64,000 bases of DNA from Bryum argenteum. Lineage: Eukaryota; Streptophyta; Bryopsida; Bryales; Bryaceae. The position numbers were made by a program, and so were the translations under genes. The notes beneath the pieces are model-generated. The model was not told the DNA's origin. It saw only the letters and a program-made list of their open reading frames with translations, and did no database searches. Position 1 is the stretch's first letter. Each line of letters starts with the position of its first letter. The stretch is from the NCBI GenBank assembly GCA_037043015.1, contig CM073323.1, positions 7,440,001 to 7,504,000 on the forward strand, in the 5' to 3' direction. Shown piece by piece: positions 1 to 64,000 of the stretch.

Positions 1-225
1 AAAACTTAAATTCAGGTTAACTTCGAATACCACTGTCGTATATTAAGATCCCAGAGGTCAATCAGAATATCTTCAGATGTCTTTAGAGATTTCAAACACC
101 TGAAGGCACCACATCTGATGATAGATAAAAGCACTACTCGCAGTTCAATGAGATTCACATTCAAGGAAAATATATCTGACAGATTTTTAATAGTATCTAA
201 AGCCTTATTCACGCCTATGACTTGC

Positions 226-1823
<1,598 letters not shown>

Positions 1824-2174
1824 CGTGGCAATAGCTTCCCGCTCATTCAAGCGTCTCGATCAGCTGCCTCCTGATTGTCGACAATCAGCTCAATCGAGAA
1901 CAATATAAATTTTCTGAATCGATCACCGCAATGAGCTGCTGCAGAAGAAATTGAAGTTGAGAAGCAATTCAAAACCGGAATGGCCATCACATGGAAATTC
2001 TAAATGCAGGCAAGCTCTCGCATCGGTGACCACCACCGCAATCAGAACGGAGAACGAAAAGTGAGGACGAAGACTTGACGAAGGCTCAACGACGACGACA
2101 ATTCACGAAAGAGAATGTAGGCCAACTGAGTTTCTTTTTTCCTTCTTTCTTCTTTCTTCTTCTTTCTTTCTTTC

Positions 2175-2207
<33 letters not shown>

Positions 2208-2706
2208 GTTGCTCAACCCTTGAAGCCCTAAGGGGTTTAGACAGAAACTTAGATGTGTTATAAAACATGCTTACTCTAACTCGTATGAAATTTTGTTCAA
2301 AAGAGAAAATGGAGATCCCAATACTTAAATTAGGGTAAATAGATGAATTTTGAAAAATAGATGAATTTTGAAAAATAGATGCTACTTATTTTAGATTAAA
2401 TTAAAGAGAGCAAAATTTTGTAAATTTTTGAAATTCTCTTCTTTTATTAGTAAATGAAAATTGCTATAATTTGGCTAAAATCACATCTATTATATAAAAG
2501 CAGATATTTTGTATTGTTTTGTGAGTGACAATAAGATCTTGGGAAATTTCAATCAGATTGGAGCCCATGAGGTGTTGTTGAAAGCGGGTTTTTCAGTAGA
2601 GGTGCACGCAATAATCGGATCAAAAAGAAAACAAGACAAAACAAATCAAAATGAACCAAACCAAACGGCCAAATTTTACCTACCTTAAATTATAGATTTC
2701 CACCAA

Positions 2707-2814
<108 letters not shown>

Positions 2815-3877
2815 TGGCTCACGCATTATCAACAATAAAAAAACTTAAAAATTTGGAGGAGCTTGAAATCTTTATTCCAAACAGTAACCTATAGTTGAGA
2901 TTTTACCGATCATCTTTAAGAATTTGGAAGTTTACAAAGTGACTTGTTTAGTTTAGAAGTAATTTCAAATTTGCTACCCCTTGGACCTTTAGGGTTTAAT
3001 GCAACATACTTGCACTTTAAACAACCCGACAAGGTATGAGAAACAAATACAAATATGACATCAAGGTATGAGAAACAAATACAAATATGACATCAATGGT
3101 ACATGGTACCCAATAAAACATCCGTGATAGATAATACAATCCCATGATTAAAGGTCAATTCAACAAGGTAGTCAAGAAGGAATCATTAACAAATACCAAA
3201 ATCAAGTGAATGAAGTAGGCAGTTTTAAAAAAAATCCCACTATAGAGACACAATATTCATAAAGTTATGATTATATTTCAATTAAAATTATTCCAAAGCC
3301 ACCAATGATCATGTCACATCAACTTCTAAGTGATATAACTCATTTATACAGAAACGAGCACTTTTTGAAAATTCTTTACCTTATAATGGTAAAACATGCC
3401 CCATGTTTAAAAACTAAAAAACAAGATTTGTTACACACTGCATGTCATCTATTCAAACTTCATTGTATGGGTCTGCAGTTTTTACTACACTAAATAGACT
3501 TCAATTGGAACCTACATGAAGTCATTTCATCCATAACAGACTTTGGATGAAGAAGTTTGGCTCTTCAAACTAACCACCCTTCATCCACAATGTCGTTTTT
3601 CGACCTTCGGCATGTTTAGGAGTTAAGAAGATGGTCATTATAATATACAACAAAATGAAATATCTCAATCAATGTTTGTTTGCATTGCTCTAGCGTTCAG
3701 TTACGAAGATTTCAATATCACGTATACAATTCATACTCTAAACCAAATAGTAAGAACTATACACTATTATAATACCTTTACTGACAAATGACGTAAACAC
3801 CTGCCGCAGAAATCCCCATTCATTTGGTCGGCGGGTTATGGCCCATAATCACTAGTTACGGGGTGTTTCCCTCACAA

Positions 3878-4345
3878 CTAAGGTAGGAGCTATGAAAACC
3901 ATCCAGCCCCAGAAACCGCACAATAGGTTCAGGGGTAGGGTCTGGAGAACCGTCCACTTTGGGTACCATCCACTGTTTTAAGCTCAAATTGACCGGTTTT
4001 GGGAACCATCCACTGTTTTTAGCTCCCACCATGCATACTGAACGGTTTTAGACAACTCCTATGTCAGTTCGTGAACCTTTTTTAATTTGTTTTGGGACAT
4101 TCAATCCATTGTTTCCGGAATACAACCTTGCAAAAAAGCCAGCACTCTATGTTCGGGTAGTGGGACTCCTACGACTCCAGATTCAATAATTCATAGGAAA
4201 TTATAGGATTACTCAAAAAATGTTTTTCTTTCGGGGATGGATTTGCACTAGCTTTGCGGACCACCAAAAAATAATTAAAATTTTACACCACTATTCCAAG
4301 TATGCAAAGCTGAAATTCAGACGGTTTTCACCACTCCTACCTTAG
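3878..4345. mobile_element. MITE-like element with terminal inverted repeats
   Basis: The left end CTAAGGTAGGAG is repeated in inverted form at the right end, and the similarity continues inward through GAAAACC for about 25 bases with a few mismatches. Length is about 468 bp and no coding capacity is seen. Inside, the phrase CCATCCACTG occurs twice in short order. I could not define a clean target-site duplication, so the superfamily is open. Confidence 0.5.
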
Positions 4346-4426
4346 GGATTACGGGAAATTCATCCACGGAACCACTTCTCATTTAATTTCTGGATGATTT
4401 CTCGTTAACCACGAAGCGTTTATGTC

Positions 4427-4512
4427 GGGCAATCACCGCCTCCTCGTATGATGAAAATAAATTTGAGGAGGGAGATTTATTTTCATATCACCCTCGTCGT
4501 GGGTGATTGCCC
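4427..4512. repeat. compact hairpin or miniature inverted repeat
   Basis: The first 36 bases, beginning GGGCAATCACC and ending ATGAAAATAAAT, return as an imperfect inverted copy ending GGTGATTGCCC. The loop is only about a dozen bases. It lies about 400 bases upstream of the SirB1-like start codon. It may be a tiny foldback element or a regulatory hairpin; the sequence does not distinguish these. Confidence 0.65.
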
Positions 4513-4926
4513 TCTACAAAGTTCACACATCTTACTAGAAACAATTTACTCAAATTCAGAATACATACGAGCAACTCAATTCATCACCTTCTTCACCCAC
4601 TAAGCCACACTATTACTCGAAGCTCCCATACGAAATGATCACGCCCTTCCCTTCGCTTTGGCTTCGTCTCCCCCTTCTAGGCTTTTCCATTACGCCCGCG
4701 ACTCGCAAAAGCATAGAGCGCGTCACCATTCATATCATTCTGTCGCCACTCATATCCACCTGGGTGGGTTTCACTTTCCCTCACCGCCCTTCTCACACAA
4801 TCAATCTGGTCTAGGCCTTAGTCCCTGTGGGCGGAGCAAGCCATGCGAGTGTCGGAATTCGAATTGGGGTTTGGAGGACTAGTGTTGTTGCATGCTTGAG
4901 AGAGATAGAGAGAGAGAACCCACAAG

Positions 4927-7174
4927 ATGGAACCAGCTTGTGCTACTTTCGCCCGCTCTCGTGTGCTCATTCCATCGCGGAGAGCACCGGCGTCCAGCCA
5001 TTGGAAGAATACGAGCACCAGCAGGGTCTCATTGGAGAATTCGGACGGACACTGGTTTAGGGATCAGACACGGATTGCCTCGACCTCGTCTGCCTCGACC
5101 TCTGGACGGCGAAGACATTCGCGATGTCGGTGTGGCTCCGAAGAATTGAATCCTGAGGAGGCTCCTACCTCCAACAAGCCTCTGGATCAGCCCGCCCGTC
5201 GTGCCGGTACATTGGAGTCCGAGCTTTTTCTCTACACGGTAAATGATCATTCTCTCTCTGGAGTTTCTACACTTTTCGGGATTGTTCGGATTTTGGGACT
5301 GTTTGAATTCCCGGCTGATATGATTGAGTTTCAGGGTCGAATGAAAGCTTTGGAGAATTTTCGGGAAGAAGTGGCAAAGCCTGATGAAGAGGTCAACCTG
5401 ATTCGAGCTTCTGTGTTTGTGGCCCAGCACTTGTAAGTCCATTGCTGAGTTCTAGTCTTCACTTTTAAAAGTGGTAGTTCGACATTCTTCATTTCTAATC
5501 GAGAGATAGTACCAGTTATCGATGGGTAGGTTCTTTAGTGTCTTGCATGTCATTCTGGTAGCCAGTCCGGAGGCTAAGCACGAGGATTCTGAGTGTAGGA
5601 GTAATATATTGTTGCTTTTGGTGATTGTAGGTATCCAAGGATTACTGCTGCTGAAGTAGAAGCAGAAATGGAGGAGATGGCTGCTGCAATTGGGCCTCTG
5701 TTGCCACCCCCCGGAGGTTTGTTTTGCTCAAAAATTCTGTGATTATCATTTCCCGTGATTCTCGATGAATTTGCCACTTTCTGAATGTACACCTCGATTT
5801 ATAACATACTCCAGATATCTTTAGTCAAAGTTTTCGTTTACAGAGCTCATCACTGTAAGGGTGTTCGTGCAGAGCGGTACACAATGCGTATGATCAAAGC
5901 TATCAATAAGTACCTCTATGAGGAACTGGGTTATAAGGGAGCGACAAACTACCTTGATCCCGACAACTCTTGCATAAATATGGTGCTCAAGAGGCGAGAA
6001 GGTAAGGCCATTTAGTTTTACCCCATTCTAAGGTCTGAATTGTCCCCATGATTCAGATCTGCTTCTACTGATGGAAAAGCAGTACCAATGAAGATCACCA
6101 GGTTCAAAAGAATATTTGTTTAGGATATTCTCCTGAGTATTAGGGTTTAAGGTTACTTTAACTTGCATGATCGCTTTTGTTTGCTTAGTCGTCGTGTTTC
6201 TTCTTTGGCAGGACTACCACTTACAATGTCTTTGGTGTACATGGAGCTTGCCAGGCGTGTGGGCTTGCCAATGCAAGGGGTATGGACCTAGCTGCATTGT
6301 TTCTGCTTTCTAATGAAGATGCTCAGGCCTGCAGTTTCTTATGAAATCTTACACTTACTGAGTATGCGTGTTAGTGCTGGGCGTGATTACAGGTGAATCT
6401 GCCCGCACATTTCATGTGTCGTCCAGTCGGCGAGGGTTTAGAGTTTTTCATCGACGCACATGCAAATGGCAAGGTAAGTGTCTGCTTTTCTTGTCCTCTT
6501 TTGTGTAATATCTGGAGGGCAGTTTGCTCATTGTTCTTGTTGCTCTGGCAGATCACTTTCCTGCAAGATGCCGAGGAAAGGTTATCGGTGGTGTATGGTT
6601 TACCTGTAGACATTAATCCAGAGTTTCTAAAGCACACTGATATCACTAATCGAGCCTTCTTGCTTCGCCTTCTATTCAACCTGAAACGCATCTACTTCGA
6701 GCGAAAAGACCCCGTCAGGTATCTATGTCAGAATTTTGCTTCAAAGACTACCTTCCCTGAGTCTATCATTATTGTACTAATTCATTATGCATCTGCAGCA
6801 CTCTATGCATCATCGATTATCTGAAGATCGTTAGACCGGGTGTCATCGAAGAGGTACACAACTGCACCACTGTTGTGTAATCTTCATCTCAAGTGTGTAT
6901 GTTTATTATCGAAGTTTAACCATTCTGCTGTGTGATTTGCAGACTAGAGATTACGGAATATGCTTATACTTGTTGAATCGCTTCTCGGAGGCAATACCAT
7001 GTCTTGAGGCTTATATTCAGGTGTGACAACTTGATATTCTTTTGTGTGAGTTTTGATTACATTCCTTTGAGTGCTGAGCTGATTCGTGATGTTGTACAGG
7101 AAGCGCCAAGGGCAACCGATGCAGATTCGATGAGATCATTGCTTACAAAGATGCGACGGGACAAAATGTCTTGA
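4927..7174 (+). CDS. SirB1-like protein with transglutaminase-type fold (Transglut_core2)
   Basis: Ten exons with GT-AG borders and agreeing phases: 4927-5238, 5335-5432, 5631-5716, 5846-6001, 6212-6279, 6393-6473, 6552-6718, 6799-6853, 6943-7020, 7100-7174. They give about 391 residues. The middle carries the family signature: NYLDPDNSCINMVLKRREGL, then MSLVYMELARRVGLPM, then PAHFMCRP, typical of the SirB1/FBXO21-type transglutaminase-like domain. The C-terminal 60 residues resemble the single TPR-like tail of SirB1 proteins. The first 90 residues are rich in Ser, Thr and Arg with few acids and may be a plastid or mitochondrial transit peptide (inference). The enzymatic role of this family is not settled. 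The exon 4 acceptor is the second of two adjacent AGs, chosen to keep frame; the start codon is the first in-frame ATG of exon 1. Confidence 0.85.
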
Positions 7175-8582
7175 TAACGGAGGAGGGCCGCATTCCGAGT
7201 CATCTCCTGTATATATACACACTGTAGAAGAGCGTGAATCTGAAAGGAAGAAAGGCCACGTGAGCGTTCTTCACGAGAGGAAACCTGAATGTAATGCCCT
7301 GCCAAGGTGAATGTGTTTGGACTATCAGGGTTGTTTGGGTCATGAATTGCACTTTTATTTACAATGTTGTTTGTCATATTGAATATGATGGTTATATCTG
7401 GTGTTTGTGATTCTCTGCAATTCAAGCAGTTCTGTTGTTCATGTTAGATCAGTGTAGGAGTGCTTGTTCCATTTCATCATTTAGTAGCCTTTGTCCCTTG
7501 CTCATGCCTGGACCCTGTATATCACTTGTTGTGTAATGAAGTAATTTGAAAGATTGTGATTCTTTTTTTGGCAATCACCGTATGCTTACATGGTGTAAAT
7601 GGGTTCTACTTTTAGCGTCACAAAACAGGTTCGCTTGAATGCGACTGTAGGTGGGTAGATTGCACTCTTCAGAATTGTTTCTGGGTTTAGGTTTCGATTG
7701 TAGAACAATATTAAAAAACTTCTGGATTTAGGGTTTGTTTAGTTCATATTTGCATGGGCCCATCAGAAGGTCATCAATAGATTCACATGGTGCCATAGAT
7801 AGAAACTCCGGTCCTTTCTAAGGGGCCGGCGTGAATGAAGTGTCCGTTCGTAATGCTAATTATCCCGATGGCCACCGGACAAGGGGAAATTAGAACAATT
7901 GGTGCCATAGAACTATGATTCAACTTTTGTTCACCTATTTTTGATACCGCTAACCAGATCATGTTCATTTCTTTGCGTATTCATTCACAAGGGTTTGGGA
8001 ATTCCACGTTTGTACTCTAAATGAATGAGAATGCTTTACAGTATATAAGTGATATAACTTATGTAACAAGTGACATGATTTGTAAATCATAAGACATGAA
8101 GAAATTGAAATACATACAACGTGGGATTACAAATTGGGCACCACAAAAGCAAAAAAGATGTGTTAAGAGACATGTGAGGAAAGTCATATAGCAAGTTTTT
8201 GTGGTTTATGTAGCATGTTGTATAAACCAATATTTCATGTCCTGTAGAGGAAGTGAAGTTGCAAAGGAAATTACCTTTATGTAGGGAAGTCATGAAAAGA
8301 AGTTTAAGACTCTTTACATCTTGAGTATAAGACATGTGAACAACTTATGTAGGGTTAAATGACAATTTATAACATACATTTGAGATGAATCTACAAATAG
8401 ATATTTGTCACATTGCATGTGAACTTGTTCACTCATACAAACAATGTTTACCATGCCAACCAATAAAAACAAGTGTCCTTTCACACCAACTTTGGTCTTC
8501 CACATTGTATAATAGATTAAGTTAAAAATAATTATATATCCAACCAAGCAATATCACCTATGAGTTGTGTTGCATATATTAT
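7175..8582. other. 3' flank of the SirB1-like gene and AT-rich spacer
   Basis: Probably begins with the 3' UTR (to about 7550). Beyond that no coding exon is supported. A SINE/LINE-tail fragment lies at 7795-7905 and the rest shows nothing recognisable. Confidence 0.5.
7795..7905 (-). mobile_element. 3' tail fragment of a LINE/SINE family
   Basis: Read on the minus strand it ends ...CACGCCGGCCCCTT, then GGACCGGAGTTTCTATCTATG, matching the tail of the large LINE at 9453 and several other copies in the window. It also shares the upstream core TTGTCCGGTGGCCATCGGGAT. No head region is visible, so it is either a 5'-truncated LINE copy or a truncated SINE. Confidence 0.75.
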
Positions 8583-9010
8583 TGTGTCAACCAAGCAATG
8601 TCAATTCTATGGTACCGAACAATGTGAGTAATATTACATGTAACCCAAGCAACGCCAGTTCGGACATGGCATAGTGCAAAGCCATGTCAGTCGTGTTGTA
8701 TTGTACTGAGCATGGCGTAGGATTAGTGCCAACCAAGCAATTTCACTCGTGTTGCATGTTGTACCATGCCGTGCTAGGATTTGTGTCAACGAAGCAATTT
8801 CAATCGTGTTGCATGTTGTACCATGCCGTGCTAGAATTTGTGCCAACCAAGGGATTTCATTCGTGTTGCATGTGATTTCATTCGTGTTGCATGTGATTTC
8901 ATTTGTGTTGCATGCGATTCTCATTCGTGTTGCATATTGTACCATGCGGTGCTGACCATGTAATGTCAGATGGTTTGCCAATGAGGCGTTGTCATTCATG
9001 TTGCTTGTCG
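8583..9010. repeat. degenerate minisatellite, unit about 60 bp
   Basis: Imperfect direct repeats with the theme CCAACCAAGCAATTTCA, then TCGTGTTGCATG, then TTGTACCATGCCGTGCTA. The best units run from about 8725 to 8865. At 8865-8935 a shorter subunit (GATTTCATTCGTGTTGCATGT) is repeated three to four times. Open frames in this stretch on both strands are by-products of the repetition. Confidence 0.85.
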
Positions 9011-9452
9011 TTCTGCCAAACAAGTTATAAATATATTTTCTTAACATCATTGTGTCTCTTGTGTTGCTTGTTCAAGTGAGCCCTAAAAAGTTAATTTGTT
9101 TATACTAAGCTAAGTATACCACTTTGCATGGAAGAGTGAGATATGGAGAGAGTAGTTCATTTGAGTAAGCAAATTGTGCAACACTACATATTGAACCAAG
9201 TTATAGAGAAAGTTGTTTGTTAATATCAAGTTACATTGGCCAAATTTAACAATAAGTAATGCAAAAAGTTCATCACCACTTAGTGTATAAGTGAGTGAGA
9301 GGAGTACCAAAGTATGAGAGGTTTTGTATTTATGAGACTAATGAAGTAAGTTGTGTGGAGAAAGATGTATGCCACATTGGGCCCGAAGTTGTAAGACCTT
9401 TTATGCAATAACCCTTTACATTCATAGCCCTTCATAATGAATAAGTGAACCA

Positions 9453-9620
9453 AGATAGATAGATAGATAGATAAAAACTCCGGTCCTTTTTGCAGGGCCG
9501 GCGTGATTAGAGTGTCTGTTCGTCAAGCCAGTGTCCTAATGCCCACCGGACAAGAGGACTCTGGTACAAGACTACTCACCCCTTTTGGGATTAGACACTA
9601 TAGTAGCCAGAAGAAACAGA
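9453..9620 (-). repeat. 3' tail of the LINE, shared with dispersed short repeats
   Basis: On the minus strand: GGGGTGAGTAGTCTTGTACC, then CTTGTCCGGTGGGCAT, then CACGCCGGCCCTG, then GGACCGGAGTTTTTATC and a run of TATC units. The same string, more or less diverged, recurs at 7795, 34786, 37886, 38892, 42470, 43025 and 47965. In LINEs such a conserved tail is the region recognised by the reverse transcriptase. Confidence 0.85.
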
Positions 9621-9689
9621 AGTAACCAAGAAATAGTCAATATTATCTTTCTGAGGTTTGTGTAAGGTTATATTTTGTGCTTTATCGTG

Positions 9690-9800
9690 GGTATGGTCGC
9701 CAAGCCATGATTCCTGGTTGATTGGTAGGGATGTTTGAGTCACAAATAAGCGGTCCGGGTTCGATACTCGGTGGATCCGTTTGAGCGTTTAATGTCATGT
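9690..9800 (+). other. tRNA-like segment within the LINE 3' UTR (opposite strand)
   Basis: On the plus strand a sequence like an A box (TTGATTGGTAGGGATG) is followed after about 30 bases by an excellent B box, GGGTTCGATACTC. It is antisense to the LINE and could be a SINE head inserted there or a tRNA-derived part of the LINE 3' UTR. It is not a functional tRNA gene: no cloverleaf with an acceptor stem could be drawn. Confidence 0.4.
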
Positions 9801-12800
9801 ACATGGCTTGGTGCTGCTAGTGTGTTATACATAGGCAGGAAATTTGTACCAATCAATCGGCCCCGTCCCATCTACCTGAGACAAGTGTGACTATTCTTGT
9901 GGGAAGTGGTTTACGCCATTTCTCACGCCCTCCTCCTTTTATTGTTACATTATTGTGGGGATTGTTTGGTTATTCTCAATTTTCCTTTTGTGTAAAATAA
10001 TTGATCCGGCGTGTTGAATGGCGATGGTATTTATTTCATGGAATGTGCGTTTTATGCATGTTTCTGATAAGTTAAATTTTTTTGCAAGAAGTTTCATTGA
10101 TGGTTTGTGTGTTGTGCCTCTAGCACCTGCTGTGATGACTATGAGGGGGTCTACTTTCCATCCTATATTACGGAGTTTATCAAGAAGTGGTTGATATTTG
10201 TCGGTTTTGTTATTAATTGTTTCTTGAGAGAATCTATCGTTACAGTATGTGAATTCTATAAATTGAAGTGTGAGGTTGTCTGTTGGGTGTGGTGGTGGGT
10301 CGTTTTTGTGTGGTAGACCCTTAACGCAGAGTACATCTGGTTTGAATCTAGCATTGCAATGACATCTTTGTTGTGTACATTCGCATTGTAATAGCCATGG
10401 AGGGACCGTATTTTCTTGGGGGTTGTTATTAAATGTGCCTGCGTTCATGAGGATATAGCAACGTGATTTTTGTGATGAGAGAATTAATTTTCTTAGTTCC
10501 CATACGGCTTTGTTATGTCTCTTGATTCTAATGGCGTGTATGTGGTGGTGACCACATTTAAGTAGTGCGTGTAACCATGTGTCGGCGTCCATGGAGTTAC
10601 ATATAGAGCAAGTTATTGATGGGAATCGTTCTCTACCAAAGAATAGTTGTTTCCTTGCGTTCCCCATGTATTGGCCGGTGCGTAGCTTTAGAATAATTGT
10701 TTTTTGGGAGTCCGTAATTATGGGGTTTAGCCAATACGCATTTGATAATTCATTGTCAATATCCGGGTTTGTTGTCCATTTGTTGATGTTGGGGAATTGG
10801 TCAGCGAGTATTATAAGGTTGTTGTCGTAGTCTTGTTTGTGTATGTATGTTTGAAGGCATCTGACCGGGCCCTTGTCTGGGCGAGTTCGAGGTCCTGGCC
10901 ATTTATATTTCTGGTAGTAGAATGGTGTGGTGTGTGCGAATTCGTGGGGTTTTGTGGCTACCGCATATCGTTTGGTGGCGCCGGTTTTCGCAAGTTTGTC
11001 TGTTTGCTCGTTGCCAGTGATGTTAATATGCGCTTTAACTTTGTGGAATATAGTAGGTTGAGTACGGTTTTGTAATATCTCAACCATTTCTGTTAGGATG
11101 GTTTTGTCAGGATGGTTGTGTTGTGTGGATGGGTGTAATATGTGAGCATTTAGATTATATAGGCAGTTTATGCAATCCGTGAAGATATAAGCCGGTTCAT
11201 TTGGGTATTTGGTGTTGATTAAGTGTAGGGTTGTATGTATAGCCATTAATTCGGCACGAAAGCATGTTTGAAGGCCAGAAAGTCTTTCTGATATATGCAT
11301 GTCAGGTTTTGTAGGATTGTAGATGCCGTATCCAGCTTTTTCTTTTTTCCAATGTCCATCCTCGGCTTTTTTAGGTGGTATGAAAGAGCCGTCCGTATAG
11401 TAGCTGTATTGTGGTTGGAATTTTAGAGTAGGGTTGATTTCGAACGTTGGCAGAGGGGGTATACATGTGGGTTCGGAGTTTGAGTTTGTATATGAGGGGT
11501 ATAGAACTTTATTCCATTTTTTATTTTTATTGACGATAGTGTTGTATGGGGTTGGTGGAGCTTGTTGTATATAGTAGTGCGGGATTGCCATGGCCTCAAT
11601 TGCATTTTTAATGTTGTTAATTTGTTCTAATGTACCAACGTGATTGTTTTGATGGTGTATGCACATGATGGATATTGCAAGTGGTTCGGTTGTTGGTTTG
11701 TATTTTTGTGGGGGTGCTGGGATTTTGTATGTGATGGAGTCTGCGGTGAAATGGGTTATTATATGTGTATCCGGGAAAGGTCCAATATACGGGGTTGGGT
11801 TTTGGTACCAGTTTGGGTCGGGGGGAACTATTATGGTGATTGTATTTGGGTCGTGTTTGGCCGCTAATCTCGCCCAGTGGATGGCTTGTTGGGTTGTTTC
11901 TGGATTATGGGTATGCGCATATCCTATGACTGTCCATTTATATTCAAAAGCGTTGCCACGAGATCCAAAGATTTTGTCTCGGGAGAAAGGGGAGAATATT
12001 CTGTTATTTTGGTGGAGCATGTAATTGGTGATGAAAAATATGAGTGATTGATTTGGAGGTTAGTGGTGATATGATCGAGAATGTTTGTTGGAAGGGTGTG
12101 GTGGGGTGTTAGTTTCGGGTTTTTTTTGGAGGATTGAGCTTTATATCTTAGATATAGCCATATTATTTCTGTTTCGAATGTTTGTGTATATGGCATTAGC
12201 CTGTGTGAGTTGTTTGAGTATTTATTAAATTGTTGCCATAGCCACTGTAATCTGTTTATGGGTATGGTGGTGAGGTATCGGCCATTGTCTTCGTATAGGT
12301 CAGCTGATTTGTTATTTATTTGTATGGTGGTTTTGTTAGTAATAATGTCTCTTTTTGGATTACATTCTGCAAAGTGTATTTGCGTAAGTGGGGTAATTAA
12401 TGGTGGTGGTATGAACCTGGTGTCCTTGAGTTGTGCTTGTATGAAGTGAGTGTTGATCAAGTTTCGATAGTGATCATGTTGTGATTTAGTGTAATAATCC
12501 TTAAGTAGTTGAATATTGTGTGAAATGACTGTTGGATAATTTAGGGGAAATAGGTCTCTCTGTTGGAACCATTTATGGTATGTGGTGCTATTGTGGTGCC
12601 ATTTGCATAGGTATGTGTTGTGGGTATTAGGTATTTTGTATTTGTCTTTTGTAGTTACTGTTTTGTGATTTAATATTGTAGTTATGGGATATTCAAGAGG
12701 GTTGTTTTTAATGTTAGGTGGTGGGCTTATTTGGTGAGTATCTTGGTGGGTAGTAGGTTGTGGTCGGGTGTTTACATGTCTTGGGAGTAAGTCAAAAATG

Positions 12801-15800
12801 TCTGAGATATATATTGGTTTGAGTGTGCGGGCCGGTGGGTGTTGGGTGCAGGTGTTAGGGCAGTTCGGGTTGCATTTAGTTTGGCAAAATAGTTTTTCAG
12901 CTATTTCTAGCGCATTTTTCTCAAGTTTAGTTGGTGTTTTATAGTAGGTTGCAAAGTCGGTTGGTGACATGAGGTTCGTACCGTTTGGGAGAGAGATGTG
13001 TTTGATTTTGTAGATATTGTGTATTAAAAGCTTGTGTAAGAGCTTGATTGATAGTTCCGGGTTGAGGTGAGGAAGTTCGGTTGTGGCTTGTTCTAACCAC
13101 TCTCGTTCTAGTTCGGTTTTGTGTAATTGGAAGTCATCATTGGTACTTTTTAGATGTATACCTCCATCTTGTTTGAGAAGAAATAGTGTTCTTGATATGG
13201 GAGAGTTTATACAGTCGGAGGCTTTTAATCTGGGAATGTTTTCAGCGCCACCGTGTTTTGAAGTTATGTGTTGAATAAGGCCTTTGTAAATATTGCCTAG
13301 TCTTCCTTGATCATTAAGTGCATTTCTAAGTTGTTCGCCGATACATCTTAGATATGCGTTTTTTAGTGAGAATGCTTGAAGACCAAAGAGTTTGTGGGGA
13401 AGTTGGGTAATCACGTTCATTGCATTTTGGAAGGCCACGATTGTTTTTGGATTCCTATAATTTTTTTGTCAAGTTTTTGATGGTTGAAAGTGAGAATGGG
13501 ACTCGCATAGAAGCTATATGCAATCCCCGCTCGATGATTGTATCAACCATGTTGATTTTTTGTTTAATTGTTGCGGGGCATTTTGCGAGTTGTTTACATT
13601 GGTCGGTGAGTTTGTTTGTCGCGATGTGTGTTTGGATTTTCCATTTTAGAGAGGGTACCATGTGGATACCAAGGTAGACATAAGGTTCGTTTTGGTGAAG
13701 GATAGGAATTGGTTGGTTTACGTAGGTGATGTGGTGTTGCTCTATTTTTCCTTGAATTTATCGGGCTTTATTTTGGATTTATTTGGATGACTTGTAATAG
13801 CACATTTTTTATACAACCGAGGTCCATACTCGCCCATTCACAAAATTTATCTATTTTGTATATTTGAGTTTGTATGGATTGGAGGGTGTTTGCAAGTCCT
13901 GCTAAATCGTCTGCGTATGCAGCAGCTGTAATGTTTATTTTCGATGTACCAAATGTATAGCCATTATTCCCTCTTTGTAGCCATCTTAGTAGTGGTTCTA
14001 GAAATATGAGAAATAGGTAGGGGCTTAATGTGTCGCCTTGAATGGTTCCTCTTTGTATTGGAATTGGTTCTGTCTTGCCAAAATATTCGCCTGTGAATAT
14101 TGTAGAAGAGTTTGCGTATATGTTACCAATTAGCGTAACTGCGTCTAAAGGGTAACCAAGGTCTTTCATTACTGCGAGTAGTCGAGCATGGTCTAGGGAA
14201 CGGAATGCGTTTTTAAAATCTATATATAGTATATGGATGTCTTGATTTGTGAGTTTTGCGTCCTCTAATGCTGCAGTGATGAGTTGTATTTGTCTGGCTG
14301 TGCTTCTTTCTGCTCGGAAGCCTTCTTGGCTGTCATGTAGAATTTGGTGATGTTCGCCGTATGTTGAAAGTATAAGTGTGAAAGTACTCGTGAAGAGTTT
14401 GTAGATTGTATTGGCTAGCGCTATAGGCCTGTGGTTTGGTAGTACTGCTGGATTGCCCTTTTTGTATAGTAGTATGGTTAGGCTTAGTTTCCATGATGCT
14501 GGTATTTGACGTTGTTTGTAGCAGTGGTGAAAAAACATGGATAGTAGTTTATGAAAGTTGTCGGGCATGTTTTTTAGAATGGAGTTAGGGATTCTGTCCG
14601 GTCCTGGTGCTTTATTATTGGATAATTGTTTTAAACATTGGGCATAAATTTCATTGTTGAAGTATTTATGTAAGGGGGTTTGTGGATAACCTCTTTTGTC
14701 TATTACAAAGCCGTCTAAATCGTGCCATGGGTATTGTCTCACGCTACATGTGCATAGTGTTGGGTGTTGGAGTTGGTGATAACATGTTGGGACTGTGGGC
14801 CTATTAGTTTGTGATTGTTGTGTGTGTATTTCAATTGCGATGTCTTTTGGGTTGGTTAAGAGGTTGTTATATCTATCTATGATGCAGTCAAGTGGTGGGG
14901 TATCTTGATATTTAAAGACTTTTTTGTTTATTTTTTTTGGACTTTTGTCGTATAATTGCCTATATTTCGTGATGGCTTTTTTAATGCATGCTTGAGTGAA
15001 TTTTGTAGTGATTTTTTGTGCTTGTTTTTTTGATGATTTTGCTCTTTCTGCTAGAGTTTGGATCCATTCTTGTGGATTGTTGGTTTGTAGTGGAGGTGGT
15101 GGAATGTCTGTGTGTGTATGTTTGCTTAGTTCTTCTATTATGGGGTGTTGCTGCCAGTTGGGGGTGTTTTTTGTACTATATATAGCCTTACGAATTAGAT
15201 GGTATGTGGTTAGGTGTTTTTTCCATTGTTTTTGGAGTTTTCTTGGTAGAAATCCTCCTTGTTCAGATGTGCGTGGTGTTAGTGTAGGCAAGGGTGGTGC
15301 GCTGCAGGTGTTTTCAATTAACTTAGATGTTTTTTGAATTAAGTGGTCTAGTTTTTCGCATGCCGTTTGCCATTGTGTATTTGTTAATTGAGTATTTGAG
15401 AGAAGAGAGGTGAGGTTATTGATTTCTTTTGAGTTATCTTCATAGAATATTGTTTTGAATTTATCAAGGTTTTCTTGTGGAATAGGATTTAAAATTCTTA
15501 TCGGTTTAGATGTTGGTTCTTGTGGGGGTCTTGCAAGCAGTGTGTTTGGAGGTATTTGAAGGGTGATTGAAGAATGATCTGAGTTGAGGTTATGTTCTGT
15601 AATAGTTAGCGATGTGTATAAATTGTTATCGGGGGTATTTATGAAAAATCCATCTATTAGGTTGGTTTCGCTATAATTTTGTCCTCCTTGTCTCGAATAT
15701 ACAGTGTTTGTTGGTATATATGTTAGTTGTAGGGAATTTGTGAATGCTCTCCAATCCCTGTCTTCTAATTGCGGTGGAGTTGTGTTTAATTCGTGTCGAC

Positions 15801-16949
15801 GACCTGTGAGAGCTATGTCTCTATTAAAATCCCCACATAATATTTGAATGTGGTTAGGGTGTGCTGTAATTTGTTGTGTTATTTGTTGTTGTATTGTTTC
15901 TAAGTAAGGGGTGTCTTCCGGATGTGACGGCATGTACATGTGTATAAGTAACCAAGGTTGTAGGGATTCATTTTTTTTTTTATTATTTGTAAATATGGTG
16001 ATATTGCGGCGGGGGTTGGGATTTTGGTAACATTACCTGGGTATGTGTATTTGTTGTTTATAAATAACAAGAGGCCTCCTCTTGTAGGTGTATATTCCAT
16101 TCGTTGTTGCATGCATCGTGTTAGTGTGTGTGTATTGTTGAAGATCATTTTGTGATTAGGGAATAAATTTTGAAGATATTTGGTAGATTTTGTAGCAGTT
16201 AGTTTAGTTTCTTGTATTGCAATGATTGCCGGGCTTGTAGGGGTGTTAGTAATTAGTTCATGTAAATTTGGGAGAGCGGTGTTGAGTGATGAGGCATTCC
16301 AAGTGACTATATGCGTTTTATGGTTCGTGGTGATTGGTGTTGTATTTTGTGTGGGGGGCATTTCTGGTGCTGGAGGTGGATGAGAATATTCGGCAAGGGG
16401 TTCATTGATTTTTAGGGCTTCTACAAGTAGGTTATCGGGTAAAAATGGGAATTCGTTTTTTAATTGTTCTGGGTTGGGTGGTATGTTGTTTTGTTGAATG
16501 AATTCGTATATTTGTTTGTGTATGGTGGTGGGGGGGTTTATAAGGTTAGAATTATCGTTTTTGAATTGTATGTATGGGTGTGTGTTGTTGAGATGTCTTT
16601 CTGGCGGGTTTTGAAGTGTGGCCATTTCATTAAGTAATATAGTGGTCCAATTTGGATTAGTGGGATGTTCGAGGATGCGGTTGCATGTTTCTGGTGATGG
16701 GTTTATTGTTGTGATAAGAGCGTATAATATGCGTGGTGCTGGGTGATGAGAGTTTTCCCGGACGTAGTTTGTGAGATGTGGATATTTTATTTGTGCTTCT
16801 GGATGTTCTGAGTGAGTATTTATGAGACATGGCGCAAATTGTGCTGATAAGTGTTGGTATTCAGGGTGTAGTCGAATTGTGCATGGTATGAAGTAGTTTT
16901 TGCATCTTCGTTTATGGACGGATGGGTGTGTTCTGAGTACATTTGGCAT

Positions 16950-16991
16950 CGGCCCTGGATTGGTTTCAACATCTCCGCATTTTGGTAAGTG
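16950..16991 (-). other. 2A-like ribosome-skipping motif in the LINE polyprotein
   Basis: The encoded residues are HLPKCGDVETNPGP, an exact fit to the 2A consensus D-V/I-E-x-N-P-G-P. It sits about 130 residues after the first Met of the LINE reading frame, ahead of the APE domain, and is followed directly by MPNVL. In picornaviruses and some non-LTR elements this motif makes the ribosome skip the last Gly-Pro bond and release the upstream peptide. Activity here is inference from motif identity. Confidence 0.85.
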
Positions 16992-17168
16992 ATATTTGTC
17001 TTTGTATGTGTAGTGATATGTTTTAGTAGTGTGGGTTGATGTTTTTGAAACTTTTGTGCGTGTGGTGTTTTGTGTGTGTGTTTTAAAGGTTGTTATTTGA
17101 TTTATTGATTCATAGGTGAGCCCGGGAGGTCGGGTTTGTTTGTTTGTGTGTTGAGTGGGTTCCAATGG

Positions 17169-17169
<1 letters not shown>

Positions 17170-17214
<45 letters not shown>
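17170..17214. repeat. TTA trinucleotide microsatellite inside the LINE N-terminal coding region
   Basis: About 45 bases of TTA/ATT repeat; read on the coding (minus) strand it gives a run of about 14 isoleucines some 50 residues into the polyprotein. Probably length-variable among copies. Confidence 0.95.
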
Positions 17215-17399
17215 GAGTGATATATTTGTTGATCTATAACAAGGTGTTTTGGCTTTTTGTAAGGTTTATTTAGTTTTTTAGGCCCAAAAAGTTTCTTTGT
17301 ATGTGATAGTGTGGATGTAGTATTGTATACGTGTGGGGAAAAAGGCATACTATTCTTATTCTTATGTTTGATAATGTTAAATAATGATACTTGATGTAT

Positions 17400-17790
17400 T
17401 TTATGGATTGTTTTTATTCTTAAGTGTGTTTTGGGTTCTGTGAATGTATTTATTTGTGAGAGTTTTTCAAACTGGATTTTGTGTAATTTTTCAAGGTGGG
17501 TTTGTTGGGGTGTCTTTTGAGTTTTTTGCCAAAGCTAGTTTGAATGAACACTTTATTCATTATATGTTTATTGTGGATTGTTTTTATTCTTAAGTTTAGT
17601 GAAGAGTGTGTTTTCGGTTTTTTTAACTTATTTATTTGTGAGAGTTTTTCAAAGTGCTTTGTGTGTGAGGTTTTTGAGGTAGATTTATTGGGGTGTGTTT
17701 TGGGTTTCTTTCCAAGAGTAGTTCGAACAGACACTTTATTCTTGCCAAATTTATTATAGATTGTTTTTATCCATAATTTTTGTGGAGAGT
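17400..17790 (-). repeat. tandem repeats upstream of the LINE coding region
   Basis: The phrase ATTGTTTTTATTCTTAAG recurs at about 17405, 17574 and (diverged) 17756, giving units of about 170-185 bp. Each unit continues with matching TATTTATTTGTGAGAGTTTTTC and GGGGTGT segments. Position directly 5' of the LINE coding region suggests promoter monomers of the kind some LINEs carry. Alternatively the repeats belong to the neighbouring unit at 18.2 kb. Confidence 0.65.
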
Positions 17791-17799
17791 AGTAAATTG

Positions 17800-18160
17800 T
17801 GAATTTTGATTTTTTTTTATAAGTTTTATTTTTCTTTCTTTTCGAATTCTCAATTAGTTTGATTGTTCTAAAAAATGTTATATTGTATCTATGTCCATTC
17901 ATATTCCATGTTATTTCATTAAGTTTGTTTACTTTTGTTTTGATTGTGTATTTATTTTTTGTTTTTGTAATAATTATTTTTGTTTCATCTTTTGTCTTCT
18001 TTATTATTTTTGTTTTACTTGTTCTTTTTATTTTATTTTTCTTTCTATTTGATTTTAGATTATTATTTTTATATGTTTTAGACTTGAAGTTGATTAATTT
18101 TTTAGTATAGGTGGTATTTAGTAATACCTTATTGTTTTTTGTCATAGTATATAAATATAC
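17800..18160 (-). pseudogene. lysine-rich open stretch, possible start of a second LINE ORF2
   Basis: Directly downstream of the ORF1-like region a new reading frame begins (MTKNNKVLL at about 18144). It is very rich in Lys, Thr, Asn and Ile, and then reads NEITWNMNGHRYNITF, which resembles the first strand of an APE endonuclease. No further endonuclease motif follows and the sequence passes into the tandem repeats. It may be an ORF2 cut off by insertion of the large LINE, or AT-rich noise. Confidence 0.3.
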
Positions 18161-18204
18161 CAACAATAATAGTTTAGAAGAAACCAAGCCGTTGTTTGTC
18201 AAAA

Positions 18205-19817
18205 CTAGTTTGACATGTCCATGTTTCCTTCAATAGCAAACCCTTCCGATTTCTCCACCGCACTATCAATGCATTGCATGGTAGTTGCTAATTGTTGTTT
18301 GAGTAATGCCAATTGCACATTCATCTTCTTTGACGCCTCCCGTGTGACCATTTCCACATGCTCTTTTGTTTCCATAATTATGCTTTGTTTCATGGTGACC
18401 ATCTCCTTCCTTATTTCGCTGTTGCCCTCTTGGACCGCAGTTTGCATGAGATTCTTCAAGTCCTCCTTGGTATACCCCTTGTTTGGTGCATTCTCCATTG
18501 CCTCCATTGTGTTTGCAAGTGCCGTATTGATATTCGCAAAGCCCCACCGAACCAACTCCTCTTGGGTAGGTGCATGTGTACCATCTAGACTTTTAGGGTG
18601 AGGGGTAAATTCCACATATTTTCCCAAAATTTTAACACTCTTTTTAAGAAATTTTTGTAGACGGCCGGGTTTAGGCATTGTACATTGCAACTTCCTACAT
18701 GTTTTCCCCCCTTGAGCCGGAAAAACACATTGACGACATTATTCTGGCCCATGAGTTTTCTCAATTCATACTCAATCTCTTGAGTACCTTTGATCTTGTT
18801 TAAATTCTTAACTATGAGAATTAGGGCATTCTTCTTTGCTTTCTCATTGTCCGTTAGTTTTTCACTTATAGTAAACCTAGGCTCCAAAATCTCATTGTCA
18901 ATTGAGATTTTAAAGTTCACTATTTTGTTTGCTTGCTCGGGTGATGGTGCAACAACCCATGCAAAGTCAAACTCCTTTTTCTTTTGGACATTTGTGATTT
19001 CAAACTCATACCCTCTTTTGAATCCCTCTATCACCGTTTCTTCTAAGACAATGTACCATTCTTTGTTTCTCAAATTTTCACTGGCGATTTTGGTAGAAAG
19101 GAGGTTGTTTAAGGCTAGTGCATCATAAGACTTGCACACCTTTCCCCTCCGAGGGACATTATCATCCAATGTTAAGATGAATGCCCTCGTTCCTTGGAGA
19201 AGGTCCCTTCCATCCTTATGGGGATTTTTAAGGTGAAATTTTAAAACCCCATTCCATGTGGTTGATTTGTGAAAACAAATTACCGCAATGGGTTCACCAA
19301 TGTCTTCCCCTACTTCAATCACCATTTTCCTAAGTCTCTCTTTGGTTTTTTCGAAGATCACATCTTTTGACCATTTCTCACCATGCATCTCAAAATGAAT
19401 TGCTATATGGTAGTCAAAGGCAAAGCCTTGGTCATCAACTTCAACATCAAAAGGTATTTGTGTCAAGTTGAAGTGTTGACCCTCAACCCCATCTTCCCTT
19501 TCATAAGGCCATTCTTGTTGAATGACGAAAGGGAATGAGGGGGTTGCATTCACAGCTTCTTTTGCTTCCTCAAACTCCATTCCTCTTTTTATCAATTGAT
19601 GAATAGGCACAAAACTCTCTTTAGGTAGATGTTTTGATTGACTGGTGAAGTTAAGGGCTTGAAAGCCCAGCCAAAAGGGAGGGCGTGGAGTTGTAAGCTC
19701 CATGCTCTTTACCTTCTTTTGGCTAGTGTTTTCTTGCTCATTTGATTGTCTCTTCATATTCATTTTGTTCTCACCTGAATTGCCTACCAAGGGGTTGGTT
19801 GAGCTTGCGGATGCCAT
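18205..19817 (-). pseudogene. ORF1-type RNA-binding protein of a retroelement-like unit
   Basis: Starts MASASSTNPLVG at 19817. About 410 residues are open in one frame and the C-terminal 150 or so in a second, so it contains about one break. The middle and end look like two RRM-type folds: the second shows ALILIVKNL (beta 1), a helix, VNVFFRLKGGK and a closing strand before FTPHPKSLDG. The tail after this is predicted helical or coiled coil. RRM plus coiled coil is typical of LINE ORF1 proteins, but I do not recognise the exact family and a domesticated host gene is possible. A consensus acceptor (TTTAATAG) lies one base before the ATG, suggesting a spliced leader. Codon use resembles the AT-rich neighbours. 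Confidence 0.5.
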
Positions 19818-22800
19818 TCTATTAAACAAAAAAGAATTGTAAGAAATTTGTTTGTTCAATTGCATGGTTTTACCTTCTTTGGTCTCTAAGCTATCCACTT
19901 CCAACAACTTAATTTGAAGGCCTGTGTGGATAGTTTTTGAGAGAAGGTGAATACAATGTTTAATGTCCTTAACAATTCTATTTAGAAAATTACATAACAT
20001 CCATGTTTTATAGTGAAATACATGACATAAAATTTTATGATGATATCTAGAGGGTGATAGACTAGGCATTTCTATTTTACCATTTGCTCTACTATTGTTT
20101 GTGAGTAATGTATTTCTATTCACTTTGTAAATGCATCCATATCTATCTTCTTTACTACAAACACAAGGACCCCAATCCAAAATTTTGAATTTTACTAAAT
20201 GAATGATAAGAAGATGCTTCTTTTCACAACAATAAGCATGAACAATAAACATCATAGCAAATCTCACTTTTGTCTTGACTGCATTAACAGTGTGGCTCTT
20301 GGTGTCAACGTACTCGATAGCACCTCCAAGCCTTGTCTTAGCAGCAGCGTTACAGTTCACCGTGCCACCTTTTGCCTTTGTCACAACATCAATTTTTGCT
20401 CCAACCTCGACAACATCACCCGCTTTTGTATTGAGAGCAATTATGTCGATGTAGTTCTTCTCCTTCTCTTCAGTAGCTCTTCGTTTCGCCTCGGCAGCAG
20501 CGTTGGTGTTGTCCACGTTTTTCTCGCCCTCCCCTTTGGCTCTCTTCACGGCAGTAGCTATGGTCTCATTACTATCAACGTTCTCCTTCACCTCCGCGAC
20601 AGCTTCTAATCTGTTCTGGGCAACAGCGTTGGTGTAATTAACTCCTTTCCTGTTTCTTTGAGCCGCACCTCCAGCTCCTTTTTTTTGCAGCAATAGCAAC
20701 GACGTTGGTGCTCACAACACCGGCGTTTGTCTTCGATGTAACTCCCAGCCTGGTCTCGGCAAAAGATTCGCCGTTTTTCCTTCTGTCAATGTTCGCCCTA
20801 GTCTCGATAGCAGGTTCTGGTCTCACCTTCGAAGTGGCAACGCCGTTTGTCTTTTTCACGACTTCACGTGCTTCAAGTTCGTCTTTTCTGTTTCTATGGG
20901 CCTCACCTCCAGCTCCCTTTTTTGCAGCAATAGCAACGACGTTGGTGCTCACAACACCGGCGTTTGTCTTTGTTGTAACTCCCAGCCTCGTCTCGGCAGC
21001 AGATTTGTTGTTTTTCCTTCTGTCAATATTTGCCCTAGTCTCGATAGCAGGTTCTGGTCTCACCTTCGAAGCGGCAACGTCGTTTGTCTTTATGACGACT
21101 TCACCTTCGTCTCCCTTCACGACAGCAGCTACGGTGTTGTTGCTCTTAACGCTTCTCTTCACCTCCGCAACAACTTTCAATTTGTTCTCGGTAGTAGCGT
21201 CGGTATGATTATCTCTTCTTCTCCTTCTTAGGGCAGCACCTCTGACTTCTTTCTCTGCAACAACAGCGGCGACGTTGGTGCTCACAAAACCAGCGTTCCT
21301 CTTCGTTGCAACTCCCGACCGTGGTGTGGCAGCGACGTTCCTTGTTGTGGCAGAGTCGATCTTTGCGATATGAGAGGCGTTTCTTGCTCCGGCGGCTTCA
21401 GCTATCCTTTCAGCGATGATAGTTCTTGCGCCAGCAGTGTCGATTCTGGTGCGCACTCTTTCCTCTAATTTCCGCTCCTTGGTTGTTCTAATAACAGATC
21501 GACACCACACAGGCAACAAAGGGCAGGAAAAATAACAACAACCCGAATAGTAGCAGCACAGATTTAACTGATACGATATTTCTAGAATATCTTGCAAACC
21601 AACGATTTTTCTAAAGTAGCTTGCAAACAAACGATTTTTCGTGAAAACAATAGATACACAAGATGATTCGCAGAAAAAGGTTGTATAGTCACTTACCTGG
21701 GTATTAGAGACTTTGAATCGCTGAAGAGCTCTCTTGCGGTGGTGCAGCAACAAGAATGATTGCAACAAATAATCTAGCAAAGCTACAACTTTACTAACTT
21801 TCTGCTGTTTGCAGAAGAGGATCAAAACTTCTGCACAACTGCTAGCACTTTGGAGCCTTTTTACTGTTGTGTGAAACAGCTCAGGCTTAAGGCAAGCAGT
21901 AAGGGCAGAAAACGACTCGAGGGCATTCACAATTGTGCGGGAGCAAGTGAGTCCTGTCACCTTCTCTTCTCTGGATTTATTGCTTCCCATCAGCTGCTCT
22001 TCGGAGGATGGATGTTGCCGTTCGTTGCTTAGTTGCAGGTTAGTTGCCGTTACTATTCTTCCGGATCTGCAGCTTTCCAACGGACAGCAATAATTAGGGT
22101 TTCGGGGACTTACCTGCACCGTTTGGGTGGATCTCAATCTTTGTTTACTTCGCGGTATGCACGTTGCACTCGCACTCCATTCTTCCCATTTATGCTGCAA
22201 ATCTCGTCTGTCACCATCGGCATTCCTGCTACAATGCATTTTGCTGTTAATACTGCAAATGCAAGGATTCAGGTTGAGCTTCGTAACACGCTTGACACCA
22301 CTGGTGCGTTCAACCTCCCGTTCGGTCTTCCAACATCTTCTAGTGTTGCGACAGCTGCGTTTTGTTCTCCATTTGCCCATGGATGTGTTCTTCATCTTGT
22401 CTCTTCGTCCTTCGATGTCGCACCTTGTCTTAAAGTTTCTTCGTCTAATGGACTTTTGATTTGATGTAGGTATGCTGCTTCCAACAGTTCTTCCGTGTGT
22501 TCTATGTTTCCTGTTGCATTCAAGGCCACTTTGCACATTCACTGTGGCACTTTGCACCGCGCTGTCTGTACCTATTTCGAGCTCCTCTTCCTTGCACCTC
22601 TTCATTGCAAAAGCCTTTGAACGATGTGTAGCTGTTGATCTCTGGTTGCTGAGGTTGGTGAACTTCGAGTGTTGAAATGAAGCTGAAGCGATTTGGCAGA
22701 GCTCCTGCTCCTTTTTCGGCAGTGGACTCTTCTCCGGTGTGTTGATATATAGTTGCCTGCATTGGCTACTGATTTGGCTTCTGCATCGGCTACTGATCTG

Positions 22801-22983
22801 TATATTGCAATCTTTCACAACACTTAGAGCATCGATAGTAATAATGCAAGCTAGGGCAATAAATATTAGAATCCTATGAAATTTGCTGAAATTTCTACAT
22901 ATGCAATAGAAGGGTGGGTCACGAGTAAGCCTGTGTGCTGCTGCTGCTGCTTTGCAGATTGTTGATCCTTCTCTTGTGTCCAT
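19818..22983 (-). other. repetitive, apparently spliced upstream part of the 18.2 kb unit
   Basis: Long open stretches on the minus strand (to 20638 and 18585) encode Ala/Lys/Thr/Arg-rich sequence with repeated phrases such as TNAGVVSTNVVAIAAKK and KVRPEPAIETRANIDRRK. They are partly open on the opposite strand too, as expected of repeats. Good minus-strand donor sites lie at 22114/22113 (GTGCAG, then GTAAGT) and 21697/21696 (CCCAG, then GTAAGT), with an acceptor before 19817, so a spliced transcript running from about 23 kb into the ORF1-like region is plausible. No known domain is seen. Confidence 0.4.
20687..21320. repeat. direct repeats of about 247 bp within the repetitive open region
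   Basis: A block starting GCAGCAATAGCAACGACGTT at 20687 recurs nearly unchanged at 20934 and, diverged, at about 21257. The first two copies match through GATAGCAGGTTCTGGTCTCA and on to CGTTTGTCTTT. Shorter Ala/Lys-coding subrepeats continue down to about 20270. Confidence 0.85.
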
Positions 22984-24463
22984 ATCTTTTCAATGGTTCC
23001 ATGTCCTGGGTGTGAGGGAGAGAGAGTTGTGATCGATATGAACCTGCGCAGAATGTGGCGATCAAGGGGAGCCGGTTGTGACCATTGCCTAGTAATGTGT
23101 ATGACCCAGCTCATACAAAAACAGATCTGCCAACACTTGGATGCCAACACTCATCCCAGATCTGTTTTCTAGATCTAGATCTGAAATTTCTCATGGAATG
23201 TTTCTGTTTCACTAGTGTGAGATCGTTTGTGTTCTGTGTAATCGCATGTTTCTAAGCAATGTCACAGCAGCCCAGCCTGCTTCTCCCCTTCTTACGACCA
23301 TAATCACGTAGTATCCATTGCAAACACAGGGTGATCAGAAAACAAACACCCTACTCTCTCTCCCTCCTCACCACAAAACGCGGAGCACTTTAGCCTTCCA
23401 TTCCTCCGCTAGTCCTTTCTTTTCACATCTAATAGATAAGAGAGTAGGACCTAAGTGAACCAACAAAGTATAGAAGTGTACTAAACTATGTCTCAAATGG
23501 AAGGTGTATTATAGTAGTTGGAATTTTCATGGCATTTTCACCTACACAATGGTTTCACACACAATTGTTCTACTCAAACCCTAGTGCTCAAATTTGTTTT
23601 TGTGATAGTACTAATCTTTTGCGTCAAAACCTCAAATTCCGCTTGTGACTTAATCATGAGTTACGTACGTGAAAGTATATACAAAATGGTGTAAAATGGT
23701 GTACATGTATATTGAACTACCCTTCAATCCCTTTCACAATTCTAACTATTTTATGTTCCTCAATGGTTGGAGATTATTTGTTGATTCATATATGTAACAT
23801 TTTATTTATATATATATATATATTCAATAAATACAAATTTGAGTTTCAACTCCATAAATGGTAATGGGTGTCACATTTGCTATGGAAAATTTCCTTATGA
23901 AATTCCATAGGCTTGAGTATACCCGATTTATCTACTAAAACTCACCCTTGACTCTTCCATGTTAGGTTGAGATTTGTCACAGACTCTTTTTCTAATCATG
24001 TATTATTGACTTTTGAATGTGTGTGTCTTTGCCTATTTGAACCAATTTTGACTTCAACTTGTATTGTGAAGCTTACAATTATATTGCAAGTTGGTACTTT
24101 AGTTGTATGAACAAACTTTCATATCATACCAAGAATTTGTCCAAGAAAATCACATTCCCTTAAAAATATAAAACTAAATTACAAACATATTTTTTTAATG
24201 TAATTAAATCAATGTCAAAGAAGTCAAAGTAATCAACTTTGTACAAAGAAATAAAATATCATATTTAACAATCAAATTCAATAAATTTTGGTCCTCCTAT
24301 GTTAATGACAATTCTTGAGGGGTATTTATATAAATATCTTAATAAGATTCACATTGGAAGATAGTATCATAGGTCCCTTGTTATGCACAATTACTAGGAC
24401 CCCCCCTATAAGTACTTAATGAATATTCCATAATCAAAACTAGATTGGAAAAAAATAAAAATA

Positions 24464-24503
<40 letters not shown>

Positions 24504-26380
24504 TTATGTAAATTTTCTTGATGATATGATTTACTTATTTTCTATGTTGTATGTAAGATCAAATTCATTTTAGATAAGAGTGGCATTCAAATAACAACAA
24601 CTCTCACATCGATAAAGAAATACCATTTTACTTCATATAGAAAATAATAACATTCTATTACCATTTTGCAATCCTTACAACACCACATGAAATTCCATCA
24701 AATTTAAGAATTACGAACAAATACACTCTTTTGTACCTAACACACATACATGCCATATAATTCTAATCTAAGTAAGAAAAATACACCTTATCACCTTCGA
24801 AATCCTCTAGCAGCAACACTTCAAATTCCATCTCAAATAAAAGTCACATTTGATACAAGTTAGCAATTTATGTCAATAAGATGTTTTGTTCAATTATGGA
24901 TAACAATCACATCTTGATGCAAGCCGCAGGTCTCATAGGAGAAGTACTCAGATTCTATGTAAGTAAAAGTTACAGACCAATTACCAATACAAAGCAGCCA
25001 ATCTCTTGAAAACAACACCTTGTTCCATTTAAGAAAAAGTCGTTTCATAATTCGGATAACATCAAGAATGTCAATGCATGTGTCATGTTAACTTTACAAG
25101 AGGTACAAATCCCAAATGAATACAAGGTGTCGACCTGTCCGTGGAGCATATTAACTTTACAAGAGGTACAAATCCCAAATGAATACAAGGTGTCGACCTG
25201 TCCGTGGAGCACTAACAAGTCAGATCAAGTTAACTTCGCAAGAGGTGGAAATCCCAAATGAATTCAAGGTGTCAGTCTACCCGTGGAGCACTAGCAAGAC
25301 AAATCACACTAACTTCGCAAGAGGTGCAAATTCCAAATGAATACAAGGTGTCAATCGGTCCGTGAAGGACTAACAAGTCAGATCACGTTAACTTCGCAAG
25401 AGGTACAAATCCCAAATGAATACAAGGTGTCGGTTTGTCTACGGAGTACTAACAAGTCAGATCCTACTTCAGATAAGGCTCACATCCTGATGGTAGTTAA
25501 CAATCTTTGTAACGATAGTACATCATGTACCAACAACATCCTTGTTTCCAAATTAAGACATCATCACAAAATAGTAGCCAAAGCACAAGAGAATTCTCAT
25601 ATAAAAAAACAATATCCACAATCAATCAATCAAAAATATTCATTCAATTCAACTCATTATCTATGTGTGTAACCTACTAAGGTAAATCATTTTAAACACA
25701 CCAACAAAGTTAGACCACCAATATATTCCACAAAGATGGACCCTATACTAAAATCACCATCTTCCAAATTAAAAAATTAGGATGGTAATAGGGGCCAACT
25801 TATGCTTGAAAATATATAGCATATGACGATGGCCACGCGATGGAAATAGTGAGGAGCGAAAATATAGTGTGAGTGGAGGAATTAGAATATTCTAAGATTA
25901 GGGCACGAGGAGTAATGGTTTGGCCACAGCAACATGCGATTCCCAGGGGAACGGAAGGGAAGCAGAAGGTGAGCAGAGGCGACGACGAGCGCGTTGTTGT
26001 CGTTGTCGGGAAGGTCGGATCTGAGCTTCTTCATTTCGCAAGCTGGTGCTACGGCAGCTGCTGATTGACAACCTTTCTTTTCTTCTTCTTTTCCCAGTTT
26101 GCTGGCCTCTGCTGCCACTACAGTTGCCGTACCTGCAGCCGACCTCACTGCAGGACCCATAATTGCTCACGACCCTTCTTCAGATTATCCCCTTGCACTT
26201 GTTGTTGTATCCTTTTGTGGGTTCCAGGCCACGGGCGGCGAGTTTCGAGTAATCGAACCGGATCTAGGGTTTGGAGGCCGGCACGAGGTTCGTAGTTCGC
26301 AGTTCTCAATTTGGCTTTTCCAATTTGTGGGTTTTTGCGGAAGGTAATCGGGTTTTGTCGGTGTAGGTGATTATAGCGCC
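22984..26380. other. intergenic region upstream of the ORP gene
   Basis: AT-rich, with no supported coding exon. Contains TA runs (about 23806-23822 and 24468-24501) and a five-unit minisatellite (25083-25465). The last 500 bases are GC-richer and presumably hold the promoter and leader of the ORP gene; overlapping short open frames there on both strands reflect base composition. Confidence 0.55.
25083..25465. repeat. minisatellite, about five units of 60-80 bp
   Basis: Each unit reads about GTTAACTTCGCAAGAGGTAC, AAATCCCAAATGAATACAAG, GTGTCGACCTGTCCGTGGAG, then CACTAACAAGTCAGATCA. The first two copies are nearly identical and lack the last section, while later copies carry substitutions. Confidence 0.9.
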
Positions 26381-27826
26381 ATGAGTGCTCCGGCGAAGAA
26401 AGGAGGAGGGGGCTTCTTCTCCTCGATCACGAGCACTTTTGCCAACTTGAGCACGGCGGCGTACAGCAAAGCGAACAGCTTGATAGGACGCGAGGGTTTG
26501 GAGGTTGTCAACCCGGAAGGAGGCCAGGAGGATGTGGAGGATGAGGCCAACAAGGGTCGGTTTAAGGCGGAGGATCGCGAGAGCTACTGGAAGATGATGC
26601 ACAAGTACATCGGCAGCGACATCACGTCTATGGTGACGCTCCCCGTGCTCATCTTCGAGCCCATGACGAACCTCCAGAAGATGACGGAGCTCATGGAGTA
26701 CGCCTACCTGCTCGATTTGGCGGACGAGTGCGAAGACCCCCACATGAAGATGGCGTACGCTTGCATCTGGGCCGTCTCCGTCTACCCCGCCTACCTCCGC
26801 ACATGGAAGCCGTTCAATCCCATCCTCGGTGAGACTTACGAAATGGTCAACCACAACGGCATCACATTCTTAGCTGAGCAGGTATCGCACCACCCTCCGA
26901 TGAGCTCTGCGCACGCGGAGAACGAGCATTTCGCGTACGACATCACGTCCAAGCTACGAACGAAGTTTTTGGGGAATTCCGTGGACATCTACCCTGTGGG
27001 CCGAACTCGTGTGCAGCTGAAGAAATCGAACGACGTGCTCACCCTGACCCCCCCGCCGACCAAAGTGTACAATCTCATCTTCGGACGCACCTGGGTCGAC
27101 TCGCCCGGCGACATGGTGATGGAGAATCTCACCACTGGCGACAAAGTGATCCTCTACTTCCAACCGTGTGGCTGGTTCGGCCAGGGTCGCTACGAAGTGG
27201 ACGGATATGTCTACGACAAAGACGAGAATCCGAAGGTTTTGATTACGGGCAAGTGGAACACTTCCCTCAGCTGCCAACCGTGTGACGCCGAAGGGGAGCC
27301 CCTCGAAGGCACGGAGCTCAAGGAGGTCTGGAAGTGCAAGGAAGCACCGAAAGGCGACAGGTTTCAGTATACGTACTTCGCACATGAGATTAATAGCTTC
27401 AAGACTGCGCCTCACGCGCTGCTGCAGTCGGACTCGCGTCTCAGGCCGGACCGATACGCGCTGGAGATGGGCGATATGAGCAAAGCGGGAACGGAGAAGA
27501 CGAATTTGGAGGAAAGACAAAGGGCGGAGAAGAGGATGCGTGAAGCCAAGAAAGAAAGCTTCAGCCCTCGCTGGTTTAACCTCACTGGTGACATCGCCCC
27601 TACTCCATGGGGTGATGTGGAGATTTATGAGTACAACGGCAAGTATGATGAGCTTCGTAAACAGGAACAGGCTCAAGCTGGAAAGCCTGTGGATGAGGAA
27701 GCGCTCAAGAGCATCCCGTTCAAGCCATGGCAGTTCGAAGCTTCAGATGTCGACAGCCTTGGTGCTGCTGCTGCTCCTTCCTCCCAACCCTTGCCTGTTG
27801 AAATCCCTCCTTCCTCTTCGTCATAG
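26381..27826 (+). CDS. oxysterol-binding protein-related protein (ORP3-like)
   Basis: Single-exon gene of 481 residues for a lipid-transfer protein of the OSBP-related domain family, which moves sterols or phosphoinositides between membranes. The fingerprint EQVSHHPP lies at residues 166-173 and the ligand-pocket string [12 protein letters not shown] at 143-154. No PH domain or ankyrin repeat precedes the domain, so it is the short plant type (ORP3 group). The N-terminus ([21 protein letters not shown]) is a plausible amphipathic helix. The C-terminus is Pro/Ser-rich, and an acidic/basic helix ([20 protein letters not shown]) precedes the conserved WF.LTGD motif. Its GC content is well above that of its surroundings and there is no intron in 1.4 kb, unlike most genes in the window, which hints at a retrocopy origin. 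The frame is intact and appears functional. Confidence 0.93.
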
Positions 27827-28633
27827 GATGGTCCATCGATCCCTTTTGTCGTTCGTTGTTCATAGTCATCTGCCTGTGAGAATCGGGAGCAGGCCCCATT
27901 GTTCTCTCTCTTCCTCTTCCTCTCGTATGTAAGGAAAGCACTCTTCTTTACTCTGTATTTTGATCTCACTGCGAGGAAGTCAGGTTTAGTCGAACCATTT
28001 TGTTCCACTGGAGAAGATGCCCTATTTTAATATGAATCTATGCAAATAGACATGATTCTGAAAGTTATGTTATCAGGATTTGGCCTCTTGTATATTTTAT
28101 TTCAGAACCGGCTCGTGCTTATGGTCGGTGATCAATAAGTTTATCAAGCAGAAAGTTACCTGAACTAAATAAGATAGTGCAGTGACGTCCAATGGATTTT
28201 AATATTTGTGAATGATTGAACTGACAAAAGGAAACGAGTTGTCACCTCTCTATGAGTGGAAGTACTCATTCAGGCAAGGTGAACTGTTCTCAAACTGCGC
28301 ACTGAAGGCTTGCACTACATTTGTGAATCTGTGGATGTCTTGATTACCGTGCATGTATTGAGGCGTACACTACAGTTGTGAAGCCAGAGAGAACTTCGTC
28401 AGATGGGATGCACAATGACCTGTATTTTTTTGTCCTCAGCCAGTAGCACATAGGAAAGGATTGTTTTGCTACCTCGCAATATCTGTACAACTAGTTTTCA
28501 TCGAAGGTTTTTTGTTGCTACTCTGTGCTTGAATTTCAAACCGATACACCACGGCTCGATCGACCGTTGAGCTGAAAATCAAAGAAGTTCCGGCAAGAAT
28601 TTCACTCCCAGGGCACACAAGCGAGCCGTCGTT

Positions 28634-28727
28634 AGGTGTAGGCCCTTACTTCCAGAGTTACCTTTCACTCGATGCATTTGGTGTAGGCCCTTACTTCCAG
28701 AGTTGCCTTTCACTCAATGCATTTGGT
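28634..28727. repeat. 45-base tandem duplication
   Basis: TTAGGTGTAGGCCCTTACTT, then CCAGAGTT, CCTTTCACTC and ATGCATTTGG occur twice in a row with two or three differences. Confidence 0.9.
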
Positions 28728-29587
28728 TAGATGGACGAAGGTTTCGACACACCAGTGACGAAATGGATTATTTTTAACCAGGCTAAGGTTTTGGCAACTG
28801 GATTTATTTCGCATTTTCGCTTTGTGGGTTAGGTTTCAAATCTAGTGGGAGGTATCCACTTGTCACTACTAATGGTGGGGATAGCTGTAAAGTTCACCAT
28901 ACCACAATGCATTATCATAGTATCTGTATTGACTTTTTATTCTAGTTAAATCAATAGTTGCATCTTCAATTTGAAGCAATTTTGTTTCTATATCTCAAAT
29001 TTTAGAATTTTCCACTTGAGTCCTTGAATTTTTGCAATTTCAAACAACTATAAATTCTTCAGAAATCAAGCAATGAGGCTTTATAATTTTTGCACTTTCA
29101 ACAAATCTCAACATATAATTCCAGAACATTCAACATTCTTAGTTTGAAATAATCAATGTCAAAACTGACCACGAGGTAGGGTAAATGTTTAGGAGGGGGA
29201 AGAAAAGGTTGCATCGATTGATGATTTTGCACCATGGATGTTTTTATACTCTTCAAATCTTCAAAATTCTGCGAAAGCCAAAAAGAGTGGCACTCCTCCC
29301 CGCACGCATTCTAAAGTTTTGCAAAGTTAAGGACCAAAGCTGAAGCACTTGAGACCTTGTATTGGCAGGGATGGATGTTAACAATGCTTTGACGAATGAC
29401 AACGAATAAGTAACCGATGCATCTTCCTTATCATTCTCTACTATCTATAAGGTTTTCAAGTGCACTTGAGCTGAAGTACAAATAAAGCGAGGTTGCTTAC
29501 CCGTGCAAGTTGATCATGGACTAGCAAAAATTGTTTACCTCGGCTTTTTATCATTTTCCAAATTTAAATTATTGTAGATCAACAAGC

Positions 29588-29912
29588 GTGTCGTATGTCG
29601 AACGCCAGATTGACACATAGGTGGTCACTATCTAAGCGGTGTCGTATGACAAATGCCAAATGGACACATAGGTGGTCATCGTGTAAGCTGTGTCGTAAGA
29701 TTGACACATAGGTGGTCACTGTTTAAGCGGTGTCGTAAGATTGACACATAGGTGGTCACTATCTAAGCGGTGTCGTACGATCGACACATAAGTGGTCACT
29801 GTCTAAGAGGTGTCGTATGACAAACGCCAGATTGACATATAGGTGGTCACTGTTTAAGCGGTGTCGTATGACAAACGCCACACTGACACATAGGTGGTCA
29901 CTGTCTAAGCGG
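29588..29912. repeat. minisatellite of about 36-52 bp units, seven to eight copies
   Basis: Unit GTGTCGTATGACAAACGCCA, then ATTGACACATAGGTGGTCAC, then TGTCTAAGCG. Several middle units lack the GACAAACGCCA portion, so two unit lengths alternate. Confidence 0.92.
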
Positions 29913-31525
29913 ACTGCTTGGTGTGTAGTTCCGTCTCATTTTGCCATAGCTAATTTGTAGTAGTGTGCCCAACACAAAATCCTACGTTTAATTGCATGGC
30001 ATATATACCGATACCGTGATCAATCAAACCTGACAATATCACGTTGAATCCTTTTTTTACCTCTTTTCTCCCACAAGACCTCTTACAAGCGTAAGAATAT
30101 TCACACCTTTCTCGAATGTATCATGGCCTTCTCAACGACTTTAACCCTTTTCCTCTGGCAAGGCTTGTGATGGGTGTACAAATGTTCACATCTTGGACAT
30201 TTCTCAATCGTATCAAGGCCTTCCCAGCAGTTAATTAGCATCACACAATTCTGAAGGAGTGTCTATGATTATTACTATTATAGTCTTTCTTTCTTTACAT
30301 ATGTTGCATTCATTCCAAGCAATAGAATAAGATGGTGTCCTGATGTCCTCATCCTTGTGTGTTCACCTTCATCAAGGAACAACTTGCGACTGAGAGTGAC
30401 CACTGAATTATTCCATTTTCAAAAGTACTCAATCATACTCTTTCATCTTCTAATTGAGGCATAGACTAGAGTTGTGAATCTTTGCATGTCCTTGAAGTTT
30501 CGAATGCCTTAATCATATATATGAAGAAATGATGAAGTTTTTCGCATTACTTTTAAGTATTATTGAAATTTATTTATATCTTATTAGATTTTTGTACTTC
30601 ATCATTTAAAATCAATCACTTTGAGTGGTGTGCAGAGTGTAATATGATTTGTTGAAGGAAACATATGGTTTAGAAATAGCAATTCATAAAGGCCTCTCTA
30701 TAATTGGACTTGGTACAAATGAACTTGTTGGATGAGTTATGAATGTGAGGAGTATTTATCTAGTTGTTGCTCTATAATTTAGAGCTCAACATTTTTACCT
30801 ACTTAGATAAATGAGTAATCATCTTTTCACTCTTCAGAGATGATAACCTATCAGTGATTACAATGCTTATAAAAAATTCAGTATTTCAAGAACAAGCAAA
30901 TACTCGTAATTGTGATGTTACAGACAAGAGGTATGTACACTTGGTCCTGGTCAATAAAAGACTAACAATAAGACATTTAATGCAATGTGATATTTCCATG
31001 CAGATACTAAAAGTAACTCGTCACAGCCACAACCAATCAGAGACTAAAACAACGCACTCGTTGCAGCCAATCAGAGACTAAAATCACGCACGCACATAAC
31101 AAACACATCGACAACAATGAACGAAAGAAGGCTCAAGAAACATTAAACGAAACGCTTCAGCTTCAAAAGAAGTTGCATATCAAAGAAGTCTCTAGCAATT
31201 GCAGTCAAAACACCTCAACAGCACGGTAAAAAGAGAAACAGGACAATTCTCCGTTGAGGCCTAATAAAAGTAAGGAGGTTCCAGGAAAAAGCTAGAGCAC
31301 TTCCAGTTCTTCTGCGGGTCATCTTCCTCCTTTTTCTCACGAGATCGAACCCACCACTACGTCCCTTGCTCACTACAGTTTCTTTTTCCTCGCAAAAAGT
31401 GAAAAAACAAGCGGAAAGAACACTATCTGTATCTGAGACATCGATTATATCTCCGTAACACCAAAGTCTGACCAAAATAATGGTGTCTACTTTAATACAC
31501 AACAAGTAAAGGATTTTTCGTAGTC

Positions 31526-32427
31526 TCAGCAGGTCGCCCCGCCTGTCTGGTGAAGCATAGCATCGATCTCATCTCCATCTTCCATGTCAAGCTGCAATCA
31601 ACACGTTCATGCAACCAATTAATAAACAATAGAACCCTTGACACCGACAGGCAAGGTTCTGATAACAACACGACGACTTCGACATCGAACGAAACAGAGT
31701 AATTTAACCCGGTATAGGAGCAGACCTCTTGAGGAGTCTGCTCAGCTCGAAGACGTCGGCCATCGAACAGAAATGCAATAGACGATGGATCCACCGACTG
31801 CCGGTCACAGTATGCATTCATGAGCTTTCGCAAAGTCGCGGTGCTTTTAATCCTGAAGAACACCTCTCCTCCATCCTACAAAGACGCAGAAAAATTACTC
31901 ATCAAGATATGCTTAAAACAGCAAAAAGCAGTCTACGTAGGTTTCTTGCCTGCACCTCCCAAGCGTATAATACGTCTTTCCGTTTCACAAACAATTCCTG
32001 AACCTTGCATAACTCTCAGAAACGCCAACCTATATAGGTCGGTGACGCCTTACCACCGCCCGTAAATGCAACTTTCAAGCAAAAGCAACAACCAATCACT
32101 TCTTTCCAAGAGCCTAAATTGTGTTTCGATGATTCCGAGAGCCTAATTCGAATAGCTCTCCACCTCCGAAAACAAGAGTAACACCAACGTTCAAGCTCCA
32201 TCCACACACCGAAAAAATTCGATGATTTCGAAGAGAAATTCCGATTAAGAAAATTTGTTGTGATTTCCCGACAAAAAGAACAAGAACAAAAAAGCTGTGG
32301 AAATTGCGATTGAGCGAACCTGGCCCTTGACCTTGAGGTTGATATGCTGGCCACCAGCGCCATCGAGGGGCTTCTTCTCGTCCTGCTGAGCAGCGCCAGG
32401 CGTGTTGTTGTCCTCCACTCCCGACAT
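31526..32427 (-). CDS. SUMO: SUMO, copy 1
   Basis: Small ubiquitin-like modifier, conjugated to lysines of target proteins through its C-terminal glycine. Three exons on the minus strand, 32320-32427, 31726-31875 and 31526-31591, give 107 residues (36+50+21). Residues 1-29 are the flexible tail ([20 protein letters not shown]). The ubiquitin fold follows from HINLKVKGQ through [20 protein letters not shown] and [20 protein letters not shown]. The precursor ends QTGG-ATC, so a SUMO protease must remove ATC to expose the diglycine. The predicted protein is the same as that of copy 2 about 4.9 kb away, and the 3' flanks are also alike, showing a tandem duplication. Confidence 0.96.
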
Positions 32428-35400
32428 CGTTGCAAACTGATCAATTCCAGCTATGAAAAATCGAAGAAGGGGTTACGGGCAAATGAAGAGAAGCTCGCTG
32501 TACAACGACAATAGAGCCCTAAAGCAGGTCGATAAAGCTTGAAGCCTGCATTTCCCGCTTACATAGTGCTCAAGAGAGACCCCCTTCACTTGGCTCCCAG
32601 GAGTTTGGTACTCAGAACTGAGCGCTTTTGGTCGTCGATTTCTCGTGTGGATTCTGGGCCGTTCGATCGGCCCAATGAGGTGGTTGGGAACGCGGAGGAA
32701 GAGGGGAACGCGTGGGAGCTTAAGCGAATGTGAACGAATCAGCAGCTGGAAAGGGACCTCAGCCGGCAGCCAGAAGCCACTCGGAGCTCTCCCGCCTCAT
32801 TTCCGCTATCTTGAGGAGTCACCCATTGGACGCATTTTGGGTGAAGTTTTGAAGAGTTTTCGAAATTAATATCGAAAATATGAAGTTTTTAGAAGTTATT
32901 GAAAGTATTGTTTGGTACATTTGGGACCGATCATAGGTACATTAGCTGAAATGGCAGGATTGGATTGCGTGTCGAGAGAGGATCCACCTTTTCTTTGAAT
33001 TTGAATCATGTATCGGATAGGGTGGTTCATGTTGTCGAAGATTCGGTGGCACATGCAATTAATACCTCTACAACGTGGCAAATTTCTGCATTAGCGCATT
33101 GACAAATATGTCACGTGTGCTTTCACTACGTGAAAAAACAACTTGATGCGAAAGATTCCGTATCCGTTTGCTGTCATAGGTGTAATCATCCGAGGTCAAG
33201 GTCAACCAAAGACCACGTACTGAATTTCCATCTTCCGCACGAGCCCATTCTCATATACAAAAAAAAAAAATAATATATATATTGAAATTTTGTTGTTTCT
33301 AAGATCATATGCAATTTACAATCAAAATAGATATATAGTTTATCTCTATATGGCTTTATTACAAACAAGAAATAATCTTTCTCTCAGACAATTCCTAGGG
33401 AGAAATTGTCCTCCAAACATTCAAAAGAGGTCCAAAATTGTAATGATTACCCCTTTTTTTTATTAAGGGTACATGTTCCTTGTTCCAATTTTGAGTAACT
33501 CTTTATACTACAAAGTTCACCAATAAATTTGTATATCTCTAATACCTCTTAGATTTTGGGGGATGGTAGGTACCCCTATATTGCAAAGTATATAGAAGAA
33601 AATGAGGTTTGAATATCCTCAACCACTCATATATCAAAAAAAATATCACAACTAAAGCCTTTAATATTTCTAAGTAATAAAAGTCGAACCGTCTACTTAA
33701 CATTTACTCCCTCCGTACCAAAAAGTCTCATCGATACATCCTTTTGATTTTGTTCCAAAATGTCTCATCGGTTTCACACTAAGTACAATCGAGCACTTTG
33801 ATCACCAAGCTATGATGTATTGAGTCCTTCGATCACCTCACCTCACCTCATCGTACCACTTCACTCGATCTATTATTCTCCATCATGAGCTCACAATTAG
33901 AAGAAACAAAATTTAAATCGCAATACCAACCAACAACATACATAACATGAACATGGTTAAAGGAGTTTTGCCCAAACTTTTGTACACCAACATTCTATGA
34001 TTATTCAAGCAAATGTTATCAAATAATATATCACTACAAAGCTCTTGGAGAGAGAAAAATAATTTTACTTATGAAAATTGAGCTTAATTCCAAGAGGTTT
34101 GCAATATTGATTAGACATTATCGGAGAGAGAAAGTAATTTATTATAATTATAGTTATGAAAGCACTGTATTTTCAAAATAGTGCAAAATATTCTACAAGT
34201 GAATGGGCTTTTATAGCAAAAGGTTTAGAGTCATTGTAACAAAAAAATTAACAACGAGCCTTCGTTTTGAAGGTTTAGTATGTTAATAAGGATTGAGATC
34301 AACCAATAAATAATAGAGGTTTTTACATGGTACACATCAATTGTATCTCGCATTTCATAATAATGTCTCTAAGAAATTGTTAAATAAGTTCGCAAACCAA
34401 AAGAGCCTCGAAACTTTTAATGCCTAATGGAGTGTTGAAGCTCAAAGGGCACTCAAATATTAAAAAAAAAAGTTAACAAAGCAAGGGCCACATCCATGTT
34501 TGAGAATGTTGTGGAAAGGGCCGAAGAGTGCCCAACCGTTCAAAGATACATAATTAAATTTGGCTCTAAACAAGCCAATTTGCATAAGCAAGTTTGCATC
34601 TCCATTACATATTTAGATTATTGATTGGACCCATTGCATATGGTGGCTTACTAAGGGAAAATACTATTTGTTTTCTTTTGGCAAACAAAAATTATCATGA
34701 AACGGAATACCAACCAATGAAATTGTACCTTGTCTAAAAAATGAATGTGCAAGTGTATTGGGTTTAGGTTATTTTGAAATTACTCTAAGAGGGGTTAGTA
34801 GTCCTATACCGGTGTTATGTTGTGTGGATATACCATCGAGGGTAGGCTGAACGGACACCATATTCACGCCGATCGTTACGGGTCTAGTTTTCTTCTTCTT
34901 CTCTTAGAAGCTCAAAAAGAGAGGCAACATCACTAAGAGACCATGAAGAGATGGAAACATAAATGATTGACTTAAAGTGACGATGCATGTTCCCCAAATT
35001 CAATGCATGGGCAGGAGAAAGGTTATTAAGGCTTGCTCCCGATTTCATTGAGTCTCATTGACGCTCATGACAGTTTTTTCTTCCTTCACATTTCTTGCTA
35101 CCGTAGTGATGACATGATTTGACAATGTAGGCTCCACCTAAAGGATCAACAACCAATATCTATGTACCTTTATGGAAAGCTTCATCATACAAATCAATAC
35201 TTTTAAGATGTAAAAAACAATGGAGCAATTAAAACTCTTCTTGTAGAAGTGCGGTTAAAACAAGAGAAAAAAAATCTCTATATTATAATTTATAAAATGT
35301 TAAAATTGATGAAATTATTTACTTGAGAAGGAATATGTGAACTTCTCTCTTCTAAGTTTGTAAAGGGAGAGGGATTGCATCTAATACCTTGCCCATTCCT

Positions 35401-36450
35401 CACTAGGGATAGTAGGTCAGGTAACAAACTCTAAAGTAGTGATTGATGAGCTTTCTCTTATAATTGTTTGGAAATATTCGTAATGTTTTCAACTAAAGTA
35501 TCTCATTATACTTGTTTGGAAATGTTATTAATAGAATAATAAAATATGCTAAGACCATACATGTTACATATTACTACTAGAAAGTCTTTATCATGAACCA
35601 ACTAATTCATACTAATTGAATACAAAAACCTCCAAGAACCTCTCCTTCTGAATATCATTATTGAGATAGCTAAGCTGAAACACAGTAGTCAATCCATTCA
35701 GTACTTATACCATTACGCAAAGACGATTCCTCAATCCTATCACAACTCAAACATTGTTCATTTTCCTGGCTGCAATACCTATCTATAGTTGCATACTCAT
35801 GGAGTACACGCAATTTCAAATACTCTTGATTGAACTTCAACCTTTTGTTACTTACTTCCAGAATTTATAGTACAAAAACTTGGACAAAAGCCGGCTCAGT
35901 CACGCTATTATCTCCTGCTAAAACCCCACATGCACAACTTCACAAATGATAAAGACATTTACATGCAGAAACTAAAAGTACCTCATCGCACGCAATCAGA
36001 GACAAACCATCCCACGCATAAGATAAACGCATCAACCACAATGAACGAAACGAGGCTGAACACATTGAAAGAAACGGTTTAGCTTCACATGAGTTGTTGC
36101 GTATCATAATGTCCCAAGCGATTGCAGTCAATATACGTCAACTGCAGCAAGGTAAAAAAAGAAACAGAACCATTCTCCAATGAGCTCTGTGAAAGTAAGG
36201 GTGGTTCCAGGAAAAAAGCTAAAGCAATTCCAGTTCTTCTGCGGGTCATCTTCCTCCTTTTCTTCACGATATCAAACCTCCACTTATATATCCTTGCTCA
36301 TTGCAGTTTCTTTTTCCAACCAGAAAGTGAAAAAACAAGCGGAAAGAACACTATCTGTATCTGAGACATCGTTTCTATCTCCATAACACCAAAGTATGAC
36401 CAAAATAATGGTGTCTGCTTAAATACACAAGTAAAGCATTCTTCGTAGTC
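32428..36450. other. spacer between the two SUMO genes
   Basis: No supported gene. Starts with the presumed SUMO copy 1 promoter (to about 32870), then AT-rich sequence. A fragment of the LINE/SINE tail family lies at 34786-34905. From about 35930 the sequence is the duplicated 3' flank of SUMO copy 2. Confidence 0.55.
34786..34905 (+). mobile_element. diverged copy of the LINE/SINE tail family
   Basis: Shares AGAGGGGTTAGTAGTCCTA, then ACGGACACC, TATTCACGCCG and a TTC-rich end with the copies at 43025 and 47965. It is more diverged than those near 38 and 42.5 kb and has no recognisable head. Confidence 0.55.
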
Positions 36451-37382
36451 TCAGCAGGTTGCCCCGCCTGTTTGGTGAAGCATGGCGTCGATCTCATCTC
36501 CATCTTCCATGTCAAGCTGCAAGCAACACGTTTATGCACCAATTACCACAACGACACCATACAACCCTTTCACACCGACAGCCAAAGTTTCTGATAATTA
36601 CAAGACGACTTCTACATCAAACATGAGGAAATAATTCATCCCGGAATAAGAACAGACCTCCTGAGGAGTCTGCTCAGCTCGAAGACGTCGGCCATCGAAC
36701 AGAAATGCAATAGACGATGGATCCACCGACTGCCGGTCACAGTATGCATTCATGAGCTTTCGCAAAGTCGCGGTGCTTTTAATCCTGAAGAACACCTCTC
36801 CTCCATCCTACAAAACGATCATTCTCCGTAAGCATACAGAAAAAACTACTTCTCAAGATGCGCTTACAACAGCAAAGCCACCCTTCGTATGTTCTTGCCC
36901 GCACCTCGCAAGACTACAGTAAGTCTTTCCGTTTCACAAGAAATTCCTAAACCCTGAGTAACTCTCAGTAACGCCAATAATAACCTACAAAGGTCGATGA
37001 AACCTCACCACCGCCAATAATCGCAAGGTTCAAGCAAAAAGCAACAATCCGTCTTCTTCTTTCCAAAAGCCTAAATTCTATATTCCAAGGGCCTCTCCAC
37101 CTCTGAAAACAAAACAGCAAAGTTCGAGCTCCATCCAGACACCAAAAAATAAACAATAATTTCGAAGAGTAGTTCTGATCACTCGAAGTTAAGCAAAAAA
37201 CTATAATTCCTTCTAAATTCCCGACCGAGAAAAAAACAACAACAAAACTGTAGAGAAGTCGCGATTGAGCAAACCTGGCCCTTGACCTTGAGGTTGATAT
37301 GCTGGCCACCAGCGCCATCGAGGGGCTTCTTCTCGTCCTGCTGAGCAGCGCCAGGCGTGTTGTTGTCTTCAACTCCCGACAT
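36451..37382 (-). CDS. SUMO: SUMO, copy 2
   Basis: Same three-exon structure as copy 1: 37275-37382, 36658-36807 and 36451-36516. The 107-residue product is identical. I count seven nucleotide differences in the 324-base coding sequence (two in exon 1, one in exon 2, four in exon 3), and every one is silent. Introns are alignable but clearly diverged. This points to an old duplication under strong constraint, possibly with gene conversion over exon 2. The C-terminal GG-ATC processing site is intact. Confidence 0.96.
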
Positions 37383-37885
37383 CGCTGCAAACTGATCAAT
37401 TCCAGCTACGAAAAAATAGAAGAGCGGGTTACGGGCAGATGAAAGGGAGCTTGCAATACAGCGACAATGGAGCCCTAAAGCGAGCTTGAAGCCTGCATTT
37501 CCCGCTAAGTGCTCTTGGGCGCGATGAAGAAGACGAAATCTGTACCGTCCATCGTGAACTTCATCGTGTGGCTCTAGAATCCCGATTTGACGTCCTGCCC
37601 CTTTCCTAATGCGGTGCCATTGTAAATGAAATATTCGGTGAGGTACACAAAGCTATCAATGGTGACGCTTGAAAAGTTTAGGAAATTTGAAAAGATATGG
37701 TGTTGATTTGGTTCATTGGAAAGGATCAAGCGACAAATAGGTAAATGCTATTAGAGTTGCATTTCCTAAAGTTCAATGTAAAGCTTATTGCCTCAGATAT
37801 TCAAAATTTCAATCCGATAAACATAAGGTCGAAAGTGACAAAAGTATCTTTGATCTTGTGTATCGAGAAAGTTCATATCATACCA

Positions 37886-38031
37886 AGATAGATAGATAGG
37901 AAGTCTTGTCCTCCTTTGAGGCCGGCGTGAATAGAGTGTTTGTTCGTCTTGACAATGAATTGATGCCCACTAAATAAAGGTACATTGGTACAAGACTAGT
38001 CACCCCTTTAGGGGAAAGACCATATCATACC
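37886..38031 (-). mobile_element. LINE 3' end fragment
   Basis: On the minus strand: AAAGGGGTGACTAGTCTTGT, GTGGGCAT, GACGAACAAACACTCTATTC, ACGCCGGCC, then CTATCTATCTATCT. This is closer to the 3' tail of the large LINE at 9453 than to the SINE copies, so it is probably a severely 5'-truncated LINE insertion. Confidence 0.7.
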
Positions 38032-38891
38032 AACTATATCACTCATTTTATGTTGGTATGGTATGATAAGATAAATAGGTTCGAATATACAATAGTATGT
38101 TTGACTTAAGTTGTCGTGAAATTTTCTCATAGGAAAGTATATAGTTTTAAGTAGCAATATTATATACTTTCTCAACTGTTTGAAAATATCTTAATTGAAG
38201 TTACCACGTTGTTCAATTTAATAATGTTGAAACCAAAAAAGTACGTTCCTTCTTGACCATTTGGAAATATTTTTATGAACCTCGTGCATTGGTGCATTCT
38301 TGAATGTTAAAGTTATATGTCGGTGCCATCGAAATCTTAAGTGTAGGAAGCGACTTGAGTACTGTCTTAATCTTAAGTGCATAAAGTGACCAGCTATTTG
38401 CTGGTCCAATTCTTGGATAATTGAATCATGTAGAAAGTTGACAGTCAAAGGTCTATTTTGATGATTTCAATCATCAAGATAAACCTTTGACAAGCCTAGA
38501 AAAATTGAATCTAAGTATTATTTGGAAGATCCAACCGTAGGCTCCTAAAGTTAACTTAACTTTTCACTCACAGACCAAATTTGAACACGATTCTTCTTAG
38601 ACAATTCTTCTTTAATTCTGTGATTATAGTGGTCAATAGTTAAAATTTTGTTCATGCGAGAACCTCAAGAAGCCATTTCGTCTTCCTTGGATCTTTAGGG
38701 GTTAACTATTGGCATTCTTAAATGTTGGAATTGACGCACTATCCTACCGGCGTTGTCCAATTCTTAAGTGTTGTAACTGATACACTATTTGACTACTGAC
38801 TCTCTTCAATTCTTGAATGTTTAGATTCAACAAACATTCTAGCTAGGATGGATCACCTTTTAGTTAAAATTCATGCCTTATGAACCTTCCA

Positions 38892-39251
38892 GAATAGAGT
38901 GGAATAGAAACTCCAGTCCCTTTTTAAGGGACGGGGTGAATGAAGTGTCTGTTTGTAATGCTAATATTCCGATGGCCAGCGGATAAGGGGAAATTGGAAC
39001 AATACTACTTCTCTCTCTTGGGGGTTGACACTATAACTATGCTACTTTCTAGCTAGTTACTAGTGCCTGACTAAGATACCTGACATAGTATCCTCCCAAA
39101 CGGCTTCAAGGATCCCATACGACAAAGTCCAAGGACCCCTACAAGAGTTGGGTGGACTACAGAGGTGGGCACCCCGCCGGCATGGGGAATAAAAACCACG
39201 ACCTCCTCATTGGACGCCATGAGCCTTAACCACCAAGCCAAGGCTTGTGGT
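38892..39251 (-). mobile_element. full-length tRNA-derived SINE with LINE-like tail
   Basis: About 360 bp on the minus strand. The head has an A box (TTGGCTTGGTGGTTAAGGC) and a decayed B box (GGTCGTGGTTTTTATTCCCC). The body leads to a 3' tail shared with the LINE: TTTCCCCTTATCCGCTGGCC, ACAGACACTTCATTCAC, then GGGACTGGAGTTTCTATTCC. It is bounded by a 17-base target-site duplication (GCCTTATGAACCTTCCA at 38875-38891 and the same with one change at 39252-39268). This proves target-primed insertion and fixes both ends. Confidence 0.88.
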
Positions 39252-40553
39252 GCCTTATGAACCCTCCACTTCATGTTGTACGTACATGTAAGGTTTGGAA
39301 AATCTGGAAAATATGAAGAATTTAGAGTGCTCAATTGGAAAAGGGTGTTTTATTACTTGTCATTTTACCTTGTCACTCCACACAATACCTCTGATACACC
39401 ATCTCACACAAAACAATACTAAAAAACAACTAAGTATTACTTGAGATAAATACTCGACTACAAGATAGGGAATATGCCTCGACCTCAAAAGTACTACGCT
39501 TACACTATTGGTGTAATGTCATGCAAGCACATCGTCAAAGATACATCAAACAAAAATCTTATTCATGCCAACCTCACTAAAAGTAGTGGTGATTTCCTTC
39601 TTTCGTCAACCTCTCCTTTGAACCTCCTCCCCCCCCCCGAGGGAATAAAATAACTAATCTTCTTCTTGCTTGTAACTCATGAACATACAATACAAAACTA
39701 ATTACAATTATAATGCTCATTTTATGTTCATTCACCCAAGACCTTCCTTCTTCTCCAGTCCGAACGTGGACGGCAATAGTCTGCTCAATTTAACCCTTAC
39801 TGAAAAAAGTGGGAGCCAGAACACTGCAAGAAAATACCCAAACCATCACGTAAGGAAATGCCATATGAAATGATTCTACCCATTTCAGCAGCCTTGCACA
39901 TTCAAATACCTTCATCTTTCAGTATTTTGAGTTCCAAGACTGTTTCAGCGAGGACAACAATCACTCAATGGAGTACATGAAATCTAAAATAATCGAGAAT
40001 AGTTCATCATAATCAACCAACCTTTGTAGGCTAATAAGATAAATCCATAATATAGAAGTCGGTATCTAATATTTTACATTCTGTCATGATCAAGAGCTAT
40101 GCAGTATCCAAGTGCTGATTAGTAAACAAATCTGTTCTCTTCGCTTTACAGGAATTATAAAGCAGAATTGCGCTACCCAATCACTATACTACACTCAACC
40201 AAAATTGTTTCTCCCTCTGATCCCAAGATCTCTCATAAATTACAAAGCAACATGATTGAAGTGATCAGCTTCTGTAATCAATCGGAGGATTATGAGCCTC
40301 TTTAATTTCCCAAAAAATTCAATGCCCAAAAACACCTGCAGGACATCCATCAACCAAAATTTTCTTCGCTCGACCTCCGTCAACCTAACTTGCATTTCTT
40401 CATCTCGAATGCAGCTTCGGATTTGTATATGGTGTTGCTCCTGTGATCCAAGAGAAGGTGGCAGAGGCCTTGATATGTCGAAGTGGAATAGCAGCGTCAT
40501 TGAACCATGTGTTCTCAGCTGTTACTTTTGCAAGATCGGATGAGTATGATAGT

Positions 40554-42136
40554 TTATGTCACCGGTTTTGTATCAAGCTCGACTGCCTTGGCCTTTTCCT
40601 GCTCCTCGATGAGAACCCGCTTGCAAGCTTCGTAACACATGAAGGAGATTCCTGCAGCAGGAATGATCTTTATGCAGCTTGCACCGAGGCCTCGGTACAG
40701 TCCCAATGGACCATGTTCTTGCACGATACTTGATAAGACGTGGAACACATTCCTGTATACTTGACGCCCGCCGATGTTACCGACCTGTAACAAGAATACA
40801 GGTACTTCTGTTAGTAAAAAGCTCTAGATCTTGTGCACATTGTTATGAAAAGAATGTGCCTGTGTACAGTACCTGCATCTGCTTGCGGGCAACTTCTAAT
40901 GGGAAAGAGACGGAGCTTGCAACAGCTCCAGCGACAGAGCCCATCAAAAGTGTTTCAATGTTTCCAATGTCTTCTCGCTTCGCAACCCTCCGGTACGTTT
41001 TCCTCAATGTGTCGTAAGAGCAGTAATTAATGGCTGCGTAGGGTATAACACCGATGAGGCTTGGAAGTAACCCCCTGTACAACTCTCCTGGACCTTCTTC
41101 CTTGCAAATCTTGACAAAGGCGTGTAGCAAGTTGTCGTACATTCCATGCTGCAGACGAAGACCCGAATCAAAGGGAATCAGGGGATTGATCGAAGGGAAG
41201 AAGAGGATAACGCTCAATCAAGAATTTGTTGAAGAGTTTGTACCTCGACAGTTAATCGTGTCTTCAGCAACTCAAGAGGGTACATGGTCAATGTTGAGCA
41301 GACGCCAGCAGTAGCGCCAGCGATCGTGGAAGGAGGAACAGGGAGAGACGACGGTTCGCCGTTCTTCGGCGTCAAGTAAGTCTTCACGGTGTCATACGCA
41401 AAGAGCTGCAATCAATCAAACAATCTATCAATTGCTGCTCAAAATTCTGCAAACAGACTCAGAAACGGAGTTTTTGCCGAATCTCCAACCTCAATTGCTT
41501 TGCTGGGCGCTACTCGAAGCACATTGACGCCATTCCCTCGAAACAAGCCTTGCCAGCCATCACGCTCCATAATCTGATGAAACATGCCAGCGACTGAGGT
41601 GACTTTCCCGCCGCTGCCAACCATAAGATGCGTTCGAATTGTTTCCAGAGGCGCCACTGCAGTTCTTGAGACAGCACCAGCAATAGCGCCACTGAGCAAA
41701 CGCCGAATAGAAGCATTGGCGATTTTGAACTTGAAACCCTTGAAGACAATCTTCTTCGCCTTCTTCTTCTCGTTCGGCACTGCCTCGTCGTCTGTCATAA
41801 GACCGAGCACCTCACTGCAAGCAAGGAAGAAGCACACTTACGGGTCAGGCGCTGGCTCCAATGGTATGCAATCCGTACCCAGAGGCAAAGCACCTACCGG
41901 AATTCAGCTTCTGTGGGCACGAGGCTGCCAATAGCGAAAGCGTACTCTGGAGGCGCCATTGCTTTGGCCACGCTAGCGACCCCGGCGGTGCCCTTGCGTC
42001 TCCTGGGGCGGTCGAGCGCGGACGGCATGTGCGAGGGGACTCGCTCAGCGACGAGCTTCTGGCGCTGGCGCTGCAATCTGCCTGTGGAGCATGCTGCTGT
42101 TGCTGCGGCCAGCGACTCTGTCCCGTGCCCACCCAT
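40554..42136 (-). CDS. BT1: mitochondrial-carrier-family adenylate transporter, Brittle1-like
   Basis: Five exons on the minus strand, 41898-42136, 41490-41814, 41244-41405, 40873-41148 and 40554-40784, with agreeing phases, give 410 residues. Three mitochondrial-carrier repeats carry the signatures PLETIRTHL, PLELLKTRL and PLEVARKQM, each followed by the G-LYRG or G-LFRG element, so six transmembrane helices are expected. Residues 1-75 are Ala/Arg/Ser-rich, consistent with an organelle transit peptide; a Lys-rich loop (EKKKAKKIVFKGFKFKI) precedes the first repeat. Plant Brittle1 proteins carry ADP-glucose or adenine nucleotides across plastid or mitochondrial membranes. Which substrate applies here cannot be read from the sequence. 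The ATG at 42136 (MGGHGTES) opens the frame. Confidence 0.93.
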
Positions 42137-42469
42137 CCAATCCAATAGTCTGTTGTTGTTCTAGTATTGCACTCTCTGCTCTGCGCGGCAATGGAGAGTG
42201 TTGTGCTGAAGATTGTTTGTTGCGAAATTGCGTGCAAGCTCGAGGAGACCCACCCAGCAGGGCGCGGGATCAAGCTCCGCCGTGAGGCTGTGTTCGTGGG
42301 CTTGCGAATGCCATAGTCTTGGAAATGGTTTGGGGAATGGGTTGGGTTGCCCCTGCTGAGATAAGACAACCTCCCTTTTTCATCAATACTCTGCAACAGT
42401 GTTCACTACTCTGGGGAAATGGTTTTCACTACTATGGAACACTGTCGTTTTATCCACAGACCTAACACT

Positions 42470-42597
42470 AATCTGGGGAAGTAGTATTGTTCCAATTTCC
42501 CCTTGTCCGGTGGCCATCGGGATATCAGCATTACGAACCGACACTTCATTCACGCCGGCCCCTTAAAAAGGGACCGGAGTTTCTACATATCTATCTG
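42470..42597 (+). mobile_element. LINE/SINE tail copy
   Basis: Clear match to the tail of the SINE at 38892: GTAGTATTGTTCCAATTTCC, CCTTGTCCGGTGGCCATCGG, ACACTTCATTCACGCCGGCC, GGGACCGGAGTTTCTA, then CATATCTATCTG. It lacks a visible head and lies within 350 bases of the BT1 start codon. Confidence 0.8.
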
Positions 42598-43024
42598 ATT
42601 CATATTTGGGTTCAGAATTTACCATCATTTGTGAGATCACAATGTTCAAAGTAGAAACAATGTTCGAAGCAAATGCTAACTTGACAAAAGTTCAAACGAA
42701 AGCTTCATGTCCTTTGTATACTCTAGGGTTTAGAGAAAAAATATTACATCCTAGCCACCAATAATATCTTGGATTTTTCTATACTAACCTCCCCTAGTCA
42801 ACATTTTGAAGTTCATAATTGAGGAAGAGGAATAGCATATTGGTTTCAAACTAGGTTTACATTGTATGAGGAAGCAACTCGATTTACGGTACCGTATTTG
42901 TAACTTACGTGTTTTAACCCTCTTCCACTCATAGGAACTGTGACATGCTTTGAAATGTCCAACGATTGGCTTTGTTGGGGCCTTTCTGACGGTAAAGGGT
43001 TAAGTTATCCATGGTGAAGGTTTA

Positions 43025-43135
43025 GTTGATCCACCCTGGGAGGGATTAATAGTCCTACCTCATTGTTGTTATGTCCCGTGGGCATATCATCGAACGTGCA
43101 TTTCATTCACGCCAACCCCACAAGTGTGTAAATTA
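43025..43135 (+). mobile_element. diverged LINE/SINE tail copy
   Basis: GGGAGGGATTAATAGTCCTA, then CCCGTGGGCATATCATCGAA and TTTCATTCACGCCAACCCC, similar to the copies at 34786 and 47965. Confidence 0.55.
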
Positions 43136-44933
43136 ATTTATTGAAGGTTTAGTTTCGATACACAAAACATGTGATTAAACAGCATGATTGAGGATGCTAT
43201 TGTAACTTGCATCGATGTCTTGCTGGTGAGGGTTCATGAAAGTCTTTGAGAGCTGAACTCCAGCCTCCATACACGAAAATTGTATTTTGCAAAGTCAAGT
43301 ACTGGGGCTAAAAGAGACCAGAAGTCAGCTTTGAACAGACAACAGTAAGCTCTCCATAGTATTGTGCCGCCTTGCTGCTGTTTTTGACCCATTTGTGAGC
43401 ATATTCAATTACCAAAATGCTTTAGTTACACTGGACGTAACGAATGACCTTGACCCAGGAACCTTGGATTCAGAACTAGAATGTATGAATCTATAAAAAG
43501 AAAACCATACAGAGTCAACCCACATACATGTTTGTAAAATGAGCACGTTCTTGAAATTTGTTACCAAGTCATTACTTGTAATAGAATAGAGTGAGTGTTA
43601 TCAACTTGATTCAATGTTGTAATAGCTATCTATCAGAACTTTTATTTCTAATAAAAAAAATTACAAGCATATAAATTCTTGACTTGCGAATATTTCTAAT
43701 TACTTCTACAAGGGTATTTTTGCGAGAATGGCTAAAGAATTGGGTAAATGTAGCTAGGAAGGAGATGTTGATGAATGTAACAATCTTTGAAATTTGCACC
43801 CTTTCTCAACGGACTCACTATAATGACCCTCTTGTATTTTGTTTTTTACTACACCATGATAAAAATTGGAAAGTGATTGAAGTCTAAGGTTTTCTAATCC
43901 GTGGCATGAAATTTCCCAAAAGTCAAGTTAGCTTGAAGTAAAAAACGTGTTTGCGTGTGAGTTGGAAGGGTAGGGTGTGGGGTTGCTACCTTCGGCGGCT
44001 TTGGAGCCTTTCCCTTGTGGGGTGCCATAGGTAGCAGGTCAAATAGTAGCCAATCTGTTGGAAATGAAAAATGACCTTCACCTAGCTAAATGTAGCCAAT
44101 CTTGATTTAGTCCCTAGGCTCTTAGAGTACCACCATCGGTTATCGTGATCACTCGGGGAAGGTAACAATCTTGTGTTGGGCTAGTATTAACCCTAATTAC
44201 TAAGTTTCTATCCCACTCTCGCTATAAAAAAACCTCCCCTTCTCATCATGTTGGGCCCGTAGTACTCCTTGCGTTACATAATCTCATTAGCATTAGCTTA
44301 TTGGATAGCTCAATATGCGAGCCTCCCTTTACAAATAGTTGAAGACATATCTCATTCAACAATTTAGTTGCGTAATTGCAACCCTAGATTACTTTCAAGC
44401 ACCACAATCCATTAGAACCTCCAATTCAATACATCCCTGGCTATGCTCTAGTTTAAAAACCCTCTCCTCCTAGTTATTGTTCACACAATAGGTTAGATGG
44501 TGTGTCATTCTCTCCAAGCCACAGGAGTAAATTAAAGAGACAGACTCCATTGGAAGAAGTTGGTTGGTCCAATGCTGGGGCTCAATAAGGGGAGACCAAT
44601 ACCAGTATGATTAGTTGGGACCCCTATGGCCACTTTAAAAACCTGCCACCTTGTGGTATAGCAACCACTGATGCCCCCTTCCCACCAGTAGGTACGATGT
44701 AGTTATATTCAAAGTTAGTGCGGAGGTTTGGATAAAGCCTTTCACACAGGGAAGGATTGATAAATTCCGATCCTAATCATCATCCCATGTGGCACAAGGG
44801 TGGTAGGGGGGTGGGATGATGGTGGTAGGTAAAAGGTATGGAACAAGCCCAAGTTCCATGAATAGTAAAAAAGACGAAGTTTATGCAGAGGTTTGGTCCT
44901 CAAGTACTCAGTGTGAACACGTTCTAGTTATTT

Positions 44934-45005
44934 GGCTCACCCCAGTGGTATACACTGTTCGGAGGTAGATTCGTACCTCCGGGTGCGAATGGGGCCTGAG
45001 AAACG
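44934..45005 (+). mobile_element. tRNA-like SINE head
   Basis: TTGGCTCACCCCAGTGGT resembles a pol III A box. It is followed by a perfect 8-bp hairpin with a six-base loop (CGGAGGTA, GATTCG, TACCTCCG) that resembles a tRNA T-arm carrying the B box. No complete tRNA cloverleaf is present. Confidence 0.45.
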
Positions 45006-46615
45006 TAACCACTTTCATGGCTGAGTATTTTCTTCTTATTCTTTTTTTTCGTGGAACCAATCAATGTAATTTTCAATTGATTTCATGGCGGTTGGCCCCT
45101 GAAATTGGAACCATTCAGATTTTTCAAAAGTTTAAATGCAACTTCCAGGGCTTGCACCAAGCCACTTGGCTTCCATCTCCACGTGCTCGAGGCTCATTGG
45201 TGGTTCGGTGACACGTCAGCTCCAGCCTCCACCTGGGCCTTTTTATTTGTATGAGTTGGACCGACAAATTTCCCAACAGTTCTGCCACGTAGTCATAAGC
45301 GAGGATGAACATCCGGTGGAGATGAATGCAAGAAAATTAGTGCACTTACTTGAATCCTTGAAGGAAGTTTTATAACCTCTAAAGTCGAAATCAATCGCAT
45401 TGTGGTTGATTTGACTCCGGTCAGGCTCTCAGTTACTAAGTTTAGATTGTATGAAGTTGCTACTTTGCGGATCGTAGAGTTTTTTCATACCTTTATGAAA
45501 AGTCATTTCATGCTTCGAATTTCCTTAAACTTTAGGAGATATTCGCACTCAAAGTTTGAAAACACTATTTGAAATCTGCCCCAAATTACGTTATATACTC
45601 ATTTATTCTCAAAATCTCCCCAAAATCAAAAAAACCGCTAGGAACTTCAAAAATTCATTAAAAACTGAGATTTTACTTTTTTCCAAGTTTGGTTTTTTGT
45701 ACATTTTAACTATAAATTTCTAAGGCATGAAATCACTGTTCCGATCTTCAATACAGTTATTCCTCTCATGCCATTTTTATTGTTAAAGACTGCCCTTGCA
45801 TTTGAATTTCAGCAGACCTCCATGTAAAAAGTCAAGCATTTCCTTAGATTTTATAGGTCGTACAAGGGTAAAACTTACATAAACATATTCCTAACTCACC
45901 TAGGAACAAGAATGTGAAGAGCCTAAAATCAAATTTGCTACCAAAATGGTTTTTTGGCCCTTCAAAGTTCCACTTATCCTTTTTCCAACAACTGAAAAAC
46001 ACTTTTTTTCCAACTTTAAACATTACAATCTCACAAACAAGTAAGGAATTTGACATGCATATAAACAAACAAGTTAAGTATAAAAAACTTATAGTTTCAT
46101 ACTTAAAAATACATCAAAATTGAAAAGTTTGCACCTCGAATTGGAAAAAGGATACGGGCCTGTACGTTGGTAACCTTAGTGGTTACCAAAAACTGAGCTA
46201 CCACCAATAAAAACAAAATCACAGGAACCATGTCACATACAAAAATCTTGAGAGATACAACAACAGCGGGCACAAGCTCAGAAAGCCAAGTGGCCACCAT
46301 GTCCTCCCCCTCCCCCAACTTCCCCTTTTCCAAACGATTGTACCACCCCCATCCAAGGTGACCAAACAACCATCATCAACAACTTTGCATTGGAAGTAAC
46401 GTCCACTCAAATGTTTGTGGGCTCGAATGTTCATCCAACCCCATGAGTTGTCATTCCCATCATGATTCCAATTCTTTTGAAGAGCAAAAAGGAGGTGGGT
46501 GCACTTTTTTGCCATTGGCCAATGAATGTGTTGCACTTTTGACTGGAATAACAGTATTGATGCTTTGATGCTTGGAAGTTGGAGGCCAAGCTAATGGCTT
46601 GTGGCTCAGACTTCG

Positions 46616-46814
46616 TTCCCAATCTTCATCCCTTTTGGATGAATGTAACTTCTAACTCTGTCCCATTCCTTTTCAGTTTACTGCCAATCTTCATCCCTTC
46701 TGGATGAATGAAACTTCTAACTCTGTCCCATTCCTTTTCAGTTCACTGTGCTCGTTCCCAATCTGCATCTCAAATGGATGAATGTAAGTAACTCTGTTCC
46801 ATTCCTTTTTGGTT
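46616..46814. repeat. three tandem copies of a 65-base unit
   Basis: Unit CCAATCTTCATCCCTTTTGG, ATGAATGTAACTTCTAACTC, TGTCCCATTCCTTTTCAGTT, TACTG. The third copy is diverged and slightly shorter. Confidence 0.88.
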
Positions 46815-47528
46815 TACTGTGCCCTGACAAGCTTTTTGGTAGACTAAGTGGGAACCAATGATTTGGAGTGTGGAGTGGATAAACTTGTTTGTTTGAAGCT
46901 TCTAAAAATATTGTTGTTGAAATTTGTGCAATAAAGTGGGAGGCTTTGGAAGCTCCCAAAAAGTGTTTTGGAGGCTGCCCTTGTAAAATTGGTAAACTTT
47001 TTGACTTGAGTCACTTTGAAATTTGAGTAGTGATTTAGTAATGATCATGTTTCAAAAAATAAAAAATTCAAAAAAGTTACTTTTTTAAGCTGCCCCATCT
47101 CGGCTCGCAACCCAAGGATCGTCCTAGAAGACTCAAAAATTGGAATTTGACTTTGCAAATTTTACCACATACACTTTGCAGTATAAGGAGGAATCGATAG
47201 AATTCTTAGGCAAAAATATTACTTTAAACCCCTTCATCTAGGCTGCCCGGAATTGCAAAAACCCGTTTTGGGCTTCAAGGAAAGTTAGGGGTTAATGGTG
47301 AAAGTTAAAAAAGGTTTGAACATTGTTAAAGAAATGAAATATTTTAATTGTTGAAGTTTTCTTTTTATTGACTCTTAGAGCTCTTTCAGTACTAAATTTG
47401 CAGTGTGGAATTTTGGATTGGCTATATGAAGGGTCTAATTTTGGTATTTTGGGTTATATTTTGGTGTGAATGTAAGAATACATATAAGTTGTTTGTGGTG
47501 AAATAATCCTTGGGTTACAAGCCAAATG

Positions 47529-47556
47529 TTTTTTTTTTTTTTTTTTTTTTTTTTTC
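47529..47556. repeat. poly-T tract
   Basis: About 28 consecutive T, seen directly. It may be the A-tail of a minus-strand retroposon, but no element body was recognised next to it. Confidence 0.9.
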
Positions 47557-47964
47557 AACCATATTATTAATCACATGATCTCTTAAATGGTAAATATTAA
47601 CCATCAATTTTTGCAACAATAACTAAAAATAGTCTTTGGTACAAGATTTTATAGTTGGAAGTGGTAAAAAAAAAGGTCCATACCCACGAAAGTGCAAAGA
47701 GGTAGAAACTCACAATTTTGAGGTTACAAGCTCCTAACGACACACAAGGAGCTATAGGGGTTTACAATCTAGTTGTGGCCATAAAAATTCACTAGACCAA
47801 AATTCGTTTTTTCACACTCCGAGTGATTTTCATTGTCGAGTGCTGGTGCTCTTATGGTGAGAAGATTAATCATAGGAATTAACGCACTCTATTATGGCCC
47901 TTTGGGGAGATACAATATCTCTAAGGCACTAGTGGGTAGGTAGGAACTAGCATAGTGTTCATCC

Positions 47965-48075
47965 CGAGAGGGGTTAGTAGTCCCGCCATTGGTGTGATGA
48001 CCTCCAGCCGCGCATACATCCAAGGATAGGTCAAATGAACATTCTATTCACGACAGCCTCTAAATAGGTTATTAA
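47965..48075 (+). mobile_element. diverged LINE/SINE tail copy
   Basis: GAGAGGGGTTAGTAGTCCCG, CCATTGGTGTGATGACC, ACATTCTATTCACGACAGCC, then a CTTCTTCTTCC end. Same layout as the copies at 34786 and 43025. Confidence 0.55.
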
Positions 48076-49190
48076 AGTTTCTCTTCTTCTTCCACTTTCA
48101 GCAGCCGCTCCATATACTACATGTTTACCTTCCGGTAACAACGATGACAGATTCAACAGGCTCTTACCCACTAATTGCTGATAGAAGAAATCTTAAAGAA
48201 GAACAGAAACCCTAAATTTAAACCAACCTGCTCCTCACTCCAATCAATATCCCGAAGCCACGAAGATACTAAAGAAATGGATAGGTCTCAGACCTGAGAC
48301 ATGAGTCGACGGCCAGTCATCACAAACACTCCATCATAAACATCAAAAGCAATAAAGCTGACTTGCATTGATTCATGTCACGGATGAAGATAACAAAACA
48401 TGGTGCACTTCAGTTAACTTACTTATCTTTTCTCATCCGTATTCATCTTATCCACTTCTTCACGATTTCACCTGATTCAATAACATGCTTCTTACATGCA
48501 CCATGATTCCGATTCTATTCAAGATTAAATTTTAAATACGGTACTCTGGAGAGAAAGTACCGTGTAAGTCTTTCTATATTTTTGTCTCCACATGCTTTTC
48601 ATACCAATCCAGCTTTTACCTCGATCCTTTACGTTCAACTCCGAGGTGAAAGACTTACGTACATCCTGAAATACAGTGATGGAGATAAAGAATTAGTGAC
48701 TGAACACCATATTTGCAATGAAAATTTTAGAGACGTATGATTGAGAAGCAGACATCCTTCACTAATGAAAAGTTGAAGCTCCAGAAAACCCATTGTATTC
48801 AAAACATGCAAAAGGTGTCCAATCACTGTGAGGAGAGGTATTAAAAAGTTCTCCCAGGAAGTGGTGGTACTCAGAATATTACGATCCATACTAATTTGAT
48901 GACGAACTTTCTTTACTATCATGACTCATTATACACATTAACAACATTGCATACAGAACTTCTAAAGTTATAAGCGAACAATCTTCTCCATTTCACAGAT
49001 GAAAGCTTTTACTTGAAAAATGAATCGTAACTCCTCGTAAGAAGTTCAGTGCAAGGATTCAGTAGCAGAATGTTTCGCTCCGGCTGCACAAGCTGGAATC
49101 ACATTCATATCATTGTAAGATCATGAAAGAATCACGTACTCGATCGGGAGGCACTTTCAAGCATTTTCAAGGTCAAGATTAAACACATGC

Positions 49191-49791
49191 TTAAGCAGTA
49201 AGCACAGTCGGAGGAGGCTTCGGCGCTGGTGCTCCTTTCACCATGTACGCAGTGGCAGCTTGGTCGAGCATTAAACGCTGTAGAACAGGAAGCTTGTCAA
49301 TCAAATTGATCCTCAACTGGCAAAACTTGAAAGATGCATTGATCATCGACACTCACCCTTTCTTCCACGAGTTTCACGATATCCACGTTGTCAGGAAAAT
49401 GCACAAAACGAATGTTGCTTCCTCTAAGGAACACAAGAGGAAGTTGTCGTTGCACTCCCTGCTCAACCGAAAGATAGAATGAGTTTCAAAATGCAATTAC
49501 AAACTTGAAATGGGTGGTAGTTCGGGTGATGAAGAACCTCAACGTCTTCAATAGTAGCCTCTTTGATGATGACACTGCAAGCAACGACGAGTGATTAGTC
49601 AAAAAGTGGCTATGGCGATCAAAGATGGAGAGGGTGACATGTTTATATTACTTCATAGCGTTGTCGCAATCATCGAGCACGCCGCGTATTGAAAGATCGT
49701 TTCGCAATTCCACGAGCAGCTCTAGTCCTGTGAGAGCTTGAATTGCGCACACGAGAGTCCGCTCCGAGGTTCTCTGTCCTCTCTTCCCCAT
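49191..49791 (-). CDS. Sm-like protein resembling LSm10
   Basis: Four minus-strand exons, 49652-49791, 49538-49574, 49357-49458 and 49191-49277, with consistent phases and GT-AG borders, give 121 residues. Sm motif 1 is seen in LELLVELRNDLSIRGVLDDCDNAMN (given as exon 1 end plus one split codon) and Sm motif 2 in FLRGSNIRFVHFPDNVDI. The signature RGSNIRFVHFPD and the leader RTSERTL are closer to animal LSm10 than to SmD1 as I remember them. LSm10 is the U7 snRNP subunit that replaces SmD1 in histone mRNA 3' processing; whether the plant protein does that is unknown. The C-terminus is Pro-rich (APAPKPPPTVLTA). Other candidates are a divergent SmD1 or another LSm protein. Confidence 0.8.
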
Positions 49792-51551
49792 CTCCGATCG
49801 GTGCCCTAAAACCCAAACCCTAATCCGACGAAATGAGAACATCAAAAGCTTAAGAATACTCAAAACTTAGTAGGCACCTGAATTTCCTTCTTCTCATTCT
49901 TCTAAACGTATAAAGAATGCAGCGTCTAAAAGTAATCCAATCCCAATTCAAACGTTGGTTCATGCATTCATTCATCACACCTACATCTCAATAAAACCCT
50001 CCTCCATCCAAAGAAGAAGGCAACATAACTTTCAAATAAAAGGTATGTATGTTGCAGGTGAATACCTCAGTGAATTTTATCCAAGTCACAGATCCAAAGA
50101 ATTCTTGAAGTAACCTGCAAGAATGAAAAGAACTCGTTACTACAGCAATAGAAACCCACATCGAAGCATGAACAGAAACTAAACATCAGCAAGGAGCACT
50201 TAACTTGAAAAAAACCAGTAACTAGTTTCTCAAAACAATTCAACGGGCTTCAAAACTTACAAAATCCAGGACACCTCGAGGAGGAGAGAATCGTTGCCGA
50301 ATTACGTGGTTTCAACATGCAATCACTTTCACTGCATACCGAACAAACAGAGTCGTATGAACAAATATATCAAAGAAATTGTTGAGCTAGATTTACAAGG
50401 AAGCGTGGGTCACACTTAGTGTGCTAGAAAAGAAATGCCTCGAGGCTGTTGAGACGTCTGCTAGCTACGAGAATCATTTCTCTGTCCTACAACGCCAATA
50501 TACGCCTTCGAATATGAGCTCGACCTAACTTCTGCATTCCCAATATCACTCATTATTGAAAGTCATTCATATATACATTACTCTACCGTCAAAACAAGAC
50601 TATCCATCTGTATCGAAGTTCCTCTGCGTATTCGAAAGGCATACATTGTACGTGTAACCTCATCCAGAGTACAATGAATTCAATAATAAAAAGATCGAAG
50701 GTAAGAGATGTAAAAGCTCACCTCCTGATGATCAAGCTTGCCCCAGGAATTCGAAAGAATTGGACTTAAATGCCCCGAAGATGAGTAGTAGAAGGAGGAT
50801 GATGCACTCTGGAATTCAAACGCAGCTGCAGATTGCAGATTGACGAAAGAGAGGATTACTCCGGACCAGCTCGGGATTGACGACCTTATTCAGAGAATAA
50901 AGTGACATTTATTTCTTTCAATCTATTCTGTTGTGAAGTGTTCCTCAATCGAGGAGGAGTGCTGTGATAAGCAACCTCGGAACCTTCTAGAACCTTCTAG
51001 TAGGTCTTACTCTCCGGTTAGTTCGAGTTAAGTAAAAGTCTAAAGTAAAAGTACCTAAAATTACTGCCCTAACTGGGGGTATATATATGTGAACCATATA
51101 CAGGTTCAATAGATCTTTCAATACCAGTTATATATTGCTTTCTCTTTCTTCTTGCTCACAACATATTCGTCACTGAAACGAATCAAAGTATACTTTATAT
51201 AGCCTGTAACCATCCTACTAGATTTTGCTAGCACAACGAGCGTTCGGCGAATGTAAGAGATCCACTAAAGTATATGGGTGGATGGACAGATGGTCTATGA
51301 ATGCTCATTTTATCATCCGCTCTTCGAGAGAGTTCATCAGTTCTTGTTAGGGTTTAAGGGTTCAGAAACTGACGTCGAAGTGTCCGAATCACCGTCCTGG
51401 TCTCAATTGGCCTTGATTGGTACTCCACAATCGAAATCGAATTCCTTCTTTGCCAGTTGTTGTAGCAGGAGCCGGATCCTTGTACGAATCGATCGTTAGA
51501 CGGGAAACTCTTGAGATTGTAGAGTGTGCTGCAGTCACAAGAGGAATTCCG
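49792..51551. other. region between the divergent LSm-like and NBP35 genes
   Basis: Probably holds leader exons and promoters of both genes. A TATA-like run (GGTATATATATG) lies at about 51078 and another (CTTTATATAGCC) at about 51193. A short duplication (GGAACCTTCTA) is at about 50980. No other gene is supported. Confidence 0.45.
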
Positions 51552-52989
51552 ATGGTGGAGAAGACGGAGGCGGAAGCTCCCGTCGGAGCTGTCCCGGAGG
51601 ATGCAAACCAGCGTAAGATTTTCCCATTTCGGTTTTATTGCTGTTAGATTTTGGGGGAGGAGAATCTTGATTGATCAGCGCCAGGGTGATTATCAGTTGT
51701 GTGTTTGAGCGAGGGTTTCTTAATTTTGGTGATTTTCGGGGAAACAGATTGTCCTGGAACAGAGGCCGAGGAGGCTGGGAAAGCATCAGCCTGCGATGGC
51801 TGTCCGAACCAGCAAATATGTGCTACTGCTCCGAAAGGACCAGACCCAGGTAGGTTTGTCTTAGTGAGTTAGGTTAATTTACATTCTGGCTTCATTAGAG
51901 AAGCTGAAGAATCGACAGTTAGATTGAAGCAAGCGATCGGAACTGTTTTAAGTTACACTTGGATTAGGTTATTTTGCAATTCTGTAACCTTGCAATTTTG
52001 TTGTTTTGTAATTTTGTTGTTTTGCTATTTCGTTATCTTACGGAGGCGAGCATGTTGTACAAGCAGATATGGTAGCTATCGAGGAGCGAATGCGTTCCGT
52101 GAAGCACAAAATTCTGGTGTTGTCAGGAAAAGGCGGGGTAGGCAAGAGCACATTTGCTGCACAGTTGTCATTTGCCTTAGCAGGGCTTGATAAGCAGATT
52201 GGGCTTTTGGACATCGACATATGCGGCCCAAGTATCCCCAAGATGCTTGGGTTGGAGGGAAAAGAAATTTATTATAGCAATTTTGGCTGGTCGCCAGTGT
52301 ACGTGGAAGACAATCTGGGTGTGATGTCTATTGGATTTATGTCGCCAGACCCCGACGTGGCAGTGGTCTGGCGAGGACCCCGAAAGACTGCGTTGATCAA
52401 GCAGTTCGTTATGGATGTGAACTGGGGCGACTTGGACTACCTGGTGGTGGATGCTCCTCCTGGCACCTCCGATGAGCACATCTCCATCTCGCAGTACTTG
52501 GAGGCAAGTAACGTGGACGGGGCGATCATTGTGACCACTCCGCAGGAAGTCTCCTTGATTGACGTGCGGAAGGAGATCAACTTCTGTAAGAAGGTCGGGA
52601 TCAAGGTGCTTGGCGTGGTGGAGAATATGAGTGAACTGCGTCTGCAGTTGGAGAGCGCGGAGTACGTATCTGCGGATGCTCACATGGAGGAGCACGACGT
52701 GACATCGGAGCTTCTTGCCGTGCTCAAACTGCATGCCCCTCACCTGCTCTCCAGTTTTATCAAAACACCGGTGTTTTACGGAGGTGCTGGCGGTGCTGAA
52801 AAGATGTGCAAGCAGATGAAGGTGCCGTTCCTGGGCCGCGTGCCCATGGATCCTAACCTTGGCCAGGCTGCCGATGAGGGACGGTCATGCTTCGGCGACT
52901 TGAAGTGCAGTGCCAGCGCTGGAGCTCTCCGCGCTATTATTAACAGAGTCCTCAAGGTCATTGAGAAGGGAGACACTGTCTCAGTATGA
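51552..52989 (+). CDS. NBP35: NBP35-type Fe-S cluster scaffold P-loop NTPase
   Basis: Three exons (51552-51612, 51748-51849, 52067-52989) give 361 residues of the Mrp/Nbp35 ATPase family, which assembles and transfers [4Fe-4S] clusters to cytosolic apoproteins. The N-terminal ferredoxin-like motif CX13CX2CX5C is exact (Cys 22, 36, 39, 45). The deviant Walker A GKGGVGKS is at residues 75-82, followed by [16 protein letters not shown], the switch [12 protein letters not shown] and [16 protein letters not shown]. After ENMS the usual CPXC pair found in fungal and animal Nbp35 is missing, as known for plant NBP35, supporting the idea that the plant protein works without a CFD1 partner. The spacer after ENMS is also plant-like, with residues of unknown role. 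The start is the ATG giving MVEKTEAE. Confidence 0.95.
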
Positions 52990-53622
52990 AGAGATTTTAG
53001 CCTTTGTGAATAGACCTTTGCCATGTACTTTGTGTGTAGGTGATGCTGGTGTGTCCATAATATAGCGCCAACGATTCTCAATTGTGTTCTCTGTGGGCTT
53101 ACTTGCATGAATATCTGGTCCTTCTTCCGTATATCGATGCATTCTTGCAAGTGAACTTCTTTCGATGAATTCCTCTACTCGATTCACGAGTGTTGTGATA
53201 AATTGACTGATGAAAATATCATGGCATCCTTTGTATCATTATTGTTCACGTTTTTTGACTGGCTACACAAGAGTCAGTTTTTGTCGACCAGATTGGAGAT
53301 GCACCTTCCGAGACTGTTTGATCGAAAGAGGAATCTGCACGTTTGGGGAGGGGAATATTCGCACATGATTGATGTATCGTCTTCTCCGACACGGAGCTTC
53401 TGCATTTGCATTGTAAGCTGGGCGACTGATGCATTAGGCCTCAATAGCCAGCCAGCCCTTTAACGCTCGGGAATCCAAATAAGGGCAGATTTGCATTGTG
53501 GCGAGACAGGGCGGTCGTTAAGAGGGGTAGTAACTGCAGCTGGGGACTATCGTGCTTGGTGTTAGTTCGCCATAGCTAGGGTTTCACTTCGTCGTGCGCA
53601 GATCGAGCAACAAGTTATCGCA
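52990..53622. other. NBP35 3' flank and promoter of the esterase gene
   Basis: Presumed 3' UTR of NBP35 to about 53200, then the upstream region of the esterase start at 53623. Open frames here are short and have no recognisable domain. Confidence 0.5.
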
Positions 53623-54601
53623 ATGGAGATCTTCATCTTATCGGGACAGAGCAACATGTCAGGGCGTGGAGGCGTTGAATTCGTGGACGGATCGGGGCAC
53701 AAGAAGTGGGATGGCAAGATTCCTGCTGAGTGTGAAGCAGAGCCAGGCTCGATTCTACGCTTGAGCCGCGCTTTAGAATGGGAAGAAGCCCACGAGCCAC
53801 TTCACGCGGACATCGACAGTGGTAAGCTACCCACCGCCCTCATTTCCTAAATTGGAAGAGTCCTTCTACAGGAAAGCTCAAGCTTTGGTAAATCAATTTG
53901 CTGCAGAGAAGCCGTGTGGTGTAGGGCCAGGGTTAGTATTCGCAGCATCGCTTCTGCGAGCTCGCAAGTACAAAGTGAAGCCCACAGGGCCACAAATCGG
54001 CCTGGTGCCATGTGCGTGGGGAGGATCGGCCATAAGCGAGTGGGAGCGAGGCGAAGTGCTCTACGACCGCATGATTGAGCGGACAAAAGCGGCAATGGAG
54101 CGTCCTGGTGCCGTTTTGAAAGCGCTTCTATGGTATCAAGGCGAGAGTGACTCGGATCGGAAGTCTCGCGCTGAGGTTTACGAGCACAAGTTGATCAGTT
54201 TCTTCAACAATGTGCGCGAGGATCTGCGGAGCCCTGACCTTCCTATCTTCCAGGCACTCACATTCCTCCCAAACATTGACCTTCACTTCATTTGCAGCTT
54301 GAATTGATGCTGGACCATGTAATATGTGCAATGGAATGACTCTTTCGCGTGCTTGCATTGATTGTAGGTGGCAATCAATTGGCCGAAAGCTCCCCATCCG
54401 GAGTTGGTTGAGCAAGTGAGGAAAGCACAAAAGGCTGCATGCGATCAAGTGAAGCAGTTGTATCTCGTCGATGCCCTTGGTCTTCCTCTGTTGAGCGATG
54501 AGATTCACCTCACTACTGAAGCACAGACCAAGGTGGGACTCATGCTCATGGAGAAGTATACCTCAACAGGCGAGGGACGGGAGGCCTTGAGCACGTCCTA
54601 A
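53623..54601 (+). CDS. carbohydrate esterase, sialate O-acetylesterase domain (CE6-like)
   Basis: Three exons (53623-53821, 53907-54253, 54368-54601) give 259 residues of the SGNH-type SASA/DUF303 esterase family, plant members of which remove acetyl groups from cell-wall sugars. The blocks are GQSNMSGRG (nucleophile Ser, residues 8-16), GLVPCAWGGSAISEW, WYQGESD and the catalytic pair D-x-x-H in SDEIHL near the C-terminus. The junction after exon 1 gives DSEKPCGVGPG, as in the family. Intron 2 begins GCACTC after CAG, so it must use a GC donor; no GT is available in frame. There is no obvious secretion signal, as in the Arabidopsis relative At4g34215. Confidence 0.9.
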
Positions 54602-54658
54602 GTCAAATTTCGCTGAAGAAGTGAAACTAGATAGGGAACAAGCAAAAAGTACTGTACA

Positions 54659-55594
54659 GTCCCCTCTAGATGATTTACGAATTCAGCATTCAAGGACAAT
54701 TTTCCTATCAACTTTGAACATTGCTTGTGCACTCAAAAATGATCCGATTTCAAAACCGTGAAGTGCGTTGCAACAACAATGAAGACTACTACATCTTTGA
54801 CATGATTGCACACATTCGACAATGAAAGAAATATAAACGAGTAGAAATACTTCATACACTATCGACAAACAAGTGTTACCATTCTTTGCTTCAATTTGAA
54901 TGTTCATTCTAGCTTGCAAATTTGAATTGAGCTTGCAATTTTGTTCTTTAGATATTGTAGATCATTCTAATGCATAATTTGTATCACTTCTGCTTCATGC
55001 TACAATCTGGAGCGGAGTCTTAAATATTCTTGATATTTAAAGAATTTCTGTCAAAGCTTGTAAAAGCCCTTCCCACTCCTCAACAATGTTGCACTAGAAA
55101 GTAAAGGGTGGTGCGTGAGACATTGAGTAATATCTCTCAAGAATTGATTACTAAGCTCAGATATGTCTGTTATTCTTGCCGATTTTAAGGAATGACTTAT
55201 CAATCTACTATAAATACTATGTAATACCTTTACAAAAATTTCTCCACACCACAACACGAGAGAAAGAGATACAAATCATGCATCACAAATAAGCTATAGT
55301 ATCTAAAGAACTAAGTTCTAAGCTCATTTCAAATTTGCAAGTTAGAATGAACATTCAAATTGAAGCAAAGAATGGTAATACTTGTTTGTGCATAGTGTGT
55401 GAAGTATTTGTAATTTTTTTATTCCTTTCGTTGATGAAAGTGTACAATTGTATTGAAAATGTAGTAATCTTCATTGTGGTTGCGACGCACTTTACGGTTT
55501 TGAAATCCGATCATTTTTGAGTGCGCAAGCAATGTTCAAAGTTAGTGGAGAAACTATCCATGACTGCTGAATTCGTAAATCATTTGGAGGGGAC
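54659..55594. mobile_element. foldback DNA element A, 936 bp
   Basis: Non-coding element with inverted terminal arms of about 310 bp (ends GTCCCCTC and GAGGGGAC) around a central part of about 300 bp. It is flanked by TGTACA at 54653-54658 and 55595-55600. It begins only about 57 bases after the esterase stop codon, so it lies in that gene's 3' UTR or just beyond. Element B is the same family, same length, in the opposite orientation. Confidence 0.88.
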
Positions 55595-55600
55595 TGTACA

Positions 55601-56536
55601 GTACCCTCCAGATGATTTACGAATTCAGCACTGAGGGACAGTTTTTCATCAACTTTGAACATTGCTTGTGCACTCAAAAATGATCCGATTTCAAAACCGT
55701 AAAGTGGGTTGCAACCGCAATGAAGACTACTACCTCTCCAATACTATTGTACACATTCATCAATGAAAGGAATATAAACGATTAGAAATACTTCATACAC
55801 TATCGACAAATAAGTGTTACCATTCTTTGCTCCAATTCGAATGTTCATTCAAGCTTGCAAATTTGAAATAAGCTTGCAAGTTTGTTCTTTAGATAGTGTA
55901 GCTCATTTGTAATGCATGATTTGTATCTCTTCCTCTCGTGTTGTGGTGTGGAGCAATTTTATTAAAGGTAGTACATAGTATTTATAGTATATTGATAAGT
56001 CATTCCTTAAAATTGGCAAGAATAACAAACATATCTGAGCTTGGTAATCAATTCATGAGAGATATCACTCAATGTCTCATGCACCACCCTTTACTTTCTA
56101 GTGCAACATTGTTGAGAAGTGGGAAGGGCTTTTACAAGCTTTGACAGAAATTCTTTAAATATCAAGAATATTTAAGACTCCGCTCCAGATTGTAGTATGA
56201 AGTAGAAGTGATACAAATCATGCATTAGAACAATCCACAATATGTAAAGAACAAAATTGCAAGCTCATTTCAAATTTGCAAGCTAGAATGAACATTCAAA
56301 TTGAAGCAAAGAATGGTAACACTTGTTTGTCGATAGTGTATGAAGTATTTCTAATCATTTATAATCCTTTCATTGTCGAATGTGTGCCATCATGTCAAAG
56401 ATGTAGTAGTCTTCATTGTGGTTGCAACGCACTTCACGGTTTTGAAATTGGATCATTTTTGAGTGCACAAGCAATGTTCAAAGTTGATAGGAAAATTGTC
56501 CTTGAATGCTGAATTCGTGAATCATCTGGAGGAGAC
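55601..56536. mobile_element. foldback DNA element B, 936 bp
   Basis: Same family and length as element A but with the central part inverted. Ends GTACCCTCCAGATG and CATCTGGAGGAGAC. It shares the TGTACA at 55595-55600 with element A and has TGTACA at 56537-56542 on its right. Confidence 0.88.
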
Positions 56537-56542
56537 TGTACA

Positions 56543-57178
56543 ATAGGGTGACATTCAAATTGGCCGTTTCTATGTTTTGCAATCCCCTCCTCTCGGATTC
56601 TATGTTTTGCAATCCCCTACTGTACTTTTTTGTGTACATCTTTTGGCTTTGAAATTTATCTCATATGTTACCAGCGTAGAGATGATCTTGTGCCAAAAAT
56701 TTCACCATGTATCAACAAAAACTCAATCCTAAGGAGGGCGTCAAAGTTGGAAGTAGTAAAATGGTTTTCCCCTTTGTTTCTCAAAACTACACATGTTGAT
56801 AGATTTGGAATATTATTTTTTGTATGGGTCTTTTGGACTTGAAATTTTCCACACATGCAAACAACATAAAAATGTTTTTGCTCCAAAAATTTCATGGGCA
56901 AAAAAAAATTTCCTCAATTCTTGGGAGGGTGTCAAAGTTGGCAGCTGTGACACTTTTCTCACAACTATCCCATGTTGGTAGATCTTGCATAAGTTTTTTT
57001 GTATAAGTCTCCTGGACTTGAAATTTGGTATGCATGTTTTCAACATAAAGATGATGCTGTCCCCAAATTTTCATGGTAAAATAAAAATTTCTCAGCTTTG
57101 GGGAGGGTGTCAAAGTTGGCAGCAGTGTAGGACACTATCCCTGGAACTACTAAACGGCCAATTTGATTGTCACCCTAT
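56543..57178. mobile_element. inverted-repeat element C, 636 bp, with tandem-repeat core
   Basis: Different family from A, B and D. Terminal inverted repeat of about 26 bases (ATAGGGTGACATTCAAATTG and on through GCCGTTT). The interior is three tandem units of about 180-190 bp, marked by GTCAAAGTTGG at 56740, 56931 and 57109 and by GACTTGAAATTT. It is flanked on both sides by TGTACA (56537-56542 and 57179-57184). Confidence 0.82.
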
Positions 57179-57184
57179 TGTACA

Positions 57185-58116
57185 GTCGGGTACAGAAATA
57201 ATTCGAACTGCATTTGAAGGCAGTTTCTGAAAAAACTTCGAAATGTGCCTATATATTCAAAAATGATCGGAATTGCAATCCGTAAAAGGCGTTGGAACCA
57301 CGTCAGAGTGTTTTACACTATCATTGCAAAAAATTGCTTCTTTTTTGTAAATTTTTTTTAAAGAACTAAAACTCTACATGTTCCATCCACAATTGACCAT
57401 TGTCGCTTTGTGCTTCAATTACAATGTTCATTTTCAGATGCAAAATTGATATGAGTGCCATAAGTTGTTCTTTAGCTACTTGAGCTCAATGTTGAATGTT
57501 CAAAAATACTTGCTCCCTCTAAACTTCTGAGTTGGAGTAGTTTTGTGATAAGTTTCCAATCAACACTTAAGGTGTGAAATTGAACTTTGATTTAAACTCG
57601 ACGAGAATGCTAAAAGAATTTGAGTTTGGCAATGAGCTTTTGAAAGTAATCACACTAACTTTATCAAACCATCCTTTAAGTCCTTGTAGGACATTCTAGT
57701 GGTGTGAATGGCTTCACAAAGTTTTGAGAAAAATTGACTAGTCATAAGCACATTCTAAGACATTCCTCCTACCCAAGAAAAAAACTAGGAACATTTCAAT
57801 GATTCAATAAGCATGAGCTCAAGTAGCTAAAGAACAACTTATGGCACTCATATCAATTTTGCAACTGAAAATGAACATTGTAATTGAAGCACAAAGCGAC
57901 AATGGTCAATTGTGGATGGAACATGTAGAGTTTCAGTTCTTTGAAAAATTAAACAAAAAAGAAGCAATTTTTTGCAGTGATAGTGTAAAACACTCTGATG
58001 TGGTTCCAACGCCTTTTACGGATTGCAATTCCGATCATTTTTGAGTATATAGGCACATTTCGAAGTTTTTTCAAAAACTGCCTTCAAATGCAGTTCGAAT
58101 TATTTCTGTACCCGAC
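57185..58116. mobile_element. foldback DNA element D, 932 bp
   Basis: Inverted arms of about 300 bp, ends GTCGGGTACAGAAATAATTC and its complement. Distantly related to A and B: the arm segments with ATGATCCGATTTC and ATGATCGGAATTG occupy the same position, and both have TTGTTCTTTAG at the inner arm edge. It is flanked by TGTACA at 57179-57184 and 58117-58122. A solo end-like sequence (TTTACAGTCGGGCGCAG) occurs at about 58175. Confidence 0.88.
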
Positions 58117-59239
58117 TGTACATTGAAACCAAGGAGGCAATTTTGAAGAATGAAACCCATGCGGAAGTCTCTAGTTTACAGTCGGGCGCAGCAATTGTAG
58201 CAATTCCATGAATACAAAATCTAAAACTAAGCTCCTGAGCGTCATTCATTCTCTTAAGGGCCGGTTTACACTACGATGGAGAAGGCCTCCAGTCCGTCAA
58301 GAATGCTTAGCCAAGACATGGTTATATGAGGCAAATGGTGAATGCGTCGGAGAAGAATTAAATGCAATTAAAATTTCTTGAGTCTTGACGGGTTGTAGTC
58401 TAAACACCTAGAGGAGAAGTTTAGCGGTGATGTCCACCGCAGAAGTCCACCGGTGAAGAGAAGCTCACCTAATGGTGAAGATTTTTTGTGATACAAAATC
58501 ATAATTCCCTACATTCACATTGTATGAAAATACATCAACAAATCTTTCCTTTCATAAAAATCAATATGCATAAGACAAAATGAGTAAACTTTAAATTAAA
58601 TTTAATAATCAATTTGCGCCGTAGACTAATAATTTCTATGGTTCAGTTTAACATTAGATAGTATAAACACATAATATGGTCATTTTATGTTCAATGTCAT
58701 TCAAAAATAGTAATGCAAAGCTTGGTTTTGAAACTTGTTATTCTTTGAGGCAGTTGATGATGCGGATTGAATGGTAGTATCCGGTTGAATTTCATCTTCA
58801 TTAGCATTTGTTGAGTTTTCTTGTCCTCACACACTAGTGTTGTCCACTCACGTGTTTCATAACGAAACTGGCTTGATGATCAATCGAATTATAAAACTTA
58901 CATTCATGGTGGTCATTTCATGTAATCAAGTTAGCAAGTTTGTCCTCCTTGTAATGTTGAAAACTATCTCAAATTTCTTTCGACATACCTTGACCGTATG
59001 TGAAAATCCAAGAATTGTCACTATCATTTGTGCTTAAAGTCAAACCCATATATCAACACCTAATTAATATCAATTTTTATATCTCACTTGCTCATGTGCA
59101 CGAGAAGATGATAAAATGCCAAAAAAATGAGCTCTAAGCCTTCAAAATGGCTTCGAAAAATTTATTACATCATGTGGAGCTAGAGTAGCAAGTGTATATC
59201 AACACTAATGTGAGCTGAAGACAAGGAAAATGTGGGGAT

Positions 59240-59330
59240 GGATGGCTACCTTAGGGGGCTTGGTTAGTGGTCATGAGGTGCGAGGTTCAAGTCTTCTTAG
59301 ACTACATACCTTAGGTTTTTAAAAGTCAGA
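59240..59330 (+). mobile_element. tRNA-derived SINE head inside the Harbinger-like element
   Basis: GGCTTGGTTAGTGGTCATG (A-box-like) is followed by CGAGGTTCAAGTCTTC, an excellent B box at normal spacing. The 3' extent is not clear; no LINE-type tail follows. Confidence 0.6.
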
Positions 59331-59381
59331 TCTGAGATTTACGGCCGAGATTCAATTTTGAAAATAATTTTTTTTATTGAC

Positions 59382-59458
59382 GAGATGTTCTCCGGAACAG
59401 TGATTTCTTGTCGGGCCTCTTGAGGTTGGACAAAAAATCACTGTCCTGGAAAACATCT
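59382..59458. repeat. 27-bp inverted repeat (hairpin)
   Basis: GATGTTCTCCGGAACAGTGA, then TTTCTTG, pairs with CAAAAAATCACTGTCCTGGA, then AAACATC, across a loop of about 22 bases with only a few mismatches. It may be the ends of another small inserted element. Confidence 0.8.
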
Positions 59459-59671
59459 TGAGCAAAAAGTACCGCCACCTAAGTGACCATGTCATTTTTT
59501 CATCCATGACAAAAGTTCTCCACCTTTAATTTCTTCACCAAGTGTAAACACCCACCAGTCAAGAATGGTATTTTCGACCAATCACATTGGAGAAACGCCC
59601 TTTTTTTCTTGACCGGTGGACTTCTCCACCGTAGTGTAAACCGGCCCTAAGTCTTGAGCAATGTTGACTGA

Positions 59672-59743
59672 TTAAGCTAAGAAGCTCTTGAGCTTGTCCA
59701 TCTCTTCCGTGCTTCCAACGTACAAAGGCACATGTTGATGAAC
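59672..59743 (-). pseudogene. orphan last exon of fructose-1,6-bisphosphatase
   Basis: After a clean acceptor (GCTGCAG) 72 bases encode VHQHVPLYVGSTEEMDKLKS, then FLA and a stop. This is the C-terminal end typical of the plant FBPase group with ...VHQRVPLYIGSTEEVEK. No upstream FBPase exon is visible on the minus strand before the RING gene at 60454 or elsewhere in the window, so this looks like a gene fragment rather than part of a working gene. The Harbinger-like element ends about 24 bases beyond the stop. Confidence 0.75.
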
Positions 59744-60453
59744 CTGCAGCACGCAACACAATGGATCGATCAAAAACCGATCGATTACCGTAGTGTCTTC
59801 TTCAATCTTCGATCAAAGGCTGCATGCGAGCATCGGATGAAGAATTTATGGATAAAGTTTGAATTTGATAATGAGGACATCTAGAGGTTTTATACATGAT
59901 ATTGTTTACATTTGAATTATTTATTTGGGTATAGATGTGTGTGCAAGGTTTAAGTTATATTTCATTCATAGTTTTACTTTTGAAATATTACCCAAGTAGA
60001 TATGAATGGGTGTGTTGCCATACTATATGATTTGGGTTTGAATTGTTTTTTAGTGAGCAAAGTAAAAGTAAGAGGTGAGCATAATTGGTAAGTTTTTTGA
60101 TGAAGAATAATAGATATTTACATATATTTTTTTATTCGTGTGATGAAAGTTGGAGGTGAACACAAAACAAATGTTTTGATGAACTTTGTAAAATGAGATA
60201 CATTATTGTCGACAAGTTCAAGACAATCCCAATAGAGTGAAGAATGTATGTAGTTATCTTGACATGACTTGATGAAAATACAACTATAGTTATATTTTAC
60301 TTTTACTTTTCTGACATTTTCCTCAACTATATATACATGTATATATTACACAAATCTTTATTGTACTCAAAAAACAAAAGATTAAGGGTCACAATCTCAT
60401 ATTGTCATCAAATATAATACTAGTCTAGAAAGACATATACTAGATCAATAGTC
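59744..60453. other. AT-rich region upstream of the RING gene
   Basis: No FBPase sequence or other gene seen. The last 150 bases contain TATATATACATGTATATATT (about 60328), a possible TATA region for the RING gene. Confidence 0.5.
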
Positions 60454-61086
60454 ATGGCAGAGGATTTATCTTCAATGTTTAGCTCTTTGAATATTGATAC
60501 GGGAAGCTTGAATGAACCTTTGAATGTGTTCCGCTGCTATATTTGCATGGAGCCTCCTACAAGGCCAGTTGCAGGTCTTTGTGGTCACATTTTCTGTTGG
60601 CCTTGTATATATCAATGGCTTGAAGATGAACCCAAGCCATGTCCCATTTGTAGACATCTTCTTGATAAGGACCAAAATATCATTCCTCTTTATAGTGGTG
60701 GAAATCATGTGGAACCAATCAATCAGAATATCAACAAGGTTCAAGAAAATGAAGATGCTTTACCAAGTCCTGACAATCTGTTACTATTCATGGATACTTT
60801 GGTTAGTTTGTGTCCACAAGGTGCACAAGGGTATAGAAATGGAATGGCCCACGCTATGACGTGTAGGCAAGTCGGACAAATGGTTTCAAATGCACTTATT
60901 ATGAAAAACTGCCAAAGAAAAATACTTTCTGTAATAACGAAGCAAGTGCGAGATTTACAGATGGAAAAAGGCAATCTTGAACATCAAGTACAATGTTTGA
61001 GTAGTAGGATGTATGACTTGGAAATGGAGAGAGATTCGTTAAGACTTCAAGTTGGGGATTTGGAAAATGACAATGTAGATAATTAG
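60454..61086 (+). CDS. RING-finger protein, RMA/RNF5-like RING with coiled-coil tail
   Basis: Single-exon gene of 210 residues, a predicted E3 ubiquitin ligase. A C3HC4 RING has Cys 28, 31, 43, His 45, Cys 48, 51, 63 and 66, in a context (PTRPVAGLCGHIFCWPCIYQ) typical of the RMA/RNF185 family of ER-associated ligases. The C-terminal transmembrane anchors of that family are absent. Instead residues 150-205 form a heptad-like helix (QVRDLQMEKGNLEHQVQCLS and on), probably a coiled coil. The product is therefore expected to be soluble or attached through a partner. Lack of introns and AT-rich codon use may indicate a retrocopy that has diverged. Confidence 0.85.
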   Translation: MAEDLSSMFSSLNIDTGSLNEPLNVFRCYICMEPPTRPVAGLCGHIFCWPCIYQWLEDEPKPCPICRHLLDKDQNIIPLYSGGNHVEPINQNINKVQENEDALPSPDNLLLFMDTLVSLCPQGAQGYRNGMAHAMTCRQVGQMVSNALIMKNCQRKILSVITKQVRDLQMEKGNLEHQVQCLSSRMYDLEMERDSLRLQVGDLENDNVDN

Positions 61087-62546
61087 TGGCTAACATGGAG
61101 AAGCTCAAGGCTTTGTAAGGAAAGAATTTATAGGTTGGGAATAACAACCAAACAACAAAGTATAGTAATAGAGAAATGTGTTTAACAATAAAAAATATTT
61201 GATTTAGAACATGAATCCTTGGAGCTTGGCAAAGCTAGAAACCAAGAAGAGGAGAGTGCAATTTATAGGACAAAAAGTCTGACTTCCTAGAGGTAGAAAA
61301 TGAGTATGTGGGTACCCAATGTTACAATGCTATAATCTGCTCACCTAGATGAAGAAGAGAAACTCCAACCTATTTAGAGTGTGTTTCAAATAGTTGAATC
61401 AGCACATGTGTATTTTTCTTTCTTTATCCATAAAATTTGCAAATAAGACCAAAAGAGATTTTTTGTGGTTGATTGATTTGTTTAATAAAGGATTCTTTTT
61501 AGAAATATATCAAACATGGAGAATTTTGAGTAGATACTTTGCAACTTTAACTGTTAGGGTAGCATCAAAAGAAAGAAAAGCAAAAAGAGTACTCTCTGAG
61601 CATTTCGCAGCAGTCTCATTTGCAATTCAAGTTAAAGGAAGCACCATAGAAATGAACAAAACACAGACTATTGAGAATCGATATCACTGCGAGGTGTCTT
61701 GTGATCGGGGAGTATTAAGAAATGATGTTATACAATATTACTGCATCACATGTTCGATCATGCTCTTACGACGATGGTCCTAAATGCCGATTGTTCTCGA
61801 TTCGCGAGTACAATGCCAGAAACACAAAGAGCAGATTCAAAAGGGAAAAGAGTGTTCCCTAAGCATCTCCAGATTTGTGATCGTGGGATTAGGGTACAAG
61901 GAAGCACTATAGCCATGAACAAGACAGACAATTGGGAATCAGTATCACCAATCTTATTGCGAGGTTGCCAACAAATGCTTGAAAACATACGGAATGCATC
62001 ACGCCTACTATCAGATTTCTAAATGCTGAATGTAGACACATTGTCAAAAACACGAAGGCTAGATTCAGGAGTGCTCTCTGAGCATCGCACTGCAGTCTCT
62101 AGGCATTTGTGCAATTAGGGTTCCGAAGAAACACCATAAACCTTGAACAGTTAAGAATCGATATAAGCGATCTTCTTTGCGGGGTAGCTCGTGGTTGACG
62201 ACAGATGCTTGAAATCTGACTAGTTCGTTATTGCAAGTACAATGCCAGAAGCACAAGATGGCAGTTTCAGAAGACAGAAGAGCACTCCCTAAGCAGTCTC
62301 CAGATTTGTATTTGTACAATTAGGGTTCAGAAAGAACGTAAAGAAGACAAAGAACTTGGGAATCGATATCACCAATCTTATTGCGAGAGTACCTCATGAT
62401 TGACAACAAAATGCTTGAAGACTTACGAATTCTTTATATTCGGCGCAGTTGGACAATCTCATCTCGTCACGAGCCTGTCTAGGAAGAGAGCCCGGTACAC
62501 TGGTGCCTGGGTCCAAAACTTGAAGGAAGATGCAGCAGGGATCGAA
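61087..62546. other. 3' flanks of the convergent RING and cytochrome c1 genes
   Basis: No supported coding sequence. The part from about 61587 is made of four diverged tandem repeats; the remainder is AT-rich. Confidence 0.55.
61587..62420. repeat. four diverged tandem repeats of about 210-265 bp
   Basis: Each unit starts GAGTGCTCTCTGAGCAT or similar (61587, 61850, 62069, 62280). It goes on to CAGTCTC, then AATTAGGGT, GAAGCACCATA, AAGACAGAC, GGGAATCGATATCACCAAT, CTTATTGCGAG, and an end near ATGCTTGAA. The repeats lead up to the 3' end of the cytochrome c1 gene and may include part of its 3' UTR. Confidence 0.82.
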
Positions 62547-63479
62547 CTAGTTGACCACATCGAACACAAGCTTCCGGGACTTGATGGGAGCCCACCTGAA
62601 TCGCTTGTAATAAATAGCCTGGAGCATAGCCAAAGAGAGAACAAAAATCCACTTCGCTCCAGCCAACTTGCGCTCGTCCATTTCGGGCTCCGCGGCCCAC
62701 GACAGAAATGTAACAACATCCTTAGCCATCTGCGACTCAGTAGCAGGAGTTCCATCCTCATATTCCACACCACCATCAGTCAACATCTTCGGCATAGCAA
62801 TAGCGCCCCCTGGAAAGTAAGGATTGTAATGCAAGCCCTCGCGCACAGAAACCCCGGCCGGAGGCTCACGGTAGCCAAGAAGCAATGCGAACACATAATT
62901 CTGCCCGTCGTGACGCGCCTTCGTGATCAGAGAAAGATCGGGAGGGTAGGCTCCTCCGTTCGCGAATCGGGCAGCCGATTCGTTCGGGTAGGGGCTCTGG
63001 AAATGGTCACTAGGTTTTCCGGGGCGCATGTACATCTCACCTTCATCGTTCGGGCCGTCCTCGACCTCGACCTCCGCTGCGAGACATTTCACCTCGTCTT
63101 CAGTGTATGCGACTCCGATCAGGTCCCGGTAGGCGACGAGGGAGGCGCTGTGGCAAGCGGCGCAAACTTGTTGGAAGACTTGGTGGCCGCGACGGATGGA
63201 GGAGTGATCGTAGCCACTCATGATACCGTTGTGGCTCCAAGAGTATTGTGGTGCTGCGAGCCCGTGCTCTGCTTCGTCGGCGTACGCTACGCCTGCAATC
63301 CCTAGGAGACCTGTCGCTCCTGCTCCTAGGAGTCCGAGGGCTCGCAATCCCTTGGCTCCCACTCCCTCGCTGGAATCCTCTTGCCCCTTCGCGGCCACCG
63401 CGCGTGGTAGCGAGGGTTGTGAGCTGTGCCGCAGCGCACGCGCCGCTCGCGACAACGCCCGCCCCACGGGTGTCGCCAT
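62547..63479 (-). CDS. CYC1: cytochrome c1, heme protein of respiratory complex III
   Basis: Uninterrupted 310-residue gene. Cytochrome c1 passes electrons from the Rieske protein to cytochrome c in the mitochondrial inner membrane. The heme attachment motif CAACH is at residues 106-110 and the axial Met in [10 protein letters not shown] at Met229. Conserved blocks include [20 protein letters not shown]-like sequence (here [20 protein letters not shown]) and [13 protein letters not shown]-terminal anchor helix ([20 protein letters not shown]) is near 277-296. The first 30 residues are Arg/Ala/Ser-rich, and a second hydrophobic stretch ([20 protein letters not shown]) follows, matching the bipartite presequence of the family. 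The ATG at 63479 (MATPVGR) is chosen by homology; the frame stays open upstream. Confidence 0.96.
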
Positions 63480-64000
63480 CGCCGTACTAACCCTAGAATT
63501 GATTTGCGAATGTGCTGTTTTCCCGATTGCAAAAAAGCTCCACAGACCTCGTGCACGACACACCCCTACCCCCCCCCTTGATGAGAGGAGAGGGGGAATA
63601 AGACGACGACGACGATTAGTCGCTTCTCGTCCGACGAACGTTCGGCTTTCGCCGTTTTGTACTTCAAAAGGTTCTTTTCCTTTTGCGAAAGGAGTACACG
63701 AACTGACGAACGATTGTTGAAGAATGAGTAACGTCTGAATTGTTGAATGTAGCTGAATAAATATGTCACTCCTAAGTCTAAATGAAAGGAACATTTTAAT
63801 TAGACGTTTTATGAATTGATGCAAGAAATTATTCCAGATCCTCAATTTCAGTTGTAGCTTCACTTCCAAATTAGGTTGTTTTTCTCAAGAGTGAATATAA
63901 TTAAAGTGACTCTGCAGATGAGTGAAAAACATAAAACGAGATCAAAACTACAAGTTTCACTCAAATTCAAATCTCTCTACATGTAAGCTTATGCTTCACT
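63480..64000. other. upstream region of the cytochrome c1 gene
   Basis: Presumed leader and promoter. A purine/pyrimidine-skewed, GC-rich part (63530-63640) is followed by AT-rich sequence. No other gene is seen. Confidence 0.5.

Follow-up and report, generated by a model that had tools for sequence, protein, structure and literature searches.

A chain of MITE-like elements joined at TGTACA and related Tc1-like transposons in the moss Bryum argenteum

PpTc1 and PpTc2 of the moss Physcomitrella patens are among the closest known counterparts of the elements considered here. These Tc1-like elements encode a DD34E transposase of 338 aa, carry 33-bp inverted repeats with CAGT...ACTG ends and, in keeping with their superfamily, duplicate TA (Liu and Yang 2014, PMC4054914). 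AT-rich simple repeats were found around 14 of 42 empty PpTc1 sites, and the available portions of that account mention neither a TGTACA target nor chains of elements (PMC4054914). The accessible excerpts of two further reports describe ZB, Sleeping Beauty and Bari as preferring ATATATAT or AT-rich DNA, the preference for ATATATAT being perhaps common to Tc1-like elements (PMC7913693, PMC4877112).

The locus described here, from the moss Bryum argenteum, lies in a window of 64,000 nucleotides, the whole stretch of DNA that was analysed (contig CM073323.1), and consists of four inverted-repeat elements, A to D, placed end to end (Table 1). Sequence comparison makes it very probable that these are MITE-like copies of Tc1-like DD34E elements, whose transposases would insert mostly at TGTACA and duplicate its central TA. 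The elements resemble PpTc1 and PpTc2 in their moss host, in the DD34E transposases to which they trace, in the CAGT...ACTG termini of A, B and D, in the probable TA duplication and in the 33-bp inverted repeats present at several of the transposase loci described below; they differ in the CAAT ends of C and in their arms, which reach ~340 bp in A and ~560 bp in long C elements. With Sleeping Beauty, ZB and Bari they share the superfamily, a palindromic preference centred on TA and, for Sleeping Beauty, a match to the catalytic domain; however, the preference reported there is for ATATATAT or AT-rich DNA, whereas TG-TA-CA is nearly obligatory here. The mode of insertion is thus known from Tc1-like elements and MITEs, but the near-obligate, GC-containing hexamer target is new, because reported Tc1-like elements prefer ATATATAT. 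No report of TGTACA as a transposon target was found in the literature searched, which comprised mostly papers readable without subscription.

Partial parallels also exist among other MITEs. Stowaway elements resemble the present ones in being short plant MITEs that belong to the Tc1/mariner superfamily and duplicate TA; they differ in their ends and in being driven by DD39D mariner-like transposases. PIF/Harbinger elements and Tourist MITEs belong to another superfamily with a 3-bp duplication, yet they likewise set a short duplication within a longer, fixed palindromic target and form multimers in which elements are stacked in each other's target; none of the papers listed by a literature search gave that motif.

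Within the chain, TGTACA stands exactly at all five borders, with only one copy between each pair of neighbours, and the lengths between these borders are 936 (A), 936 (B), 636 (C) and 932 bp (D), so that the arrangement put forward in a preliminary description of this DNA was confirmed at every site. A and B belong to one family in opposite orientation (92% identity), with inverted arms of ~338 bp that are 84% identical in A and 88% identical in B. The arms of C span 33 bp (97% identical) and those of D 310 bp (96% identical). D has its own ends and a distant similarity to A in stretches within the arms, and the ends of C are unlike those of A/B and D. Three further TGTACA copies, at 55441, 55748 and 56633, are internal to elements and do not mark borders. 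The window holds 30 TGTACA in all against 18.3 expected, with 30 attained in 1 of 100 shuffles, and a chance origin of the border hexamers is made untenable by the genome-wide flank counts given below. Upstream, the last part of a SASA carbohydrate esterase domain is encoded by a reading frame whose stop codon lies ~50 bp before the chain; just past the chain, TACAGTCGGGCGCAGCAATT at window positions 58177-58196 resembles a decayed D-type end. Elsewhere in the window (9945-15939, minus strand) lies a LINE-like retroelement, whose frames match RNase H and reverse transcriptase and, weakly and below the cut-off, an endonuclease. The window also contains a cytochrome c1 frame; among the matches listed for it, the named protein with the highest identity is from the moss Ceratodon purpureus (87% over 62% of the query), in keeping with a moss host, and the lowest E-value belongs to an entry from the flowering plant Turnera subulata (75% over 56%).

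Table 1. Elements of the chain, their TGTACA borders and the transposase relics within them (window coordinates)
Feature	Position	Strand	Description
Element A incl. both hexamers	54653..55600	.	948 bp, MITE-like, TACAGTCCCCTC ends
Element B incl. both hexamers	55595..56542	.	A family, reverse orientation
Element C incl. both hexamers	56537..57184	.	Ends TACAATAGGGTGACA; deletion derivative
Element D incl. both hexamers	57179..58122	.	Ends TACAGTCGGGTACAGAAATAATTCGAACTG
Left outer border TGTACA	54653..54658	.	Site observed
A/B common border TGTACA	55595..55600	.	Site observed
B/C common border TGTACA	56537..56542	.	Site observed
C/D common border TGTACA	57179..57184	.	Site observed
Right outer border TGTACA	58117..58122	.	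Site observed
Transposase relic in A	55103..55201	-	Residues 148-180 of P0001, internal stops, E = 0.003
Transposase relic in B	55988..56092	+	Residues 146-180 of P0001, internal stops, E = 1e-5
Transposase relic in D	57591..57683	+	Residues 152-182 of P0001, internal stops, E = 0.001

Searches of a single assembly (258.8 Mb, 25 contigs) with the terminal patterns, at up to 3 mismatches, returned 199 ends of type A, 120 of type C and 312 of type D, and 0 matches for each control. For A and D, copies were taken as the best 40 places by score each (the best-scoring being 90-98% identical to A and 94-98% to D), with queries that included TGTACA at both ends and so carried a slight bias to intact ends. 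From 210 matched ends, the chance C-type matches L020 and L021 and the out-of-register D-type match L026, which adjoins an A copy, were removed, leaving 207 ends of the A, C and D families; exclusion of 25 joint-like ends and of the left end of L003, which is truncated, brought this to 181. The regular expression that selected the joint-like ends also took L007, L012, L050 and L085, which were not shown to adjoin A, C or D, and because it is over-inclusive, the count of chains was drawn from a separate test of adjacency with long flanks. Among the 181 non-chained ends, TG precedes TA in 166 and the full TGTACA is present in 159, against a background in which 22 of 3861 TA dinucleotides fall within TGTACA (window minus chain); insertion into TGTACA, as first proposed from the four elements of the chain, is therefore borne out by copies tabulated genome-wide. 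The preference is not absolute, since 15 of the 181 ends lack TG before TA and the single readable end of one transposase locus (L176) reads AGTACA.

That the hexamer belongs to the target is evident from a repeat family in which it stands unoccupied. The sequence TACAAGGTTA-TGTACA-ACCCCAACCT, with one hexamer, occurs at 3079 places (up to 3 mismatches; control 0), of which the 100 listed match without mismatch. This repeat is occupied, with TGTACA on each side, by three D copies (L077/78, L093/94 and L107/108) and a transposase-bearing element (L173); an A copy (L016) lies in the same repeat, also between two TGTACA and with a slightly different left flank, and the left flank of a C copy (L052), of which only the left end was read, is the same as that of L016. 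The expectation that empty sites carry a single TGTACA thus held when examined with a repeat of the same assembly, in about 3079 copies. As an observation in its own right, the repeat with TACAAGGTTATGTACAACCCCAACCT, at ~3079 places, constitutes a standing TGTACA target, and A, D and transposase-bearing elements have inserted into it. The near invariance of the hexamer at both element ends could also be explained if TGTACA were part of those ends and the true duplication lay outside it. The empty repeat copies already contain TGTACA, and directly outside the hexamers of 65 elements there were matching 2-mers in 2, 3-mers in 1, 4-mers in 2 and 6-mers in 0; both TGTACA as element end and an extra duplication beyond it were rejected on these grounds, and such an arrangement is scarcely credible.

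At an exact TGTACA target, duplications of 2, 4 and 6 bases give the identical sequence, so that only variant sites can discriminate among them. Both ends were read in 89 of 91 elements (L023 and L038 lacked a readable end), and two A copies whose ends are truncated (L157-L160) stayed outside this paired comparison. TGTACA flanks 65 of the 89 on both sides, and 24 have a variant border. The preliminary description had all six bases duplicated, a proposal that this comparison did not support, as in 0 of the 24 was the same variant hexamer repeated on both sides and the variants fall mainly at the outer, target-derived bases. Instead, TA was kept on both sides in 22 of the 24, as would be expected of Tc1-like elements. 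The exceptions are L003, whose end is truncated, and L004, which has TT on both sides; the borders of the latter (TGTTGA left, TGTTCA right) come nearest to a repeated variant hexamer and fit duplication of TT as well as a longer duplicated stretch that was later altered. Over single ends, 18 changes occur at outer and 5 at inner positions (binomial p = 0.011), 16 of the 18 outer changes are transversions (11 T to A, 5 G to C; p = 0.03 versus two thirds), and the variant ACTACA recurs in three copies. The outer-base changes suggest secondary targets rather than decay. A duplication of the four bases GTAC was rejected, as those four bases differ between the sides of L069, L083, L089, L119 and L127.

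Most likely, therefore, only the central TA is duplicated and CA...TG belongs to the element, a reading based on the variant borders together with a transposase superfamily that duplicates TA. Each TGTACA would then be composed of TG, the duplicated TA and CA, one half from the element and the other from the target; at the left outer border of the chain, the variant borders and flank counts point to TG as target, TA as duplication and CA as the start of element A. Were six bases duplicated after all, the elements would begin with GTCC or ATAGGG, 6-bp staggered cuts would be made at TGTACA by the transposase and the variants would be later mutations. This is an unlikely scheme, and one with some points in its favour: the 65 elements with TGTACA on both sides fit it equally well, L004 carries almost the same variant hexamer twice, and the opposing statistics are moderate (24 variant copies, p 0.01-0.03). 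It is at odds, however, with the absence of any repeated variant hexamer among the 24, the intact TA of 22, the excess and transversional character of the outer changes, the recurrence of ACTACA, and the TA duplication documented for Tc1-like transposases in the available text of PMC4054914.

The superfamily assignment derives from the transposases themselves. C-type ends form many inverted pairs ~2.65 kb apart, and the long elements so bounded encode a 336-aa protein (P0001), whose frame is fully open in several copies. This protein contains the Pfam domains HTH_Tnp_Tc3_2 and DDE_3, matches a Sleeping Beauty chain over the catalytic domain (1.3e-28) and has the triad D148, D238 and E273, in which 34 residues separate D238 from E273 (DD34E). 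Element C is a derivative of this ~2.69-kb element; although its CAAT ends depart from CAGT...ACTG, its family transposase is DD34E, and in its behaviour C matches a Tc1-like element, the end alone being unusual. The C-family transposase has a 97% identical counterpart among public proteins, P0003, which comes from metagenome-type sources.

A search of the assembly with P0001 (120 scored of 915 candidates) led to 17 closely inspected transposase loci outside the C family, one originating from the A copies (L012) and the others being L164-L179. Inverted end pairs, whose detection did not require TGTACA, were found in 10 of the 17 (L012, L166-L169, L173-L175, L177 and L178), and TGTACA borders every one of these on both sides; among the 7 one-ended loci, 6 have TGTACA, some having been found via a TGTACA search, and L176 is the remaining one. 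Together, the C family and the 10 paired-end loci make up ~7 transposase families with 42-59% mutual identity. In the alignment, D, D and E are present in 15 of 18 transposases, with N at the first position in L173 and K at the third in L171 and L179. An inverted repeat in L165 was set aside, as it falls within a C-like arm that reaches its end, marked by TGTACA, at 2264-2269.

For A, the search for a transposase-bearing partner with the same ends, recommended at the outset, succeeded. The 2.67-kb element at C9:8715897-8718565 has perfect 33-bp repeats, TGTACA on both sides and ends 97% identical to those of A over 32 bp, and its open 338-aa frame encodes HTH and DDE_3 domains, with D, D and E occupying the triad positions of the alignment; a D-like copy adjoins its left side. 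Its interior is only 64-66% similar to A over ~355 bp, and for this reason it is a relative of A and not the direct parent. Both long arms of A, and of B, resemble the same 3' end of this partner (L174 1511-1866), which suggests that they are an inverted duplication of one end. For D, the nearest candidate driver is L171, in which a D-type right end adjoins a transposase interrupted by two stops; a left end was sought at this locus and not found, and D may have been moved by a transposase of this kind. A, B and D each retain a transposase relic (Table 1), weak when taken singly, and central in all three and drawn from the same part of the protein (residues 146-182). Ends in common with a transposase-bearing element, the hallmark of a MITE, were found for C and for A/B. 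The view that the chain combines two unrelated families accordingly holds only in part: the ends of A/B, C and D do differ, but each of the three goes back to Tc1-like transposases within a single genome.

The chain in the window is not the only one. In the adjacency test, long flanks were available for 60 A ends, of which 10 adjoin a further element of the kinds described here, and for 37 C ends, of which 7 do so; once the joints of the window itself are set aside, the figures are 7/57 and 5/35, or 12/92, one joint being counted from both sides. In eight of the 12 the neighbour shares 78% identity or more with A, C or D, and in 4 it is a more distant relative (71-74%). A crude expectation, with 631 ends distributed over 102,799 equal TGTACA, the genome total, is ~0.6% (~1.2% for either partner), and against the 8/92 observed, joints are several times commoner. 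The original suggestion that neighbours reuse one another's borders is supported. AC directly precedes the hexamer in 43 of the 159 TGTACA flanks versus 1 of 44 for other TGTACA in the window, and an AC-preceded hexamer reads ACTGTACAGT, which is also what two CAGT ends form when joined; some of this AC excess may represent joints with unrecognised families. The excess of joints could be due to local hopping, to families that were not counted or to preferential insertion at ACTGTACAGT. Two D copies also lie end to end at C1:18702531-18704405 with one TA in common, and a further end family, TACAGTCCCCTACA...TTGCTTACGAATTCC, adjoins an A copy (right flank of L006) and ends a transposase locus (L170 2124-2155).

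The adjacency of A and B, one family in inverted orientation, and the capacity of recombination between ends to join elements might instead point to segmental duplication or inter-repeat recombination as the source of the chain. Such an origin is very improbable: A and B are 92% identical, whereas copies elsewhere reach 98% identity to A, C and D belong to other families, and joints of other combinations are present elsewhere in the genome. The insertions that built the chain thus appear to have been successive. By the proposed mechanism, which is supported by comparisons within one assembly, a transposase would paste its element mostly into the palindrome TGTACA, with duplication of the central TA; with element ends of the form 5'-CA...TG-3', one TGTACA would become two, one per end. 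Each new site could receive a further element of any family in the group, and repeated landing would generate an end-to-end chain with a single TGTACA between neighbours, whose members would be internally deleted copies of Tc1-like DD34E transposons.

The transposase itself probably reads the hexamer. Recruitment to TGTACA by a host DNA-binding protein, with no selection by the transposase, would account for the common target of ~7 transposase families that are 42-59% identical. Tethering usually places insertions near a motif and not inside it, whereas the insertions described here lie exactly at the palindrome centre, and guidance by a host factor is improbable. Recognition by the transposase being the preferred reading, it is somewhat more plausible than otherwise that divergent Tc1-like transposases evolved an intrinsic, near-absolute recognition of TGTACA and that joined ends (ACTG-TA-CAGT) are favoured, giving a self-regenerating target and hence chains.

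A 2016 structural study of Mos1 introduced the origin of target specificity in DDE transposases as an unanswered question and, in the portions available, went on to explain TA itself (PMC5481204). A natural group that uses approximately 1 TA in 175 offers a direct comparison for the residues that read bases beyond TA, which is of interest for genome-engineering tools of this kind. For the genome that carries them, TGTACA chains provide a simple route by which MITEs pile on each other rather than into genes.
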